Part shown: positions 1 through 64,000 of the stretch, in pieces | Layout of the letters: each line of letters begins with the position of its first letter | Numbering within the stretch: the stretch's first letter is position 1 | DNA from: an uncultured Bacteroidales bacterium | GTDB lineage: Bacteria; Bacteroidota; Bacteroidia; Bacteroidales; Muribaculaceae | Reading direction: 5' to 3' | Assembly: GCA_902800715.1 (NCBI GenBank) | Contig: CADCFN010000010.1 | Location: 1-64,000, forward strand | Length of the DNA stretch: 64,000 bases | Program-made: the position numbers and the translations under genes | The notes under the pieces: generated by a model | Database searches by the model: none | What the model saw: the letters and a program-made list of their open reading frames with translations, nothing else | What the model was told of the DNA's origin: nothing

Positions 1-653
1 GCAATGCTTCGTTGTTATATTCAGGTCGCATGTTCGCTGGCTGTAACAGCCTGGTTGGTGGCCAGGGCACGACCTTCAATGACGGTCATGTTGATGGCGG
101 CTACGCCCACATCGACGGAGGCCCGAGCAATCCCGGCTACCTCACCAAGAGGCCTGCCTACACCCGCGGTGACGTGAATGACGATCTCAACGTGAACATC
201 GCCGACGTGACAGCCCTGATCGACTACCTGTTGAAGATCGAAGGCTCGGCCATCTCCCTGTCCAATGCAGACTGCAACACAGACGGCAACTTGAACATCG
301 CCGACGTGACAACCCTGATTGACTACTTGTTGAACGGCTCCTGGCCCGAACCGGTTTACACCATTGTCGGCACCCCCAACCTGTTTGAAAGCGAGTGGGA
401 TCTCAACGACGATCGCAACAACATGACTAAGGGCGCTGATGGCATCTACCGTTTAAACAAGGCCGGTTGGTTCCCGGAGGGTACCGAAATCTATTTCAGG
501 ATTGTTACTAATCACTCTTATGCCTTCTCATGGCCCGCCGAAGATAGGCTCATTTACATTTACGAGACTGGTGCCTTCAGCATTGATATCATTTTCGATC
601 CCAATGCTCCCGACGAACAGAAGATTAACATCGATATGAACAAGATTTTCTAA
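1..653 (+). CDS. BspA-like surface protein with dockerin repeats, 3' end only
   Basis: The frame is open from base 3, so the true start lies left of the window. Visible are the tail of a BspA-type (DUF285) repeat (MFAGCNSLVGGQGT), an AHIDGGPSNPGYL linker, and two dockerin-like calcium loops (GDVNDDLNVNIADVT, about base 168, and DCNTDGNLNIADVT, about base 270), each followed by LIDYLL. After them come about 100 residues (YTIVGTPNLFESEWD to the end) resembling the small beta-sandwich domains of Bacteroidales surface glycan-binding proteins; that assignment is an inference. The protein is probably exported and surface-exposed. Its repeat signature matches the next two genes, so the three form a tandem paralogous cluster. 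The dockerin here is internal, not C-terminal as in its neighbours. Confidence 0.8.
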   Translation, partial: NASLLYSGRMFAGCNSLVGGQGTTFNDGHVDGGYAHIDGGPSNPGYLTKRPAYTRGDVNDDLNVNIADVTALIDYLLKIEGSAISLSNADCNTDGNLNIADVTTLIDYLLNGSWPEPVYTIVGTPNLFESEWDLNDDRNNMTKGADGIYRLNKAGWFPEGTEIYFRIVTNHSYAFSWPAEDRLIYIYETGAFSIDIIFDPNAPDEQKINIDMNKIF

Positions 654-828
654 GTGAGAAAATCTAAAAAGAAAGGGTGTGTTATAATTCCAGATGCTAG
701 AACTATCGCATCCCTATGGGTGAGAAATAAAACCGATTGATTTTAAAATTATCATTAACATCAAAAACACGAAGCGACCGACTGCCCGCGCAGCCGGCCG
801 TTTTCTTGTGTTGAGTAATGCTGGCCTT

Positions 829-876
829 TTCATCCGTTCGTTCGCTATTATATATAAATATGAACGAACGGATGAA
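829..876. repeat. Perfect 15-bp inverted repeat with AT-rich loop
   Basis: The arms at 829-843 and 862-876 (core CCGTTCGTTC / GAACGAACGG) are exact reverse complements around an 18-base AT-rich loop. It lies in the 576-bp gap after the first BspA gene. There is no T-run, so it is not a clear terminator. No repeat family was recognised. Confidence 0.6.
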
Positions 877-900
877 CGGACGCAAAGCAGTAATTAACGT

Positions 901-1110
901 GAGTAGTACCCTAAAAAAGTTGAATGGTTTTTCGATTAACCCTGCAGGGAGTTGACTATTTACTCTAAACCCTTGTTTCTATTGAAACGGCACCGCGGAA
1001 CGCCGTTCAATCGTTTTCAGGGTAAGTCAGTGAGTTATGCGAAATGCTGCTGCCATCAGTTTAATTCGTTAGCTCCGTAAACAGCCCTGTTAGAGGTGAC
1101 CAGGTGCGCG
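901..1110 (-). mobile_element. Possible decayed insertion-sequence end
   Basis: The segment starts with GAGTAGTACCCTAAAAAAG, which resembles a transposon terminus, and contains a hairpin at about 989-1012 (TTGAAACGGC / GCCGTTCAA). Read on the minus strand it gives short peptide-like pieces broken by stops (for example LKTIERRSAVPFQ followed by a stop), as expected of an eroded transposase tail. No matching opposite end was found. The IS origin is inferred from appearance only. Confidence 0.2.
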
Positions 1111-1182
1111 GATGCCAACTATGGACTAGGGACAAGAAACTAGAAACTAAACAGTCCGATGGGCTAAAACAAATATTTTTAC

Positions 1183-1190
1183 TAATTTTG
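1183..1190 (+). promoter_or_regulatory. Promoter -7 box (TAATTTTG) of the first full BspA gene
   Basis: TAATTTTG fits the Bacteroidetes sigma-ABfr -7 box TAnnTTTG. It sits 39 bases before the ATG. The block from about 1173 through the signal peptide codons is nearly identical to the block at 4410-4496 before the next paralogue. No clear -33 TTG was found. Confidence 0.6.
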
Positions 1191-1229
1191 CTGCAAATTA
1201 TATTATTCATTTGTTAAATTGCTTGTAGT

Positions 1230-4043
1230 ATGAGGAATTCGTTACTTTTTCGGATGGTCGTCCTGCTCACGGCCATGATGTGCGCCTTTGGCGTCAGTGC
1301 CCAAGAGGCCTATGCCGTGTACACGTCTGAGAACACGACGCTGTCGTTCTACTACGACAACGACCGCAGTAGCCGCACGGGCACAACCTATGACCTGAAC
1401 GATGGCCCCGCCGATCCCGGTTGGGTGTCCGATTTCACCAATCTCAATGTGAAGCAGGTGGTCTTTGACCCCTTATTTGCCGGTGCCCGCCCGACGAGCA
1501 CCTTCTACTGGTTCTCTGGAATGAGGAACCTTGAAGTCATCACAGGCCTGGAGTACTTGAACACCAGCGAGGTGACACGCATGGATAACATGTTCAACCG
1601 CTGCTATAAGTTGACGAGCCTGAACCTGGAAAAATTCAACCTCTCGAAGGTGACCGACATGAGCGATATGTTCAGGAGCTGCGGCGCTCTGCAGACCATC
1701 TACGTGGGCGATGGCTGGAGAATGAGTGAGATGGCTCAATCCAGCTCCCATAATGTGTTCAAGGACTGCACCAATCTCGTGGGAGGCAGGGGCACGGCCT
1801 ATGACGCCGCCCATGTGGATGCCGACTATGCCCACGTCGACGGTGGCGCTGACAACCCGGGCTACCTGAGTGCAGCCACCATGTCCTATGTATGCTACAC
1901 GCCCGAGAACACGACGCTGACATTCTACTTCGACAACCAGCGCGATTCCCGCCCGGGCAGGATCTATGACCTGAACGTGGGACTCAACAGAGTCGGTTGG
2001 GAACTGGACCATACCTGTAGCGAGGTGACCAATGCGGTCATTGACCCCTCGTTTGCCGATTCCCGCCCGACGACAACCTATGCTTGGTTTTATGGGATGA
2101 ATAAAATTGACACCATCATCGGTCTGGAGTACTTGAACACCAGCGAGGTGACCATTATGAACTGGATGTTCGGGCACAGCAATAATTTGGAGCACATCGA
2201 CGTGAGTCACTTTAACACCGATAAGGTGACCTCAATGTACGCAATGTTCGGGGATTGCGAGAAACTAAAGACCCTTGACCTGTCCAACTGGAACACTGCC
2301 AATGTGACCGACATGGACATGATGTTCTCATTCTGTCTCGAACTGAAAACCATCTACGTGGGCAGTGGCTGGAACACCGATTGCGTCACTGAATCAGAGC
2401 ATATGTTCGCAAACAACTTTCTCCTGGTGGGTGGCCAGGGCACAGCCTGGGACGCATCCAACCCGAGGAACAAGACTTATGCCCACATCGACGGCGGCAC
2501 GGGCAACCCGGGTTACTTCACCGATAAGTTCAATCCTGTGGCCTATGCTGTGTTTGAGAACACGACGCTGGCGTTCTACTACGACTTCGAGCGCAATAGC
2601 CGCACGGGCAAGGTCTATGAACTGAACACGGACAGCAACTTTCCCGCTTGGAATAATGACGGCATCACTGGCATTGTGAACTATGCGGTCTTTGACCCGT
2701 CGTTTGCCGATGCGCGCCCGACGTCCACCCACGCTTGGTTCCTCGGTATGCAGTTCCTTAAGTCTATCAGAGGCATGGAGTATCTGAATACCAGCGAGGT
2801 GACCAATATGGGTGATATGTTCGATGGCTGCAGCACATTGACAAGCATCGACGTGAGTCACTTCAACACCGAAAAGGTGACCTTCATGGCAGGGATGTTC
2901 GCTTTTTGCAGCAATCTGAAGAGTCTTGACTTGAGCAGTTTCAACACGGCTAATGTGGTCGCCATGAGATTGATGTTCTATAATTGTGGCGAACTGGAAA
3001 CCATCTATGTGGGCGATGGTTGGAGCACCGCTGCCGCTACAGGAGGCGGCTATCAGATGTTCCAGGACTGCAACAGCCTCGTTGGCGGCCAGGGCACGAC
3101 CTACGATCCCGCCCACACCGAGGAGGACTACGCCCACCTCGACGGCGGCCCCGACAATCCGGGCTATTTCTCGCTGAATGATGTCGTTGAGAAACCACAG
3201 GTGATTTGGTGTGAAGATAATACCACGCTTTATTTTATTAATTCCGAAACGATCTATGTCGCTGGTGACACCTACGACGGACAGACCGTTACCAACGTAT
3301 GGAGTGGAAGTGCGGTGACAGCTACTCCCGACGACGACCCCGATTTTAATACTACCGCAAGAAATTATTGTACACGGGTGGTCTTCGATGAATCTTTTGC
3401 CGCTGTAAGGCCAACCTCATGCTATGGTTGGTTTCATGAATTTGAGCATTTAACGGTTATTGAGGGCATAGAGAACCTGAATACCTCCAACGTGAGAGAC
3501 ATGGCATTTATGTTTTGTAATTGCGAAAAATTGACATCCCTTGACTTGTCGAACTTCAACACAGCCAAAGTAAAGCAGTTGTTCTTTATGTTTTATGGTT
3601 GCGAAAAACTGCGAACCATCTATGTGGGCGATGGTTGGAGACTGAGTGACATGGCTCAAGAGATTTCTGAAAATGTGTTCAATGGCTGTTTTAGCCTGGT
3701 TGGTGGTAAGGGCACGACCTTTGATGTTGACCACGTGGGTGCGGACTATGCCCACATCGACGGCGGCCCTGGCAACCCCGGCTACTTCAGCGAGAAACCT
3801 GCCTTCATCCGCGGCGACGTGAATGGCGATGGCCAGGTGACCATCGGCGACGTGACAGCTCTGATTGATATTCTGTTGTATGGCGAGGCAGCGCCACAAG
3901 CGGCCGACTGTAACCAGGACAACAACGTCACTATCGCCGACGTGACTGCTCTTATCGACTACCTGCAGAACGAAGCATGGCCCACGGAGCCACAACCCGC
4001 AAACGAGACTTTTACGGTCAACGGCGTTTGTTCACGATGGTAG
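1230..4043 (+). CDS. BspA-like (DUF285) multi-module surface protein with C-terminal dockerin repeats
   Basis: 937 residues: a signal peptide (about 1-25, ending VSAQ), then four modules of roughly 200 residues beginning near bases 1305, 1882, 2536 and 3205. Each module has a beta-type lead-in (TTLTFYYDN-like, then VFDPSFADARPTS-like), three or four DUF285 repeats (pattern LDLS.FNT..V..M..MF..C..L) and a closer (TIYVGDGW ... LVGGQGT ... AHIDGG..NPGY). Residues from about 865 hold two dockerin-like loops (GDVNGDGQVTIGDVT, DCNQDNNVTIADVT). DUF285/BspA proteins are surface leucine-rich-like proteins linked to adhesion; the ligand here is unknown. The last residues (after VNGV) are out of frame: a one-base loss near 4030 cuts the protein off before the ruined FGE domain downstream. 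The start is supported by the promoter and signal peptide. Confidence 0.88.
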   Translation: MRNSLLFRMVVLLTAMMCAFGVSAQEAYAVYTSENTTLSFYYDNDRSSRTGTTYDLNDGPADPGWVSDFTNLNVKQVVFDPLFAGARPTSTFYWFSGMRNLEVITGLEYLNTSEVTRMDNMFNRCYKLTSLNLEKFNLSKVTDMSDMFRSCGALQTIYVGDGWRMSEMAQSSSHNVFKDCTNLVGGRGTAYDAAHVDADYAHVDGGADNPGYLSAATMSYVCYTPENTTLTFYFDNQRDSRPGRIYDLNVGLNRVGWELDHTCSEVTNAVIDPSFADSRPTTTYAWFYGMNKIDTIIGLEYLNTSEVTIMNWMFGHSNNLEHIDVSHFNTDKVTSMYAMFGDCEKLKTLDLSNWNTANVTDMDMMFSFCLELKTIYVGSGWNTDCVTESEHMFANNFLLVGGQGTAWDASNPRNKTYAHIDGGTGNPGYFTDKFNPVAYAVFENTTLAFYYDFERNSRTGKVYELNTDSNFPAWNNDGITGIVNYAVFDPSFADARPTSTHAWFLGMQFLKSIRGMEYLNTSEVTNMGDMFDGCSTLTSIDVSHFNTEKVTFMAGMFAFCSNLKSLDLSSFNTANVVAMRLMFYNCGELETIYVGDGWSTAAATGGGYQMFQDCNSLVGGQGTTYDPAHTEEDYAHLDGGPDNPGYFSLNDVVEKPQVIWCEDNTTLYFINSETIYVAGDTYDGQTVTNVWSGSAVTATPDDDPDFNTTARNYCTRVVFDESFAAVRPTSCYGWFHEFEHLTVIEGIENLNTSNVRDMAFMFCNCEKLTSLDLSNFNTAKVKQLFFMFYGCEKLRTIYVGDGWRLSDMAQEISENVFNGCFSLVGGKGTTFDVDHVGADYAHIDGGPGNPGYFSEKPAFIRGDVNGDGQVTIGDVTALIDILLYGEAAPQAADCNQDNNVTIADVTALIDYLQNEAWPTEPQPANETFTVNGVCSRW

Positions 4044-4309
4044 ACGTGCAGGGTGGCACTTTCACGATGGGCACCACGCCCTAGCAAGGTGACGAGGCTC
4101 AAGACTGGGAGAAACCAGCCCATCAGGTAACGCAGTCAAGTTACAGCAGTGAAGCGCAGACCAATCCTACAGGACCTGCTTCGGGCTCTTTCCACGTGTA
4201 CCGCGGTGGCGCTTGGAACGTCCTTGCCCGGGGTTGCCGCGTGTAGATTCGGGCCGATATCATACCGACCAGCCCAGTCAACCACATAGGGCTACGCCTC
4301 GCCCTATAA
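4031..4309 (+). pseudogene. Remnant of an FGE/SUMF1-like (formylglycine-generating enzyme fold) domain formerly fused to the BspA-dockerin protein
   Basis: The frame starting at 4031 translates to FTMVDVQGGTFTMGTTP, a stop, then QGDEAQDWEKPAHQVT, and later VYRGGAWN, ARGCRV, a stop, and HIGLRLAL before the final TAA at 4307-4309. These are the hallmark first and last segments of FGE-sulfatase family domains (PF03781) as found behind dockerins in Bacteroidales. The damage consists of a one-base frameshift at about 4030, TAG where GAG is expected after TTP, a missing middle (the text jumps from HQVT to TGPASGS within about 20 codons), and a second TAG after GCRV. The domain cannot be made. Confidence 0.82.
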
Positions 4310-4419
4310 TTCCTGTTATTATAATAGCACTGCTATATGCAGGCTAGGATAAGAGAAGAGGATGTGCCGGAATTTTGATGGCACATCCTCTCTTGTAATG
4401 CTATAACAATTATTTTTAC

Positions 4420-4427
4420 TAATTTTG
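4420..4427 (+). promoter_or_regulatory. Promoter -7 box (TAATTTTG) of the second full BspA gene
   Basis: TAATTTTG lies 39 bases before the ATG, in the same context and spacing as at 1183-1190. The leader and first codons are also conserved, so promoter, leader and signal peptide were duplicated together. Confidence 0.6.
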
Positions 4428-4466
4428 CAGCAAATTACAATGTTCTCGTGTTAAATTGCTTGTAAT

Positions 4467-7268
4467 ATGAAGAATTCGTTACTTTTTCGTCTGGTCGTCC
4501 TGATGGCGGCTGTGATGTGCGCCCTTGGCGCCATTGCCCAAGAGGCCTATGCCTGGTATTCGCCGGGGAGCAATTCGCTGACGTTCTGTTACGACAACGA
4601 GCGCAGTATCTGTGTAGGTACGACCTATGACTTGAACGATGGCTCCATCGAGCCAGGTTGGATAACTGATGGCAACAGTACCTATGTGAAGCATGTTGCC
4701 TTTCACCACTCGTTCGCCGATTTCCGCCCGACGTCGACCTACCACTGGTTCTACGAAATGCGTAACCTTGAATCCGTCACTGGGATGAGGTACCTGAACA
4801 CCAGCGAGGTTACGCGCATGGATTATATGTTTCATGCCTGCTATGAATTGACGAGCATTGACTTGAGCTATTTCAACACAACCAATGTGACAAGCATGTC
4901 GGGCATGTTCTCACGTTGCACCGGTATCACGGAACTTGACTTGAGCACCTTCAACACAGCCAATGTGGAAGCCATGGATTATATGTTCAATGCTTGTACC
5001 AATCTGACAACCATCTATGTCGGTACCCAATGGAGCACAGCAGCTGTGACCAAATCTACTGACATGTTCTATAACTGCACTAGCCTGCTGGGTGGCAAGG
5101 GCACCCCCTACGATGCCGACCATGTGGATAAGGCCTATGCCCACCTCGACGGCGAAGATGGCCTCCCTGGCTATTTGAGCAATATCGTTCCTGGGGGCTA
5201 TGCCTGTTTCACGACGGCGGACAAGACGCTGACGTTCTACTACGATAACCAGCGCAATACGCGCGTGGGCAAGACCTATGACCTGAACGAAGGAAAGAAC
5301 AATTCTGGTTGGAGAAATGATGGCACCAACAACGAAGTGAAGAAGGTGGTGTTTGACCCGTCGTTCGCCGAGGCCCGCCCGACGACCACCTACGGTTGGT
5401 TTTATGGCATGCAGTGGATGAAATCCATCGAGGGCCTTGAGTATCTGAACACCAGTGAGGTGACTCTTATGAATTATATGTTCTATGACTGCAGTGATTT
5501 GACGAGTATTGACTTGAGTCATTTCAACACCGACAAGGTGACACACATGCCTGGTCTGTTCTCCTACTGCCAGAAACTTAAGAGCCTTGACCTGAGCGCC
5601 TTCAACACCGCCAATGTGGAAGCCATGGATTATATGTTCTCTATGTGTGTCAATCTGCAAACCATCTATGTCGGCAGCGGATGGAGCACCGAGGTTGTGG
5701 ACGATTCCGATGATATGTTCTATGGCTGTATGGACCTGGTGGGTGGCAAAGGCACACTCTATACCAGGGACCACATTGGATCAGAATACGCCCACATCGA
5801 CGGCGGTGAGAGCAACCCGGGCTACTTGAGCGATATCACTCCTGCGCCCTATGCATGCTACACGGCCGAGGATGCGACGCTGGTATTTTACTACGATAAC
5901 GTGCGCGGCCCTCGCCCAGGCAAGACCTACGACCTGAACACCGAAAACAACGAAACTGCCTGGCACGCCGATGGCATCAGCGCCAATGTGTCCAAGGTGG
6001 TGTTCGACCCGTCGTTCGCTGAGACCCGCCCGACGACCACCTACGCTTGGTTTAGCGGTATGACGTTGCTTCGACCCATCGAGGGCATGGAGTATTTGAA
6101 CACCAGTGAGGTGACCAGTATGAAGCATATGTTCTATAATTGCAATGAATTGAGGAGCCTTGACTTGAGCCATTTCAACACAGCCAAGGTGACAGACATG
6201 TCGGGCATGTTCTCTCTTTGCGTATATTTGACGAGTCTTGATTTGAGCACCTTCAACACCGCCAATGTGGAAGCCATGGATTCTATGTTCCATGCCTGTG
6301 TCAGTCTGCAAACCATCTATGTTGGCGACGGATGGAGCACAGTGGCAGTGACCGAATCCGAGAAAATGTTCAATGACTGCATCGACCTGGCGGGCGACAA
6401 AGGCACGAGCTACGACCGCAACCACATTGACAAAGAATACGCCCGCATCGACGGTGGCGCCAGCGCGCCGGGCTACTTGAGCTATATCGCGCCCCAGGCC
6501 TATGCCTGCTACACGGCCGAGAACACGACGTTGACGTTCTACTACGACTACTATCGCACTAGCCGAACGGGCACGGGCACGACCTACGGCTTGAACGATG
6601 GCGCTGTCGAGCCTGATTGGGCTAACGATGGCACTAATGCCAAAGTGACCCAAGTGGCCTTCGACCCCTCGTTTGCCGACGTCCGCCCGACGTTCACCTG
6701 CTACTGGTTCTACGAAATGAGGAAACTTGAATCCATCACTGGAATGAACTACTTGAACACCAGCGAGGTGACGCGTATGGATGCCATGTTCAGCCGCTGC
6801 TATAAATTGAGGAGCCTGGACTTGAGCAGTTTCAACACTTCCAATGTGACGGATTTGACCGAGATGTTCAGGGGCAGCGCAGCTCTGCTGACTATCTACG
6901 TGGGAGATGGTTGGAGGCTGAGTGACATGGCTCAGGCGATCTCTAGAAATGTGTTCAATGACTGCACTAGCCTGGTGGGTGGTCAGGGCACGGCCTACGA
7001 TCCCGCCCATGTGGGCGGTGACTATGCCCACATCGACGGCGGCACCGACAATCCGGGCTATTTCAGCGAGAAACCTGCCTTCATCCGTGGCGATGTGAAC
7101 GGCGATGGCGAGGTGACCATCGGTGATGTGACAGCTCTGATTGACTACCTGTTGTTAGGCAAAGCGACAGGCATCAGCCTTGAGAATGCTGACTGCAACG
7201 GAATTGATGGAATCACTATCGCTGACGTGACGGCACTCATCGACTACCTGTTGAACGAGACCTGGTAA
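4467..7268 (+). CDS. BspA-like (DUF285) multi-module surface protein with C-terminal dockerin repeats
   Basis: 933 residues and a close paralogue of the gene at 1230. It has a signal peptide (about 1-25, ending AIAQ) and four modules of about 650 bp starting near 4543, 5195, 5848 and 6500. Each contains DUF285 repeats such as LDLSTFNTANVEAMDYMF and closes with TIYVG..W ... GGKGT ... AHIDGG. Two dockerin-like loops end the protein (GDVNGDGEVTIGDVT and DCNGIDGITIADVT). The second loop carries an altered calcium-ligand pattern (NGIDG for NxDG). It ends cleanly with LLNETW and a stop, with no trace of the FGE domain seen after its neighbour. It is predicted to be exported and surface-attached; the ligand is unknown. 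Confidence 0.88.
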   Translation: MKNSLLFRLVVLMAAVMCALGAIAQEAYAWYSPGSNSLTFCYDNERSICVGTTYDLNDGSIEPGWITDGNSTYVKHVAFHHSFADFRPTSTYHWFYEMRNLESVTGMRYLNTSEVTRMDYMFHACYELTSIDLSYFNTTNVTSMSGMFSRCTGITELDLSTFNTANVEAMDYMFNACTNLTTIYVGTQWSTAAVTKSTDMFYNCTSLLGGKGTPYDADHVDKAYAHLDGEDGLPGYLSNIVPGGYACFTTADKTLTFYYDNQRNTRVGKTYDLNEGKNNSGWRNDGTNNEVKKVVFDPSFAEARPTTTYGWFYGMQWMKSIEGLEYLNTSEVTLMNYMFYDCSDLTSIDLSHFNTDKVTHMPGLFSYCQKLKSLDLSAFNTANVEAMDYMFSMCVNLQTIYVGSGWSTEVVDDSDDMFYGCMDLVGGKGTLYTRDHIGSEYAHIDGGESNPGYLSDITPAPYACYTAEDATLVFYYDNVRGPRPGKTYDLNTENNETAWHADGISANVSKVVFDPSFAETRPTTTYAWFSGMTLLRPIEGMEYLNTSEVTSMKHMFYNCNELRSLDLSHFNTAKVTDMSGMFSLCVYLTSLDLSTFNTANVEAMDSMFHACVSLQTIYVGDGWSTVAVTESEKMFNDCIDLAGDKGTSYDRNHIDKEYARIDGGASAPGYLSYIAPQAYACYTAENTTLTFYYDYYRTSRTGTGTTYGLNDGAVEPDWANDGTNAKVTQVAFDPSFADVRPTFTCYWFYEMRKLESITGMNYLNTSEVTRMDAMFSRCYKLRSLDLSSFNTSNVTDLTEMFRGSAALLTIYVGDGWRLSDMAQAISRNVFNDCTSLVGGQGTAYDPAHVGGDYAHIDGGTDNPGYFSEKPAFIRGDVNGDGEVTIGDVTALIDYLLLGKATGISLENADCNGIDGITIADVTALIDYLLNETW

Positions 7269-7288
7269 ACCTCACCCGACCTCACGAT

Positions 7289-7517
7289 GCCTCACGCTAA
7301 GGCGTTAAGGTTTAATGCTCGCGTTGCTCGCAGTTTAGAGTTTAGGGTTTAGAGTTTAGAGAGGCATCCGCGCTCTCTTGCCTCACGCTAAGGCGCTAAG
7401 TTTTTGGGGCTGAAGACAAGAAAGACAAAAAGGCTATTTTTTATATGGTGTCCGCACTCTGGCTAGGGTGCGGATGCCATATAAGATTCTTAGCGGCTTG
7501 GCGTCTTAGCGTGAGGC
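7289..7517. repeat. Intergenic CTTAGCG-type repeats and nested hairpins
   Basis: GCCTCACGCTAAGGCG is present at 7289-7304 and 7380-7395 as direct copies. The exact reverse complement of its first 13 bases lies at 7505-7517. Inside is an imperfect hairpin at about 7444-7482 (GTCCGCAC / GTGCGGAT). The related CTTAGCGTCTTAGCGCC is at 40613. This 350-bp gap separates convergent genes and may end transcription from both sides. No gene was seen in it. Confidence 0.6.
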
Positions 7518-7620
7518 AGGAATATGCGTATGCCATCCAGATAATCCCTAAAATCCGCTGACGATAAAGGATAAATATATTGTATTGATAAACAATACAT
7601 TGTGTTTATTGTTTTCAAAA

Positions 7621-9849
7621 TCAGTTTCCGCTTCTCAGACCCCCCACCAGGTCGTCGTTTTCGACTGTCTTCTCGGTTTGCTTGACGCGAGTGTTGCTGG
7701 AGCCGAAGGCATAACTTAACGACAGTTGCACATTGCGCTGGTTATAGTGGCCCACGCCGTGGTTTGTGTATTCACCTTGAGTCACATATCCCTTGGACAC
7801 CTCATACTTGTGCAGGATGGAATTGGCAGTCAACTTCACCGTCAATCGGTTGTCCTTGAGGAACGACCGCGACAGGCCCAGCATGATGGTCGGGTCGGGT
7901 ATGGTGCTATAGCCATACACATGGTGCACGTCGTGCCCGATGCCATACCACATGCACGTCGCCGTCGCGCGCAGTTTCCATGGCAACTGTTGCGTGAGTT
8001 GTGCATACAAGTTGCCGCCCCATCCGCTGTTGGTCAAGTCCTGTGAGGGGTTGCGGTAGCGCTTGTAGCACAATTCCCCGTTCATGTAGAAAGTGGTCTT
8101 GGATGTCATCATCCACTGCACAAAGCCGCCCACACCCGCCATCAGATAATGGCAGTCATTGCTGTTGGTCAAGTGGACAATGCCGTCCTGGACTGTGCGA
8201 TAAGTGCCGATGAGGTTGTTGGTGATGGTCAAGGTGGGCTTGATATTGAAGGTCAAGCGGTTACCCGTGTGCTGGAAGTTGATGCTCAGCATGTTGTTGC
8301 GGGCACTCGACAGGTGGGGATTGCCATATTCTATCGTCGTGGTATAACGCCTGACTGCAGGGTTGAGATACGCTATGCCTGGGCGGTTAAGGCTCTTCGC
8401 CCACGACAGGCGCAGACTGTTGGACGGCGACAGTTGCCAGTGCACGCTCGCCGAGGGCACCAGGTCGTGCAAGTCGCGTCCAAAAGGTTCCCCGTCGCCA
8501 TTGGGATAGCTGGCGCGGAAGTGGCTGTACTCGTATCGCAAGCCGCCACGCAGGGTGACGTCGCCCACCTGGTAACGCCATGAGGCATAGGCGGCCCCCA
8601 CATGCATGTCGTGCTTGAAGCGGGTGTCGGTGTCCAGTTCTGCAGTGCTGTTATACTGCATGCGGTTGTGGCTCTTGTTCAGGCGCAGGATGTACTTGCC
8701 GCCCACTTCCAGCAGGTGATGGCTCCACAACGGCAACAGGTAGTCAATTTGCCATGTGTGCTCGACGAAGCGTTCCTTGCCCCACTTGCTATAGGCCGTA
8801 TAGTCAAACGGCGGATTGACCAGGTTGATGAGCGAGTCGTACTGTTCCTCGTGCTGGCCCGTGGTCGAGAACATGTAGGAGGCGGTCAGCACCTCGTCCT
8901 TGCGGCTGGTGCGATGTTCCCAGTCGGCACGGCCGTTCCACGACATGAAACCATACTGCGGCAGGTTAAACGGGTTGTCATAGGACGTGAGCAACTGCCC
9001 TGCCGCGTCATGATACTCGATGTGGCTGTCACCGTAGATGTTCAGCCCGTAACGGTAACCACCGAAGGAGGCTGTAATCAGGTTCAGCGAATCGATTTCC
9101 AGGCTGGCGTTCAGGCTAAGGTTATAAACCCAAGCGGGCTGCTCATTGCGATAGAGATGATACATCGTGGTGCCCGTGTCCTGATAGGTGGTCCATGTCT
9201 CGTCCTCGCCGGCAAACTGGCGACGTGCCTGTTTCTGGTAAAAACCTGTCGCTCCCAGTGTAAACTTGCCAACTCGTGCCGCGATATAGGCACTGGCATT
9301 GGGCGACCCGAAGGTGTTGATCGACGCTGACACCGTACCATTCACACCCTCGATGCGCACACCATCAATAGTGACGATATTTAGGATGGCCGTGGCTCCC
9401 TCGGCATCATAGCGGGCACCAGGCTCGGTTATGACCTCGATGCGCTTGATCACGCTGGCGGGCATGGCCCGCAGCACCTCGCGCGGGTTGGACGACAGGG
9501 CCGGGTCGGGGTGGCCGTTCTTGTAAATCTTAAAACTTCCACCGCCATTGACACGCACATTGTCCTCGCCGTCAACGCTCACCAGCGGCACGCGTCGCAG
9601 TACGTCGAGCAACGTGCTTGTACTCGCCTCGGGGTCGGCCTGCACATTGTAACTCAAGCGGTCATCCAATGTCTTGACCAACTGACGCATCGTCACTACC
9701 TCTACGTCCTTGAGTGCGATGGTGTCATTCACGCTTAAAGCGACACTATCCTGTTTTTCTTCTATACGCCCAGCATTTTCCTGGGCCAACGCATTGGCTG
9801 CCGTCATCATGACAGCGACCATCATTACGATAAATCTCGACATGTTCAT
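7621..9849 (-). CDS. TonB-dependent outer-membrane receptor, OMP_b-brl_3 type
   Basis: 742 residues if started at the ATG at 9849 (MNMSRF); a start two codons in (9843) is equally possible. The upstream in-frame ATGs lie at or before the promoter and are unlikely. It has a signal peptide (to NALAQ) and a plug domain with LLDVLRRVPLVSVDG, KIYKNGHPD and IKRIEVITEPGARYDAEG. A long barrel region follows (RPGIAYLNPAVRR, then QLSLSYAF near the C-terminus), typical of the outer-membrane beta-barrel family PF14905. There is no N-terminal CarboxypepD_reg domain, making it short for the family. It likely sits in the outer membrane and imports or senses an unknown ligand. It diverges from a sensor kinase and response regulator, which probably control it. 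Confidence 0.85.
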   Translation of the reverse strand: MNMSRFIVMMVAVMMTAANALAQENAGRIEEKQDSVALSVNDTIALKDVEVVTMRQLVKTLDDRLSYNVQADPEASTSTLLDVLRRVPLVSVDGEDNVRVNGGGSFKIYKNGHPDPALSSNPREVLRAMPASVIKRIEVITEPGARYDAEGATAILNIVTIDGVRIEGVNGTVSASINTFGSPNASAYIAARVGKFTLGATGFYQKQARRQFAGEDETWTTYQDTGTTMYHLYRNEQPAWVYNLSLNASLEIDSLNLITASFGGYRYGLNIYGDSHIEYHDAAGQLLTSYDNPFNLPQYGFMSWNGRADWEHRTSRKDEVLTASYMFSTTGQHEEQYDSLINLVNPPFDYTAYSKWGKERFVEHTWQIDYLLPLWSHHLLEVGGKYILRLNKSHNRMQYNSTAELDTDTRFKHDMHVGAAYASWRYQVGDVTLRGGLRYEYSHFRASYPNGDGEPFGRDLHDLVPSASVHWQLSPSNSLRLSWAKSLNRPGIAYLNPAVRRYTTTIEYGNPHLSSARNNMLSINFQHTGNRLTFNIKPTLTITNNLIGTYRTVQDGIVHLTNSNDCHYLMAGVGGFVQWMMTSKTTFYMNGELCYKRYRNPSQDLTNSGWGGNLYAQLTQQLPWKLRATATCMWYGIGHDVHHVYGYSTIPDPTIMLGLSRSFLKDNRLTVKLTANSILHKYEVSKGYVTQGEYTNHGVGHYNQRNVQLSLSYAFGSSNTRVKQTEKTVENDDLVGGLRSGN

Positions 9850-9876
9850 TTCTTGCTTTTTGATTGATTCCGGCGG

Positions 9877-9884
9877 CAAAATTA
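9877..9884 (-). promoter_or_regulatory. Promoter -7 box of the TonB-dependent receptor
   Basis: CAAAATTA on the plus strand is TAATTTTG on the minus strand, placed 27 bases before the ATG at 9849. No clear -33 element was seen. Confidence 0.5.
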
Positions 9885-9957
9885 CCCTCATCATTCCACT
9901 CCATTACGTTGCCGCGACTTACCAAGTCTTAACCAAAAACTTATTTAGTCTTAACGG

Positions 9958-9991
9958 ATTTGATGACTAATGGGTTATTTGTGTATTTTTG
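9958..9991 (+). promoter_or_regulatory. Promoter of the sensor kinase operon
   Basis: TTTG at 9958-9961 (-33) and TATTTTTG at 9984-9991 (-7) are 22 bases apart. The predicted start of transcription falls at or next to the ATG at 9998, so the mRNA would have almost no leader. Confidence 0.6.
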
Positions 9992-9997
9992 CAGGTG

Positions 9998-11443
9998 ATG
10001 AACGTGAGGCTGAAATATATTGCAGTGTTAGTGATTGTGGCGCTGGTGGGTGTGTTTGCCTATCAGTCCTACTGGCTCGTGCAACTCTACCACACGATGA
10101 GCGAGCAGATGGACAACAGCATCCAGGAGGCCATGCGTGTTGCCGACCTTAAGGAAGTGTTTTTGCGCCTCAAGAGCATTGAGGAAAAAGGACCTCACGG
10201 CATGATGGACGTGAGCGCTGGCGTTGGTGAGGATGGCAGTATCATCGCTAAATCTGTTACTACAACTCAGGTCACAGTTGATGGCGAAAAACTGGAACAA
10301 AAAACGGTTGAAGTTCTGCGTTCAAGCCCTCAGCCCGACAGCGACAGCATTAAAAGTGAAGAAGCCTTTATGAAGATGCTCGAAGACCAGATTTCGGTCG
10401 AAGAATTGGCAGCGATGATTCAGCAAGGCCTTCACTTGGGCATTGACCGCTTCGAGGGCACAAGATATGAGAAATTTGACACCCTGCTCACAGCCGGGCT
10501 GCAGCAACTGGGATTGAGCGGTGACCACCAGTTGTTGTGCATCAAGACCGACACCGTTTATCGTCATGCGACGACAGGATACTTGCCCAGCAGTCGTGCG
10601 CGGCATTTTGTGTATAACTGGACAGATTATGGGCGCTACGAACTCACCATCGAGCCCACCACGGGGCTGGTCTTGCGGGAAATGACAGGCATCCTGACGG
10701 CATCAGGCCTCATCGTGTTGCTGCTGGGTTTGGCTTATTATTTCTTGATTAGAACAATTATCAGGCAGCGCACGCTCGATGAGATGAAGACCGACTTCAC
10801 CAACAACATCACCCACGAGCTGAAAACACCCATCGCTGTGGCCTATGCCGCCAACGATGCGCTGCTTAACTTCGGTGGGCAGACCGATGAGGCCAAACAA
10901 CGCCATTATTTGACGCTATGCCGTCAACAGCTGGAGCGCTTGAGCGGCATGGTCGAGCAAATCCTGTCGATGAGCATGGAACGGCGTCGGAGGTTCAAAC
11001 TCAACATCGAGCCGATTAACCTTTCCGAATTGTTGCAACCCGTCATCGAGCAGCAACAGTTGAAGGCTGATAAGCCTGTCACCATCACTACGCATATCGA
11101 GCCTGAGGACTTGACCGTGCAGGCTGACCGCGCTCACTTGAGCAATATCTTGAACAACCTCATTGACAATGCCATCAAGTATTCTCCCAATGAGGCGCAT
11201 GTTGAGATTGACGCCTCATCCACCGCCATCAGCGTTACCGACCACGGCATGGGCATTGCTGCCGACAAGTTACCGCACATCTATGACAAGTTTTACCGCG
11301 TGCCCACAGGTGACCTGCACGATGTCAAGGGCTACGGATTGGGATTGTTCTATGTCAAAACGATGGTCGAGAAGCACGGCTGGAGCATCGATGTGTCAAG
11401 TACGAAGGGCGAGGGCACCACTTTTACAATTATTTTCTTATGA
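9998..11443 (+). CDS. Sensor histidine kinase (RprX-like)
   Basis: 481 residues from the ATG at 9998 (GTG 9995 and TTG 9989 are alternatives, but both lie in or next to the promoter). It has a transmembrane helix at the N-terminus (VLVIVALVGVFAYQSYWLV), a periplasmic region of about 200 residues, and a second helix (GLIVLLLGLAYYFLI). Then come HisKA with the phospho-accepting His in ITHELKTPIA (about residue 273) and HATPase_c with N box NLIDNAIKYSP, G1 DHGMGI and G2 GYGLGLFYVK. It is a complete class I kinase. Its stop overlaps the start of the response regulator (ATGA, 11440-11443), so the two are co-translated. The sensed signal is unknown; cell-envelope state is plausible given the receptor and L,D-transpeptidase beside it. 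Confidence 0.92.
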   Translation: MNVRLKYIAVLVIVALVGVFAYQSYWLVQLYHTMSEQMDNSIQEAMRVADLKEVFLRLKSIEEKGPHGMMDVSAGVGEDGSIIAKSVTTTQVTVDGEKLEQKTVEVLRSSPQPDSDSIKSEEAFMKMLEDQISVEELAAMIQQGLHLGIDRFEGTRYEKFDTLLTAGLQQLGLSGDHQLLCIKTDTVYRHATTGYLPSSRARHFVYNWTDYGRYELTIEPTTGLVLREMTGILTASGLIVLLLGLAYYFLIRTIIRQRTLDEMKTDFTNNITHELKTPIAVAYAANDALLNFGGQTDEAKQRHYLTLCRQQLERLSGMVEQILSMSMERRRRFKLNIEPINLSELLQPVIEQQQLKADKPVTITTHIEPEDLTVQADRAHLSNILNNLIDNAIKYSPNEAHVEIDASSTAISVTDHGMGIAADKLPHIYDKFYRVPTGDLHDVKGYGLGLFYVKTMVEKHGWSIDVSSTKGEGTTFTIIFL

Positions 11444-12144
11444 GCGAGACCATCAACATACTGTTAGCCGAGGACGAGCGCACCCTGGCGATGATTATCA
11501 AGGATACGCTGGACGGTCAAGGATTTCATGTGACTATAGCCAATGATGGCGAGGAAGCCTTGAGGCTATATGCCGCCAACAAGCCTGATGTGCTCGTGGC
11601 GGACGTGATGATGCCGAAGCTCGACGGCTTTGAGTTGGTGAGGCGCATCCGCAAGAGCGACAGCCTGACGCCGGTCATCTTCTTGACGGCGCGTTCGGCA
11701 GTCAACGATGTGGTGCACGGTTTCGAGATGGGAGCCAACGATTACCTGAAGAAGCCTTTCGGGATGCAGGAACTCATTGTCCGCATCAAGGCGTTGATGG
11801 GACGGGCATGCACAGTCTCGCCCCAACCCGAACAAGACACCCGTTTCACCATCGGTCAATACCTTTTTGATTCTGTCCTTCAGCGGTTGACTCATGTGCC
11901 GACAGGCAATCGTGCCGAACTCTCCTACCGCGAGAGTGAGATTTTGAGGCGCTTGTGCTTGCGTCCTAACGAGGTGGTAACCTCCCAATCATTACTCCTC
12001 GAATTATGGGGTGATGACAGCTTTTTCAACAACAAGAGTCTGCATGTGTTCATCACCAAACTGCGACACCGACTCGCCCAAGACCAGACGTTGCGTATCG
12101 TCAACGTGCGTGGTATTGGTTACAAATTGATTAGTGGTGACTGA
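11440..12144 (+). CDS. Response regulator, OmpR/RprY type
   Basis: 234 residues. The receiver domain has acidic residues near the start (LLAEDE), the phospho-accepting Asp55 in VLVADVMMPKLDG, and Lys in YLKKPFG. The C-terminal OmpR winged helix contains RESEILRRLC and ITKLRHRLAQD, and ends VRGIGYKLI. It is translationally coupled to the kinase before it. Its closest known relative by architecture is RprY of Bacteroides (from memory, not searched). Its likely target is the divergent receptor gene and possibly itself. It ends only 3 bases from the stop of the convergent L,D-transpeptidase gene, with no terminator in between, so the two transcripts must overlap. Confidence 0.93.
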   Translation: MSETINILLAEDERTLAMIIKDTLDGQGFHVTIANDGEEALRLYAANKPDVLVADVMMPKLDGFELVRRIRKSDSLTPVIFLTARSAVNDVVHGFEMGANDYLKKPFGMQELIVRIKALMGRACTVSPQPEQDTRFTIGQYLFDSVLQRLTHVPTGNRAELSYRESEILRRLCLRPNEVVTSQSLLLELWGDDSFFNNKSLHVFITKLRHRLAQDQTLRIVNVRGIGYKLISGD

Positions 12145-12147
12145 ACT

Positions 12148-12768
12148 TTATTTTGTGGCTGCTTGGCGGGCGCGGGGCTCCCAAGGGAGTGGGGCGGCAT
12201 CTTCGGCCTGGATGGTGACCGGCATGCCGACGTAGGCGAAGTGTTTCTTCAGTGTAATGATATCGTTGTCAAGCAGGCGGATGCAGCCCTCGCTGGCGCG
12301 ACCGGGGACGGAGCTCTCGTTGTTGGTGCTGCCGTGGATGCCGATGCCCTTGTGGCCCGGCGTTTCGAGTCGCAGGAACCAGTGTCCATAGGCCTTGATG
12401 TTGCCGCGTCCGTCATGGAAGTCGTGCTTCCAGGTCGATGCGTCCTGTATCATGGTAATCTTGAATGGCTTTCCCTTGGGGGACTCGGGAGTGCGCATGT
12501 CACCGCGCTTCTGCTTGTTGCCTTTGTTCTTGCCCATGCAGCACGGGAACTGTGCTACCATCACGGTATCGCCCGCAGCATTACGGTCATACACGGTGAG
12601 CTTTAAGTCGCGCTTGGAGATGACAATAAATGCGGTGCCGGTGGGTTTAGCTGGCAGGGCGGTCTGCTGAATGGTCTTGTTCACGGGAGCAGCCTCTATA
12701 GGGGTGCTAGTGGCGCTGATATTCAAGGGCAGCAGCATTGCAAGGATGAGAAAAAGCTGATGGAGCAT
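12148..12768 (-). CDS. L,D-transpeptidase (YkuD domain), exported
   Basis: 206 residues from the ATG at 12768 (MLHQLFLILAMLLP...). This start is chosen because a signal peptide begins there and a promoter lies 36 bases upstream. The YkuD domain carries the catalytic signature GIGIHGSTNN ... ASEGCIRL with the nucleophilic Cys and its His. It also contains the substrate-side pattern VIVISKRDLKLTVYD. The family makes 3-3 peptidoglycan cross-links or attaches proteins to peptidoglycan in the periplasm. The residue range 23-45 is a Thr/Ala/Pro-rich linker. It converges on the response regulator. Confidence 0.88.
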   Translation of the reverse strand: MLHQLFLILAMLLPLNISATSTPIEAAPVNKTIQQTALPAKPTGTAFIVISKRDLKLTVYDRNAAGDTVMVAQFPCCMGKNKGNKQKRGDMRTPESPKGKPFKITMIQDASTWKHDFHDGRGNIKAYGHWFLRLETPGHKGIGIHGSTNNESSVPGRASEGCIRLLDNDIITLKKHFAYVGMPVTIQAEDAAPLPWEPRARQAATK

Positions 12769-12803
12769 GATGATTTTGGTTTTTATCTTCTTTATTGTCG
12801 TGA

Positions 12804-12836
12804 CAAAGGTAATAGAAAATATCCACACCTGTACAA
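12804..12836 (-). promoter_or_regulatory. Promoter of the L,D-transpeptidase gene
   Basis: CAAAGGTA at 12804-12811 (TACCTTTG on the minus strand) with CAA at 12834-12836 as the -33 TTG, about 22 bases apart. Confidence 0.6.
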
Positions 12837-12857
12837 CAGGGGAACATATAAAATGCA

Positions 12858-12885
12858 TTCCGCCACCTTGCGCAAGGTAGCGGAA
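12858..12885. repeat. 14-bp palindrome in the upstream leader
   Basis: TTCCGCCACCTTGC at 12858-12871 is followed directly by GCAAGGTAGCGGAA, its reverse complement except for one wobble position. On the minus strand it would form a hairpin followed by an AT-rich stretch. It lies between the promoter at 12968-12999 and the L,D-transpeptidase promoter. Confidence 0.55.
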
Positions 12886-12967
12886 CGCCATGTGTTTTTC
12901 AATAAAAACTATAAACTTGTGGTTATGAAAATGTAACTGATGTCCTTTCGTTTTATACTTTCGCATG

Positions 12968-12999
12968 CAAAAGTAGATTATTGTTAATGGTTTCCGCAA
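12968..12999 (-). promoter_or_regulatory. Second upstream minus-strand promoter
   Basis: CAAAAGTA at 12968-12975 (TACTTTTG on the minus strand) plus CAA at 12997-12999 (-33), 21 bases apart. The transcript would run about 150 bases before the L,D-transpeptidase promoter and contain the palindrome at 12858-12885. This suggests a leader or small RNA. Confidence 0.4.
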
Positions 13000-13115
13000 A
13001 ATTATTATACTAAGCGGTATTTTTTATAGATAAATCGGTTTTTGCAGTGGATTTTTTTTTTATGCATTTGTCAATCGGTTGCATGACATGAATTTGACAA
13101 AAGCAGGAATAAATT

Positions 13116-13145
13116 TTGGAATAAACCTAAAAAACACTAACTTTG
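13116..13145 (+). promoter_or_regulatory. Enolase promoter
   Basis: TTG at 13116-13118 and TAACTTTG at 13138-13145, spaced 19 bases. The leader to the ATG at 13193 is about 40 bases. Confidence 0.7.
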
Positions 13146-13174
13146 CACCCAACAAAGGATTTCAACATTTTTAA

Positions 13175-14500
<1,326 letters not shown>

Positions 14501-14573
14501 TGGGTATTCTTGAAAACTGAAAAGCCTCATACTAAGGCGACAACTCGCTAGGTTTATTTGAGGCACACGAATA

Positions 14574-14606
14574 ATAGAGGCGCACGTTCTGCGTCTCTAT
14601 TTTTTG
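14574..14606 (+). terminator. Enolase terminator
   Basis: The stem at 14574-14584 / 14590-14600 (ATAGAGGCGCA with TGCGTCTCTAT, one wobble) has a 5-base loop and is followed by a run of T. Confidence 0.8.
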
Positions 14607-14721
14607 TCGTATTTTAAACTTTTGTGCGTTTTTTGAATCTTAGAAACTGTGAAACGTGATGATTGCGTGGTGCAAAACACCAAAAAATCATCCAGAAAGG
14701 TTTTGGTTAAAAAATATTGAT

Positions 14722-14729
14722 TAACTTTG
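14722..14729 (+). promoter_or_regulatory. Promoter -7 box (TAACTTTG)
   Basis: TAACTTTG lies 26 bases before the ATG at 14755, with TTTTGG at 14701-14706 as a possible, slightly close, -33 element. Confidence 0.55.
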
Positions 14730-14754
14730 CGATGTATTATTAACTGATATTATT

Positions 14755-15273
14755 ATGAAGAAGATTTTATTTACACTCGTTGCTTTGATGGCGGTCATGA
14801 CCGTTCAGGCACAATCCATCTGCGGCTCTTGGCGCAGCGTTGAGCCCATTGTAGAAACTGAAGAAGATGGCTCGCTGACAATCCAGAACATTCTCTACAC
14901 CTTTAATGAGGATGGAACCTATTCTATGGTTGATGAATTTACCATTTCGAGTGAGCCTGCTCCCACGATGGCTCTTGAGATTGCCACCAGTCTTTCTATT
15001 AAGGGCACTTATACCCTTGAGGGCGATAAACTGACGATGACGCCCAATATAGATACTTATAAATTCGAGTTGTTGAGCATCTCCCAGAATGGCAAGGTTA
15101 CCACTAACCCCATGATTAAGTCTCAGATTAGAAGTCTGTTCACCTCTGCCGAGTTTAAGGAAGAGTTTGGCAAGGTTGATGAGGAAACCGCCAAGGTGAA
15201 TGACGCGATGCTGGAGCTGAATGACGGCGAGAAGAGCTACAACTTCACCCGTTTCGCCACTGTCCAGAACTAA
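14755..15273 (+). CDS. Small secreted lipocalin-like protein
   Basis: 172 residues with a clear signal peptide (MKKILFTLVALMAVMTVQAQ). The mature part begins SICGSWRSVEPI and continues with strand-rich segments (YTFNEDGTYSMVDEF, IKGTYTLEGDKLTMTP, KSYNFTRFA). The GSW start plus the GTYTLEGDKL pattern is typical of Bacteroidales lipocalin-like/DUF proteins that form an eight-stranded barrel. No catalytic motif was seen. It stands alone between enolase and a bidirectional terminator. The function is unknown; binding of a small hydrophobic ligand in the periplasm is only a guess from the fold. Confidence 0.75.
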   Translation: MKKILFTLVALMAVMTVQAQSICGSWRSVEPIVETEEDGSLTIQNILYTFNEDGTYSMVDEFTISSEPAPTMALEIATSLSIKGTYTLEGDKLTMTPNIDTYKFELLSISQNGKVTTNPMIKSQIRSLFTSAEFKEEFGKVDEETAKVNDAMLELNDGEKSYNFTRFATVQN

Positions 15274-15296
15274 AATTGTAATTACAAGAAAATCAA

Positions 15297-15329
15297 ATCC
15301 CGCAAGCCACTGGCCTGCGGGATTTTTTT
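15297..15329. terminator. Terminator between convergent genes
   Basis: ATCCCGCA at 15297-15304 pairs with TGCGGGAT at 15316-15323, with inner GCC/GGC pairs, followed by seven T. The T-run touches the stop codon of the O-methyltransferase on the other strand. Confidence 0.85.
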
Positions 15330-15964
15330 CAAAGTTTGTGGATAAGGGTCAGCCCGTCGCGCAAGGGGATAATGACCTTCTCGACGCGGGTGTCGTTTTT
15401 TACATGGTCATTAAAGGCGAGGATGCCACGCGTCTGCGCCTCGCGCTGGGCTTTAGGGTCAATGACCTTGCCAGCCCACAGGGTGTTGTCGGCAATAATG
15501 TAACCCCCTGGGTTGAGGTACTCCATCACCAGGTCGTAGTACTCTACATACTGGCGCTTGTTGGCGTCGATAAAGACGAGGTCATAGCGTTCGTCCAACG
15601 AGGGTACGATATCGCGCGCGTCGCCGATGTGGAGACGCACACGCTTTCCGTAAGGAGACAGTGCCAGGTGCTCACGGATGAAGTCTTCCTGCTCGTCGTT
15701 GATTTCTATGGTATCGACACGGCAATCGTCATCGGCAAGCCCCTCGGCAAGGCACAATGCCGAATAGCCGCTGAAGGTGCCCAACTCCAGCACACGACGT
15801 GGTGCCACCATGCGTGTCAGCATCTTGATGAGGCGGCCCTGCAGGTGTCCCGAGCACATGTGCCAATAATAGTTCTGCACATGCGTGTCATGGTCGATGC
15901 GAGCCAGCGCCTCAGGCTCCTCATCAATATGCCCCAAGATATATTCCTCTAACTCCTCACTCAT
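15329..15964 (-). CDS. Class I SAM-dependent O-methyltransferase
   Basis: 211 residues from MSEELEEYIL; the upstream ATG seven codons earlier is less likely because AAAGAGAT precedes the internal one. The O-methyltransferase family 3 fold shows motif I VLELGTFSGYSALCLAEGL, an acidic residue after strand 2 (VDTIEIND), LHIGDARDIVP, and the metal/active-site pair YDLVFIDANKRQYVEYYD with IIADNTLWAGKV. The substrate is unknown (catechol-type or similar). In Bacteroides the same gene keeps company with aroQ and rbfA, as here (from memory). Confidence 0.9.
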   Translation of the reverse strand: MSEELEEYILGHIDEEPEALARIDHDTHVQNYYWHMCSGHLQGRLIKMLTRMVAPRRVLELGTFSGYSALCLAEGLADDDCRVDTIEINDEQEDFIREHLALSPYGKRVRLHIGDARDIVPSLDERYDLVFIDANKRQYVEYYDLVMEYLNPGGYIIADNTLWAGKVIDPKAQREAQTRGILAFNDHVKNDTRVEKVIIPLRDGLTLIHKL

Positions 15965-15975
15965 AATCTCTTTTT

Positions 15976-16052
15976 CAAACAACAATTGGTTTAATCAAAC
16001 AACTTGAAAAACAATAAACAACTCAAACAACGTTATTTTTATCGAACAACAG
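15976..16052. repeat. AACAAC/GTTGTT short-period repeat, left of the GxxExxY gene
   Basis: CAAACAAC occurs four times at irregular 9-20 base spacing (minus strand GTTGTTTG). The same repeat family is on the other side of the GxxExxY gene (16511-16552) and at 40681-40717. Confidence 0.6.
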
Positions 16053-16055
16053 GAA

Positions 16056-16502
16056 TTAAATATTTGATTCTATTCTTCGTCCATGAACCACGCGATTAAC
16101 AGGAACGACTAAATGCCTTTCGTCATCATAAAAATAACGTTCAATTTCAGCATACTGTGGCATGAAATTGATTAATATTCCACATGATAACTTGAGCAAT
16201 CTCATATAATTGAATAACTGCGCCCGATGGTCGGCTATCAATTTGGGTACGGACTTGCATTCAACGATGATGTCGTCTTTACATAAGAAGTCTATACGAA
16301 ATGTCGCATCCATTTTAACCCCTTGATAGGTCGGATGAAAAGAAATTTCCCTTTTGAATGGTATCTTTTTTTGAGTGAACTCTATCTGCAACCCTTCTTG
16401 GTAGCACGATTCGTTTAAACCAGGCCCTAATTCCTTGTGCACATTATGGATGGCGCCAACAACATCATAGATATGCTCTTTTAATCGGATTGTGTCTATC
16501 AT
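16056..16502 (-). CDS. GxxExxY family protein
   Basis: 148 residues with the defining motif GPGLNESCYQEGL near residue 26 and the PD-(D/E)xK-like signature FRIDFLCKDDIIVECKSV. These fit the GxxExxY family (TIGR04256). Family members are small, abundant in Bacteroidetes, and of unproven function; the nuclease-like fold is known only from motif similarity. All family landmarks are intact. It interrupts an otherwise conserved aroQ to O-methyltransferase neighbourhood and is flanked on both sides by the same GTTGTT repeat, suggesting insertion as a cassette. Confidence 0.85.
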   Translation of the reverse strand: MIDTIRLKEHIYDVVGAIHNVHKELGPGLNESCYQEGLQIEFTQKKIPFKREISFHPTYQGVKMDATFRIDFLCKDDIIVECKSVPKLIADHRAQLFNYMRLLKLSCGILINFMPQYAEIERYFYDDERHLVVPVNRVVHGRRIESNI

Positions 16503-16510
16503 AAAAGAAA

Positions 16511-16552
16511 GTTGTTAATGTTGTTCAACGTTGTTCATGTTGTTTGATTGTT
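16511..16552. repeat. GTTGTT short-period repeat, right of the GxxExxY gene
   Basis: GTTGTT occurs four times with 9-10 base period (GTTGTTAAT, GTTGTTCAAC, GTTGTTCAT, GTTGTTTGA). It matches the family at 15976-16052 and 40681-40717. Confidence 0.65.
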
Positions 16553-16556
16553 TGTG

Positions 16557-16973
16557 TCAAGAGAGGAGGGAGAGGAGGGCGAGGCGGTAGCTGTCGAGGC
16601 CGAAGCCGGCGACGATGCCCTTGCAGACAGGAGACAACAGGGACTTGTGGCGAAACGGTTCACGCGCATAGATGTTGCTGATGTGGACCTCGACCACAGG
16701 GGCGGTGATAGCAGCAACAGCATCGGCGATGGCAACCGACGTATGGGTATAGCCGCCCGCGTTGAGGATGATGCCGCAGTCGTCAAAGCCCACCTGCTGC
16801 AAGCGGTCCACGATTTCTCCCTCGATATTGCTCTGAAAGACATCTATCGTGTGTTGAGGAAACAACTCGGTCAGTTCCTGCAGGTACTGGTCGAGCGAAC
16901 GGTTGCCATAGACCTCGGGCTCACGTTTGCCCACGAGGTTCAGGTTGGGGCCATTGATGATGTGGATAACCAT
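16557..16973 (-). CDS. aroQ: 3-dehydroquinate dehydratase, type II
   Basis: 138 residues from the ATG at 16973 (MVIHIINGPNLNLVG), typical for the dodecameric type II enzyme. It dehydrates 3-dehydroquinate to 3-dehydroshikimate in aromatic amino-acid synthesis. The visible active-site segments are NGPNLNLVGKREPEVYG (catalytic Tyr and Arg loop), FQSNIEGEIVDRL, NAGGYTHTSVAIADA and EVHISNIYAREPFRHKS (catalytic His). The gene starts one base after the stop of the MaoC gene, so the two are surely co-transcribed. The longer frame extending upstream into maoC is rejected because conservation begins at this Met. Confidence 0.95.
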   Translation of the reverse strand: MVIHIINGPNLNLVGKREPEVYGNRSLDQYLQELTELFPQHTIDVFQSNIEGEIVDRLQQVGFDDCGIILNAGGYTHTSVAIADAVAAITAPVVEVHISNIYAREPFRHKSLLSPVCKGIVAGFGLDSYRLALLSLLS

Positions 16974-16974
16974 C

Positions 16975-17436
16975 TTATTTCTTGAAGTAGTACAGGAACG
17001 AGGCGATGCCTTGTAGGGCAGGCTTGCGTTGTCCTTCGATTTCCATCTTGAACTCAATCTCGGCTTTGCAGATACCTCGCAGGTCGGCAATGTTGTGCAG
17101 CTTGGTAACAAGTCGCACACGGCTGCCTGTAATCACTGGCTGGCCGAAACGCATCTTGTCCATGCCGTAGTTGACCTGCATTTCCAGGTTATTGACCTGG
17201 CTAATCTGATTCCACAAGTGAGGAATCAGCGACATGGTCAGGTAGCCGTGAGCGATGGTGCTGTGATAGGCACTCTCAGCCTTGGCGCGCTCCACGTCCA
17301 CATGAATCCACTGGTGGTCGAGCGTTGCATCGGCAAACATGTTGATACGGTCCTGATCTACGGTGAGCCATTCGCTGGTACCGAGCTCCTCGCCCAGATG
17401 CGAGGCAAATTCTTCATACGAGTTGATAATAAGCAT
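16975..17436 (-). CDS. MaoC family (R)-hydratase-like protein
   Basis: 153 residues forming a single hot-dog domain. The catalytic signature is FADATLDHQWIHVDVERAK with the Asp/His pair, followed by STIAHGYLTMSLIPHL. Family members hydrate enoyl-CoA thioesters; the true substrate here is unknown. The tail GIASFLYYFKK is unremarkable. It sits between the FtsX-type permease (45 bases upstream) and aroQ (1 base downstream) in a long minus-strand run. Confidence 0.9.
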   Translation of the reverse strand: MLIINSYEEFASHLGEELGTSEWLTVDQDRINMFADATLDHQWIHVDVERAKAESAYHSTIAHGYLTMSLIPHLWNQISQVNNLEMQVNYGMDKMRFGQPVITGSRVRLVTKLHNIADLRGICKAEIEFKMEIEGQRKPALQGIASFLYYFKK

Positions 17437-17481
17437 AGTATATTAGTTGATAGTTTCTGGTTTACAGAATATATTGTTTTC

Positions 17482-18705
17482 TTAATTCTTGAGTCGTCGA
17501 CGCATGATGAGGGCTGTGACCATGCTGGTGAGCAGGCCCACTGCAGCAACGAGAGCCAGGGTGACAAGTACATCGGTCCATTCCACCACGACGGGATAGG
17601 CGTTGATAATCATGTTAGCTGGGTCGCCACTCAGGCGCAACAGACCGAATTGCTGCTGGCACAGGCACAAGATAAGGCCGATGACGATTCCCGTTACGGC
17701 GCCTGCTAGGGTGATGAGCCATCCTTGCAGCACGAATATGCGGGAAATCTGGCGGTCGTTTGCACCCAAAGCGCGCATGGTGGCGATACTGTCGTCCTTC
17801 TCGATAATGAGCAGTGATAAGGTGCTGATGACGTTGAACGTGGCAATAATCAAGATAAATGCCAGCAGCAGGAATGCCATCCACTTCTCGATGTTGACCA
17901 GGCGGTAGGCTTCGCTCTGCTGCATCAGGCGGTTCTTGACTTGATAGCCTTTGCCCAATACATGGGAAATCAACTGCATCACCTGTTGTTCGTTGGCACC
18001 AGGCATCAGTTTCAGTTCAATCTGGGTCGCCTCGGTCTCATAGTCAAACAGTTCTCTCGCCATGTCGAGCGGTACATAGATGAGGTCGGCGTCATAGCTG
18101 TTCTGCTGCAGCTGGAAGACGCCCGACACAAACAGCGAGTCCTGCCTGAAAGCGCCCATTGGGTTGGCAATATTGACTCGTCCCTGCCGTTGCGGTGCAT
18201 ACAAGCGCACCATGCCCAGAAACTCGGGCCTGACACATAACCTGACGGCTGGACCGGCACCCGCTACAGCATATTTCGACACCTGGTCGCGCAGTTTCCA
18301 CTCGCCATCGACGATGACAGAGTCCATGCCGTTCATTCTATTGTAGTCGTCAGGGACGCCCTTGAGACGCACGGGCATCTGGTATTGGGCATACATGGCC
18401 AGTGCTTGGTCAATGACCACAGGAACGGCGCGTTCCACACCGGGGAGGGTGCCCACGGCATTGATGACGCTATCGGCATCATTAATGGTCTTGCCTAGCG
18501 TGGCGGTGATAGCGACTTCAGGGTCCAGGAGTGCCAGACGGCCCATGATGAGTCCCTTGAAACCGTTAAACACGCTTAGCACGCAGATGAGCGCGGCTGT
18601 CGCCACCACGACGCCGCACACAGCGACAATCGAGATGATGTTCACCGCCTGATGTCCTTTCTTGGACACCAGGTAGCGCCACGCTATCTTCAACGGAAGA
18701 CTCAT
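17482..18705 (-). CDS. FtsX/LolE-type ABC transporter permease
   Basis: 407 residues. It starts MSLPLKIAWRYLVSKKGHQAVN, the classic LolC/LolE N-terminus. One transmembrane helix (IISIVAVCGVVVATAALICVL) is followed by a periplasmic MacB_PCD-type domain of about 220 residues, then three C-terminal helices (about 275-300, 325-350, 375-398) with the FtsX motif SIATMRALGANDRQISRIF. Such permeases extract lipoproteins or release envelope cargo with a separate ATPase, which is not encoded nearby. In Bacteroidetes this gene commonly follows rbfA, as here. Confidence 0.9.
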   Translation of the reverse strand: MSLPLKIAWRYLVSKKGHQAVNIISIVAVCGVVVATAALICVLSVFNGFKGLIMGRLALLDPEVAITATLGKTINDADSVINAVGTLPGVERAVPVVIDQALAMYAQYQMPVRLKGVPDDYNRMNGMDSVIVDGEWKLRDQVSKYAVAGAGPAVRLCVRPEFLGMVRLYAPQRQGRVNIANPMGAFRQDSLFVSGVFQLQQNSYDADLIYVPLDMARELFDYETEATQIELKLMPGANEQQVMQLISHVLGKGYQVKNRLMQQSEAYRLVNIEKWMAFLLLAFILIIATFNVISTLSLLIIEKDDSIATMRALGANDRQISRIFVLQGWLITLAGAVTGIVIGLILCLCQQQFGLLRLSGDPANMIINAYPVVVEWTDVLVTLALVAAVGLLTSMVTALIMRRRLKN

Positions 18706-18719
18706 TTTGGTTTTTAGTC

Positions 18720-18797
18720 CTTAGTATCTAGATAATCTAGATAGTCTAGAGAAGCCAACTTCTAACTCCTGACTCCTAACTCCTAACTTCTCACTCC
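18720..18797. repeat. TCTAGANAA nonamers and TCCTAAY heptamers before the rbfA stop
   Basis: TCTAGATAA, TCTAGATAG and TCTAGAGAA run in tandem at 18727-18753. CTAACTCCTGACTCC-like heptamers follow up to the stop codon of rbfA at 18798. The same two families recur elsewhere in the window. Confidence 0.65.
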
Positions 18798-19154
18798 TCA
18801 CTCTTCGCTCTTGGGCTTGTCCTTGGCGAGGAGTTCATCGATGTGGTCGATATAGTCGAGAGAATCGTCGATGTGGAACTTCAGTTCCGGGCAGCGACGC
18901 AGCTGGTAACGCACCTTCTGGGCCAGTTCATAGCGGATGCTCTTCTCGCTGGCGTTGATGCTCTCCATGATGGCGGCAGCATTCTCGCTAGGGAAGATGC
19001 TCAGGCGCACGTTGGCAACGCTCAGGTCGGGCGATACACGCACGCTGCTCACGCTCACGAGCGTGCCACGCGTTTTGGCGGTTTCGCGACGGAATATCTC
19101 ACTCAGTTCCTTCTGTACAAGGCGGCTGATTTTTTGTTGTCTTGTTGTATCCAT
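18798..19154 (-). CDS. rbfA: Ribosome-binding factor A
   Basis: 118 residues from MDTTRQQKISRLVQKELSEIF; an in-frame ATG 13 codons upstream is too close to the promoter. The KH-type fold shows VSSVRVSPDLSVANVRLSIF and RYELAQKVRYQLRRCPELKF ... DDSLDYIDHIDELL. RbfA binds the 30S subunit and helps mature the 5' end of 16S rRNA. It heads the run rbfA, FtsX-type permease, maoC-like, aroQ, GxxExxY, O-methyltransferase. Its stop codon abuts short-period repeat DNA. Confidence 0.94.
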   Translation of the reverse strand: MDTTRQQKISRLVQKELSEIFRRETAKTRGTLVSVSSVRVSPDLSVANVRLSIFPSENAAAIMESINASEKSIRYELAQKVRYQLRRCPELKFHIDDSLDYIDHIDELLAKDKPKSEE

Positions 19155-19182
19155 TATATTGTTTTTTATCGTTTTGCGAGTG

Positions 19183-19190
19183 CAAAGGTA
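19183..19190 (-). promoter_or_regulatory. Promoter -7 box of rbfA
   Basis: CAAAGGTA (TACCTTTG on the minus strand), 28 bases before the ATG at 19154. No convincing -33 box. TCTAGA-type repeats follow upstream at 19199-19240. Confidence 0.5.
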
Positions 19191-19251
19191 CAACTTTTTC
19201 TAGAAACTCTAATTATTCTAGATAATCTAGAAAATATAGAGCAAATAAAGA

Positions 19252-19286
19252 GTAACCGAGGATTGCGGTTGCAATGCCTCGGTTAC
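19252..19286 (-). terminator. Terminator of the M16 peptidase gene
   Basis: GTAACCGAGG at 19252-19261 pairs with CCTCGGTTAC at 19277-19286, with an inner ATTGC/GCAAT stem. On the minus strand it is followed by a T-rich stretch. Confidence 0.75.
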
Positions 19287-19323
19287 TTGAGTCACTGGCG
19301 CCGTATGGCGCTATGGGATTGGA

Positions 19324-22158
19324 TTACTCCTCGGGGAGCATGACAACCTCTACCTTGTTGCCGGCAGCGAGAATTTGCTTGGCAAAGGCAGCGATGGTCT
19401 CGGGCGTCTGAGCATTGACAATCTGCTCATAGCCAGTGTGGTCATCGAGACCGCGACCCACATAACCCATAAGGATACCCATCCAATAGGAGTTCTCCTT
19501 GAGTTCGGTGCCATGGTCCTTGATCATGAGCTCCTTTATCTCCTTGAGGGTGGTAGCATCGATGTTCTTGCAAGCCTCAATAATCTCCTCGTTCATGATC
19601 TTAACAGCCACATCGGCCATCTCGGGCTTCATCGGGCAGTAAGCCACGACAGCGGTGTAGGGACGGTCGCCGTTCAGTGAAGCGTAGCCACGTGCGCTTG
19701 CCGAGTAGGCAGCACCAGCATCCTCACGGATCTTCTGCAAGTAGATTTTGCTGAGCACCTGACCCAGCATGCTGGCCTTGATGTCATTCTCCAGGCTGTA
19801 AGGGGTCTTGGTGTCGTACCAGTAGATTCGTGCGATGGCTTTGGGCGTCTCGCTCTTGTTGGTGAAATGGTTGATGACCTGACCCTCGGGACGGTCGTCA
19901 ACATTCACCCAGTTGCTCATCTTACCCTTCTTGGCAGGCAGCGAAGCGATATACTGCTCGATGAGGGGACGGATAACCTCCTCATCGAAGTTGCCGACAA
20001 AGTAGAAGGTGTAGTCGGCAGCGTTGGCGGTACGCTCCTTGGCTATCTGGAGGACGCGGTCATAGTCCACTTTCTGCAGATCCTCAACATGGAAGGGCTT
20101 GCTGCGCCAGTTGTGGTTGCCGATGGTAGACTGAACAGAGTCGTTGAATACCGACTCGGGCTGCAGACCTTGGTTCTTGAGCAGAGTCTCAAGCTGACCC
20201 ATCAGTTGGCCGTAGCTCTTCTCGTCCTTGCGGATGTCGGTGAACTTGAGGTAAGTGAGTTGGAACAAGGTCTCCAGATCCTTGACGGTGGATTGACCGC
20301 TGACAGCGTTATAATAGGTGTCCATCGACAGGTTAGCGCTGGCCTGCTTGCCGGCCATGGCCTTCTGAAGCTCGGTGTTGGAGAAGTTACCCAGACCACT
20401 CATCATGGTGATGTAGGACAGCAACTCGGTGTTGGCCCAATCCTTCTCGTCGTAGAGCGACTGGCCACCGCGTGCACGGGCATTCATCTGAATCTCGTTC
20501 TCCTTGAAATTGGTCTTCTTGAGGATGACGCGGGCACCGTTGCTCAACTCAAGTTCCTTATAGTCAAACTGGCTGTTGTAGCTTTCCTTTTTGATCTTGC
20601 CGGGCTTGGGCAGCGTGGCAATCAGGGGCTCTTGCTTCACGTTATCGACAAATGCCTCAACCTGGGCGTTCAGACCTGCATCAACGGCATTCTTCAGGCC
20701 GTCGGTGGTGGGATAAACGGCACCGTCTTTCTCCTGGTTGAAATTCATCACAACGAGGTTCTCACCGGTGGTGGTGATGAAACCGGGCATCATCTGGTTA
20801 ACGAGGTCAACGGGAAGCATGGGCACGTATTGGCTCATGATTTCATATTCCTGCTCAATCGAGGGAATGGGCTCATTGTCGAGGTAGTTGCGGTAGTACT
20901 GTGAGGCAAGACGAGCATTGGAAATCTTGTTGCGCTCGTTGTACTGGCGCTCAAGGCGGCTCATGTACTCTTCCTTGGCACGCTCATACTCGGTGGCGGT
21001 GAAACCATGCTTTGCAGCACGCATAGCCTCAGTGACAACGGCCTGAACAGCGGCCTCGGCCATTCCCTCCTTGGGCATGATGCCCAGGGTGAACGCGTCC
21101 TTGGTGTTGGCAAACAGATAGTTGCCGTCATAGGCTTGTGCCTGGATGTAGGGGCAGTCGGGCTCTTGAGCCTTCTCCGAGAGACGCTCATTGAGCATGC
21201 TGCTCATCATACTCTTGGCAAAGTCAATAACCATGTACATCTTGTCACCTTTGACCTCCTTGGGCATGGCGTCATGTTTGAACATCACCATCACCTGGCT
21301 GTACTGCTGCTCTTTGTCCTTGTCCACCACGATGATGGGCTCGGGGGTGTCGGGAACGTCCTCGTCAACGACTTGGGCTGCGTTGGGATCGGGGGCGGGC
21401 AGACCCTTGAAGAGTTCCTTGATTTGGGCCTCGATGTGGTCCACATCGACGTCACCCACGATAACCAGAGCCTGGTTGTCGGGACGGTACCACTTGTGGT
21501 AGTAGTCACGCAGTTCGTTGTACTTGAAGTTGTCCACAACACTCATCAGACCGATGGGCATGCGCTTGCCGAACTTCGAACCGGGGTACAGCGTCTCGAG
21601 CTGGTTCTCGAGCATGCGCTGCTGGGCGCTGCGGCGCAGGCGCCACTCCTCGTGAATCACACCACGCTCCTTGTCGATTTCCTCGTCGGTAAGCAACAGG
21701 CCGTTGCTCCAGTCCTTGAGAATCAACAAGCAAGAGTCGATAGCACTCTGGCGGGTGCTGGGCACGTCGTTGATGTTATAGACGGTCTCGGCAATGCTGG
21801 TATAGGCGTTCAAGTCCTTACCGAAGGCTACACCCAGTGAGCGGGTATAGTCGATGATGCTCTTGCCCTCGCCGTTGAAGTGCTCACTGCCATTGAAGGC
21901 CATGTGCTCCAGGAAGTGGGCAAGACCGCGCTGGCTCTCTTCCTCCTGGATGGAGCCCACGCGCTGGGCGATGTAGAAGTTCACGCGGTGCTCGGGATAG
22001 TCATTGTGACGGATGTAGTAGGTCAGTCCGCAGTCTAACTTGCCGATACGCACGGCATCATCGGTGGGAATTGGTCCCATCGACTGCGCCTTAAGGGCGC
22101 TGGTGCTGAATGCCATTATCATCAATAGCATTACAGCAAAGAATTTTTTCATTCTCAT
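19324..22158 (-). CDS. M16 family zinc metallopeptidase (insulinase-like), exported
   Basis: 944 residues as given (starting at the ATG at 22152 would remove two residues). It has a signal peptide (MKKFFAVMLLMIMAFS ... ALKAQ). The N-terminal M16 half has the inverted zinc motif HFLEH (residues 81-85) and the distal Glu in ERGVIHEEWRLR. The other copies (M16_C domains) contain ARGGQSLYDEKDWANTELL and GAAYSASARGYASL. This two-half layout of about 940 residues is typical of Bacteroidetes pitrilysin-like periplasmic peptidases that degrade short peptides. It is a single gene with a 115-base leader. Confidence 0.92.
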   Translation of the reverse strand: MRMKKFFAVMLLMIMAFSTSALKAQSMGPIPTDDAVRIGKLDCGLTYYIRHNDYPEHRVNFYIAQRVGSIQEEESQRGLAHFLEHMAFNGSEHFNGEGKSIIDYTRSLGVAFGKDLNAYTSIAETVYNINDVPSTRQSAIDSCLLILKDWSNGLLLTDEEIDKERGVIHEEWRLRRSAQQRMLENQLETLYPGSKFGKRMPIGLMSVVDNFKYNELRDYYHKWYRPDNQALVIVGDVDVDHIEAQIKELFKGLPAPDPNAAQVVDEDVPDTPEPIIVVDKDKEQQYSQVMVMFKHDAMPKEVKGDKMYMVIDFAKSMMSSMLNERLSEKAQEPDCPYIQAQAYDGNYLFANTKDAFTLGIMPKEGMAEAAVQAVVTEAMRAAKHGFTATEYERAKEEYMSRLERQYNERNKISNARLASQYYRNYLDNEPIPSIEQEYEIMSQYVPMLPVDLVNQMMPGFITTTGENLVVMNFNQEKDGAVYPTTDGLKNAVDAGLNAQVEAFVDNVKQEPLIATLPKPGKIKKESYNSQFDYKELELSNGARVILKKTNFKENEIQMNARARGGQSLYDEKDWANTELLSYITMMSGLGNFSNTELQKAMAGKQASANLSMDTYYNAVSGQSTVKDLETLFQLTYLKFTDIRKDEKSYGQLMGQLETLLKNQGLQPESVFNDSVQSTIGNHNWRSKPFHVEDLQKVDYDRVLQIAKERTANAADYTFYFVGNFDEEVIRPLIEQYIASLPAKKGKMSNWVNVDDRPEGQVINHFTNKSETPKAIARIYWYDTKTPYSLENDIKASMLGQVLSKIYLQKIREDAGAAYSASARGYASLNGDRPYTAVVAYCPMKPEMADVAVKIMNEEIIEACKNIDATTLKEIKELMIKDHGTELKENSYWMGILMGYVGRGLDDHTGYEQIVNAQTPETIAAFAKQILAAGNKVEVVMLPEE

Positions 22159-22276
22159 TTGGTTGAAATTTGGTTTTTAAATATAAAGTGATTTATGTAG
22201 TTGCTCTGTTACTGTTAGACGTCTTGTCTGATGAATTGGTTTCAACAATGCGTGTTAAAAAATCCAATCTAACCCG

Positions 22277-22305
22277 CAAAGGTAACGCTTTTTTGTGATA
22301 ATCAA
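22277..22305 (-). promoter_or_regulatory. Promoter of the M16 peptidase gene
   Basis: CAAAGGTA at 22277-22284 (TACCTTTG on the minus strand) and CAA at 22303-22305 as the -33 element, 18 bases apart. Confidence 0.6.
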
Positions 22306-22387
22306 TCTAAAAGACCTATTAGAATTCATATATTCGAGAATTGGTGGCTTAAAACTCAGCAGAATGGATGCTTCAGGCAACTGGTCG

Positions 22388-22996
22388 CTATTCGCTGGTG
22401 AGTTCTTTGATTTGGTCAATCATTTCATCGTTGGTGCGTTGCATCTTGTTGAAAAGGCGTTGACCGACGATGAGACCGACGATGATGCCAATAACAATAG
22501 CGACAATTCCACCCCAGGCAACGGTGGCTCCGTCGCTGAAGTGAAGCATAAAGAATTCGTAGCAATACCAGATGGCCCAGGGGATGCCGATGGCATAGCT
22601 GACGTTGCGGCTGATGATGCGGTTTTTCTTCATCTTGACCAGTTTATTGGCGGTTTGAATCATATCATCACCCATGTGTGACACGTCAATCTTGTTGACC
22701 AGGTAGTCACTGATGAGGAAGGCAACCAGGAGTGCAATCGTGACTATGGTCAGTGGCCATGATAACCCGATATAGTATTTGTTGAAGATAATCAGAGGAA
22801 TGGTGGCAAGGGCCACAATGCCCAACTTGGTGAGGGTGCGGTGCACATCGTTCATCTTGCCCTTGATGGTTTCCTTGACCAAATCCTCGTTGAGATGGCC
22901 CTGCTGGTCCACCTTGCTTTTCAGGTCGTTGATTTGCTGGCGCAGGTCATCAAGTTCGTTGAACTCGTTGCTATTAGAGATGTTTTGTGTTTCCAT
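22388..22996 (-). CDS. Four-helix membrane protein with N-terminal coiled coil, unknown function
   Basis: 202 residues. Residues 12-35 (FNELDDLRQQINDLKSKVDQ) look like a coiled coil. Two hydrophobic helices lie at about 57-100 (KLGIVALATIPLIIF, WPLTIVTIALLVAFLI) and two more at about 130-185 (YAIGIPWAIWYCYEFFML, GGIVAIVIGIIVGLIVG). The C-terminus is charged (QRTNDEMIDQIKELTSE). It starts 15 bases after the stop of an ECF sigma factor, so both are made from one mRNA. The position is that of a membrane anti-sigma partner, but no anti-sigma motif was recognised, so that role is only suggested by context. Confidence 0.7.
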   Translation of the reverse strand: METQNISNSNEFNELDDLRQQINDLKSKVDQQGHLNEDLVKETIKGKMNDVHRTLTKLGIVALATIPLIIFNKYYIGLSWPLTIVTIALLVAFLISDYLVNKIDVSHMGDDMIQTANKLVKMKKNRIISRNVSYAIGIPWAIWYCYEFFMLHFSDGATVAWGGIVAIVIGIIVGLIVGQRLFNKMQRTNDEMIDQIKELTSE

Positions 22997-23011
22997 ATCG
23001 ATTGTGCAGTT

Positions 23012-23485
23012 TTAGTTCATTTGTTTAAGTTGTTCCTTGATGCGGTAGAGGCGAACCGACACGTTTTTGACATCGATACCGACAACCTGGGCTATCTCCT
23101 GATAGCTCATGTTCTCGAGCCACAGCAGCACGATGGCGCGGTCGAAAGGCTGCAACCGCTGGATGCGGGCGTGCAGCATGTCGGTCTGCTTGTTGTCGGC
23201 ATCGTTCTTGTCAAACAGGTCGATGCCTTCCATCAGCGGTTGTGTCTTGCGGCTCTTCTTCTTGCGGTCGATTGAGATGCAGGAGTTGAGCGTCACCTTG
23301 TAGATCCATGTCTTCAGGTCACTCTCTCCCTTAAAGGACGCCAGGCCTTGCCACAGCTTGATAAGCGCCTCCTGGAAGAGGTCATCGACCTCCTCCTTGT
23401 CTTTAGAGAACATGTAGCACACCGTGTAGATGGTGCCCTTGTTCTCGCGGATGATGCGCGCAAATTCAGCTTCGTTGAGTTCCAT
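23012..23485 (-). CDS. ECF-type RNA polymerase sigma factor
   Basis: 157 residues from MELNEAEFARII. Region 2 shows TVCYMFSKDKEEVDDLFQEAL and the -10 reading part FKGESDLKTWIYKVTLNSCI. Region 4 shows LQPFDRAIVLLWLENMSYQEIAQVVG with the helix-turn-helix VGIDVKNVSVRLYRIKEQLK. It is a compact two-domain ECF factor common in Bacteroidetes. It is followed by the four-helix membrane protein in the same operon, which may hold it at the membrane. No target promoter was recognised. Confidence 0.92.
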   Translation of the reverse strand: MELNEAEFARIIRENKGTIYTVCYMFSKDKEEVDDLFQEALIKLWQGLASFKGESDLKTWIYKVTLNSCISIDRKKKSRKTQPLMEGIDLFDKNDADNKQTDMLHARIQRLQPFDRAIVLLWLENMSYQEIAQVVGIDVKNVSVRLYRIKEQLKQMN

Positions 23486-23564
23486 TGTCTTGAACTGTTT
23501 ACCCCTTAGACGCAAGAAGGAACTAAAAAACTACACAAAAATTTAATTTTTTATCTTTTTTCTA

Positions 23565-23596
23565 GACAATCTAGATCATCTAGACAATCTAGAACG
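23565..23596. repeat. TCTAGANNN nonamer array overlapping a stop codon
   Basis: TCTAGACAA, TCTAGATCA, TCTAGACAA and TCTAGAACG run in tandem. The last copy contains the stop codon of the ABC transporter gene (TAG within TCTAGA, 23589-23591). Confidence 0.7.
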
Positions 23597-25415
23597 TCTG
23601 CATATCTACCAGGTGCTTGTAGGCACCCTCACGGGCGATGAGCTCCTCATGGGTGCCACGCTCGATAATGCGGCCGTCCTGCATCACACATATCAGGTCA
23701 GCGTTCTTGATGGTGCTCAGACGATGGGCGATGACCAGTGTGGTGCGGCCATGCATGAGCTTGTCGAGGGCGTCCTGCACGAGGTGTTCGCTCTCGGTGT
23801 CAAGGGCGCTGGTGGCCTCGTCGAGGATGAGGATGGGCGGATTCTTCAAGATGGCACGGGCGATGCTGATGCGTTGGCGTTGGCCGCCCGACAGCTTGCA
23901 GCCGCGGTCGCCGATGTTGGTGTCAAAGCCCTGCTCGCTGGCCATGATGAAGTCATAGGCGTTGGCGATGCGTGCCGCTTCCTCGACCTGCTCTTGGGTT
24001 GCGTTCTCGACGCCGAAGGTGATGTTGTTGTAGAATGTGTCATTAAACAGGATGGCCTCTTGGTTGACATTGCCCATCAGGCTGCGCAGGTCGGTGATAT
24101 TGAACTGGCGGATGTCGGTGCCGTCGATGCTGATGCTGCCTTCCTGCACATCGTAGAAGCGCGGCAACAGGTCGGCCATGGTCGTCTTGCCACTGCCGCT
24201 CTGTCCCACGAGGGCGACGGTCTGCCCGCGCTTGATATCGAGTGATACACCGTCGATGACCCAAGCGTCACCGTAGCGGAAACGCACGTCCTTGTATTGG
24301 ATACCCTCCTGGATGCCGGTCAGGGGCACGGGGTGCACTGGATTCTTGATGGGGTTTTCGGCCGAGAGAATCTTGTCGATGCGCTCCATTGATGCCAGAC
24401 CGCGCTGGATGGAGTATGCCGCCTTGGACAAATCCTTAGCGGGATTGATGATGCTGTAGAACACCACCAGATAATAGATGAATTTGGGCGCTGTGATGCT
24501 GCTGTGACCGCCCAGGATGAGTGTGCCGCCAAACCACAGCACGATGGCGATGGTCAGTGTGCCCAGGAATTCGCTCATGGGGTGGGCGAGCACATAACGG
24601 CGGTTCATGCGCGTCTGGATGGAGCGGAATTTCTCATTCTCGCCCTCAAAGCGGTGGCGCACCTTGCCCTCGGCATTGAAAGCCTTGACAATGCGCAAGC
24701 CTCCGATGGTTTCTTCGATGTTGCTCAGCATCACGCCCCATTGGTTCTGGCCCTCCAGCGAGACGCGTTTCAGGCGTTTGCCCACACGCCCCATAATCCA
24801 TCCTGCGATGGGCAGCAGCACGAGCACGAACACGGTGAGCTGCCAGCTCAGCACAATCATCATCACCAGGCAGGAGATAATCATGATGGGGTTCTTGAAC
24901 AGCATGTCCAGCGAGGTCATGATGGAGTTCTCGACCTCGGTCACGTCACCGCTCATGCGTGCCATCACGTCGCCCTTGCGCTCGTTGGAGAAGAAGGCGA
25001 TGGGCAACGACGTCATCTTGTGATAAATCTGGTTGCGGATGTCGCGCACTACGCCCGTGCGGATGGGAATCATGTAGAAGGCGCTCAAGTAGGCACAGCC
25101 CGTTTTCAGAGCTGTCATCACCACCAGCGCGGCGGCGATGCAGGCCAGCGCCGTGGACTGCCCGTAGCGTTCGATGATGCACTGCACATAGTAATAGAAG
25201 TTGTTGCTCAGCACTTTGCCGATATCCCCGCTGCCCAGGGGCATATAGCTATAGACCTCGGTGTTCAGTCCGAACAGCATCTCAAGGATAGGGATAATCA
25301 GCGCAAACGAGAACAGGGTCAGGAATGCAGTCAGCAGGTTGAACAGGACGTTCAACACAATGTATTTCTTGTACGGCGGCACAAACCGCTTCAACAGTTG
25401 CCAAAAACCTTTCAT
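23589..25415 (-). CDS. MsbA-like ABC exporter (fused permease and ATPase)
   Basis: 608 residues from MKGFWQLLKRFVPPYKKY. The N-terminal six-helix ABC exporter domain (about 1-330) includes MARMSGDVTEVENSIMTS and GGLRIVKAFNAEGK. The C-terminal ATPase has Walker A VGQSGSGKTT, signature LSGGQRQR, Walker B ILILDEATSALD and the H-loop VIAHRLSTI, all intact. Length and layout fit lipid A or drug exporters of the MsbA type; the cargo is not known. The predicted start of transcription lies only 4-5 bases before the ATG, so the message appears leaderless. Confidence 0.93.
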   Translation of the reverse strand: MKGFWQLLKRFVPPYKKYIVLNVLFNLLTAFLTLFSFALIIPILEMLFGLNTEVYSYMPLGSGDIGKVLSNNFYYYVQCIIERYGQSTALACIAAALVVMTALKTGCAYLSAFYMIPIRTGVVRDIRNQIYHKMTSLPIAFFSNERKGDVMARMSGDVTEVENSIMTSLDMLFKNPIMIISCLVMMIVLSWQLTVFVLVLLPIAGWIMGRVGKRLKRVSLEGQNQWGVMLSNIEETIGGLRIVKAFNAEGKVRHRFEGENEKFRSIQTRMNRRYVLAHPMSEFLGTLTIAIVLWFGGTLILGGHSSITAPKFIYYLVVFYSIINPAKDLSKAAYSIQRGLASMERIDKILSAENPIKNPVHPVPLTGIQEGIQYKDVRFRYGDAWVIDGVSLDIKRGQTVALVGQSGSGKTTMADLLPRFYDVQEGSISIDGTDIRQFNITDLRSLMGNVNQEAILFNDTFYNNITFGVENATQEQVEEAARIANAYDFIMASEQGFDTNIGDRGCKLSGGQRQRISIARAILKNPPILILDEATSALDTESEHLVQDALDKLMHGRTTLVIAHRLSTIKNADLICVMQDGRIIERGTHEELIAREGAYKHLVDMQTF

Positions 25416-25419
25416 GCTG

Positions 25420-25476
25420 CAAAAATAGTGCAAGCCGAGCGAAATGCCAAGAAAAACACTTTTTTCTTGGCATTTC
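25420..25476 (-). promoter_or_regulatory. Promoter with 16-bp palindrome (copy A of a repeated module)
   Basis: CAAAAATA at 25420-25427 is the -7 box on the minus strand, and CAA at 25448-25450 is the -33 TTG, spaced 20 bases. The -33 lies in the arm of a perfect palindrome, 25441-25456 / 25461-25476 (GAAATGCCAAGAAAAA and its complement, loop CACT). The same module with altered loop is at 30801-30866 before kbl. Confidence 0.7.
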
Positions 25477-25556
25477 CGAGGCGCCGCCTACCTTCACCAC
25501 AGGCGTTGCCACCACCGCTCAGTCGTTTGGTGCGTCTTGTTCTGTATTGCGAGCCT

Positions 25557-25587
25557 TTGGCTCGAAAGAAAATTCACCCTACCTTTG
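25557..25587 (+). promoter_or_regulatory. Promoter of the ECF sigma operon
   Basis: TTG at 25557-25559 and TACCTTTG at 25580-25587, spaced 20 bases, followed by a leader of about 70 bases to the ATG at 25661. Confidence 0.65.
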
Positions 25588-25660
25588 TTGAAAAAACACT
25601 CGAAACGGGTTTACATTTCCACGTCCTGAAACGTCTATCAAGTGTAATTGACCCACGACT

Positions 25661-26152
25661 ATGACAAAAAGTGAATTGGAAATACTGTTCAAGACGCATT
25701 ACACGGCGATGTTCCGCCTGGCGGTGTCGCTGCTCTACGATGTCGACGAGGCGCGAGATGTCGTGAGCGACGTGTTTGCCTCGTTGCTCGACGGCGGACT
25801 GGCCATCCGCACCGACAACGCCCAAGGCTTCCTGCTGACATGCGTGCGCAACAGTTGCATCAGTGTGATTCGCCACAAGCAGATGCGGGAGCGCTTCATC
25901 AAGCTCTATGCGACAAATGCCGAACCGCTTGCCGATGGCCCCGACGACTCAATAACGCTTGCCGAATTGCACGATTACATCAATAACCAATTGCCGCCGC
26001 TATCGCGCCGCATTTTTACTATGCGCTACCTGCAGGACATGACCTGCCAGCAGGTCGCCGATGCCGTGGGCGTGAGCCGCGTGACCGTCCATCACCACTT
26101 GTCACAGTCACTGGAGAAAATCAATGCCTATTTCAACAACTCAAAACAATAG
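25661..26152 (+). CDS. ECF sigma factor of a trans-envelope signalling operon
   Basis: 163 residues. Region 2 shows LFKTHYTAMFRLAVSLLYDVDEARDVVSDVF and NAQGFLLTCVRNSCISVIR. Region 4 shows LPPLSRRIFTMRYLQDMTCQQVADAVG with the helix-turn-helix VSRVTVHHHLSQSLEKI. It is followed after 5 bases by a FecR-like anti-sigma gene and then an STN-containing receptor, the standard order of ligand-induced ECF systems in Bacteroidetes. It likely transcribes its own operon once released. Confidence 0.93.
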   Translation: MTKSELEILFKTHYTAMFRLAVSLLYDVDEARDVVSDVFASLLDGGLAIRTDNAQGFLLTCVRNSCISVIRHKQMRERFIKLYATNAEPLADGPDDSITLAELHDYINNQLPPLSRRIFTMRYLQDMTCQQVADAVGVSRVTVHHHLSQSLEKINAYFNNSKQ

Positions 26153-26157
26153 ACGTT

Positions 26158-26781
26158 ATGGAACAGAACGATAAAATCCGTCTCTTGCTCGACATGCACG
26201 AGCATCCCGAGAATTACACCGACGAGCAGTTGGCTGCCATGTTTGATGACGAAATGCAGGAACACTTGGCCACCGCCAAGCGCGCCCTTTCCGATATCCC
26301 CGAACCTGATGTGGAAGCCGAGTGGCAACGTTTCGAGCAAGAGTATTGTGCTCCTGCTCGTGACCGCCGCTGGCTCAAGGTTGCTGCGATTTTCCTTGGT
26401 GTGATTATGCTCTCGGCATTTACTTATGCCGCCATCCATGCCGTGCGTGCCCATCAACCTGAAGCTCAGCAATCCATGACCGAGCAGGTCGAGAAAACGG
26501 ATAGTCCTGTAGAAGCATCCTCCCCGACTGAGGCCGAGAAAATTGACAGCGTTTCACAGAAGCAGCCCGTCACCTTCGATAACGTGGCATTGGAAACTAT
26601 CGTTGGCGATATCGCTGCCCGTCATCAGATGCAGGTTGAGTTCAGCAACGAGGACGCCCGTGCGCTGCGCTTCTACTTCGTTTGGAAGCCCGATGAGGAC
26701 CTGGATGCGGTGCTCGAGCGCCTCAACCTGTTCGAGAGTGTGAATATCAGTAAGGAGGGCAATACAATCGTGGTGGAATGA
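26158..26781 (+). CDS. FecR-like anti-sigma factor (short, DUF4974 C-terminus)
   Basis: 207 residues: a cytoplasmic part 1-72 that would bind the sigma factor, one transmembrane helix 74-96 (LKVAAIFLGVIMLSAFTYAA), and a Pro/Glu-rich periplasmic linker. The C-terminal DUF4974/STN-like domain (about 135-207) contains VTFDNVALETIVGDIAARHQ, DEDLDAVLERLNLF and SVNISKEGNTIVV. It is shorter than usual FecR proteins (about 330) because the central FecR beta domain is missing. The stop overlaps the receptor start (ATGA, 26778-26781). The C-terminal domain should meet the STN domain of the receptor in the periplasm. Confidence 0.85.
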   Translation: MEQNDKIRLLLDMHEHPENYTDEQLAAMFDDEMQEHLATAKRALSDIPEPDVEAEWQRFEQEYCAPARDRRWLKVAAIFLGVIMLSAFTYAAIHAVRAHQPEAQQSMTEQVEKTDSPVEASSPTEAEKIDSVSQKQPVTFDNVALETIVGDIAARHQMQVEFSNEDARALRFYFVWKPDEDLDAVLERLNLFESVNISKEGNTIVVE

Positions 26782-29333
26782 TGGCAAGACGCATGATATT
26801 TATCGTGGCATGCCTGTGCATCGCCACGGCAGTCTTCGGGCAGCGGGTGACGCGGACGTTCAATGACGTGTCGATGAGCGAGGCGCTCAAGTGGCTCAAC
26901 GAGCAAGGCAGTGAATTCAACATCAGTTTTCTCTACAACGAGTTGGAGGACTTCAGGGTGACGACTTCGGTCAAGAACAAGTCGGTGCCCGATGCCATCC
27001 AGCAGTTGATCGGCTTCTATCCCATCAAGATGACCGTGCAGGGCAAAGAAATCGCCGTCGAGTGCCCGCAGAAGGCTTCCACGCGCTACAAGGGCACCGT
27101 CCTCGACGAGACGGGCCAGCCGTTGCCCTATGCCAACGTCGCCCTGCTCTCGCCGCGCGACTCCACCCTCATCACCGGCGGCGTGACCAACGAGAGCGGC
27201 CTCTTTGTCATCCCCTGCGACCAACAGGGCGTACTGGCCCGCATCACCTATGTGGGCTACCGCCCCGTTTATCGCCACTGCAAAACGCCCCACCTGGGCT
27301 CCATCAAAATGCAGCCCGACCAATACACCCTCGACGGTGTCACCGTCAAGGGGGAGCGTCCCCAGTACCAGATGACCACTGGTGGCATGACGGTCAATGT
27401 CGCGGGCACGGTGCTCAGCGACATGGGTACGGGTATTGACGTGCTGGGCCAGTTACCGCGAGTCGATGTCAAGGGCGACGGCCAAGTGAGCATCTTTGGC
27501 AGCGGCACGCCGCTCATCTATATCAATAACCGCCCGATTCAGAGCAATACCGAGTTGTCGCGTCTCAAGTCGGGCGACATCAAGTCCATCGACGTGATTA
27601 CGAGTCCTGGCGCGCGATACAAAAAGAATGTGTCATCCGTCATCCGCATCTACACAGTCAAGCCCCAGGGTGACGGCTTCAGTGTCAGCACTATCACCAA
27701 CGTGCGTAACAACCACGAGTGGGGTGGATATCAGGACATTAACGTGAAATACCGCACCCACGGTCTGGAACTGTTTGCCGAGGGCTACTGTCGCAGCGCA
27801 TGGATGGGTGAGGACAACAATATCTCGAATGAGTTGTTCCTGAACGATGGCACAGTGCATGTCGATCAGACGGGCGACACCAAGTACCGCAGTAAGTCAC
27901 ATTATGAGCAAGTAGGCTTCAATTACGATATCAACGACAACCATTCGCTGGGCGCTTCTTACACCTTGAGCGGGGTCAATATCAAGAATAGCAGCGTCAT
28001 CGGTGAGCAACAGATATGGAACAACGGTGTGCTTGAGGGCAGCGTCTTGTATGATGCACTCGTCAATCGCAAACAAAATCCGTTGCACGATATCAATATG
28101 TATTATGTGGGCAAGGTGGGCCAGCTGTCGATTGACTTTAACGGCACGTGGTATTGTCGAAATGAACGCAATACTGATGAACGCACTGAATTAAGCGATG
28201 ATCTTGATGACCGCCATGTGCTCACCCAGAGTCGCCAGCGTAACCAGATGACCGCCGGCAAACTCATCTTGAATCACCCCCTGTGGAAAGGTACCGCCAG
28301 CATCGGCACTGAGTTGACCTTTACCCGCACCGACGGCACCTATTCCAACGACGACCAATCCCATTTGTCATCCGACACGCGCATCCGCGAGAATAACAGT
28401 TCGGGCTTTGCCGAGTATGACTTCACCCTGGGCAATTTCACTTTCGGCGCCGGACTGCGCTTTGAGCACATCAACTCCGAATACTATTCGTCAGGCATCC
28501 GTGAAGAAGAACCCAGTCGAACCTATAATGACTGGTTTCCCAATGCCTCAGTCGCCTGGAAGAAGGACAAATGGAATTGGCAACTGAACTATAGCCGCCG
28601 CATCAACCGCCCCAGCTATTTCCAGCTGCGCAATTTCATCCAGTACGATAACCGATACACCTACGAGGGTGGCAACCCGCTGCTACGACCGCAGCTGAAC
28701 CACCGTTTGGAGTTGTCGGCCATCTACTCGTGGCTGAGCCTGCAGGTGCGCTACACCTACAGCCAGAACACCATGTGCTGGGTTCCTGTGCTGGAGCCGG
28801 ACAAGCGCTATATCTTGCTGTGTACGCGCAACTATGGCGATGCCCAGCGCTTGTTTGCCTCGCTGGTGGCAGCACCGCGTTTCGGAGTCTATCGGCCCAC
28901 GGTGACGCTGAGCTTTAACAAGGTCTTCTTTGATGCTGAGCAATATGGCTCACGATTAAAACATCACAGGCCGCTGTGGCGGTTTGAGATGAGGAACACC
29001 TTTGTCCTGGGCCATTCCTGGACGGCAGTGCTTGGTGTGCGATTTGCAAGTGATGCCGATGACGAGTTCCAGAGCATTAAGCACTATTGGACTGTCGGTG
29101 CCCGTATCAACAAATCTTTCTTCAACAAGGCGCTGCTGGTCAATATCTATGCCGACGACATCTTCAAGACGAGCCAGGAGCGCTGGACCACCTACGGCAT
29201 CGGTACCAATATCACCAAGGATTGCTACAACTTTGACCGCACCATCGGTTTGACTGTGACCTACAACTTCAACGTCACCCGCAGCAAGTACAAGGGCACT
29301 GGCGCCGGCAACGACGAGAAATCCCGCCTGTGA
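26778..29333 (+). CDS. TonB-dependent signal-transducing receptor (STN + CarboxypepD_reg + OMP_b-brl_3)
   Basis: 851 residues. Signal peptide to about 21 (AVFGQ); STN domain about 24-95 (VSMSEALKWLNEQGSEFNISF). CarboxypepD_reg-like domain about 102-185 (GTVLDETGQPLPYANVALLS). Plug about 200-300 (MGTGIDVLGQLPRVDVKGDG, IKSIDVITSPGARY). The barrel runs to the end (NRPSYFQLRNF). The STN domain shows that it signals to the FecR-like protein co-translated just before it. No SusD or enzyme gene follows, so the ligand cannot be inferred from context. Confidence 0.9.
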   Translation: MMARRMIFIVACLCIATAVFGQRVTRTFNDVSMSEALKWLNEQGSEFNISFLYNELEDFRVTTSVKNKSVPDAIQQLIGFYPIKMTVQGKEIAVECPQKASTRYKGTVLDETGQPLPYANVALLSPRDSTLITGGVTNESGLFVIPCDQQGVLARITYVGYRPVYRHCKTPHLGSIKMQPDQYTLDGVTVKGERPQYQMTTGGMTVNVAGTVLSDMGTGIDVLGQLPRVDVKGDGQVSIFGSGTPLIYINNRPIQSNTELSRLKSGDIKSIDVITSPGARYKKNVSSVIRIYTVKPQGDGFSVSTITNVRNNHEWGGYQDINVKYRTHGLELFAEGYCRSAWMGEDNNISNELFLNDGTVHVDQTGDTKYRSKSHYEQVGFNYDINDNHSLGASYTLSGVNIKNSSVIGEQQIWNNGVLEGSVLYDALVNRKQNPLHDINMYYVGKVGQLSIDFNGTWYCRNERNTDERTELSDDLDDRHVLTQSRQRNQMTAGKLILNHPLWKGTASIGTELTFTRTDGTYSNDDQSHLSSDTRIRENNSSGFAEYDFTLGNFTFGAGLRFEHINSEYYSSGIREEEPSRTYNDWFPNASVAWKKDKWNWQLNYSRRINRPSYFQLRNFIQYDNRYTYEGGNPLLRPQLNHRLELSAIYSWLSLQVRYTYSQNTMCWVPVLEPDKRYILLCTRNYGDAQRLFASLVAAPRFGVYRPTVTLSFNKVFFDAEQYGSRLKHHRPLWRFEMRNTFVLGHSWTAVLGVRFASDADDEFQSIKHYWTVGARINKSFFNKALLVNIYADDIFKTSQERWTTYGIGTNITKDCYNFDRTIGLTVTYNFNVTRSKYKGTGAGNDEKSRL

Positions 29334-29373
29334 CAGAGTAATATATAGTTATAGTAAACATGATAGTAAAGAG

Positions 29374-29421
29374 TGACGGTCGCGGGTGAATGCACCTGCG
29401 ACCGTCAACATGAGGTTTTTT
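29374..29421 (+). terminator. Terminator of the ECF/receptor operon
   Basis: GACGGTCGC at 29375-29383 pairs with GCGACCGTC at 29398-29406, with a further five inner pairs. A run of six T follows at 29416-29421. Confidence 0.75.
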
Positions 29422-29454
29422 CTGGGTGTTATAATGATTGTTAGTATTTTTAGT

Positions 29455-29561
29455 TTCTAGTCCTTAGTCCCTAGTCCCTAGTTTTTAGTCCTTAGTCCGT
29501 TGGCGGATGCCAACTCCTAATTCCTAATTCCTAATTCCTAACTCCTAACTCCTAACTCACT
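29455..29561. repeat. YTAGTCC and TCCTAAY heptamer arrays at the end of kbl
   Basis: About six YTAGTCC heptamers (29455-29498) are followed by seven ACTCCTA/ATTCCTA heptamers (29513-29561). The last one overlaps the stop codon of kbl (29557-29559). Confidence 0.75.
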
Positions 29562-30747
29562 TAATGATTCCCATCTGCTTGCCGATCTTGATGAAGGCGT
29601 TGATGCACTTGTCGAGGTGCTCACGCTCGTGACCGGCCGATACCTGCACGCGGATGCGGGCTTGGCCCTTGGGAACAACGGGATAGTAGAAACCGGTAAC
29701 GTAGATGCCTTCCTTCTGCAGCTCGGCAGCGAAGTCCTGCGACAACTTGGCGTCGTAGAGCATCACGGCGCAGATAGCGCTCTGGGTGGGCTTGATGTCA
29801 AAGCCGGCAGCAATCATCTTGTCACGGAAGTAGTTCACGTTGTCCACCAGCTTGTCGTGGAGGGCGTTGCTCTCCTTGAGCATCTTGAACATCTCGATGC
29901 TGGCACCAACGATGCCGGGAGCGATACTGTTGCTGAACAGGTAAGGACGTGAGCGCTGACGCAGCATGTCGATGATCTCCTTGCGGCCAGTGGTGAAACC
30001 ACCCATGGCACCGCCGAAGGCCTTGCCCAGCGTGCCGGTGAAGACGTCGATGCGGCCATAGATGTCGAACTGCTCGGCTACACCGTGGCCAGTCGGGCCA
30101 ACGACACCTGCCGAGTGTGACTCATCGACCATTACCATGGCGTCATATTTCTCGGCCAGGTCACAAATCTTGTCCATGGGAGCCACGTTGCCGTCCATCG
30201 AGAAGACGCCGTCCGTAGCGATGATGCGGAAGCGCTGCTCCTGAGCCTGCTTGAGGCACTCCTCGAGTTCGCCCATGTCAGCGTTGGCATAGCGGTAGCG
30301 TTTTGCCTTGCACAGGCGCACGCCGTCGATAATCGAAGCGTGGTTCAGCGAGTCGCTGATGATGGCATCCTCCTCGGTCAACAGGGCCTCGAACAGACCG
30401 CCGTTGGCGTCAAAGCATGAGCCGTAGAGGATAGCATCCTCGGTGTGGAAATAGTCGGCGATGGCAGCCTCAAGTTCCTTGTGGATATCACTGGTACCGC
30501 AGATGAAGCGCACCGATGACATACCGTAGCCGTGGTGGGACATGGTCTCGGTGGCAGCCTTGATGAGGCGGCTGTTGTCACTCAGACCCAGATAGTTGTT
30601 GGCACAGAAGTTCAGCACCTCGTCGTTGGGCTTCACCTTGATGTCGGCGCGCTGAGGCGTGGTGATGATGCGTTCATTCTTGTACAAACCGGCAGCCTGG
30701 ATGTCGGCGAGCTCCTTCTGGAGATGTTCCTGGAATTTTCCAAACAT
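29557..30747 (-). CDS. kbl: Glycine C-acetyltransferase (2-amino-3-ketobutyrate CoA ligase)
   Basis: 396 residues, full length, cytosolic PLP enzyme of the alpha-oxoamine synthase family. It cleaves 2-amino-3-ketobutyrate with CoA to glycine and acetyl-CoA, the second step of threonine breakdown. Landmarks are NFCANNYLGLSDNSRLI, YGMSSVRFICGTSDIHKELE, DSLNHASIIDG, VMVDESHSAGVVGPTGHG and the PLP lysine in FTGTLGKAFGGAMGG. The first-step enzyme (L-threonine dehydrogenase) is encoded at 51293-52249, on the same strand but 20 kb away. The promoter carries the same palindromic module as the ABC exporter. The TGA stop lies inside a repeat array. Confidence 0.95.
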   Translation of the reverse strand: MFGKFQEHLQKELADIQAAGLYKNERIITTPQRADIKVKPNDEVLNFCANNYLGLSDNSRLIKAATETMSHHGYGMSSVRFICGTSDIHKELEAAIADYFHTEDAILYGSCFDANGGLFEALLTEEDAIISDSLNHASIIDGVRLCKAKRYRYANADMGELEECLKQAQEQRFRIIATDGVFSMDGNVAPMDKICDLAEKYDAMVMVDESHSAGVVGPTGHGVAEQFDIYGRIDVFTGTLGKAFGGAMGGFTTGRKEIIDMLRQRSRPYLFSNSIAPGIVGASIEMFKMLKESNALHDKLVDNVNYFRDKMIAAGFDIKPTQSAICAVMLYDAKLSQDFAAELQKEGIYVTGFYYPVVPKGQARIRVQVSAGHEREHLDKCINAFIKIGKQMGIIK

Positions 30748-30800
30748 GATAAAAATCTATTTTAAAAGGTTTGACATTAATAGTATGTTCTAATTTCTCG

Positions 30801-30866
30801 CAAAGATAGTGCAAGCCGAGAGAAATGCCAAATTTATTTGAGCATTTCCAAGACGCCGCCTATCTT
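30801..30866 (-). promoter_or_regulatory. Promoter of kbl (copy B of the repeated module)
   Basis: CAAAGATA at 30801-30808 (TATCTTTG on the minus strand) with CAA at 30829-30831 as -33, 20 bases apart. The inverted arms GAAATGC/GCATTTC (30822-30828, 30842-30848) and the trailing CGCCGCCTATCTT match copy A at 25420-25492. A second CAAAGATAGTGCAAGC lies at 30877-30892. Confidence 0.7.
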
Positions 30867-30979
30867 AGCGTTTGTGCAAAGATAGTGCAAGCTATGGACA
30901 GAACAAAATGAAAAATTATTTTTTTTCATTTTTTATGTCCAGCCCGTCCAGCCCGTCCAGCCACGGTCAGTCTTATCAA

Positions 30980-31681
30980 CTAATCGTTGTCGCTGCTGGC
31001 GGGAGCCATGCCTTGTCGCAGTGGCGTGTAAGTTTGCTGGGGCTCCTCTTGGCTCGACGTCTGCTGCTGTGCCATGGGCTCTGAGGCCTGATTGCGGCGT
31101 TTGCGGTGGTGCCAACGGTCTTTGCTGGGGGCTGTGTCGTCGTTGTCGATGCTGGCTTGAACTGGCATACTGCCGTCCATGCGCTTACCGCCGTTGATGG
31201 CATACAGCTCATATTGCTCGATGATGCGGATGAGTTTGTCGGGGTAGTTGACGTCCTCGGCATAGCCGCAGTCGCGCAGGCCCTGCGCCCAGCTGCGGTA
31301 GTCGTACACGTCAAACTGGTAGAGGATGCTGTAACGCGGACCCTTCAGGAACTGCGCATGGTCCAGAAATGAATCCTCGGGCGCACCATATTTGCGGTAA
31401 CCCACCTGCTTCAGCGAGTCACATCCGCCATACACTTCACCTTTCCAGTGATAGGCCTTGATGCCGAAGTGGTTGTTGGCCTCCAGTGCCATCTTGCTCT
31501 GCCCGACGTAACTCTCCAGCAACCCTTGGGCAAGGGTGATGCTGGCGGGCACGCCAAAGTCGCGTTCGGTCTGCAGCGCCACTTTCTTGTAACGCTCGAT
31601 ATAGTCAAGATATCGCTGATGTTTGGTCTGTGCAGATGCCGAAATGGCTGAAAAAGCCATAAAAATCAAGCAAAAACACAT
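30980..31681 (-). CDS. Exported N-acetylglucosaminidase (GH73 glucosaminidase domain)
   Basis: 233 residues from MCFCLIFMAFSAISASAQ, chosen because the signal peptide begins there; an ATG 19 codons upstream (MSFYFERK) would give an odd N-terminus. The domain shows VPASITLAQGLLESYVGQSK with the catalytic Glu, then NNHFGIKAYHWKGEVYG, YGAPEDSFLDHAQFL and WAQGLRDCGYAEDVNYPDKL. These are standard for the glucosaminidase family that cuts peptidoglycan. The C-terminal 70 residues are a charged, Gln-rich tail with no fold. It diverges from cdd. Confidence 0.88.
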   Translation of the reverse strand: MCFCLIFMAFSAISASAQTKHQRYLDYIERYKKVALQTERDFGVPASITLAQGLLESYVGQSKMALEANNHFGIKAYHWKGEVYGGCDSLKQVGYRKYGAPEDSFLDHAQFLKGPRYSILYQFDVYDYRSWAQGLRDCGYAEDVNYPDKLIRIIEQYELYAINGGKRMDGSMPVQASIDNDDTAPSKDRWHHRKRRNQASEPMAQQQTSSQEEPQQTYTPLRQGMAPASSDND

Positions 31682-31688
31682 TATTTGC

Positions 31689-31718
31689 TTGTTTATCGGG
31701 AAAATTTCTTTAATTTTG
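31689..31718 (+). promoter_or_regulatory. Promoter of cdd
   Basis: TTG at 31689-31691 and TAATTTTG at 31711-31718, spaced 19 bases; leader of about 25 bases to the ATG at 31748. Confidence 0.65.
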
Positions 31719-31747
31719 CGTTCAAAGTAAAAACTCATAATTTTGTT

Positions 31748-32212
31748 ATGACTGAAAAGAAAATCACCACAAAGGTAAGGGTTTATTCTTATAATGAACT
31801 CACCGAGGAGCAAAAAAAATTAGTGGACCTTGCTCGAGAGGCCACTACACACTCCTATTCTCCCTATAGCAACTTCAGGGTAGGCGCCGCCTTGAAACTC
31901 GACAATGGCGAGGTCTTTATCGGTGCTAATCAGGAGAATGCGGCCTTTGCAGGCATCTGTGGCGAGCGTGCCGCACTCTATGCTGCAGGAGCAAAATTCC
32001 CTGGAATTCCCGTCAAGGCTGTTGCCATCACTTCTTTCACCCGCGGTGAGTTTGTTGAGGAGCCCACGGCTCCCTGTGGCGTTTGCCGCCAGGCCTTCCT
32101 TGAATTTGAGAAAAATGGTCATCCCATCGAACTGATTCTGGCAGGAAAGGAGAAAATCTACATCCTCGACAGCTTCAAGGACACCATGCCGCTGTCCTTC
32201 ACAGAATTTTAA
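31748..32212 (+). CDS. cdd: Cytidine deaminase
   Basis: 154 residues from the ATG at 31748; a longer upstream frame would include the promoter. It deaminates cytidine and deoxycytidine to uridine forms in pyrimidine salvage. The zinc and catalytic motifs are intact: CGERAALYAAGA (first zinc Cys and catalytic Glu) and PCGVCRQAFLEF (the other two Cys). The family pattern SPYSNFRVGAAL is present. The length fits the small tetrameric class. It stands alone with its own promoter. Confidence 0.94.
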   Translation: MTEKKITTKVRVYSYNELTEEQKKLVDLAREATTHSYSPYSNFRVGAALKLDNGEVFIGANQENAAFAGICGERAALYAAGAKFPGIPVKAVAITSFTRGEFVEEPTAPCGVCRQAFLEFEKNGHPIELILAGKEKIYILDSFKDTMPLSFTEF

Positions 32213-32397
32213 TTCACCAGATTGCTCTGGTAAAGATTTATCAAGACAAGCCTGACAACATGGTTTATTGTTGTTAAGGTTTGTCTTTTTGTGTGTTCAA
32301 GTTTTCATTGCGGCCAATAAAATGGAAACGATATAGGAGTTTACCCTGAAAACCCGTTGGCGGAATGATAGAATCGGTTTATTTGCCAGTCAATTGA

Positions 32398-32654
32398 CAC
32401 CCGAAGGGTGACCTTTGTGTAACCCCCGATAAATCAGGCAACCGAGCAGAGCGAAGGTGGCTGATTCATCGGGGGCGTGATGAGCCATGACCTGTCGCTG
32501 AAGGCGACCCCTTCAACCTGGGCTAGATCGAATGGGGTCGCTTCCAGCGACGAGGATAGTATTGCACTTCCGTGGGTGATGCAAACCACTTCGCTACCGC
32601 TCAGCGGTTTGCATTACCCACGGTTACTCAAATGACCGCCCTTTGGGCGTTTTT
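32398..32654. repeat. Cluster of five consecutive hairpins, no gene
   Basis: In order: CACCC/GGGTG at 32398-32410; 15-bp arms 32423-32437 / 32461-32475; 18-bp arms 32494-32511 / 32534-32551 (two mismatches); 18-bp arms 32570-32587 / 32606-32623 (one wobble); and GCCC/GGGC at 32638-32648 with T-run. They fill the 827-bp gap between cdd and the next gene. The origin is unknown; a structured RNA, stacked terminators or an eroded mobile element are all possible. Confidence 0.7.
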
Positions 32655-32698
32655 GCCATAGTCACCTAGCGAACATTTAGTTCGGCGAAGCCAATTTC

Positions 32699-32771
32699 AC
32701 GAAAAAAGATTAAAAATTCGCGTTAAATTGGTCCAATTCGTGTAATTAGCATTAGCCCCGCAGGGTTTTGG
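32699..32771. repeat. 72-bp dispersed intergenic repeat, copy 1
   Basis: About 90 percent identical to 39083-39153 (shared cores TAAAAATTCGC, AATTCGTGTAATT, GCATTAGCCCCGCAGGG). Both are in gene-free DNA. Confidence 0.75.
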
Positions 32772-32863
32772 GCCAACAGCAATATCATTGCCAATAAAAT
32801 AGTGTGGCTTTTATGCCGAAAGTGAGAAAATTTTCTTTATAAGTGATTTTTTTTAGCAATTTA

Positions 32864-32894
32864 TTGTTATTTGTAAATAATTGGTGTATATTTG
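32864..32894 (+). promoter_or_regulatory. Promoter of the secreted protein gene at 33040
   Basis: TTG at 32864-32866 and TATATTTG at 32887-32894, spaced 20 bases. The leader would be about 140 bases long. Confidence 0.5.
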
Positions 32895-33039
32895 CGCATG
32901 AATGTGTAGAACCTATTATTTCTAAGTGCATCTTGACTTCTGAATCTTTTTTGGGTGCAATGATATCAAGTGTGCAGTTGCCGGAAATGATGATTAAGAT
33001 GAACAGTATAAGCATTTTTTTATTAACCCTTTAAATTTA

Positions 33040-34725
33040 ATGATTATGGGAATGATTACTAAACACAGGACAGTGCTTTTAGCAGCATTGTTTGTACTCA
33101 GTGGATTGTTTGTCGCTCAAGCGCAAGAGAATTTACTGAACCTGAAACTTGTACGTGACCACTGCGAGTGTGATTACGATCTCAACAGTGAGACCAACTA
33201 CTATCGCGATGTCGTCACCTTTGACAGCCCCGACTTAACAAATATGTTTACAGTCGATGACGTTATTGCTGGTGAGAACTCCTTTGTGCTCTATCGCTAT
33301 TTCGTTGACAAATGGGGCTATCCTGATCCCGATAATCCTGTCGCAGTTGCAGAGTTGAACCTTGCAGATACTGATGAAGGTGTGGCTTACACAATCACTT
33401 ACATGAACCAGACTCCATATCCCGGCTTTGATTATGAAATACCTACCGGGGGCATTCTGGATGTGATTGAAGGCACCTTAATCGACATGCAGAGCATCAC
33501 ATTTATCGACCAGTTTGCTGGAGACCTTACGGATTATAATTGGATGGGTGCGTTTATCCACGGTCATTACTATTATCTCGAGCTCAAAGATGGCAGCAAG
33601 AGAACTGAGACTATCGAGGCGATGGTTCCCACGATTAATTTTTACAATTTAGGTCTTTTTACGAGCTCGCAGGTGGAAAAAGATGTTGACGCTACACTCA
33701 TGCCTAATTTGTTGAACGTAGAGTATGAGCAATGGAACCTGTCTAGAGCACAGGAGGTCAAGGCCTACACTGTCATGCGTGGTCTCAATTGTAAACCTGA
33801 CACCGAGATTTCCAATCTGGTACATCAAGATAACGGTCAATATCTTGAGACTTGCAATGTCCTGCCCGAATACTACAATAGCCTGGAGGATTATGTAGTT
33901 GAACGCTTTGACACAGCCACTTGGGTCACTGGCACCTATGGCGATTATGTGAGCTATGTTCCCATTATTACTGTCGATGGCAAGGACCGTGTTGCCAACG
34001 ACGGCAAGGACAACACCTATGGCAGCCCCATTAGCCACTACAAGATGCCTGGCATGATGCTTTGGGTAGATGGGGAATTAAGCGACCAGAACTCCGACGA
34101 CCCCTTCATGTGGAAAGACCAGAATGGTGAGGATTGCGTGTACTATAATCCCCACTTCGCCATCGCTCCTTTGTTGCCCGAAGGCGGCACTTGGGATTTG
34201 CGTCCTGAGTATATTCGCATCTGGGTAGAGAGTGACAACCTCCGCGATATCAAAGTGAATGATGATGGCACCATCGAGAACGACGAGGAGGCAGCACTCA
34301 ATCACTTCTTGCTCATCTGCGATGAATATATTGGCTATTATTTCGAAGAAGGGAATGACGAGTTCACGGGTGTAATTCCCTTGGGTGACCCTGACTCTTG
34401 GGCGTATTCATTCGGCGCTACCTTAGCTAGCAAAGACAAACCATTCAACTTCTATGTTCGCATGTATTGCGAGGTTCAAGCCAATCTTCCATTGAAGGGC
34501 TATCTCCCGTCATGGTTCCCTGCCTATACGATGATTGAGAACGTGGTCGAGTGGGTTCCCGAGCCTGTCACTACTGGCGTGAAGGAAATCAACTCGGCAG
34601 CCGAGGTCGGAAAGACCTATTACAACATCCAAGGTATGGCGAGCGACAAGCCCTTCAGTGGCGTGAACATCGTCGTGACCCGTTACAGTGACGGCAGCAC
34701 CAGTACTTCCAAGTTCGTCCGCTAA
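33040..34725 (+). CDS. Secreted protein of unknown function
   Basis: 561 residues if started at the first of three closely spaced ATGs (33040, 33046, 33052); the signal peptide ends VAQAQ. No known catalytic domain was recognised. The body is acidic and aromatic-rich. The C-terminal 40 residues (KTYYNIQGMASDKPFSG, INIVVTRYSDGSTSTSK-like) match the sorting-tail style of Bacteroidales secreted proteins (YNLQG...GINIV...YSDGS), which suggests export through a type IX-like route or surface anchoring. It lacks the dockerin seen in many neighbours. It ends at a strong terminator. Confidence 0.75.
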   Translation: MIMGMITKHRTVLLAALFVLSGLFVAQAQENLLNLKLVRDHCECDYDLNSETNYYRDVVTFDSPDLTNMFTVDDVIAGENSFVLYRYFVDKWGYPDPDNPVAVAELNLADTDEGVAYTITYMNQTPYPGFDYEIPTGGILDVIEGTLIDMQSITFIDQFAGDLTDYNWMGAFIHGHYYYLELKDGSKRTETIEAMVPTINFYNLGLFTSSQVEKDVDATLMPNLLNVEYEQWNLSRAQEVKAYTVMRGLNCKPDTEISNLVHQDNGQYLETCNVLPEYYNSLEDYVVERFDTATWVTGTYGDYVSYVPIITVDGKDRVANDGKDNTYGSPISHYKMPGMMLWVDGELSDQNSDDPFMWKDQNGEDCVYYNPHFAIAPLLPEGGTWDLRPEYIRIWVESDNLRDIKVNDDGTIENDEEAALNHFLLICDEYIGYYFEEGNDEFTGVIPLGDPDSWAYSFGATLASKDKPFNFYVRMYCEVQANLPLKGYLPSWFPAYTMIENVVEWVPEPVTTGVKEINSAAEVGKTYYNIQGMASDKPFSGVNIVVTRYSDGSTSTSKFVR

Positions 34726-34753
34726 CGTACATATCTGTAACAAGAATTATCTT

Positions 34754-34800
34754 GCCAGAGGAGGACTCCGCCCTGCGGCGGCTTCTCCTCTGGCTTCCTT
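34754..34800 (+). terminator. Terminator after the secreted protein gene
   Basis: GCCAGAGGAG at 34754-34763 pairs with CTCCTCTGGC at 34785-34794, with further GCCGC-type pairing inside, followed by TTCCTT. Confidence 0.7.
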
Positions 34801-34908
34801 ATGGGTAATTGAACATCATGATGTTAGCATCGATGGTTGAGGTGCCGCCAAATTTATCCAAAATCTTGTGTCTCTACATGTCCTCTGATACCTGACTCCA
34901 TGTCAAAT

Positions 34909-34943
34909 ATAACGAGGGTGGCGCATTGCGTCACCCTCGTTAT
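34909..34943 (-). terminator. Terminator of the 1268-residue repeat protein
   Basis: ATAACGAGGGTG at 34909-34920 pairs exactly with CACCCTCGTTAT at 34932-34943. It lies 25 bases beyond the minus-strand stop. Confidence 0.7.
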
Positions 34944-34968
34944 AGAACTTAAATCTTGAGTTTAATGC

Positions 34969-37900
34969 TTAAATTGCACCATTTAACAGGTAGTCGATGA
35001 GGGCGGTGACGTCGGCGATGCTGACGTTGTCGTCGGCATTAACGTCGGCTTCGGCAGGTATCGCGCTGTCATTGCTCAGCAGATAGTCGATAAGGGTGGT
35101 CACATCGGCAATGGTGATATTGCCGTCTTGGTTCACGTCACCACGCTGGAACTGGGTAGCTGCCTTGATGGTCACGTCCTCGTCGGGCATGAGTAGGATG
35201 AAGGGATTCCCCTCGCCCGTCAGGGTGCCCGCATTGACGCTGTAGCCATTGGCCGAACCGTCCAGGTTGAGGCTTACCTCGTCGTTAATACCAGCATACA
35301 GCACGCCATTATACATGATACCTGTACCATAGGCGGTGATACCGCTTGTCCCGTACTCAGCGGCTGTGCCGCTGAACTCCACGGTCACACCCTGGCCACC
35401 CATGATGCTGTGGGCCTGCTTGCCCTGAACGACACCAAGCGTATCGGTGAAGTAGCTGTTGGTGATGATGGCGGCATAGGCGGTGTGTTCACGGCTGAAG
35501 GTAGCGGTGCCGCTGGTGGCCATGGTCTCGCCTTGAGCAAGGGCAGCGGGATCAACGAGGCAGTTGGTGATGGTGACGGTCTTGCCATCGCCCTTCCAGC
35601 CCACGAAGCCGCCATTGCTGTGGCCGCTACCGTTCTGCTGAAGCAGCTTGCCGTTGAATGCGCAGCCTTCGAAGCTGATGAGGTAGTCGGAGCTGCGGCT
35701 CCAGCCCACGAAGCCGCCGTTGTTGCCGTCGGCGCTGTGGATGATGGCGCTGCTCAGGCAGTCATTGAAGCCGACAGCGTGTTCGCAGAGGCCTGCGAAG
35801 CCGCCTGCGCCGCTTGCTGCCGTAATCTCGGCATTACTGATGCAGTGCTCAATGTTAACCGAGCCGTAGAGGTGACCAACGACTCCAGCACCATAGCTTG
35901 CTGTGGTATTGATGGTGGCGTTACTGGTACAGCCGCTGATGTTCACCGTCGAGCTTCCGGCGCTATAATTGATGAATCCGGCGGGGAAATCGGCGCTGGA
36001 GTTGATGGCGATGTTGCTGGTGCACCCCGTCAGGTTGAGTGTGTCGAAGACGCGACCCACAAAGCCTGCAGCCTCGTTGCTAGAGGTCCAAATGGTGCCA
36101 TCGACCGTCAGGTCCTTGATTGTGGCAGGGCTGATGGTGTCCGCGCCGAAGGGCACGGTGCTGCTGGTGTGGCTGAACAGGGCCGAAATACCCGATTCGG
36201 GCTCAGCCTCGCTACCATAGTTGAACGTGATGGTCTTGTGATTGCCGTCAAAGGTACCGCAAAAATCGTGGCTGGCCGAACCTGCCATGCGCGTCACGCT
36301 GATGTCAGCACCAAGTTTCACCGTCTTGCCGCTGAAGCGGTTCCACGTGTCGTTGTCCAGCAGGTCTTCGCAGAAATACTCCCAGTCGCTTGCGTTGTTG
36401 ATGACGAAAGCACCATCGCTGTCGGTAGAGAGGACGGGTGCGGCATAGTAGAGGCCGTCAAAGAGCATACCACCTTGATACACGGTCATGAAGTTTAGGG
36501 TCTCAACCTCGCTGCCCAGCGTGGCGGGTATGTCGGTCACACCAACGGTCTTCGTGCCGTTAGCAGCGATGAATTGCGCGTCGGTCAGAGTGGGTGTTAC
36601 GCTATAGAATGCGTTGTTGACGGTGGCTGTGGTGGCAGCGTTCCTGTAGCTGACTGCCATGGGGTGGAACACCCCGCCCCCCTCGTAGCTTCCCGTGAAG
36701 AGGCAGTTGCTCAGGTTGACGGTGTTGCCGTCGCTCCAGCCCTGGAAGCCGCCGACGTAGTTGCCGCTGTTGCTGATGGCACCGCAATAGACGGTGTTCC
36801 TGATGTTAAGCGTAGAATTCAGGGCGTGGCCCACTACACCACCGCAATGGTAATTGCCGTTGACGGCTGTAGTGACGGTGACATTGGCGGCCACCTTGCA
36901 GTTCTCGATGGTATTGGTCACACTGGCGTCGCCACGGGCAAAGCCCACAAGGCCGGCAGCATGCAACGAGCCATTGACACTACCTGTTGTGATGAGTTTC
37001 CTGATCGTAGCGCCACGGATTTCGCGGAAGGGCGCAGTGCCCTGTGTCGTGGTATCGGTAATATTGACGGTCAGCGTATGGTAGTCTCCGTCAAAGGTCC
37101 CCATAAACTCATGGTCACTGCTGCCCGCCGAGCGGGTGATGCTGATGTCAGCACCCAGTTTCACCGTCTTGCCGCTAAAGTGGTTCCACGTGTCGTTTTC
37201 CTGCAGGCAGTCGCAGAAGTAGTCCCAACCATCCGCATTGCTGATGAGGTAAGGATTCTCCTCCGTTCCGTTGCCATTGCCCAAATAGTATGCTATCACC
37301 TCAGCTGCTGTGACGGGCCGAATAAGTTGATTTGCGATAGCCGCTATTTTTTCTGATGAGAGTGTGCCTCTATAGATATTGCCGTTGGAATCTTTGAAAG
37401 CCTTTCCTGGGGCAATGGTCACAGTGCCATTATAGTTGGAAGTGATTATCGGCTCAGTAATATCGTTGCCATAGGTCAGGGTGGTGACGCCGCCGTTTCC
37501 TTCACGGCCATTACCGATGCCTATGGGACCGTTGGTCGTAATGGTGCCTCCGCTGATGGTGATAGTGCCGCCAGAACCTTCGGAGCCGCCACCAATTGCT
37601 GCTCCGATGCCATTCCATGGACCGGTACTTCCAGTGGCATTCACTGTGCCTCCGCTGATGGTGATAGTGCCGCCAGAACCTTTGTAGCCGCCACCAATTC
37701 CAGCACCAAGAGAGTTGCCGGTGGCGTTTACAGTTCCACCAGAGATTTCAATGACACCGCCATTATTAAAATGCGATCCGCCGATACCTGCAGCCCGGTC
37801 GCCACCAGTCGCTGTAATCGTACCACCGCTGATTCTGATAGTGCCTCTTGAAGATGCACTCGCCCCGTCACCGATGCCTGCGGCACGCTTATTATTACCA

Positions 37901-38775
37901 TTTTCATTTGCGATGACCGTGCCATCGGTGATAGTGATGTCGCCAATAGAACCTTTATAACCACTGCCGATTCCTGCGCCACACGAAGTTGAATTGCATA
38001 CTCCGCCCGTGGCCGTGATATTGCCGCCACTGATGGTGATGTTGCCCATCGAACCTTGATAGCCGCTCCCGATACCTGCACCGCCGCCAAGGCCAGAATT
38101 TCCGCCGCCAGTCGCTATAATCGTACCGCCGCTGATAACAATGTTTCCGCCTCCACTATTTTCAGCACCGCCAATGCCAGCACTGCCACCGCCACCAATC
38201 GACTCGCACCCGCCTTTAGCCGTCACCGTTCCACCTGTGATGGTGATAGAAGAAAAGTCCTGTGTGGTGGTGCCGGCCATGTCTCCACTGCCTATGCCAG
38301 CGGAAAGAGTTCCACCTGTAGCATTCACCACACCGCCATTGATCTCTATGACGGCATTTCTACCACCTATGCCGGGAAAAACGCCACTACCGGTGGTGGT
38401 GATGTTGCCGCCATTGATGATGATGTGGCCACTACCAGATAGGGAGGTATAGGTATAGATTCCACCATTGACGACCAAAGAGCCAGTTCCTTGAATGACC
38501 AGTATAAAACCATTAACATCTATTCCCCCCGAAGTGACTGTCAGTGTACAGCCTTCGTTCAGCTGCAAGGTCACCGTACCACCCACACCGGCATCGATGT
38601 ACATTTCCGGTGTCGAGACATTGGATGATACGATATATGTGTTGCCACAATTTAAGAGCCTCATGTTCTCTGTCACTTGCACTTCCGCAGCCCACGCCGT
38701 GCCGGTCGTGAGCAGGGCAATGAGCAGCATCAGTGCCGCTCTTACTAGGTTTAATTGGGTTTTAAATCGTCTCAT
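34969..38775 (-). CDS. Giant secreted GIGSG-repeat protein with GLUG-like region and C-terminal dockerin repeats
   Basis: 1268 residues. Signal peptide to about 29 (TGTAWAA). Residues about 95-450 hold roughly ten glycine-rich repeats of about 35 residues (ITISGGTVNATG, AGIGSGYKGS, GGTITISGG), expected to form a beta-helix. Two similar segments (about 540-770 and 830-1140) begin WDYFCDCLQENDTWNHFSGK and WEYFCEDLLDNDTWNRFSGK. Each continues with GTFDGDYHTLT and GGFVGWS-type GLUG motifs, as in bacterial surface adhesins. The end carries two dockerin-like loops (GDVNQDGNITIADVT, DVNADDNVSIADVT) and LLNGAI. The function is probably surface display; no enzyme domain was seen. Confidence 0.88.
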   Translation of the reverse strand: MRRFKTQLNLVRAALMLLIALLTTGTAWAAEVQVTENMRLLNCGNTYIVSSNVSTPEMYIDAGVGGTVTLQLNEGCTLTVTSGGIDVNGFILVIQGTGSLVVNGGIYTYTSLSGSGHIIINGGNITTTGSGVFPGIGGRNAVIEINGGVVNATGGTLSAGIGSGDMAGTTTQDFSSITITGGTVTAKGGCESIGGGGSAGIGGAENSGGGNIVISGGTIIATGGGNSGLGGGAGIGSGYQGSMGNITISGGNITATGGVCNSTSCGAGIGSGYKGSIGDITITDGTVIANENGNNKRAAGIGDGASASSRGTIRISGGTITATGGDRAAGIGGSHFNNGGVIEISGGTVNATGNSLGAGIGGGYKGSGGTITISGGTVNATGSTGPWNGIGAAIGGGSEGSGGTITISGGTITTNGPIGIGNGREGNGGVTTLTYGNDITEPIITSNYNGTVTIAPGKAFKDSNGNIYRGTLSSEKIAAIANQLIRPVTAAEVIAYYLGNGNGTEENPYLISNADGWDYFCDCLQENDTWNHFSGKTVKLGADISITRSAGSSDHEFMGTFDGDYHTLTVNITDTTTQGTAPFREIRGATIRKLITTGSVNGSLHAAGLVGFARGDASVTNTIENCKVAANVTVTTAVNGNYHCGGVVGHALNSTLNIRNTVYCGAISNSGNYVGGFQGWSDGNTVNLSNCLFTGSYEGGGVFHPMAVSYRNAATTATVNNAFYSVTPTLTDAQFIAANGTKTVGVTDIPATLGSEVETLNFMTVYQGGMLFDGLYYAAPVLSTDSDGAFVINNASDWEYFCEDLLDNDTWNRFSGKTVKLGADISVTRMAGSASHDFCGTFDGNHKTITFNYGSEAEPESGISALFSHTSSTVPFGADTISPATIKDLTVDGTIWTSSNEAAGFVGRVFDTLNLTGCTSNIAINSSADFPAGFINYSAGSSTVNISGCTSNATINTTASYGAGVVGHLYGSVNIEHCISNAEITAASGAGGFAGLCEHAVGFNDCLSSAIIHSADGNNGGFVGWSRSSDYLISFEGCAFNGKLLQQNGSGHSNGGFVGWKGDGKTVTITNCLVDPAALAQGETMATSGTATFSREHTAYAAIITNSYFTDTLGVVQGKQAHSIMGGQGVTVEFSGTAAEYGTSGITAYGTGIMYNGVLYAGINDEVSLNLDGSANGYSVNAGTLTGEGNPFILLMPDEDVTIKAATQFQRGDVNQDGNITIADVTTLIDYLLSNDSAIPAEADVNADDNVSIADVTALIDYLLNGAI

Positions 38776-38861
38776 AACTCAGAAATTTTAAATGTTAATA
38801 TAATGTGTAATTAATTATGCGGAGCGATATGTACTTGTTCAATCATTGGGGTGACTGCTTG

Positions 38862-38993
38862 CTAATCGTTGTGGTGGCGCGACCAGGTTTTCCAGATGAG
38901 GTAAATGAGCAGGCCCCACAGCACCAGGTTGATGATAACGAGGGGTATGGCGAGCCACAAGGGCACATCGTTGAGGTAATTGAGGAAATCCAT
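38862..38993 (-). CDS. Small single-helix membrane protein (43 residues)
   Basis: MDFLNYLNDVPLWLAIP opens the frame, followed by one strongly hydrophobic helix (VIINLVLWGLLIYLIW) and a basic tail KTWSRHHND. An ATG six codons upstream (39011) is an alternative start. It lies 86 bases ahead of the giant repeat protein on the same strand. A -7 box-like CAAATTTA (TAAATTTG on the minus strand) occurs at 39206-39213, so the two may share a message. The composition is that of a real membrane peptide, but it has no recognised family. Confidence 0.5.
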   Translation of the reverse strand: MDFLNYLNDVPLWLAIPLVIINLVLWGLLIYLIWKTWSRHHND

Positions 38994-39082
38994 CTCACAC
39001 AAAGTCTTCATTTTTTTAGTAACGATATAGCATTGACCCAGATAGCGTTTTTAATGCGAACCTCGCTAATTAACCGAATTGC

Positions 39083-39153
39083 ACGAAAAATATTAAAAAT
39101 TCGCATTAAATTGGCTGAATTCGTGTAATTCGCATTAGCCCCGCAGGGTTTGG
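39083..39153. repeat. 72-bp dispersed intergenic repeat, copy 2
   Basis: Matches 32699-32771 at about 90 percent. The rest of the gap from 38994 to 39412 holds no gene on either strand; 39240-39300 has three AATTCGC-type short repeats. Confidence 0.75.
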
Positions 39154-39412
39154 CTGCGCCGATCTAAAGGCTGGGCCAGCATCTATATCATTGTTTTTTT
39201 CTTTACAAATTTACGCTGGGCAAGGGCAAAGTGCTGTCTTAATTCGCAATTTGATGTCTCAATTCGCGATTTCAACTGTCTTAATTCGCAAAATAAGACA
39301 TTATTTAATATTTGTTAATAATCAAATACATATTTTCAGCATCGCGCACCTCACTTGAGGTATCTCATCTCACAAAATAGTTTGATTGCTTTTTTATGTT
39401 TTCGACTTGCAT

Positions 39413-39420
39413 TAACTTTG
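39413..39420 (+). promoter_or_regulatory. Promoter -7 box of the AraC-type regulator
   Basis: TAACTTTG ends 8 bases before the ATG at 39429, so the transcript would start at or next to the start codon. Confidence 0.6.
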
Positions 39421-39428
39421 CAGTCGAG

Positions 39429-40526
39429 ATGAAAGAGATGCAGTTTACAGCCATTGTGCTGACGCTATTGATGACTGGTGTATTGGTGTTTCTGCTTCCA
39501 GGACGCGTTGCCGATGACCGCGTGACCAACCGTTCACGCTGGCTCATGGCATTGGCCTTCATCTTGATGGGCTTACAATTTTTCTTGCAGTTCACCTCTG
39601 GTCTGCGTGCCTCAAGTGTGTCACGAGCTGTGGCCCTTAACCTGTTGATATTCACACCTTGCACCGTCTTGTTCTCGACGTGTGTCCTGAACCTTCAACG
39701 CCAGGGCCGCATCCGTCGCCGCGAATGGATTTTCGGCTTGGTTGCCTGTCTGTTGAACGCCGTCATTCTTGCCGTGGGCTGGTTCCAGCCCCATCGTCTG
39801 ATGGAGTGTGACATGGTGGCCAGTTCCGTTTTCGCCCTCTTGCAGGCTTATTATGCCGTGCTCATCAGCCGCGAACTCATGCGCTTGAGGGCCATGCTAG
39901 CCAACTACTATGACCGCGACCCCGACAGCTTGGTCAACTGGATGAGCATGAGCGTCGTCGCACTAATGGCGCTGGCACTGATGTTGCCCGTTGCCATCTT
40001 TTCGTCGGGCTGGCCGTTGGCGGTTTATGCCGTGTTCTTCATCACCGCCATCTTCTATCTGTGGTTCTGCTTCGTGCGATATGTCATCAGCAGTGCCTCG
40101 CGCCGCGTGCGTGAGGCCGAGGAGGAAGAGCAGCAAGAAATGAAAATCCAAACCGCCGAACCGGCAACAACAAGCAATGATGCCGTGAAGAGCCCCGAAT
40201 TGAAGGAAGGCGAAAACGTCGCCATCGAGCACTGGGTCGCAGAGGGCAAGTACCTGCGCCACGATCTCAAGAGTGCCGATGTCGCCCGCGAACTCGGCAT
40301 CCCTCGCACCCACCTCCTGGCATGGGTCAAGGCATCAGGCTTTGAGTCGTTCACGCAGTGGATGACCACCCTGCGCATCAACGAAGCCAAGCGGATGCTG
40401 CGAGAGTACCCCGACTTTACCGTCGAAGCCATTGCCGACCACTGCGGCATTAGCCGCACCCACTTCCACACCGTCTTCAAGCGCGCCACAGGCCACTCCC
40501 CAACCAACTACCCCTCCAAAACCTAA
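39429..40526 (+). CDS. Membrane-anchored AraC-family transcription regulator
   Basis: 365 residues from the ATG at 39429; an ATG at 39396 is upstream of the promoter box and is rejected. The first 220 residues contain about six or seven hydrophobic helices (IVLTLLMTGVLVFLLPG, LMALAFILMGLQFFLQF, FGLVACLLNAVILAVGW, FFITAIFYLWFCFV). Then come a charged linker (EAEEEEQQEMK) and a C-terminal AraC helix-turn-helix pair (SADVARELGIPRTHLLAWV and TVEAIADHCGISRTHFHTVF). Such one-piece membrane regulators are known in Bacteroidetes; the signal and targets are unknown. It stands alone between repeat-filled gaps. Confidence 0.87.
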   Translation: MKEMQFTAIVLTLLMTGVLVFLLPGRVADDRVTNRSRWLMALAFILMGLQFFLQFTSGLRASSVSRAVALNLLIFTPCTVLFSTCVLNLQRQGRIRRREWIFGLVACLLNAVILAVGWFQPHRLMECDMVASSVFALLQAYYAVLISRELMRLRAMLANYYDRDPDSLVNWMSMSVVALMALALMLPVAIFSSGWPLAVYAVFFITAIFYLWFCFVRYVISSASRRVREAEEEEQQEMKIQTAEPATTSNDAVKSPELKEGENVAIEHWVAEGKYLRHDLKSADVARELGIPRTHLLAWVKASGFESFTQWMTTLRINEAKRMLREYPDFTVEAIADHCGISRTHFHTVFKRATGHSPTNYPSKT

Positions 40527-40584
40527 ATAGAAAACCTTACCGCCCTAGCTCGAACCTGGTGATGGACGGCCACGCCAAGTCGAG

Positions 40585-40800
40585 GCCCCACGATGCGGAT
40601 GCCCCTAAAAAACCTTAGCGTCTTAGCGCCTTTGCGTGGGGGCTTTTACAAACAACCGGGTCGTGTTGAATAAGAAAGAATGTTGTTCCTGTTGTTCAAC
40701 GTTGTCCCTGTTGTTTGAAAAAGGAGTGTGGCTGCCCATCAGAATATTCAGATAAATCAGTTGTTTGAAAAAACTAGGGACTAGGGACTAAAATCTAGAA
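40585..40800. repeat. Repeat-filled gap between the AraC regulator and YfhO genes
   Basis: Contains CTTAGCGTCTTAGCGCC (40613-40629, as near 7500), GTTGTT nonamers (40681-40717, as near 16511), and GGACTAG heptamers (40775-40794, complement of those near 29455). GCCCCACG / CGTGGGG pairing (40585-40592, 40635-40641) could end the regulator transcript. No gene was seen. Confidence 0.6.
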
Positions 40801-40809
40801 ACTAATTTG

Positions 40810-40817
40810 TACCTTTG
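40810..40817 (+). promoter_or_regulatory. Promoter -7 box of the YfhO gene
   Basis: TACCTTTG lies 39 bases before the ATG at 40857. Confidence 0.55.
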
Positions 40818-40856
40818 CAGATTGTAATCAAGAAAACCAAATCATTAACGACAATA

Positions 40857-43391
40857 ATGAAGAGTAACTTAGACAAGAAACTGATTGGGTCGCTGTCGTT
40901 GGCCGACGTGATCCACTTCGTGATTGCGGTCATTGTATTTGCCGCCATCTCATGGATTTATTTCTATCCCAATGACGTGAACGGCGATGTCCTGCAGCAG
41001 AGCGATATCATGCAGGGCGCCGCCAATAGCCAGGAAACTGCCGCCTACGAGCTGCAGACGGGCGAGAAGTCGTGGTGGACCGACGCGCTGTTTGGCGGTA
41101 TGCCCACTTTCCAGATTTCGCCTTCCTATCAGGGTACAACATGGCTGAATCCCGCTTCGGCAATTTACCGTCTGGGCTTCCCGACGCCTGTGAGCTGGAT
41201 TTTCATCCTCATGCTTGGCTTCTTCCTGCTGATGCTGGCGTTCAAGGTCAAGTGGTACTATGCTGTGCTGGGCGCCATCGGCTATGCCTTCTCGAGTTAC
41301 TTTTTCATTCTCATGGGTGCTGGCCACATCTGGAAACTGATGGTGCTCGCCTACATCCCGCCCACAATCGCCGGCATCGTGTGGTGCTATCGTGGCAAGT
41401 ACCTGGGCGGTATGGCGGTAGCGGCCTTCTTTGCCGCTTTGCAGCTCGCCAGCAACCATGTGCAGATGACCTATTACTCGATGTTTATCATCGTGGCTCT
41501 GGTCATCGCTTTCCTGGTCAAGGCGATTCTCGACAAGCAGGTGGGTCGCTGGTGCATCGCTACCGCAGCGCTGGCAGTGGCTGCCGGACTGGCATTGTTG
41601 GCCAACTCGCCCAACCTCTATCTGACCTACAAGTACTCCCAGGAGACCATCCGTGGCGGTCACAGCGAACTTACCCCCAAGGGCGAGGATGCCGTCAACG
41701 CCAAGCCCACCAATGGCGGCCTTGACAAGGACTACATCACCCAGTGGAGTTATGGCAAGGACGAGACATTCACCCTGCTTATCCCCAACGTGAAGGGTGG
41801 CGCTACCATCAAACCCGAGCACGGTGACAGCCGCTTGCTCGCCTTGAGTGACACCGAGAAGGCCACCAAGATGGCTAACACGGGCGAAATGAACCAGCAG
41901 GATGTCCAGATTCTGAGCCAGTTCCCGCAGTACTTCGGCGACCAGCCGATGACTAACGGTCCCGTCTATGTCGGTGCCCTCATCTGTGCCCTGTTCCTGT
42001 TGGGCTGCTTTATCGTGAAGGGTCCCGTCAAGTGGGCGCTGCTCATTGTGACCATCATCAGCATCCTGCTCTCGTGGGGCCACAACATGATGTGGCTCAC
42101 CGACTGGATGATTGACCACTTCCCCATGTACAACAAGTTCCGAACAGTGGCGTCAATCCTCGTCATTGCCGAGGTGGCGATGCCCATACTGGCTGTGCTG
42201 GGCCTGCGTGAACTCTTCAAGGAGCCTGACGGCTGGCGCAAGCACAAGGTGCCCCTGATTGCCTCCTTCGGCTTGTGTGCCCTGATTTGCCTGGTTACCG
42301 CTTTGATTCCCGGCATCTTCGGCCACTTCTCGGCTCAGGAGCATGAGCAGCTGGTTGCTACGGGACAGATTCAGCAGTATCCCAGCGTTGATGCCGCCAT
42401 CGCTGCCGTGCGTGGCGCTCTGGTGAGCGGTGACGCTTGGCGCAGCCTCATCATCATCCTGATTGGCTTCGGCGTCATCTTTGCTTATCTCAAGGGTAAA
42501 CTCAACGAGATGGCTGCAACGCTCGTGCTGGCTGCCATCGTGCTGGTTGACATGTATGTCATCAACAAGCGCTATATCGATTCTGAGTCCTTCACCTCAC
42601 ACTATGACGTTCCCGAGCAGCAGTTTGTTCAGCGTCCCGTCGATGCTCAGATTCTGCAGGACAAGGACATGAACTTCCGCGTCATGGATGTGCAGCACTT
42701 TGGCGAGGCCATGCCCAGCTATTTCCACAAGACGGTGGGCGGCTACCATGCAGCCAAGTTGTCGCGTTACAATGACCTGATTAACAACCAGATTGCCAAT
42801 AACAACGTCCAGGTGCTCAATATGCTCAACGCCCGCTATATCATCATCGATGACCAGACGTTGCAGCGCAACACCGAGGCATTGGGCAATGCCTGGTTTG
42901 TGGACTCGTTGACCTATGTGAACAACGCCGACGAGGAAATGGCGTTCTTGAATGACTTCAATCCCGCACGCAGCGCTGTTGCCGATGCCAAGTTCAAGCA
43001 GCAGTTGGGCGAGGCCAAGGCATCGCAGCCTGGCGACACGATATATGAGACCAGTTACGCTCCCAATCACCTGACCTACAAGAGCCATAGTGCAAATGGC
43101 GGCCTGGCGGTCTTCAGCGAGGTGTATTTCCCTTGGGGCTGGAAGGTAACGGTTGACGGCAAACCCGTGGAGATGGGACGTGTGAACTACATCCTGCGCG
43201 CCCTGCAACTGCCTGCCGGTGACCACGAGATTGACTTCAAATACGCCCCCGACGAGGTGGCAAAAACCCAGACGTGGGCCAAGGTGGCTGTCTTTGTCAT
43301 CTACCTCTTGCTCTTGCTGGCATTGAACTACGCCCTGTTCGGCGACAAGCTCCGCAAGAAACAGAAAGTGGTAGCCGAGGATAAAGAATAA
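40857..43391 (+). CDS. YfhO family multi-pass membrane protein
   Basis: 844 residues from MKSNLDKKLIGSLSLADVIHF. There are about 12-14 transmembrane helices, for example VIAVIVFAAISWIYFY, WIFILMLGFFLLMLAF, LWLAN-type segments and a final FVIYLLLLLALNYALFG. Family landmarks include FPMYNKFRTVASILVIAEV, MLNARYIIID, NPARSAV and the soluble C-terminal region VFSEVYFPWGWKVTVDGKPV. YfhO proteins (PF09586) are GT-C-like membrane proteins involved in modifying cell-wall polymers or lipids in Firmicutes; the role in Bacteroidetes is not settled. It is followed after 15 bases by a methyltransferase-like gene. Confidence 0.9.
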   Translation: MKSNLDKKLIGSLSLADVIHFVIAVIVFAAISWIYFYPNDVNGDVLQQSDIMQGAANSQETAAYELQTGEKSWWTDALFGGMPTFQISPSYQGTTWLNPASAIYRLGFPTPVSWIFILMLGFFLLMLAFKVKWYYAVLGAIGYAFSSYFFILMGAGHIWKLMVLAYIPPTIAGIVWCYRGKYLGGMAVAAFFAALQLASNHVQMTYYSMFIIVALVIAFLVKAILDKQVGRWCIATAALAVAAGLALLANSPNLYLTYKYSQETIRGGHSELTPKGEDAVNAKPTNGGLDKDYITQWSYGKDETFTLLIPNVKGGATIKPEHGDSRLLALSDTEKATKMANTGEMNQQDVQILSQFPQYFGDQPMTNGPVYVGALICALFLLGCFIVKGPVKWALLIVTIISILLSWGHNMMWLTDWMIDHFPMYNKFRTVASILVIAEVAMPILAVLGLRELFKEPDGWRKHKVPLIASFGLCALICLVTALIPGIFGHFSAQEHEQLVATGQIQQYPSVDAAIAAVRGALVSGDAWRSLIIILIGFGVIFAYLKGKLNEMAATLVLAAIVLVDMYVINKRYIDSESFTSHYDVPEQQFVQRPVDAQILQDKDMNFRVMDVQHFGEAMPSYFHKTVGGYHAAKLSRYNDLINNQIANNNVQVLNMLNARYIIIDDQTLQRNTEALGNAWFVDSLTYVNNADEEMAFLNDFNPARSAVADAKFKQQLGEAKASQPGDTIYETSYAPNHLTYKSHSANGGLAVFSEVYFPWGWKVTVDGKPVEMGRVNYILRALQLPAGDHEIDFKYAPDEVAKTQTWAKVAVFVIYLLLLLALNYALFGDKLRKKQKVVAEDKE

Positions 43392-43406
43392 ACAATCACT
43401 GGCTGT

Positions 43407-44102
43407 TTGGGATTTCCGAAGAAATATCTGAATGCATGGAGCCGCCACCACCGTAGTGGCGGCTTCGGCATCCATTCGCCCTTCGCCTACCAGTTCGTGC
43501 GCAACGTCTGGCGTCAGCCCTTGCCCTATTATGCCTACGGGGGAATGCGTCAGCTGCTGAACACCATCAAGGCGGGCACTACTCCGCGGCAGCGGCGTGA
43601 GATGGACCTCATCAGCGAGAAGGAGGCGCGTTTGCTGTTCAGGGTGACCAACTTCTTCAACCCTCAGCGCATCTTGCAGGTGGGCGCCTCCACGGGCGTT
43701 GAGAGTGTCGCCATGCTGGCGGTGAACAGCCAGAGCCGCCTGTACATGTATGACACACAATTAGAGCAAAAGGCGCTGGCAGTGCGTGTGCTGAAAAGCC
43801 AGCTGGATAGGGTAGAGTGCTATGACGATGTGAAAGTGGCTGCCGACGATTTTCTGGCAGGTGAAGCTGCTTCCCGCCTAGCGCTTGTCAATTCCCCTGC
43901 CGATGAAACCGTGCTGAAACGCCTCTTGGACGCCCAATGCGTGCTCGTGCTGCGCAACCTCAACCACGATGAGTCGATGTCAGCCCTTTTCGACACCTGC
44001 TGCCAGCACATGCCGATGGGACAGACCTACACCAACGACAAAATCGCCATCCTCAATCCCAATCCCAAACTCCAGCGCGAGGACTTCCTCCTCTGGCTAT
44101 AA
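43407..44102 (+). CDS. Degenerate SAM-methyltransferase-like protein
   Basis: 231 residues. The frame lies between the YfhO stop (43389-43391, same frame) and 44102, and has no ATG at the front. TTG at 43407 (MGFPKKYLNAWSRHHRSG) is the best start. A Rossmann motif I-like segment ILQVGASTGVESVAML and LYMYD after strand 2 suggest the class I methyltransferase fold. The usual catalytic segments are weak (DDVKVAADDFLAGE, LALVNSPADE), so activity is doubtful. It is co-directional and very close to the YfhO gene, likely co-translated. The function is unknown. Confidence 0.7.
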   Translation: MGFPKKYLNAWSRHHRSGGFGIHSPFAYQFVRNVWRQPLPYYAYGGMRQLLNTIKAGTTPRQRREMDLISEKEARLLFRVTNFFNPQRILQVGASTGVESVAMLAVNSQSRLYMYDTQLEQKALAVRVLKSQLDRVECYDDVKVAADDFLAGEAASRLALVNSPADETVLKRLLDAQCVLVLRNLNHDESMSALFDTCCQHMPMGQTYTNDKIAILNPNPKLQREDFLLWL

Positions 44103-44141
44103 GGGAATCCTGTTTCGCTTCTTTCCTCGATGATACAATAA

Positions 44142-44280
44142 AGAGGCTGTATCATAATTCATGCAAAAAATAACCGCCCTTCGGGCGGGAAATCAAGCAA
44201 ATTTTAATAATTAATTTGCCTAATTTCCCGTGCGAAAGCACGGTTATATTACCATGTCGCAATTATGGCACACCGTCTCT
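44142..44280. repeat. Nested repeat with exact four-way-junction (cloverleaf) fold, between convergent genes
   Basis: Inner element 44170-44247: outer stem ATAACC/GGTTAT (44170-44175, 44242-44247); arm 1 GCCC-TTC-GGGC (44176-44186); arm 2 GGGAAAT/ATTTCCC (44187-44193, 44223-44229) enclosing a second stem GCAAATT/AATTTGC (44197-44203, 44213-44219); arm 3 GTGC-GAAA-GCAC (44230-44241). The arms abut with no unpaired base at the junction. Around it, 44142-44159 and 44261-44280 form an imperfect long stem (AGAGGCTGTATCATAATT with AATTATGGCACACC). It lies between two convergent stops, where it can act as a terminator for both. Confidence 0.8.
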
Positions 44281-44301
44281 TCTAGTCGTTTGATAAATAG
44301 G

Positions 44302-46179
44302 TCACTGGAGTAAGATGTAGTCGATAAGTGCTGTCAAGTCGGCAATGCTGACGTTTCCATTCTTGTCCATATCGGCTGCGTCAAAGTAGATATCTTTATA
44401 TTCGCCCAATAAGTAGTCAGTCAGAATGGTGATATCTTCGATGTTGGTTTGACCGTCATCATTCACGTCACCCAGCAGGGCATGGTCTCCACTGGTATTT
44501 CCCAACTTGTTATCCATCCATTGGAAACGCTCAGCGATGTAGCTTCTCACATTTTGGACTTCGGCGGCATAACTGCCCCAAGCGACTGGGTTTTGATGTA
44601 CTATCGCATTCATGATGTCCCAACGTGTGAAGTTATATGTTTGAGCCTGTTGGAGCAAGGTTTCCAATGAGTCTAAATAGGCAATCATGTTGCCTGCTGT
44701 GAGCCCTTTGTGGCGAGCGTGGCGCCAAATCTCTTTTAATTGTTGGTTTACCTCAGGGTCATAGACTATTAACTCGTCCACAAAGTCGCGCATGTTACCA
44801 GCAGTGCTGCCGTTAGTGCGGTAGATATAATCACCCAAGTCATTAATGGGATAAGTGCGCCTGTCATTGTTAAATGCTAGGTCAAAGTCCCAGACAGGGC
44901 CAGTGTAGATTTTGTCATTGGAACGGTCCTTGTACATGTAAGTGCTCCAATAAGTATCGGTGTTGCCTGATAACTCACCCACAAGAAAATAGCGCAGGAA
45001 AGTGTTTAAGTCAAGATACTGTTTTTTGTTTTGCTCCATCAAGTTGAAATAGTTCTTGATGTAGTTGTATTGAGCAGTGGTGATGTCTTCTTCGTCGGGT
45101 GACTTGATGGTTACGGGATTACCATAGTTTGAAATGAAATATGAGGGCTCATCTGTTGCGTAGGCATCAATTTCAAACAGGTAACCGCCAGTGAGTGCTT
45201 CACCACTGTTGTCCTCGGCAGACATCTCCACGATATTAACACGATTCTTATTGATTTCCACTTGGTCGGTTAGTTGGTAGCAACCCTTGTATTCACCATT
45301 GAGCATCACATCAACAAGGGTGCTGAACGGTGTATAGGTCATCTCCAACTGGCGGCTGATTTCAAAGGCAAGCATGTTGCGCACCAGTGTCTTGTCGCCG
45401 TAGTTGGGTATCAGGGTCCACTTTTTTGCTTTAGCGGGAGAACCCAAAACATTCTGCTTGCTGTCAAATTTAATTCGGTAAGGACGTTTGGGAAATAGAC
45501 GTGAGGCATTACCGCGCTCACGTATTGAGCCTGGTCCTGTCAGTATCTCAGCGTGGCCGTCGTCGCCCAGGACTGTCAATTGGGAAACAATCGGGGTGAC
45601 CTTGTCATTGGGAATCACGCCGTCTAGGGTATGGATGGTCACTGTCGGCAGATTGGTTAAGCGGTAATATTGTGAGTCATCGCCCTCACCGGGATGGCCA
45701 TAGAATTCCAACTCAGCAATGTTGCATCGGGAATCATTGGGTCCCACATAGCGCACATAGCGGAAACCCTTGCTGACTTGCACGTCGGTATAAGACATCT
45801 GTTGAACCGGGCAATTTGAGGTGATCATGTAGAGGGGAACCGCATCCATGAAATCCTCCCTGTTGGCTCCTTCAAACATACCCAGCATCATTCTCCTGGG
45901 ACCATAACTGAAATTGCGCGGCATATAACCAATGCGAGTGATGATGTGTGGCTCGCCCAAGTCAAGCCCTACCCAGGTATAGCTGTTCTCGTAGGAGGCA
46001 AAGAATGTGTTAGGGTTACCGTCAAAGGCATTTGGTTTGATGTTGACGTCAGTGGAACTTGATTGAGTTTCGTAGTTAATGGACAATTCGGTACCGATTA
46101 TGGTTCCTGAAAGCTTTTCGTCAGCTATGGCCCCGAATAGGCATAGGCTGCTCATTAGAATAGTAAATAAGTATCTCAT
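44302..46179 (-). CDS. CotH kinase-family surface protein with discoidin-like domain and dockerin repeats
   Basis: 625 residues. Signal peptide about 1-19. An F5/8-type (discoidin) carbohydrate-binding-like domain spans about 25-165 (NAFDGNPNTFFASY, TWVGLDLGEPHIITRIGYMP, NIAELEFYG). The CotH domain spans about 200-520 with SIRERGNASRLFPKRPYRI, DKTLVRNMLAFEISRQL, YKGCYQLTDQVEINKNRV and the metal-binding motif GPVWDFDLAFN. Two dockerin-like loops end the protein (GDVNDDGQTNIEDIT, DMDKNGNVSIADLT). CotH proteins of Bacillus spores are atypical protein kinases; whether this one phosphorylates anything is unknown, though the key residues look intact. Confidence 0.88.
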   Translation of the reverse strand: MRYLFTILMSSLCLFGAIADEKLSGTIIGTELSINYETQSSSTDVNIKPNAFDGNPNTFFASYENSYTWVGLDLGEPHIITRIGYMPRNFSYGPRRMMLGMFEGANREDFMDAVPLYMITSNCPVQQMSYTDVQVSKGFRYVRYVGPNDSRCNIAELEFYGHPGEGDDSQYYRLTNLPTVTIHTLDGVIPNDKVTPIVSQLTVLGDDGHAEILTGPGSIRERGNASRLFPKRPYRIKFDSKQNVLGSPAKAKKWTLIPNYGDKTLVRNMLAFEISRQLEMTYTPFSTLVDVMLNGEYKGCYQLTDQVEINKNRVNIVEMSAEDNSGEALTGGYLFEIDAYATDEPSYFISNYGNPVTIKSPDEEDITTAQYNYIKNYFNLMEQNKKQYLDLNTFLRYFLVGELSGNTDTYWSTYMYKDRSNDKIYTGPVWDFDLAFNNDRRTYPINDLGDYIYRTNGSTAGNMRDFVDELIVYDPEVNQQLKEIWRHARHKGLTAGNMIAYLDSLETLLQQAQTYNFTRWDIMNAIVHQNPVAWGSYAAEVQNVRSYIAERFQWMDNKLGNTSGDHALLGDVNDDGQTNIEDITILTDYLLGEYKDIYFDAADMDKNGNVSIADLTALIDYILLQ

Positions 46180-46266
46180 AGGCTAAATATTAAAAAGAGG
46201 GACAATGCTAATATAAATTCATTCAGAAATAATAACGATGATTGATAACAGCTTCAATATTCCTTG

Positions 46267-46274
46267 CAAAGATA
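46267..46274 (-). promoter_or_regulatory. Promoter -7 box of the CotH gene
   Basis: CAAAGATA (TATCTTTG on the minus strand), about 87 bases before the ATG at 46179. Confidence 0.5.
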
Positions 46275-46344
46275 CTAAAAGTTGTTTTATGATAAAAATA
46301 ATTGCAGCTGATTATAGGCGGTTATTACCGATAATAGCAAGGGA

Positions 46345-46380
46345 TGAAAAAACCGTCCTGGCGGTGAGCCAAGACGGTTA
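46345..46380 (-). terminator. Terminator of the FKBP operon
   Basis: AACCGTC at 46351-46357 pairs with GACGGTT at 46373-46379, plus TGGC/GCCA inside; six T follow on the minus strand. Confidence 0.8.
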
Positions 46381-46404
46381 TAATTGTCGGTAGTCCGTTA
46401 AGGA

Positions 46405-47277
46405 TTACTTCTTGATGGGCATCTGAATCTTGGGACCAGCGGGCTTGCTGTCGTCCAGACCAACGGTCTCGATGTCGAAAATCAGCGTCTCGTTGGGCTC
46501 GATGCCGCGGTTACCCTGGGGACCGTAAGCGAGCTCACCGGGGATAACAACGGTTACCTTGCTGCCGGGCTTCATGAGCTGGATCATCTCGGCGAAACCA
46601 GGGATGACTTGCCTCAGGTTGAAGGGCACGGGATTCTCACCGCTCTTGTCAAACTCGGTGCCATCCAAGTGACGGCCTACGTAGTTCACCTTAACAACAT
46701 CGCTGTCGCTGAAGTTCTTGCCCTCACCAGCTGCGAGCACCTTGTAAGCGATACCGCTCTTGGTAAAGGTGTAACCCTTGTCGTTCTTGAGTTGGCTCAT
46801 GTATTCCTCACCGGCTTTCTTGTTGGCGATAGCCTTGGGGGACTGCTCCATAGCCTTGTTCAACAGGGGCTCAATCTTGGTCTGCAGATTCATGATTTCT
46901 TCCTGGGTCGCGGGAGTGGTCTTCATCAAAGCCTCACGCAGGTGCTTCATGAACAGGCTCTTGTTGATGGGCATACCGCACTGCTGCTCGATACCCTGAT
47001 AGAGTTGGGCAATCTGCATACCCATCTGCAGACCGGCCATGAAATTCTTGCTGGTGTCGGCGTTAGCGATGTACTCCATACCCTTGAGGGCCTGCTCCAT
47101 GTTGATGGCAGAGTCCATGCTGCGAAGCTGCTGACCCATACCGGCGCCATAGAGGTCACCAAATGCCATGCTCAACGAGTCCATAGCCTCGCTGCTGCCG
47201 GCAGCACCCTTGCTGTTGCAACCTACAAAACCTACGGTCAACAGACCGGCTGCTGCAATTGCTAAAATCTTCTTCAT
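46405..47277 (-). CDS. FKBP-type peptidyl-prolyl isomerase, lipoprotein, FkpA-like
   Basis: 290 residues from MKKILAIAAAGLLTVGFVGC, whose Cys lies in a lipobox; an ATG 22 codons earlier is too far upstream. An FkpA-type N-terminal dimerisation region (about 30-180) leads into the FKBP domain (SDVVKVNYVGRHLDGTEFD, IPGFAEMIQLMKPGSKVTVV, GELAYGP, IFDIETV). It catalyses proline cis-trans isomerisation and probably acts as a folding helper facing the periplasm. It is the last of three FKBP genes in a row. Confidence 0.9.
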   Translation of the reverse strand: MKKILAIAAAGLLTVGFVGCNSKGAAGSSEAMDSLSMAFGDLYGAGMGQQLRSMDSAINMEQALKGMEYIANADTSKNFMAGLQMGMQIAQLYQGIEQQCGMPINKSLFMKHLREALMKTTPATQEEIMNLQTKIEPLLNKAMEQSPKAIANKKAGEEYMSQLKNDKGYTFTKSGIAYKVLAAGEGKNFSDSDVVKVNYVGRHLDGTEFDKSGENPVPFNLRQVIPGFAEMIQLMKPGSKVTVVIPGELAYGPQGNRGIEPNETLIFDIETVGLDDSKPAGPKIQMPIKK

Positions 47278-47326
47278 AATAATAAAACTAGTTTTAAATG
47301 AATTTTGAATGTTGTTATAAAAATGT

Positions 47327-47854
47327 TTAATCGTTCTTTTCAACCTTAATCAGCTCCACGTCAAAGATGAGCGTTGAATTGGGCAGAATCTTGTCGCCGG
47401 CGCCATTCTCGCCGTAAGCCAGCTCGCTCGGGATGAACAGGCGATACTTCGCGCCTTCGCTCATGAGTTGCAGACCCTCGGTCCATCCTGCGATGACCCT
47501 GTTCAACGGGAAGGTAGCGGGCTCACCATCCATGCTGCTGTCAAACACGGTGCCGTCCAGCAGGCGGCCGGTGTAGTGAACGGTCACATTGTCGGTGGGA
47601 CCGGGCTTGGCGCCAGTGCCTTCTTTCAGTACCATGTACTGCAGACCGCTTTCGGTTTGAACGACGCTGTCGTTCTTAGCGTTCTCTTCCAGAAACTCAC
47701 GGCCAATGGTCAGGTTGTCTTTAATCTGCTCTCCGGAATCGGGAGTGGCTACCTCAGTCGTTTCGGTTGTTTCGGTGCTCTCGGTGTTGCCACCACAGCT
47801 TGCCATGCCCATCATGAGCATGGCTGCTATTGCTGAAAATAAAATCTTCTTCAT
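47327..47854 (-). CDS. FKBP-type peptidyl-prolyl isomerase, short lipoprotein
   Basis: 175 residues with lipobox MMGMASCGG, a Thr/Glu-rich spacer, a short helix ([15 protein letters not shown]) and one FKBP domain ([58 protein letters not shown]). It lacks the long N-terminal dimerisation region of its neighbours. It is the middle gene of the three-FKBP operon, 50 bases from the next start. Confidence 0.92.
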
Positions 47855-47908
47855 TAGTGTCTAAAAAGGAGTTAAAGTCCAGTATTGTGAGAAAAGCCTG
47901 TTAGTCGA

Positions 47909-48496
47909 TTACTTTTTCTCAACCTTGAGCAACTGTACATCAAAGATGAGCGTCGAGTTGGGTTGGATGGGACCAGTACCATGGGGGCCGTAAGCGAGGT
48001 TGGAGGGGATGAACAGCCTGTAGGCAGCACCCTCACGCATCAGTTGCAGACCCTCAACCCAGCCGGGAATCACCTGGCCGACGGCAAAGGTGGCGGGCTC
48101 GCCGCGCTCCACGCTGCTGTCAAATACGGTGCCATCAATCAGCTTGCCGGTATAGTGTACAGTAACCACGTCATTGGGACCAGGCTGCAAGCCTTCGCCT
48201 TCTTTTACGACTTGATACTGCAAACCGCTGGCGGTGACCTTCACGCCCTCGACGTCCTTATTCTTTTCGAGAAATTCGCGACCCAGACGCTCGTTCTGCT
48301 CAGCGCCCTGCTTCTCGAGATTGGTGAAAAAGTCGGTGACAATCTGCTTGGCCTCGTCAAAGGACATTTTCTGTTCTGCGCCTTCATAGATGGCTCTCAG
48401 GCCATCGGCGAAATCGTTGATATCCAGTTTCTTAATACCTGAGCCAATGAAGTTTCCACCCATGCTCAAGCCCAGTGCATAACTCAGTTTATCCAT
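47909..48496 (-). CDS. FKBP-type peptidyl-prolyl isomerase without signal peptide
   Basis: 195 residues. It begins MDKLSYALGLSMGGNFIGSG, so there is no export signal and it should be cytosolic. An FkpA/Mip-like N-terminal helical region (about 1-75) is followed by an FKBP domain ([59 protein letters not shown]). It is the first gene of the three-FKBP operon, so one message makes the same enzyme fold for both sides of the inner membrane. Confidence 0.92.
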   Translation of the reverse strand: MDKLSYALGLSMGGNFIGSGIKKLDINDFADGLRAIYEGAEQKMSFDEAKQIVTDFFTNLEKQGAEQNERLGREFLEKNKDVEGVKVTASGLQYQVVKEGEGLQPGPNDVVTVHYTGKLIDGTVFDSSVERGEPATFAVGQVIPGWVEGLQLMREGAAYRLFIPSNLAYGPHGTGPIQPNSTLIFDVQLLKVEKK

Positions 48497-48528
48497 TGAA
48501 AAATCTAACTTTTTTGTAAAAAACGGTG

Positions 48529-48536
48529 CAAAGATA
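48529..48536 (-). promoter_or_regulatory. Promoter -7 box of the FKBP operon
   Basis: CAAAGATA (TATCTTTG on the minus strand), 32 bases before the ATG at 48496, back-to-back with the sirtuin promoter. Confidence 0.55.
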
Positions 48537-48579
48537 GTGATTTATGTGATTGGGGTGTATCTTTTTGGGAAAATTTTAC

Positions 48580-48587
48580 TATTTTTG
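48580..48587 (+). promoter_or_regulatory. Promoter -7 box of the sirtuin gene
   Basis: TATTTTTG, 36 bases before the ATG at 48624. Confidence 0.5.
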
Positions 48588-48623
48588 CTTTCACATTAAA
48601 TGAAATTTCAAACTACAACGACT

Positions 48624-49328
48624 ATGAGTAAGAAGAAATTAGTAATCTCGTCAGGAGCTGGTATCAGCGCCGAGAGCGGTATCAAGACTTTTCGTGATGC
48701 CGATGGCCTGTGGGAGAATTACCCCGTAATGGATGTGGCTAGTCATGAGGGCTTCCTGCGTAACCCGGCCCTTATCCACAAGTTCTATAACGAGAGGCGT
48801 GAACAGTTGGTCAATGCACAGCCCAATGCCGCCCATCTGGGCTTGGTAGAACTGGAAAAGGACTTTGACGTGCGCGTCATCACCCAAAACGTCGATGACC
48901 TGCATGAGCGCGCTGGTAGCAGCAACGTGCTGCACTTGCATGGCGAGCTGATGAAGGTGCGCTCGCTCAGGCATGAGGAGCGTGAATACACCCTGCCTTG
49001 CGATGACCTTACCGACAAGGGACTGGTAACCAGTGTGGACACGCTCGACCCCTATGGCGACCATGTGCGCCCCCACATCGTCTTCTTCGGCGAGGCAGTG
49101 CCCAATATGGAAGCTGCTGCCCAGCTGGCGCATGACGCCGACATCTTTGTCGTTATCGGCACTTCGCTGGTGGTTTATCCCGCTGCAGCACTCATCCAGT
49201 ATGTGAAACGTGGCGTGCCCATCTATTACATCGACCCCAATCCCGCTAGCGTACCCAGCTGGGTGACCGTCATCCAGAAACCAGCTACCCAAGGCGTAGC
49301 CGACCTGATTGACATCCTGCGCAAGTGA
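48624..49328 (+). CDS. NAD-dependent protein deacylase (sirtuin, Sir2/CobB family) lacking the zinc cysteines
   Basis: 234 residues from MSKKKLVISSGAG; an ATG at 48600 would add eight residues. The NAD-binding motif GAGISAESGIKTFRD, TQNVDDLHERAG and the catalytic His in LHLHGEL are present, as are RPHIVFFGEAVP and VIGTSLVVYPAA. Between LHGEL and RPHIV the usual two Cys-x2-Cys zinc pairs are absent: the stretch RSLRHEEREYTLPCDDL has a single Cys. From memory, several Bacteroidetes sirtuins share this loss. It removes acyl groups from lysines using NAD. It diverges from the FKBP operon. Confidence 0.9.
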   Translation: MSKKKLVISSGAGISAESGIKTFRDADGLWENYPVMDVASHEGFLRNPALIHKFYNERREQLVNAQPNAAHLGLVELEKDFDVRVITQNVDDLHERAGSSNVLHLHGELMKVRSLRHEEREYTLPCDDLTDKGLVTSVDTLDPYGDHVRPHIVFFGEAVPNMEAAAQLAHDADIFVVIGTSLVVYPAAALIQYVKRGVPIYYIDPNPASVPSWVTVIQKPATQGVADLIDILRK

Positions 49329-49354
49329 CACGGTGAAAACAAGAGTAAAAACGA

Positions 49355-49390
49355 GAGCCTGAGACTTAACTGCCTCAGGCTCTAGTTTTT
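49355..49390. terminator. Bidirectional terminator
   Basis: GAGCCTGAG at 49355-49363 pairs with CTCAGGCTC at 49374-49382, flanked by AGTAAAAAC and AGTTTTTAC on either side. It serves the convergent sirtuin and BspA genes. Confidence 0.8.
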
Positions 49391-49402
49391 ACTGTTTCTT
49401 GT

Positions 49403-50743
49403 CTACCAACTATGTTTGAGCAAGTAGTCGAGGAGGGCGGTGACATCATTGATGCTGATGTAGTCGTCCAGGTCACAGTCGGCGGCTTCAAGATTGATTG
49501 AGGAGGCGTTGCCCGAGAGAAGATAGTCGACTAGGGTGGTGACATCATCGATGCTTACGGTCTCGTCACCGTCCACGTCGCCGCGCAGGGTGGCACCCTT
49601 TTCGGTGAAATAGCCCGGGTTGGCTGGACCGCCATCGATGCGGGCGTAAGACTTGTCCGTATGGTTTTTGTCAAAGACGGTTCCCATTCCTCCCACCAGT
49701 GAAGTACAATTGGTGAACATGCGTTCAGACCATTCACCATAGACGTAATCAGTGGTCCATCCCGTGCCTGCATAGATGGTGGTCAGGCTTGAGCAGTTGG
49801 CAAACATGTCGTTCATGTACCAAACATGGGCGGTGTTCCATCCCGAGATGTCAAGCGTGGTCAGGTGCGTGCAGCCTGAGAACATATATTGCGTGTTCTC
49901 GAGACTGCCGGTGTTCCATCTCGAGAGGTTGAGTGAGGTTAAGTTTACGCAATTGTTGAACATGTTATGCATGTCGATAGCACTGGCGGTGTTGAAGCCC
50001 GAGACGTCGAGTGAGGTAAGACTCGAGCAGCCTGAGAACATGCTTCCCATGGTCATAACCTTGCTTGTGTTCCACCCCGAGAGATTGAGAGAGGTCAGCC
50101 CTCGGCAATCGTAGAACATCTGCGTCATGGTGGTGACATTGGAGGTATTGAAACCCGAGAGGTCGAGTGAGGTTAAGCTTACACATTCATTGAACATGTA
50201 GTACATGTCGATGACTCTGGCGGTGTTGAAACTCGATAGGTCGAGTGTGGTCAGACTGGAGCAGAAGTTGAACATCGAGCCCATGTCGAGGACATTGGCG
50301 GTGTTCCATCCCGAGAGATTGAGCGAAGTCAGACTCTCGCAGTAGATGAACATCTCGTACATATCGGTGACATTGGCAGTGTTCCACCCCGACAAGTCAA
50401 GCGAGGTTAGGCTTGAGCAGTCGCGGAACATTCTATTGGCACTTGTCATCTCGCTGGTGTTGATGCGGCTCAGGTCCATGCTTTCGCATTGATTGAAATT
50501 ATAAAACAACTGCGAGCAGTCGCCAGTGAAACTTACCTCGCTTGTAGCTGTGACGCTCTTGACGGCTGTGTTGGTCACGTCGTCGCCCCAACGGTCCCAG
50601 CTGTTGAATTCGCCCCAGTTGAGCGTTAGCGCACCGGTGGCGCGGTCAAATGTGTACTTCGGAATGCCGGTAGCGTCGGCAGTCGCAGCTTGAGACGCAA
50701 ACCCAATAAAGAGCGCAACAAGAAATATTAATTCTTTTTTCAT
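49403..50743 (-). CDS. BspA-like (DUF285) surface protein with C-terminal dockerin repeats
   Basis: 446 residues from MKKELIFLVALFIGFASQA; an ATG four codons upstream is possible. After the signal peptide and a lead-in (YTFDRATGALTLNWGEF) come about eleven DUF285 repeats of 22-24 residues (LDLSGWNTANVTDMYEMF, CSSLTSL). The closer is TIYAGTGWTTDYV ... LVGGMGT ... ARIDGGPANPGYF. Two dockerin-like loops follow (GDVDGDETVSIDDVT, DCDLDDYISINDVT). It has one continuous repeat block, unlike the four-module proteins at the left end, but shares their closing sequence. It is predicted to be surface-exposed. Confidence 0.88.
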   Translation of the reverse strand: MKKELIFLVALFIGFASQAATADATGIPKYTFDRATGALTLNWGEFNSWDRWGDDVTNTAVKSVTATSEVSFTGDCSQLFYNFNQCESMDLSRINTSEMTSANRMFRDCSSLTSLDLSGWNTANVTDMYEMFIYCESLTSLNLSGWNTANVLDMGSMFNFCSSLTTLDLSSFNTARVIDMYYMFNECVSLTSLDLSGFNTSNVTTMTQMFYDCRGLTSLNLSGWNTSKVMTMGSMFSGCSSLTSLDVSGFNTASAIDMHNMFNNCVNLTSLNLSRWNTGSLENTQYMFSGCTHLTTLDISGWNTAHVWYMNDMFANCSSLTTIYAGTGWTTDYVYGEWSERMFTNCTSLVGGMGTVFDKNHTDKSYARIDGGPANPGYFTEKGATLRGDVDGDETVSIDDVTTLVDYLLSGNASSINLEAADCDLDDYISINDVTALLDYLLKHSW

Positions 50744-50875
50744 AAGCCGAAACATGATTTGGTTATTGATTATAATGATTGGAAATTGAGTTTTTATTCT
50801 TGAGGGGCCTCAACAATGAAAGAATCAAATGTTTGCCCCTCGTCAATGAACGGCAATCGTTTATCCATTTGACTT

Positions 50876-50908
50876 TAACGGGGCAAGCGGTAATCGTTTG
50901 CCCCGTTA
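50876..50908 (-). terminator. Hairpin after the lipoprotein gene
   Basis: TAACGGGGCAA at 50876-50886 pairs exactly with TTGCCCCGTTA at 50898-50908, five bases beyond the stop. The following stretch is only weakly T-rich. Confidence 0.6.
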
Positions 50909-50912
50909 AATC

Positions 50913-51269
50913 TTAGTCTTTGAATTTGATGATGGTGTCCTCTCCGGCACGTATGTGGATGACATCTTGGAATAGCAGCCGCTCATTCTCTTCTCGTATC
51001 ATCAGCATGCGCGTGCCTTGTTGCGCACCGTAGCGCATGCCCTTGACTTCTCCGTCAACAATCTCGGCTGTCGAGGCAAGGAAGGTCTTGTTCAGGCCTG
51101 AAATGTTGACCCACAAGTTGTCATACTGCTTACCAGACTCGCTCACAAACACTAGGTAACCGAAGGTGTCTCTTGTCTGGTAATCCTTTGCCAACTTGTA
51201 GCTGTTGCCCGAACAAGAACAGAGCAACAGGCAAATGAAACACCCCAGTGTCAAGAGTCCCTTTTTCAT
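50913..51269 (-). CDS. Small lipoprotein of unknown function
   Basis: 118 residues: lipobox LLLCSCSG, then YKLAKDYQTRDTFGYLVFVS, WVNISGLNKTFLASTAEIVDG, MRYGAQQGTRMLMIREENE and IHIRAGEDTIIKFKD. No family was recognised. It starts 23 bases after the L-threonine dehydrogenase stop on the same strand, so it may be the second gene of that transcript, though no functional link is evident. Confidence 0.75.
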   Translation of the reverse strand: MKKGLLTLGCFICLLLCSCSGNSYKLAKDYQTRDTFGYLVFVSESGKQYDNLWVNISGLNKTFLASTAEIVDGEVKGMRYGAQQGTRMLMIREENERLLFQDVIHIRAGEDTIIKFKD

Positions 51270-51292
51270 CTCTCAATAGTGTCGTTTTATGA

Positions 51293-52249
51293 TTACTTGA
51301 GACCGAATTTGATGCGCAGTTTCTCGATCATGTCCACGGTCATGGCGTCGAGGTCATATTCGGGCTTCCAGTCCCACTCCACGCGGGCGCAGGTGTCATC
51401 GAGTTTGTTGGGCCAGCTATCGGCAATGCTTTGGCGCAACGGGTCAACTTCATACACCATTTCAAATCCGGGAATGTACTCCTTGATTTTGTGGTAGATG
51501 ACCTCGGGGTCAAAGCTCATCGAGGCAATGTTAAACGAGTTGCGGTGAACCAGGCGCGAGGGGTCGGCTTCCATAATCTCGATGGCTGCGCGCAGGGCGT
51601 CGGGCATGTACATCATGTCCATCAACGTGCCGGCAGCGATGGGGCAGGTGAACTTCTTGCCTTGTACGGCACTATAGTAGATGTCCACAGCATAGTCGGT
51701 CGTGCCGCCACCCGGAGGAGTAACATAGCTGATCAGGCCAGGGAAGCGCACCGAGCGGGTGTCTACACCGAACTTCAGTGCATAGTAGTTGCTCAGCAAC
51801 TCACCGGTAACCTTGGTCACACCGTACATCGTGCGCGGCTGCTGGATGGTATCCTGCGGCGTGCCGTCCTTGGGGGCATTGGGACCAAATGAGCCGATGC
51901 TGCTCGGGGTGAACACGGCGCAATGCTTCTCGCGCGACACTTCCAGCACGTTCATCAGGCCATCGATACCGATGTGCCAAGCCAGTTGGGGTTTGTTCTC
52001 GGCAACGGCGCTCAGCAGGGCTGCCAGGTTATAAATCGTGTCGATGTTGTACTTGTCCACCACGGCGCCAATCTGCTGGGCATTGGTGATGTCAACGATT
52101 TCCGAGGGGCCACTCTCAGCGAGTTCGCCCTTGGGCTCGGCACCAGGGATATAACCAGCCACGACATTACCCGAGTAGATGCCTCTCAACTTCATTGTCA
52201 GCTCCGAACCGATTTGTCCTGTCGAGCCGATGATAAGAATATTTTTCAT
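51293..52249 (-). CDS. L-threonine 3-dehydrogenase, NAD-dependent epimerase-fold (SDR) type
   Basis: 318 residues, an extended short-chain dehydrogenase. The NAD-binding motif GSTGQIGSEL starts the protein. Catalytic Tyr/Lys are in MYGVTKVTGELL, with the upstream Ser in FTPSSIGSFGPN. Also present are NLAALLSAVAENKPQLAWHI, RFPGLISYVTPPGGGTTDYA and MMYMPDALRAAIEIM. This set is characteristic of the epimerase-like threonine dehydrogenases of Bacteroidetes, which oxidise L-threonine to 2-amino-3-ketobutyrate, the substrate of Kbl (29557-30747). A general sugar-epimerase role is less likely given the GGGTTDYA region. Confidence 0.88.
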   Translation of the reverse strand: MKNILIIGSTGQIGSELTMKLRGIYSGNVVAGYIPGAEPKGELAESGPSEIVDITNAQQIGAVVDKYNIDTIYNLAALLSAVAENKPQLAWHIGIDGLMNVLEVSREKHCAVFTPSSIGSFGPNAPKDGTPQDTIQQPRTMYGVTKVTGELLSNYYALKFGVDTRSVRFPGLISYVTPPGGGTTDYAVDIYYSAVQGKKFTCPIAAGTLMDMMYMPDALRAAIEIMEADPSRLVHRNSFNIASMSFDPEVIYHKIKEYIPGFEMVYEVDPLRQSIADSWPNKLDDTCARVEWDWKPEYDLDAMTVDMIEKLRIKFGLK

Positions 52250-52296
52250 TTCAGTATCTAATTTTTATGTCCAGGTTTATGTTTCTAATCAAGCCA

Positions 52297-52328
52297 CAAA
52301 AATACACTTTTTATTCAAATTAGTGCAA
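52297..52328 (-). promoter_or_regulatory. Promoter of the threonine dehydrogenase gene
   Basis: CAAAAATA at 52297-52304 (TATTTTTG on the minus strand) with CAA at 52326-52328 as -33, 21 bases apart. The -33 part lies in AGTGCAAGCC, also found in the module before kbl and the ABC exporter. Confidence 0.6.
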
Positions 52329-52433
52329 GCCAAGCGCAAAAAATTTTACTTTATTTGTCGATGCGGTGCCTAATTTGTGTAATAATGTGCAAAATGTCTG
52401 GTTTTTTTTATCACTCTACTTGTGAAAATACAC

Positions 52434-52441
52434 TATCTTTG
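52434..52441 (+). promoter_or_regulatory. Promoter -7 box of the DUF4421 gene
   Basis: TATCTTTG ends 8 bases before the ATG at 52450, so the message is probably leaderless. Confidence 0.6.
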
Positions 52442-52449
52442 TGGGCGAG

Positions 52450-53655
52450 ATGAAACGACGTTGTTACATATTATTGATGATACTGGCTGTGGTGTCGTTC
52501 ATGGCATCAGGGCAGGATATGCCTGTCGATACGCTCACCACTGCCGACTCGGTTGCGCATGTAGGTAAAATGCAGCAGTTTAAGCAGCGTGTGCAGCAGC
52601 GCATTGATAAAAAGATGAATGAGCCTTGGGACACCATCCGCGACAGCGGATACTGGTGGCGGGCACTCAAGCACGGCAAAGTGGATTTGGACGGCGGGAC
52701 GATTGATTATCCTGCTTTTATCGATTTCTGCTGGAAGGTCTATAAATGGGGTGACAAGGCATTCAACAGTTATGACTCGGCCTATGTGGTGAGCACCGGC
52801 AAGAACTGGAAATTCATGTACAAGTCCAACATGTGGAATGACAACTATTCCGGTGAACCGATGGCTGATGTGCATTTTGACATGCGTAGTAAAATGGCCA
52901 TCAATATGGGTTTTCAACTTTGTTTTATGGCTGTGAGTGTGGGCTACAGCGTGGGTGTCACCAACCTGATTAATCATGAGAAGGTATCTAACAAGGTGGA
53001 TTTCTCGTTCACTTGTGCACGCTTTGCTGCCGAGGCCTATTACATGGAAAACCGAGGTACTACTACGGCATGGTTTACCGAGAGTGTAACAGGCGGAAAG
53101 AATAATAAATGGAAGTTCAAGGAATTTGGGGGACTGTACCGCAAGGCCTACGGAGTGAGCGCCTATTATTTCTTTAACAATCGCCGTTATGCCCAGGCTG
53201 CTGCCTATTGCTTCTCCAAGTACCAGAAGCGCAGCGCGGGCTCAATTATTGCTGGAATCTGCATGCAACACCGTGATATGAATATCAAGATGGATGAGTT
53301 GCCACAGTCTGTGCAGGATCAGATACCCCCTGGTGAAGATGTGCCGCACTTCCTCTTTAACGACTATTGCCTGATGGTGGGCTACGGCTACAACTGGGTG
53401 CTGGGGTCCAAGTGGTTGATTAACTTGACGGTGGCTCCTTATGTCGGCTATCGTCACTTGCTGGCAACACAGCATGAGGACCGTGCAAGTGCATGGTCTC
53501 TCAACCTGCGTGCCCGCATGGCGGCGGTGTATAACCACAAGCGGTTTTATTTAGGAATGCAGAATTATGGCGATTTCTATCGCTACAAGTCTGAAATGCA
53601 CCACTTTATCGGCTCACTGCTTGATTTCTCTCTCCTCGTCGGCATCCGCTTCTGA
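52450..53655 (+). CDS. DUF4421 family outer-membrane-type protein
   Basis: 401 residues from MKRRCYILLMILAVVSFMASG; a GTG at 52441 is part of the promoter. After the signal peptide there is a charged helix (MQQFKQRVQQRIDKKMNEPW). Then come strand-rich segments with alternating residues typical of an outer-membrane barrel (MAINMGFQLCFMAVSVGYSV, WLINLTVAPYVGYRHLLA, FYLGMQNYGDFYRYKS), ending LLVGIRF with the terminal Phe expected for BAM-folded barrels. The GFQLCFMAVSVGYS pattern and layout match the DUF4421 family. The function is unknown. It stands alone. Confidence 0.8.
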   Translation: MKRRCYILLMILAVVSFMASGQDMPVDTLTTADSVAHVGKMQQFKQRVQQRIDKKMNEPWDTIRDSGYWWRALKHGKVDLDGGTIDYPAFIDFCWKVYKWGDKAFNSYDSAYVVSTGKNWKFMYKSNMWNDNYSGEPMADVHFDMRSKMAINMGFQLCFMAVSVGYSVGVTNLINHEKVSNKVDFSFTCARFAAEAYYMENRGTTTAWFTESVTGGKNNKWKFKEFGGLYRKAYGVSAYYFFNNRRYAQAAAYCFSKYQKRSAGSIIAGICMQHRDMNIKMDELPQSVQDQIPPGEDVPHFLFNDYCLMVGYGYNWVLGSKWLINLTVAPYVGYRHLLATQHEDRASAWSLNLRARMAAVYNHKRFYLGMQNYGDFYRYKSEMHHFIGSLLDFSLLVGIRF

Positions 53656-53711
53656 TGTTTGTGCAATAGCCTATTTTTTTACGTCTTTGTTTATTTGTCT
53701 GCTTTTTGTCA

Positions 53712-53742
53712 TTGACAAGAAACGGGCGATGACTTACCTTTG
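53712..53742 (+). promoter_or_regulatory. Promoter without an adjacent gene
   Basis: TTG at 53712-53714 and TACCTTTG at 53735-53742, spaced 20 bases. There is no plausible reading frame before dnaX at 53983, so it is either a distal dnaX promoter or that of a short RNA. The rest of the 327-bp gap shows no gene. Confidence 0.45.
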
Positions 53743-53942
53743 CAATGTAAGGCTGTTTTTGCTTTTGTGTTTCGTTAACATTCCCGCGCCACCTCTTTTT
53801 GTGATAATCAGCGTTTACATGAAATACTATTATTTTGATAATCAAGTGATTGTTGAAAACCACCCCTTTTGAGGGCAAATTGCTTTTTGACAACCGATAG
53901 AAAAAATCTGGTGGCGTGAAAGGCATTTTGGATGAAAAGTAT

Positions 53943-53950
53943 TATCTTTG
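53943..53950 (+). promoter_or_regulatory. Promoter -7 box of dnaX
   Basis: TATCTTTG, 32 bases before the ATG at 53983. Confidence 0.6.
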
Positions 53951-53982
53951 CCGTTTAGACAAACAGACCATTTTGTAATCCG

Positions 53983-55797
53983 ATGAGTGAGAAATATATC
54001 GTTTCGGCGCGTAAATACAGGCCCTCGACGTTTCGCAGCGTCGTGGGGCAGCAGTCATTGACTCATACCCTGAAGACGGCGATTGCCAGTGGCAGGCTGG
54101 CACATGCCTATCTCTTCTGCGGACCGCGCGGTGTGGGCAAGACGACTTGTGCCCGTATTTTTGCCAAGACCATCAACTGTGAGCATCCCACGCCCGAGGG
54201 CGAGGCTTGCAACGAGTGCCCGTCGTGCAAGGCGTTCAACGAGCAGCGTTCCTATAACATTAATGAGCTTGATGCCGCCTCCAACAACAGCGTGGATAAC
54301 ATCCGCGATTTGACCGACCAGGTGCGCATCCCGCCACAGACGGGCCGCTATCGCGTCTTCATCATCGATGAGGTTCACATGCTTTCGCAGGCCGCCTTCA
54401 ACGCATTCCTCAAGACCCTTGAGGAACCGCCCGAATACGCCATCTTTATCCTCGCTACCACCGAGAAGCAGAAGGTCATCCCCACGATTCTGTCCCGTTG
54501 CCAGATTTACGATTTCGCACGTATCACAGTGCCCGACATCGTGCAGCAACTGCAGTATGTCTGTGAGCAGGAGAATATTGAGGCAGAACCTGCCGCGCTC
54601 AATGTCATCGCCCAAAAGGCCGATGGTGCCATGCGCGACGCCTTGTCAATCTTTGACCAGGTAGCGGCTTCCACCGAGGGCCACATCACTTACCAGAGTG
54701 CCCTCGAGAACCTCAACGTGCTGGATTATGACTACTATTTCAGGCTCGTTGAGATGTTCCTCACGGGGGATGTCAATGAGGCATTGTTGATTTACAAGGA
54801 GATACGTGATAAGGGCTTTGACTCGCAGTTCTTCATTAACGGCTTGGCTCAGCATCTGCGCGACCTGATGGTGGCTAGCACGCCCAAGACGCGACGACTG
54901 CTTGAAATGAACGACGAGGTAGCACAGCAGTATGGCGTGCAGAGCGCCAAATTGACACCGGCATTTTATTATCGGGCACTCGACCTGTGCAATACTTGTG
55001 ACTTGAATTACCGCAATGCCAGCAGCAAGCAACTGCTGGTGGAGCTCACGTTGATTAAACTGTGTCAGTTGGTCAAGGCGCCACAGCAACAACCGGCTCA
55101 ACAGCAGCCGATGCAGAAGATGGCACCTGCCAATCCTGCACCCCAACAGGCCCAAACTCAACGCCCGGCTCAACAGCAGCCACCTGTAGCCCAGCAGCCT
55201 GCCGTTTCACGCCCTGTAGCGCAGAAACCAGTCGCACCTGCTCCTGCACAACCCGATATTCCCCAGGCACCGCATCCTGCCCAGTCCATCAATCCGTCGG
55301 GCGCTGCTGCAGGACGTCCGATGCCTAATGCGATAGGCAACAAGCAGCGCATCATGGTGAATGCCCCAAACCATGCAGCGACCGAATCCAAATCTGCTAC
55401 CGAGGCGGCTGCCGTTAAGACCGTGCGCACGCAAGCGTTCACCGATGAACAATTGCAAGCCGCATGGCAGGACTATATCCAGCAGCATCCTCAGGAGAGG
55501 GCATTGGTGACCACCATGTCCTATGCGCAGCCTCAGCATGGCGACAACGATGGGCAATATGTGATGACAGTAGGCAGCCCCGCCGAGCAGAAGCATGTCG
55601 AGGAGCATAAAGAAACGATAGTTCAGTTCATGAGAGAGGCCTTGCAGAACGACCTCATCACGATAGACGTGAAAGTGAGCGAAACACCGATTGAGACTCC
55701 CAAAATCCTGTCGCCTCGTGAAGTAGTGGAGGGAATCAAGCAGAATAATCCCAAATTCACCCAGTTCCTCAAGGATTTCGATTTGGGATTGGCATAA
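53983..55797 (+). CDS. dnaX: DNA polymerase III subunit gamma/tau
   Basis: 604 residues. The clamp-loader ATPase has Walker A GPRGVGKTTCARIFAK, the zinc module (CEHPTPEGEACNECPSC), Walker B IIDEVHMLSQAAFNAFLKTL and sensor FILATTEKQKVIPTILSRCQ. Domain III continues to about 365. Residues about 366-450 are a Gln/Pro/Ala-rich linker, then a tau-like C-terminal region (about 475-604; FTDEQLQAAWQDYIQQHPQE). It loads the sliding clamp at the replication fork. No programmed-frameshift slippery site was seen. Confidence 0.95.
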   Translation: MSEKYIVSARKYRPSTFRSVVGQQSLTHTLKTAIASGRLAHAYLFCGPRGVGKTTCARIFAKTINCEHPTPEGEACNECPSCKAFNEQRSYNINELDAASNNSVDNIRDLTDQVRIPPQTGRYRVFIIDEVHMLSQAAFNAFLKTLEEPPEYAIFILATTEKQKVIPTILSRCQIYDFARITVPDIVQQLQYVCEQENIEAEPAALNVIAQKADGAMRDALSIFDQVAASTEGHITYQSALENLNVLDYDYYFRLVEMFLTGDVNEALLIYKEIRDKGFDSQFFINGLAQHLRDLMVASTPKTRRLLEMNDEVAQQYGVQSAKLTPAFYYRALDLCNTCDLNYRNASSKQLLVELTLIKLCQLVKAPQQQPAQQQPMQKMAPANPAPQQAQTQRPAQQQPPVAQQPAVSRPVAQKPVAPAPAQPDIPQAPHPAQSINPSGAAAGRPMPNAIGNKQRIMVNAPNHAATESKSATEAAAVKTVRTQAFTDEQLQAAWQDYIQQHPQERALVTTMSYAQPQHGDNDGQYVMTVGSPAEQKHVEEHKETIVQFMREALQNDLITIDVKVSETPIETPKILSPREVVEGIKQNNPKFTQFLKDFDLGLA

Positions 55798-55816
55798 GGA
55801 TTTCACTAAAACAAAA

Positions 55817-55856
55817 ATTAGCCCAATTGGTGTCATTTTCATCCAATTGGGCTAAT
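55817..55856. terminator. Bidirectional terminator after dnaX
   Basis: ATTAGCCCAATTGG at 55817-55830 pairs exactly with CCAATTGGGCTAAT at 55843-55856 around a 12-base loop. It serves dnaX and the convergent CotH gene. Confidence 0.85.
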
Positions 55857-55861
55857 TCTGT

Positions 55862-57793
55862 TTATTGTAGACTGTTGATTGATGCGGCTTTGACGGTGAA
55901 GAAGTTGTCGCTGTTGTTTTTCAGCAGGTTGTATTCACCGTGGTTACCCCATGGGGCGGGTTTGTCCTCGATGACGGTGTCCTCGCCTGTATCGTTGTCA
56001 ATGTACTGGGCGATGCGTGCTTGCCAGGAACGGATGCGAGCCTGTGACGAGGCGCGGTCCATCATGGCATTGCCGTTGGCGACAAGTTCTTTCAGGTGAG
56101 CAATGTAGATTGCCTTGAAATCGTTAAACTTGAGTATTCTGGCAATAAGGGGATTGTTGTTGTTGCCCCAATGAAGCGGATCTTGGCGTCCCGCGTCGTT
56201 CTGCACGCCACAACGTAGGCTGGTGCCCAATGTGTTGTCGTAGTCGTAGGGGATGAAGAAGAACTTGTAGCCCGTCGTTTCGGTGCCGTTAAAGTAGATG
56301 TAGTAGTTGTTGGCATTGTTCCAATAGTCGTCCCACATGCCCACGGCAACATTGACGGCGTAGGTTTTGAGCAATAAATCGATGTCGGTAGCCTGTTGAA
56401 TCCAGGTGTAGAACTCGTTGTCACTCAGGTTGCAGACCTTATCCATGAAGTCCACCAGTTGGTCTTTGGCATGGTAGAATTCATCAGTCTGCGTCTCAAG
56501 TGTATAGGCATGGCGGTCATCGGTGTCATCGTCATACCAGATGTCGCCATTGGGGTTGTTGAGACCTGCTGCCGAGTTGCGGCATTTCCACAGGTAGCCC
56601 TTATCGCTGCCAAAGCGTCCTTTCCTGTCCTTGACGTAGCGTTTGTCGATGGGCTCGAGCAGTTCATACACACCATAGTAGGCCTCCTTGCTGTCGCCCT
56701 CGACATGTAACCACAGGCGGCAGTAATTGCTGCGGATAGCGGTCCACACGCCTGCTCGGCGGAACAACTCGTAGCAGAACATTTCGCGCACATACATCGG
56801 GTCATCCTTGAACCACTTGAGGTGCAATTTGCGCACACCTTGGATGGTGTGGGCATCATCATCGACATATTTGCGCAGGTTTACCCCAAAATGGGCATGG
56901 TGCCAGTCGGTGTTGTCTCGCTGGTGCATCTGTCCGTACCAGCCCTCGGGACGGCGGCGCGAGGTGTTGCCCTTGAGTCGCAATCCCACATTGTCAATGA
57001 CAGTGGTCTCTCCGTCCTTGGTAAATGCCAGTGAGGCCATCACATATTTGGTCGTGTAGGCATTGGCATCATACAGCGTCAGCAACCTGTTCCATTCGTC
57101 TAGACTCACTGTGATGTGGATTTCGGGTATGGCTTCATCGTCCCACACATAATCATAACCCTCCTTGACTTGAACAGGGAAACTATTCCCCAATATGTAG
57201 TTGATAATTAACGATATATCAGCAATTGTCAACTCATTGTCACGGTTTACGTCTGCACGCTTGAATATGTCATAGTTGACGTGGCCGCCTAGTAAGATGT
57301 TAATCACCGAAGTCACGTCGGCTACGCTGATTTCTCCATCGCCATTCACATCGCCCAAACTGAGCGAGAACGGGTCAGGCATTGCCGGCTCTACATATTC
57401 CTTGATGGAAAATGTGAGCTTGTTGAGGTTGAATGTGAATGTGTAGTCTTGACCGTTGCCGATGAACTTGTAAGAGTGGTTGTTGTTGCTCTTCTGTGTC
57501 GTGTATTCGTTGTCAAGGAATACTTCTTGGCTGCCATTGCCATTTGGGCCATAGCGATAGTTGGAATTAAACACGTTCCAGTCGCTGGCCTGGCCGTCGG
57601 CAAACACAAACCACACTGTGCCGCTGATGTTGGTGGTAAGGGTATAAATGCCGTTCCCTTCATCGGTCATCTCGACGCCATTACCCGGATTCCAGTCACC
57701 GAAGGGATGGTTACCGACCATATAAATGGCTGCCTGTGCCGGCATGAAAGCCAGCACAAGCGCCATAATGGTCAATAGATAATACTTCTTCAT
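55862..57793 (-). CDS. CotH kinase-family surface protein with internal dockerin repeats
   Basis: 643 residues. Signal peptide about 1-21 (MPAQA). An N-terminal beta-sandwich, about 22-135 (IYMVGNHPFGDWNPGNG, GIYTLTTNISGTVWFVFADG), resembles SusE/F-type glycan-binding domains. Two dockerin-like loops lie at about 147-205 (GDVNGDGEISVADVT, DVNRDNELTIADIS). The CotH domain spans about 225-560 with NVGLRLKGNTSRRRPEGWYG, GVRKLHLKWFKDDPMYVREM, YYGVYELLEPIDKRYVK and the metal-binding FFIPYDYDNTLG. The dockerin is between the domains, unlike in the other CotH protein (44302-46179). No kinase substrate is known. Confidence 0.87.
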   Translation of the reverse strand: MKKYYLLTIMALVLAFMPAQAAIYMVGNHPFGDWNPGNGVEMTDEGNGIYTLTTNISGTVWFVFADGQASDWNVFNSNYRYGPNGNGSQEVFLDNEYTTQKSNNNHSYKFIGNGQDYTFTFNLNKLTFSIKEYVEPAMPDPFSLSLGDVNGDGEISVADVTSVINILLGGHVNYDIFKRADVNRDNELTIADISLIINYILGNSFPVQVKEGYDYVWDDEAIPEIHITVSLDEWNRLLTLYDANAYTTKYVMASLAFTKDGETTVIDNVGLRLKGNTSRRRPEGWYGQMHQRDNTDWHHAHFGVNLRKYVDDDAHTIQGVRKLHLKWFKDDPMYVREMFCYELFRRAGVWTAIRSNYCRLWLHVEGDSKEAYYGVYELLEPIDKRYVKDRKGRFGSDKGYLWKCRNSAAGLNNPNGDIWYDDDTDDRHAYTLETQTDEFYHAKDQLVDFMDKVCNLSDNEFYTWIQQATDIDLLLKTYAVNVAVGMWDDYWNNANNYYIYFNGTETTGYKFFFIPYDYDNTLGTSLRCGVQNDAGRQDPLHWGNNNNPLIARILKFNDFKAIYIAHLKELVANGNAMMDRASSQARIRSWQARIAQYIDNDTGEDTVIEDKPAPWGNHGEYNLLKNNSDNFFTVKAASINSLQ

Positions 57794-57812
57794 CTTGAAT
57801 TCTGGTTGATTT

Positions 57813-57848
57813 GTTCTAGAGAATCTGGATACTCCAGATAGTCTGGGT
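57813..57848. repeat. Degenerate TCTAGANNN nonamer array before a stop codon
   Basis: TCTAGAGAA, TCTGGATAC, TCCAGATAG and TCTGGGTTA follow each other and end at the stop codon of the gamma-carbonic anhydrase gene. Confidence 0.5.
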
Positions 57849-58360
57849 TACTCGTACCAGGTCGAGTACATCAGGTAGTTCTTGGCGATTTTCACGTTGA
57901 TTTCGCTGGCCTGCTTGGGGTCAACCATCTTCTTGAACTTCGCCGGACTGCCTGCCCACAGCTCGTGGGGGCCGACCTTGGTGCCGCCCAGCACAACGCT
58001 ACCGGCAGCAATGATGGCACCTTCGCCGATTTCGGCGTGGTCCAGAATGATGCTGCCCATGCCGATGAGTGCCATATCGCAGATTTTGGCACCGTGCACG
58101 ACCACGTTGTGGCCGATGGACACGTCGTTGCCGATTTCGGTGACTGATTTCTCATACAGGGTGTGTATCACAGCGTTGTCCTGGATGTTGACGCGGTTGC
58201 CGATGGTGATGGTGTTCACGTCACCACGCAGCACGGCATTGAACCAGATGCTGCAATCCTTGCCCATCGTCACGTCGCCCACAACGACGGCATTGTCGGC
58301 AAGGAAACAGTTCTCTCCAATCTTGGGCTCAAAGCCCCTTACTTTCTTGATGATAGCCAT
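57848..58360 (-). CDS. Gamma-carbonic-anhydrase-family hexapeptide protein
   Basis: 170 residues forming a left-handed beta-helix of hexapeptide repeats (VVVGDVTMGKDCSIWFNAVL, ITIGNRVNIQDNAVIH). The metal-site region VSIGHNVVVHGAKICDMALIGMGS has the expected His residues. The C-terminal helix is LWAGSPAKFKK. Bacterial members of this family are often called YrdA/PaaY-like; true carbonic anhydrase activity is proven only for some. The stop codon abuts a repeat array. It follows the aminopeptidase gene by 30 bases and is likely in its transcript. Confidence 0.92.
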   Translation of the reverse strand: MAIIKKVRGFEPKIGENCFLADNAVVVGDVTMGKDCSIWFNAVLRGDVNTITIGNRVNIQDNAVIHTLYEKSVTEIGNDVSIGHNVVVHGAKICDMALIGMGSIILDHAEIGEGAIIAAGSVVLGGTKVGPHELWAGSPAKFKKMVDPKQASEINVKIAKNYLMYSTWYE

Positions 58361-58390
58361 TATTCTAGGTTAAAGTTTATTGGTTATAGG

Positions 58391-60172
58391 TTAAAGGTCG
58401 CGGGTTTGGGCGGTGAGCCAGGCGGCTTCTTCAGCATTGAGCAGCGGACTGATGCGTTCGCGCACCATGCGGTGATAATCGTTGATTTGAGCCACCTCCT
58501 CATCGGTGAGCATCGTGCGGTCGATGAGCTGCAGGTCATAGGGGAAGAGCGTCAACGGCTCAAAGGCGAGGAAATTACCGAAGTCCTCGGTCTTATCGGC
58601 CTCAACAACGAGGAGCAGGTTCTCGGTACGGATACCGTATTCGCCAGTCTTGTACAGACCAGGCTCGTTGCTCATCACCATACCAGGCATCAGTTTCACG
58701 TCAACCAGATTTGTGCGGATGCTTTGTGGTCCCTCGTGGCAGCCCAGGAAGTGACCAACGCCATGCCCGGTGCCGTGACCGTAGGTCATCGCCTCTTGCC
58801 ATAGCGGCAGGCGGGCCAGCACATCGAGTTGGCATCCGGTGGTGCCCACGGGGAACTTGGCGCGTTGCAGGGCGAGATGTCCCTTAAGCACGAGCGTGAA
58901 GTCGTGTTTCTCTTGGGCGGTGGGGTTGCCTAGGGTGACGGTGCGGGTGATGTCGGTGGTACCGTCAAGGAATTGTGCACCGCTATCGACAAGCAGGATG
59001 CCTTCGCCGTGCAGCGTCGAAGCGCTCTCGTCTGTAGCCTCATAGTGGACGATGGCACCGTGCTCCTTGTAGCCGCAAATCATCGCGAAGCTGTCTTCGT
59101 GGTATAAATCCTGCTGGGCACGGAATTCCTGCCCCTTGGTCCATACGTCAACTTCGTTGATGGTGCCACTGGGTGCTGTTTCCTCAATCCACTTGAACAG
59201 GCGCACCAGGGCTGCGCCATCACGCTCCATAGCGTGGCGGAAGCCTTCGATTTGCACCTCATTCTTGATGCACTTGAGGTCGGTGATGGGAGAGCGGAAG
59301 TAAACCTTCTGGCATTGCAGCGCATTGGCGAGGGTGTCGCTCACGCGGTTGGGGTCGATGAGCACTACTTCGTGCTGATTGACACGCTCCAGGAAGTGAA
59401 CGATGTCGTCATATTTGCGGACTCTCACACCGCAGTCCTTGAGGTGCTGGCGCACCTCGTCGGTCACCTTGTTCTCGTCGATGAACAGCTCCTTGTTGTC
59501 ATGGGAAATAAAGGCAAAGGCGATGGCTACAGGCGTGAAATCCACGTCGTTGCCGCGTAGGTTAAGCAGCCAGGCAATGTCGTCGAGGGCGGTCACCAGC
59601 ATAGCGGTGGCTTCGTTGTCCTCAAGCACTTTGAGCAGGCGTTCGATTTTAGCATTGGCTTCCTCGCCGGCATACTGCACGTCATGGACAAAGGCAGGTT
59701 CACTGGGGCGCGCGGGGCGGTCAGTCCAAATCTTGTCGGCGGGATAGAACTCGGTGGCAAGCATGAAGCCGTTCTCACCGCAGAAGCGTTCCAACTGGTT
59801 GGCGGCCTGAGCGCTATACAGTCGGCCGTCGATAGCAATCACCGAATCTTCTTCGAGCACTTGCTGCAGCCACTCATGAATGGTCGGGTCATTGCCCATG
59901 TTCTCCTTCATCATGACAAAACCGCTGTCCTCCAGCTCGATTTCAGCCTGCAGGAAGTAGCGTGAATCGGTCCACAGCGCGGCATGGTCAAGAGTTACCA
60001 CGGCTGTGCCGTTACTGCCCGTGAAGCCACTAATCCAGTCACGGAATTTCCAGTGGTCACAGATGTATTCACTCTGGTGAGGGTCGGTACCGGGAATGAT
60101 GACGGCATCGACGTTCAGGCGGCGCATCTCCTCGCGCAGCGCCTCAAGGTGAGGAAAAGTCTCTCTACTCAT
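58391..60172 (-). CDS. Xaa-Pro aminopeptidase (aminopeptidase P, M24B family)
   Basis: 593 residues, the long three-domain form. Two creatinase-like N-terminal domains are followed by the M24 catalytic domain. The metal ligands are visible: Asp pair in VDSGAQFLDGTTDITRTV, His in GHGTGHGVGHFLGCHEGP, Glu in MSNEPGLYKTGEYGIR and Glu in TENLLLV. No signal peptide, so it is cytosolic. It removes N-terminal residues that precede proline. The start MSRETFPHLEALREEMRR is supported by the promoter at 60217. Confidence 0.93.
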   Translation of the reverse strand: MSRETFPHLEALREEMRRLNVDAVIIPGTDPHQSEYICDHWKFRDWISGFTGSNGTAVVTLDHAALWTDSRYFLQAEIELEDSGFVMMKENMGNDPTIHEWLQQVLEEDSVIAIDGRLYSAQAANQLERFCGENGFMLATEFYPADKIWTDRPARPSEPAFVHDVQYAGEEANAKIERLLKVLEDNEATAMLVTALDDIAWLLNLRGNDVDFTPVAIAFAFISHDNKELFIDENKVTDEVRQHLKDCGVRVRKYDDIVHFLERVNQHEVVLIDPNRVSDTLANALQCQKVYFRSPITDLKCIKNEVQIEGFRHAMERDGAALVRLFKWIEETAPSGTINEVDVWTKGQEFRAQQDLYHEDSFAMICGYKEHGAIVHYEATDESASTLHGEGILLVDSGAQFLDGTTDITRTVTLGNPTAQEKHDFTLVLKGHLALQRAKFPVGTTGCQLDVLARLPLWQEAMTYGHGTGHGVGHFLGCHEGPQSIRTNLVDVKLMPGMVMSNEPGLYKTGEYGIRTENLLLVVEADKTEDFGNFLAFEPLTLFPYDLQLIDRTMLTDEEVAQINDYHRMVRERISPLLNAEEAAWLTAQTRDL

Positions 60173-60216
60173 AATTATATATTGTTCTTGTGTTTTGTGT
60201 CTGACAAACTAACCTG

Positions 60217-60224
60217 CAAATTTA
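60217..60224 (-). promoter_or_regulatory. Promoter -7 box of the aminopeptidase gene
   Basis: CAAATTTA (TAAATTTG on the minus strand), 44 bases before the ATG at 60172. Confidence 0.5.
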
Positions 60225-60300
60225 CAATTTTCTTGTTAATGAAGAATATACTGCCGCGTTTTTTTAGTTTTGAGTTGCGCCGAATATTGGCTGAAATAGA

Positions 60301-60335
60301 AGTAGTGCCGGCGCGGGAGTTGCGTCGGCACTACT
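60301..60335 (-). terminator. Terminator of the SusC/SusD operon
   Basis: AGTAGTGCCG at 60301-60310 pairs with CGGCACTACT at 60326-60335, with inner GCGC/GCGT pairing. It lies 41 bases beyond the SusD stop; the T-run is weak. Confidence 0.65.
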
Positions 60336-60376
60336 TTATTCAGGTTTTGCAATCGGTTGACGATTGCGTTGAGTTT

Positions 60377-61942
60377 TTAATCAGCGGGGCTGATGACACC
60401 GTCGCGAACAGCCCTGTTGTAGTCGGTCTCGCGGGTCGGGATCATGAAACGCCATTCGTTCTTCTCCTCGGGCTTGATGGTTACGGCCAGGGTAGCGAGG
60501 AAGTTGCCGCCCTCAGCAGCATTGTGGCGAACGAGGGTGTCTTTCCAGCGCTTCAAGTCAAACCAGTCGAAGCCTTCGCCCCACAGCTCGATGCGGCGAT
60601 AGAGCTTAATCTCGTTGAGCAGCTCAGCACCAGACTTGTTGCAAGTGTAATCAAGGTCGCGACCTGAAGTCTTGTTCAGGGCTACAAGAGCAGCCTGAGC
60701 GGCACCAGGATTGTTCATCATGCACTCGGCCTCGGCCTCGATAAGCAACATCTCACTGGAACGGAAGATGCTCAACTCACCCACACCAGGGGTGTCGTTG
60801 CAACGAACCTTGTACTGCATGTAAGCATAAATCGTAGCGTTGCTCAGAATGTCAGGATGCTCTGCGCGGGCTTTCTTTGCCAGGTCTGTGCTGTTTGCTG
60901 CTACACCAGTCGAAGCGGTATAGCTGTAGCCAGTAGCATCAAGCCACCACTGGCGGCGAACGTCGCTAAGAGGAATCTTCTCAAACAGCTCCTTGCTGAT
61001 GCACTTGGGATAGTTGCGCACGTTACCGGCATTGCTGTTGTAAGCAATGTAAGCATGGTAGCTGTAGTAGTACAGCGTCTGGTCGGTAGCACTGTAACCG
61101 CCCCAAATCCACTCGTCATTGTGGGTGCAGAAACCATCGTAGAGCAGCTCGGAGTTGCTCATCAGCGGGTGATCCTGGCGAGCCATCTTGGCATACTTGG
61201 AGGCGTTGGACCAGTCGCAACGGTTCAAGGCTGCGCGGGCATAGGTAGCATAAGCTACATCAATGTCGGGCAGGAAGAACTCATCGGCACCACGGTGCAT
61301 ACCGGATTCCTGATACAGTTTAATAGCCTCGTCAAGGTCCTCATAAATCTGGGCATAGGCATCAGCCAGTGAAGTCAGATTCAGGTCTCCCACCTCCTCG
61401 TCAAGACGCAGTACCAGACCAGGGCAGTTGCCGTTGTCGGAATCAACCCAGCGCTTGCAGTAGATCTGGGCGAGCATCATGTAGGAGTAAGCACGGAACG
61501 TCAAAGCCTGGGCTTTGAGGAACTTCTTCTCGGCTTCAAGGCCTTGTGCATCGTCAACGTGCAATACAATGGTGTTGGCGTTGCTGATGAGCTTGTAGTA
61601 GTAGAACCAGGGATAGTAGGTGTACAGGCTAGTGGGGGTGTCATGGTTGTTCTGGTTAATGAGCAGAGCCCAACCATTCAGGTTTACATAGAAATCCTGG
61701 CCAGGATAGTTACCGTACCACATCTGGATGCAACCTTCGCCACACATACCCTGAGTGCCCAGGTACTGGTTCATCATCACACGGGCGCAACCGTTGATAG
61801 CCAGCTTAACATTATCGGTGGTCTCGAATGCGGTTGCCGTACCGGTTTCGGCGGTCGGTGCTGTGTCGAGGTAGTCACCCGAACACGAAGCCAGACCTAG
61901 AGCAGCAACACCTGCAATCAGAAAATATTTGAATTTTTTCAT
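60377..61942 (-). CDS. SusD/RagB family outer-membrane glycan-binding lipoprotein
   Basis: 521 residues. Lipobox at the N-terminus (ALGLASCSGDYLDTAP, with the characteristic YLDT after the Cys). TPR-like N-terminal helices include FLKAQALTFRAYSYMMLAQI. The C-terminal RagB/SusD block includes FRSSEMLLIEAEAECMMNNP, YRRIELWGEGFDWFDLKRW and the NPGAAQAALVALNKT segment. SusD proteins cap the SusC transporter at the cell surface and bind the nutrient, usually a glycan. It lies 34 bases after the SusC gene in one operon. No enzymes are visible in the window that would reveal the substrate. Confidence 0.95.
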   Translation of the reverse strand: MKKFKYFLIAGVAALGLASCSGDYLDTAPTAETGTATAFETTDNVKLAINGCARVMMNQYLGTQGMCGEGCIQMWYGNYPGQDFYVNLNGWALLINQNNHDTPTSLYTYYPWFYYYKLISNANTIVLHVDDAQGLEAEKKFLKAQALTFRAYSYMMLAQIYCKRWVDSDNGNCPGLVLRLDEEVGDLNLTSLADAYAQIYEDLDEAIKLYQESGMHRGADEFFLPDIDVAYATYARAALNRCDWSNASKYAKMARQDHPLMSNSELLYDGFCTHNDEWIWGGYSATDQTLYYYSYHAYIAYNSNAGNVRNYPKCISKELFEKIPLSDVRRQWWLDATGYSYTASTGVAANSTDLAKKARAEHPDILSNATIYAYMQYKVRCNDTPGVGELSIFRSSEMLLIEAEAECMMNNPGAAQAALVALNKTSGRDLDYTCNKSGAELLNEIKLYRRIELWGEGFDWFDLKRWKDTLVRHNAAEGGNFLATLAVTIKPEEKNEWRFMIPTRETDYNRAVRDGVISPAD

Positions 61943-61976
61943 AATGATATGCTATATTAAGTGTTTGAATTGTTGA

Positions 61977-64000
61977 TTAGAAGCCAAGTTTTACGCCAAA
62001 CGAGAATACGCGCGGGGTTACCAGGATGTCACCCACATAACCGCTGTAGTTCTGCTGCGGGTTCATACCCTTGCGAGCACTCTTGGTGTACAGGTTCTCA
62101 ACAGTTGCGTTGAGAGAAATGTTGGTGAGACCAATCTTGTTCAGCAGCGAGTGAGGCAGACGGTAAGTCAGACCGATGTTCTTCACGATGAAGAAGTTCG
62201 ATGAGGTGATGTAACGGTCACTGGTTGCGCTGTTGTAGCTGTTGTCGCCAGAGTAAACAGCGGGGGTGCCGTTGGGATCAAGGCGGCTAGCGGGATAGTT
62301 GATGTAAGCTTTCTCGCCCTCGCCCACGAGCATATTCTTGAGTTGGTCTTCAGTGTAGGTAACTACGGTACCATTCAGGTCCTTAACCCAAGCCTTCTCC
62401 ATGTCGGCATGGATAGCACTGGGAGAACCGCCCATTGAGGTCAGGCTCTGATAGGTCCAGTCGATACACTTGCCACCCAGCTGGAACGAGAAGATACCGC
62501 TCAGGGTGAAGTTCTTGAAGTCGATAGTGGGGTTGAAGCTACCATAGAGCTTGGGCACTGCACTGCCGTGCCATTCGCGCTTGCCATAGGTGGCGGGCTT
62601 GTAAACGTAGGGAACACCGTCGATAACAACGTATTCCTCAGCAGGGATAGCCTCGCGTTTGCTGATGTCCTCACCTTCTTTCAGCATACCAGGAATATAG
62701 AAGTCATGATCGTTGTAGGTATAGAGAGCCTTACCGGTCATGTCATCGATGCCCTTGTAAGTATAGGTGTAGAACGAATACATCGACTTGCCCTCACGGT
62801 AGTTATACTGACCGCTCTGCAAACCGGCATTATACTCGTCCTTCTCCTCGCCAACATTATAGATGTCGGGCATCTTGGTAATCTTGTTCTTCAGATAGGT
62901 CAGGTTGAGACCGAGGTTGAAACGGAAGTCACCGGTATTGATGAGGTCAGCGTCTGCCGAGAACTCGATACCACGGTTAACCATGTTACCCAGGTTCACT
63001 TGAACCTGTGATACAGCGCTGCTGGTGCTGGTTGCACCGGCCGACAGCGGCTGGTTGAGGCTGAAGATCAGGTCATGAGAACCCTTGATAAAGTACTCAA
63101 TGCTGAAGTTGAGGCGGTTGAACAGACGGCCTTCGAGACCGAAGGTAGCGTTTCTAACCGACTCCCAGCTGAGGTTCTCGTTGGTGAGCTGGCTCTTAAC
63201 CAGAGCACCCATACCACCGTTAACGGTGATGTCATACAGTGCCATGTAGCTGTAGTAGTCAGCGGCACGGTCGTTACCTACCTCACCATAAGCGGCGCGG
63301 AGTTTCAGGTTGTTGATCCAGTCATACTTGCGGATGAAGTCTTCACGGCTCAGAATCCAGCTGGCACCGAAGCTGTAGAAGTTACCCCAGCGGTGCTTGG
63401 GATGGAAACGTGAGCTACCGTCACGACGGAAGGAACCCTCAAATGCATACTTGTCATCCAGGACGTAGCGAATGCGGCCCAGGTAGCTCTCCTTGCGGTC
63501 GTTGTTCTCATAGTCATACAGGTTCTGGATGTCAGAGAAGTTAATCATGTCAATGTGACCGGCAAGGGTCTCGTTGGCCTTGAAACCATACAGGTAGTTG
63601 TACTTGTAGTAGTAGTTCTCATGACCAATCAGGGCCTCAAATGCGTGGCGCTCACCGAAGGTCATGTTCCAGTTCAACAGCTGCTGGAGGGTATAGTTCT
63701 TGTAGCGATACATGGTGCGCTTGGTGCGGGCGTTGTTACCCTGACCGTCACCGATGATGGCGTTGTTGTACTCGCGGTTCTCGGTGTTGCGCACGTTCAG
63801 GTCAGCCTTGGCGGTGATATCAAATCCGTAGGGGAGTACGAAGGTCAAGTAGCCCTGTCCGTTCAATACATTGCGGTAGGTCTTATCCATATCCAGCTCG
63901 GTCTCCCACAGGTAGTGACGACCCGGGTACTGGGTGCGGCCAAACATTTCACCGCTGTCATAAATCTTGTTGCCCATATCGTCGAGCATGTAATCGCCAT
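61977..64000 (-). CDS. SusC/RagA family TonB-linked outer-membrane transporter, C-terminal part
   Basis: The frame is open to the right edge, so the start, signal peptide, CarboxypepD_reg domain and plug lie beyond the window; about 674 residues of barrel are seen. Landmarks are FSDIQNLYDYENNDRKESYL, FRRDGSSRFHPKHRWGNFYS, FGASWILSREDFI, LRAAYGEVGNDRAADYYSYM, NLTYLKNKITKMP and the ending PRVFSFGVKLGF with terminal Phe. This is a typical SusC barrel that imports the nutrient caught by its SusD partner using TonB energy. Confidence 0.95.
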   Translation of the reverse strand, partial: GDYMLDDMGNKIYDSGEMFGRTQYPGRHYLWETELDMDKTYRNVLNGQGYLTFVLPYGFDITAKADLNVRNTENREYNNAIIGDGQGNNARTKRTMYRYKNYTLQQLLNWNMTFGERHAFEALIGHENYYYKYNYLYGFKANETLAGHIDMINFSDIQNLYDYENNDRKESYLGRIRYVLDDKYAFEGSFRRDGSSRFHPKHRWGNFYSFGASWILSREDFIRKYDWINNLKLRAAYGEVGNDRAADYYSYMALYDITVNGGMGALVKSQLTNENLSWESVRNATFGLEGRLFNRLNFSIEYFIKGSHDLIFSLNQPLSAGATSTSSAVSQVQVNLGNMVNRGIEFSADADLINTGDFRFNLGLNLTYLKNKITKMPDIYNVGEEKDEYNAGLQSGQYNYREGKSMYSFYTYTYKGIDDMTGKALYTYNDHDFYIPGMLKEGEDISKREAIPAEEYVVIDGVPYVYKPATYGKREWHGSAVPKLYGSFNPTIDFKNFTLSGIFSFQLGGKCIDWTYQSLTSMGGSPSAIHADMEKAWVKDLNGTVVTYTEDQLKNMLVGEGEKAYINYPASRLDPNGTPAVYSGDNSYNSATSDRYITSSNFFIVKNIGLTYRLPHSLLNKIGLTNISLNATVENLYTKSARKGMNPQQNYSGYVGDILVTPRVFSFGVKLGF

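Follow-up and report, generated by a model that had tools for sequence, protein, structure and literature searches.

The gap-free cloverleaf at positions 44170 to 44247 of the window (the whole 64-kb stretch of Bacteroidales DNA that was analysed) represents one of many copies of a repeat scattered through Bacteroidales genomes. We consider it probable that this two-hairpin repeat, here enclosed in the inverted repeats of an IS1182-type shell, belongs to a MITE-like unit that is moved by a transposase and whose arms are predicted to stop transcription outward. The parts of the element and its two neighbours are as follows.

43407 to 44102, plus strand: upstream neighbour, a 231-aa open reading frame with no Pfam or NCBIfam match, present in 100 of 101 genomes of the genus
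44142 to 44159, plus strand: left shell arm, terminal inverted repeat of shell A, AGAGGCTGTATCATAATT, like the ends of the IS1182-family element C13:99053-100925
44170 to 44247, unstranded: core, a paired-hairpin palindrome (the cloverleaf) with its feet inward, defined by sequence reading, the junction scan and the copies
44170 to 44175, unstranded: outer stem, left strand ATAACC, pairing with 44242-44247; the four inner pairs covary
44176 to 44186, plus strand: arm 1, hairpin GCCC-TTC-GGGC, from sequence reading
44187 to 44229, unstranded: arm 2, AT-rich stem of 7 + 7 bp that links both feet
44187 to 44201, plus strand: left foot, GGGAAATCAAGCAAA (family form GAAAT(T/C)nnnCAAA), from sequence and family scan
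44215 to 44229, minus strand: right foot, reading GGGAAATTAGGCAAA on that strand
44230 to 44241, plus strand: arm 3, hairpin GTGC-GAAA-GCAC, from sequence reading
44242 to 44247, unstranded: outer stem, right strand GGTTAT, pairing with 44170-44175
44261 to 44280, minus strand: right shell arm, terminal inverted repeat of shell A, AATTATGGCACACCGTCTCT
44302 to 46179, minus strand: neighbour, a 625-aa CotH-kinase / dockerin / F5_F8_type_C protein, convergent with the 231-aa frame

Structurally, the four-way junction is as exact as the first-pass annotation had described it, with every pair Watson-Crick and no unpaired base where the helices meet, and the element does lie between a convergent pair, the 231-aa frame on the plus strand and the CotH/dockerin frame on the minus strand. 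Arm 2 consists of a lower stem (GGGAAAT, 44187-44193, with ATTTCCC, 44223-44229), a 3x3 internal loop (CAA/CTA), and an upper stem (GCAAATT, 44197-44203, with AATTTGC, 44213-44219) closed by a 9-nt loop. Arms 1 and 3 each extend to a 6-bp, terminator-like form, CCGCCC/GGGCGG followed by TTATTTTTTG on the minus strand and CCGTGC/GCACGG followed by TTATATTACC on the plus strand, and the shell arms pair as an outer imperfect hairpin (44142-44159 with 44261-44278, 78% complementarity). The GNRA tetraloop ascribed to arm 3 is real in the window copy, whose loop is GAAA, but arm-3 loops in relatives include GATA, GTTA, GCTA, GTA, GAA and TTTA (49 of 65 listed cores used), and it was dropped as a meaningful feature because these loops are not conserved. 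Positions 673-734 of the window hold a degenerate second copy, in which the decayed left half, CGCATCCCTATGGGTGAGAAATAAAACC, comes after a shell-A-like AAGGGTGTGTTATAATT and no right half was seen.

That such a figure is a chance palindrome has a probability of practically nil. With limits of at least 5 bp for the outer stem, 4 for the arms and 7 for the inner stem, a scan for perfect gap-free four-way junctions picked out a single location within the 64-kb window, and 20 first-order Markov resamples, together 1.28 Mb, contained no such junction; under relaxed limits there were five matches in the window, all at the cloverleaf, and one in total over ten resamples. The existence of many homologous copies is what already refutes the chance reading. 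Energetically, the four-way cloverleaf is not the predicted minimum-energy fold: the energy models favour one long bulged hairpin for the window copy by 1.4 to 5.3 kcal/mol, with −33.0 versus −30.6 or −29.4 kcal/mol as RNA and −21.1 versus −15.8 or −19.7 kcal/mol as DNA, depending on the dangle model. Branch migration can shift the cloverleaf junction by 2 bp. For three other copies, DNA folding predicts two hairpins and a central stem side by side, without the outer stem.

In the genome from which the window comes (hereafter the home genome), a BLAST search with a 161-base query returned 53 rows at E ≤ 10, which by our own count represent about 20 places, and exact left arms occur 19 times, versus none for the reversed control. 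Beyond it, a pattern for the whole core matched exactly 75 times in 74 stretches of named genomes, all from uncultured organisms labelled Bacteroidales, Prevotellaceae, Muribaculaceae or Porphyromonadaceae, and several named for goat, sheep, roe deer or water buffalo samples; in a set of 75 cores examined for their gene context, 72 do not overlap any open reading frame of at least 90 aa. Of the 101 genomes of the genus, 64 (with the home genome among them) matched a covariance model, R1, as did 34 of the 48 of good quality; at most 41 candidates were scored per genome, so that copy numbers are lower bounds, and several palindromes account for two rows, one per strand. Divergent versions, with other stems and the same feet, occur in the genomes that the model matches only weakly. 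None of the five listed genomes from other genera of the same family gave a match. Across the order, at E ≤ 1e-5 and with at most 8 candidates scored per genome, at least 9 of 393 genomes matched, which is likely an underestimate, and similar elements were found in at least 8 of the 393 genomes, from five other families. The multiple copies that the first-pass annotation had proposed to look for are present, as exact left arms in the home genome, exact cores in named genomes, and model matches in the genus. A collection of viral sequences gave no exact core match, and carriage by phages was set aside on that count.

The family is built from a half-unit, a GC hairpin followed by the foot GAAAT(T/C)nnnCAAA, and two such halves stand foot to foot across an AT-rich spacer. 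Among 212 units picked by the GAAAT foot, the next base is T or C in 206 and the tenth is C in 156. The two arms are unlike in 104 of 106 distinct pairs (the exceptions are in loci L196 and L197), a set in which 72 GCCC/GTGC pairs include ones picked by exact pattern and in which some pairs come from arrays where units pair in more than one way. A perfect long palindrome would be cut or lost by deletion, which may be why the arms stay unlike; PMC3733652 also puts this forward for REP heterodimers. For 62 listed units no strict partner lies closer than 200 bases, and some of them have one at a distance of 200-5000 bases. The one such case inspected, that of the home genome, turned out to be a core interrupted by an IS1595 element, and the notion of an autonomous long version, with two distant units around a gene, was rejected.

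Covariation was measured on A2, an alignment of 33 hand-picked diverse cores (31 distinct) made by MAFFT without structure, in which 23 rows had been found with R1 and so lean towards structure. A2 scored 0.351, versus 0.167 ± 0.012 after shuffling (none of 500 shuffles reached it) and at most 0.110 when slid, with 72 cells changed on both sides versus 24.0 in shuffled alignments. Pairs changed on both sides occur in all four helices, arm 1 being paired in only 76.6% of cells. With these changes and the additional copies, the outcome that the first-pass annotation had named as refuting its reading did not arise. RNAalifold predicted arm 3 only from A2, and the pattern-selected alignment A1 showed weak covariation, because its members were chosen mostly by exact pattern. 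Outer and inner pairing are expected if the two halves descend from one ancestral unit, so the covariation speaks for paired units and not for a working junction. A-tracts in the feet recur at about 11, 20 and 22 bases (77, 73 and 53 pairs versus about 21, 17 and 16 after shuffling); as evidence of bent DNA we give this phasing little weight, because the largest peak, at 9 bases, was built in by the search and there are further peaks at 4-5 and 17.

Strong predicted folding of 44130-44290 as RNA (z = −6.06) and the covariation are also what a regulatory or 3′-UTR RNA, conserved for its RNA function, would display. This option, which the first-pass annotation had listed, found no support in Rfam: the window has no match, and the best sub-threshold hit scores 20.2 bits against a gathering threshold of 100. 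We regard it as very unlikely, given as well that loops are not conserved, that many of the palindromes score on both strands, that sites differ between near relatives, and that there is no recurrent partner gene except a loose cluster of large secreted proteins. This cluster (27 of 128 loci) was the largest when neighbouring genes were screened as possible movers, among 437 open reading frames near cores at the 128 loci; no transposase was recognisable by eye in the 22 listed clusters of at least three loci, and a recurrent neighbour was rejected as the mover.

Shell A suggests a transposase as the likely mover of the unit in the window. Repeats like its arms (GAGGSTGTGTCATAATT, at most 3 mismatches) number 53 in the home genome versus 7 control matches, and comparable ends enclose the IS1182-family transposase gene of C13:99053-100925 (NF033551, 462 bits), the one full element whose terminal inverted repeats shell A matches. 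The outer hairpin is thus more than the terminator-like repeat with which the first-pass annotation had compared it. Twelve flank pairs from the home genome, eleven with a core and one around a core-less hairpin, showed by eye no consistent target duplication, so the case for mobilisation in trans is built on the similarity of the ends to that one element. From these sequences, an IS1182-family transposase would likely move the whole MITE-like unit in trans. Core-less shell A also exists, as hairpins of 27-35 bp (L122, C4:76361-76395; L125, L126 and L123). Locus L031 carries at 4961-5621 (C13:40960-41620) a tandem array of shell-A cores with a period of about 240 bp and a second hairpin between copies, and at L190 1480-1620 a core sits in a third, different inverted repeat (GGGCAGTGCGCCACAATCTAAGCCTG), possibly a shell A that has diverged.

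Other genomes carry this core within a second, unrelated shell, B (GGCAATGATATAG..GTTGGCCC), which shares the terminal inverted repeats of full IS1595 elements; transposases with shell-B ends match NF033547 at 196 and 221 bits (L127 and the home-genome element C13:39302-40990). Exact target duplications of 8-9 bp, several of which are A or T runs, flank 20 of 39 shell-B copies versus 23 of 1482 mismatched control pairings, and with one mismatch allowed the counts are 28 of 39 and 173 of 1482. An IS1595 transposase is proposed to act in trans on shell B. The home-genome IS1595 element (308-aa transposase; L031 3303-4991) interrupts the AT arm of a core and has the 8-bp duplication TTAATAAA on both sides. 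Relatives of its transposase are encoded on seven viral contigs (L333-L339), and for two of these relatives the identity is 91% across most of the length. Two IS1595-type MITEs in another genome (L128 and L129, genome G005) have a different palindromic interior, GAACCCTGCGGGGCTAATGCG.., which recurs inside a home-genome core copy, C17:27479-27940.

Functionally, a consensus terminator scan found both arms of the window copy, each reading outward (3 sites in the region versus 0.6 expected), and GC hairpins with a T tract in each direction are what a bidirectional terminator would present. In the main family, at least 5 T occur in the first 8 outward bases at 71 of 144 ends versus 3 at positions 25-32, and the T-rich tails are weaker in the divergent families (14 of 70 versus 4). 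Convergent genes flank 9 of 17 copies with shell A (the window copy among them) versus 29 of 157 controls (p = 0.003); these counts, like those of T tails, are of related copies and not of independent events. Copies in the IS1595 shell have no such bias (5 of 38), shell-less cores are too few (3 of 9), and for all cores together (16 of 63 versus 29 of 157) the bias is not clear, so that a general preference for convergent genes was dropped and is claimed for shell A only. The bias of shell A together with the outward T-rich tails makes a two-way terminator role likely, and we therefore predict that the shell-A form is likely a portable two-way terminator. If so, insertion at the 3′ ends of genes would be tolerable and the core could stand in for the local terminator.

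The inverted-repeat shells, the shell-B target duplications, the T-rich tails and the convergent bias of shell A would also suit a plainer account, in which a two-way terminator with no mobility of its own is cargo that IS1182- and IS1595-type MITEs carry by chance. What weighs against it is how the cores are distributed over shells: among 114 classified, 30 have shell A on both sides, 22 have shell B on both sides, 22 are mixed or one-sided, and 40, a few of them near contig ends, have neither shell on either side. Some other inverted repeat does flank 6 of those 40 (matched in quality by 0-1 of 100 shuffles), a point in favour of cargo, but the architecture is also seen in another five families of the order, where shells were judged by sequence reading. 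We rate the cargo account as somewhat unlikely. The core's occurrence in the IS1595-type shell, and with no recognised shell, likewise qualifies the earlier suggestion of a repeat inserted in a terminator hairpin.

Evolutionarily, the sites differ among relatives. When the joined flanks of 12 home-genome elements were searched for in eight relatives, five core-bearing elements were absent from the matching site, and at each of the five a different short palindrome, judged by eye, stands in at least one relative; one of these replacements is the GCCGTGGC repeat that flanks the RAYT-like gene of the home genome. At three further sites (C3:206135, C22:13309 and C17:24464) the flanks are separated in the nearest relative, G077, by gaps within which the model matches, so these look filled there too; the hairpin-only element C4:76361 is conserved in two relatives (L285 and L278), and the remaining three queries found one flank or repeats only. 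At the window site itself, G077 has neither the element nor the CotH gene, and the more distant G098 keeps the convergent pair, about 14 bases apart, and lacks the element. Sites without the element, which the first-pass annotation had proposed to seek, were thus found in relatives. Three home-genome copies (L036, C22:13314-13512; L039, C13:3685-3905; L040, C13:94151-94372) carry the same nested palindromic insert of about 60 bp at the same point, with TTTCCC repeated, and are either copies of one another or hosts of a site-specific insert.

With many copies, compensatory changes and element-free sites in relatives, the earlier proposal of a mobile, REP/BIME-like repeat in a terminator-like hairpin fits best, as a matter of likeness. 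The likeness is considerable: the units are extragenic, high-copy hairpins in inverted pairs with a spacer (the 106 distinct pairs), with unlike partners and in clusters, and TnpA_Y1 subclass 2.6, as the available part of PMC6006769 describes it, occurs mostly in Bacteroidetes and is flanked by structures without GT[AG]G. Strict membership fails on tag and on partner. The foot is GAAAT, with CAAA usually from the tenth base, in place of GTAG/GTGG or CGTC, and the 60 loci with RAYT-type genes show no association with the unit beyond what chance would give. A formal GAAAT-foot hairpin occurs in 4 of 30 Y1_Tnp loci, versus 1 of 30 controls (the window itself), and with a CAAA foot and a model match in 2 (L222 and L236), about what we would expect from some 40 units per 3 Mb, by our own estimate. 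Of the first 30 NF047646 loci, which are mostly subclass-1.2-like and sample subclass 2.6 poorly, none has the unit, and R1 gave one weak match (L273, E 0.0016), on that locus's own GGGACGGTTC repeats. The RAYT-type genes of the genus (L247-L276) have repeats common to both flanks in 18 of 21 loci of testable length, for example GGGACGGTTCTTTTGTCCC, and the RAYT-like gene of the home genome is flanked by GCCGTGGC..GCCACGGC repeats instead of GAAAT units. We thus hold it quite unlikely that this is a true REP/BIME, moved as single-stranded hairpins by a cognate RAYT such as that of subclass 2.6, and with no link beyond chance in two sets of 30 loci the RAYT was rejected as the mover. The home-genome gene just mentioned (L118 1021-2037, C5:74914; see also L277) scores 47 bits against NF047646, under the 80-bit cut-off, and has GCCGTGGCnGGAGCCACGGC repeats on both flanks, the same repeat being present in a relative at a site that holds a cloverleaf in the home genome.

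The usual criteria for classifying REP-type repeats are the tag, GTAG or CGTC, and, in the GTAG case, a partner RAYT. The GAAAT repeat is a relative of the known REP repeats with a signature of its own, and its different tag, the lack of a partner in our searches and its shells from two unrelated IS families could reveal another route by which short palindromes spread. At its boldest, a suggestion that we make tentatively and put somewhat below an even chance, GAAAT would define a third major class of palindromic repeats with a tag, present across Bacteroidales: mobile two-way terminators made of unlike hairpins that meet in a four-way junction, moved by an enzyme other than RAYT. They would enter IS ends repeatedly and travel from there as MITEs, with two or more unrelated transposases moving them. 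Should every copy end transcription in both directions, then copies gained or lost would rewire the ends of genes in many Bacteroidales. In a literature search that included sequence strings, we recognised no description of the GAAAT-foot repeat.

Among known systems, intrinsic bidirectional terminators are alike in their GC hairpins with outward T-rich tails and in the convergent position seen in the window, whereas in the GAAAT repeat a paired AT arm links the two hairpins and there are many dispersed homologous copies. MITEs of IS1595 and IS1182, and the BrickBuilt MITEs of Porphyromonas (described in PMC4596501, in the part available), share its non-coding nature, its terminal inverted repeats like those of full IS elements and, for shell B, its target duplications; the GAAAT interior differs as a conserved paired-hairpin module that is common to two unrelated shells and also occurs outside them. 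TnpA_Y1 subclass 2.6 (RAYT group 5), likened here by its description in the available part of PMC6006769, has Bacteroidetes hosts, hairpins without GT[AG]G and copies elsewhere, but its repeats flank the tnpA gene and those of the GAAAT family do not in the tested loci. A further comparison is with REP, BIME and REPIN repeats, for which the available part of PMC3733652 reports a heterodimer preference in most REP families, REP dimers inside larger palindromes (Anabaena and Halothiobacillus) and CGTC repeats in Bacteroidetes without transposase association, so that unlike partners, dimers in palindromes and the absence of a transposase are not in themselves new. Both kinds of repeat are short inverted pairs of hairpins, mostly extragenic and clustered, with unlike stems and a variable spacer; what sets the present family apart from them, as far as that source describes them, is the foot GAAAT(T/C)nnnCAAA 3′ of the hairpin, in place of GTAG or CGTC, and the shells of IS1182 and IS1595 type.
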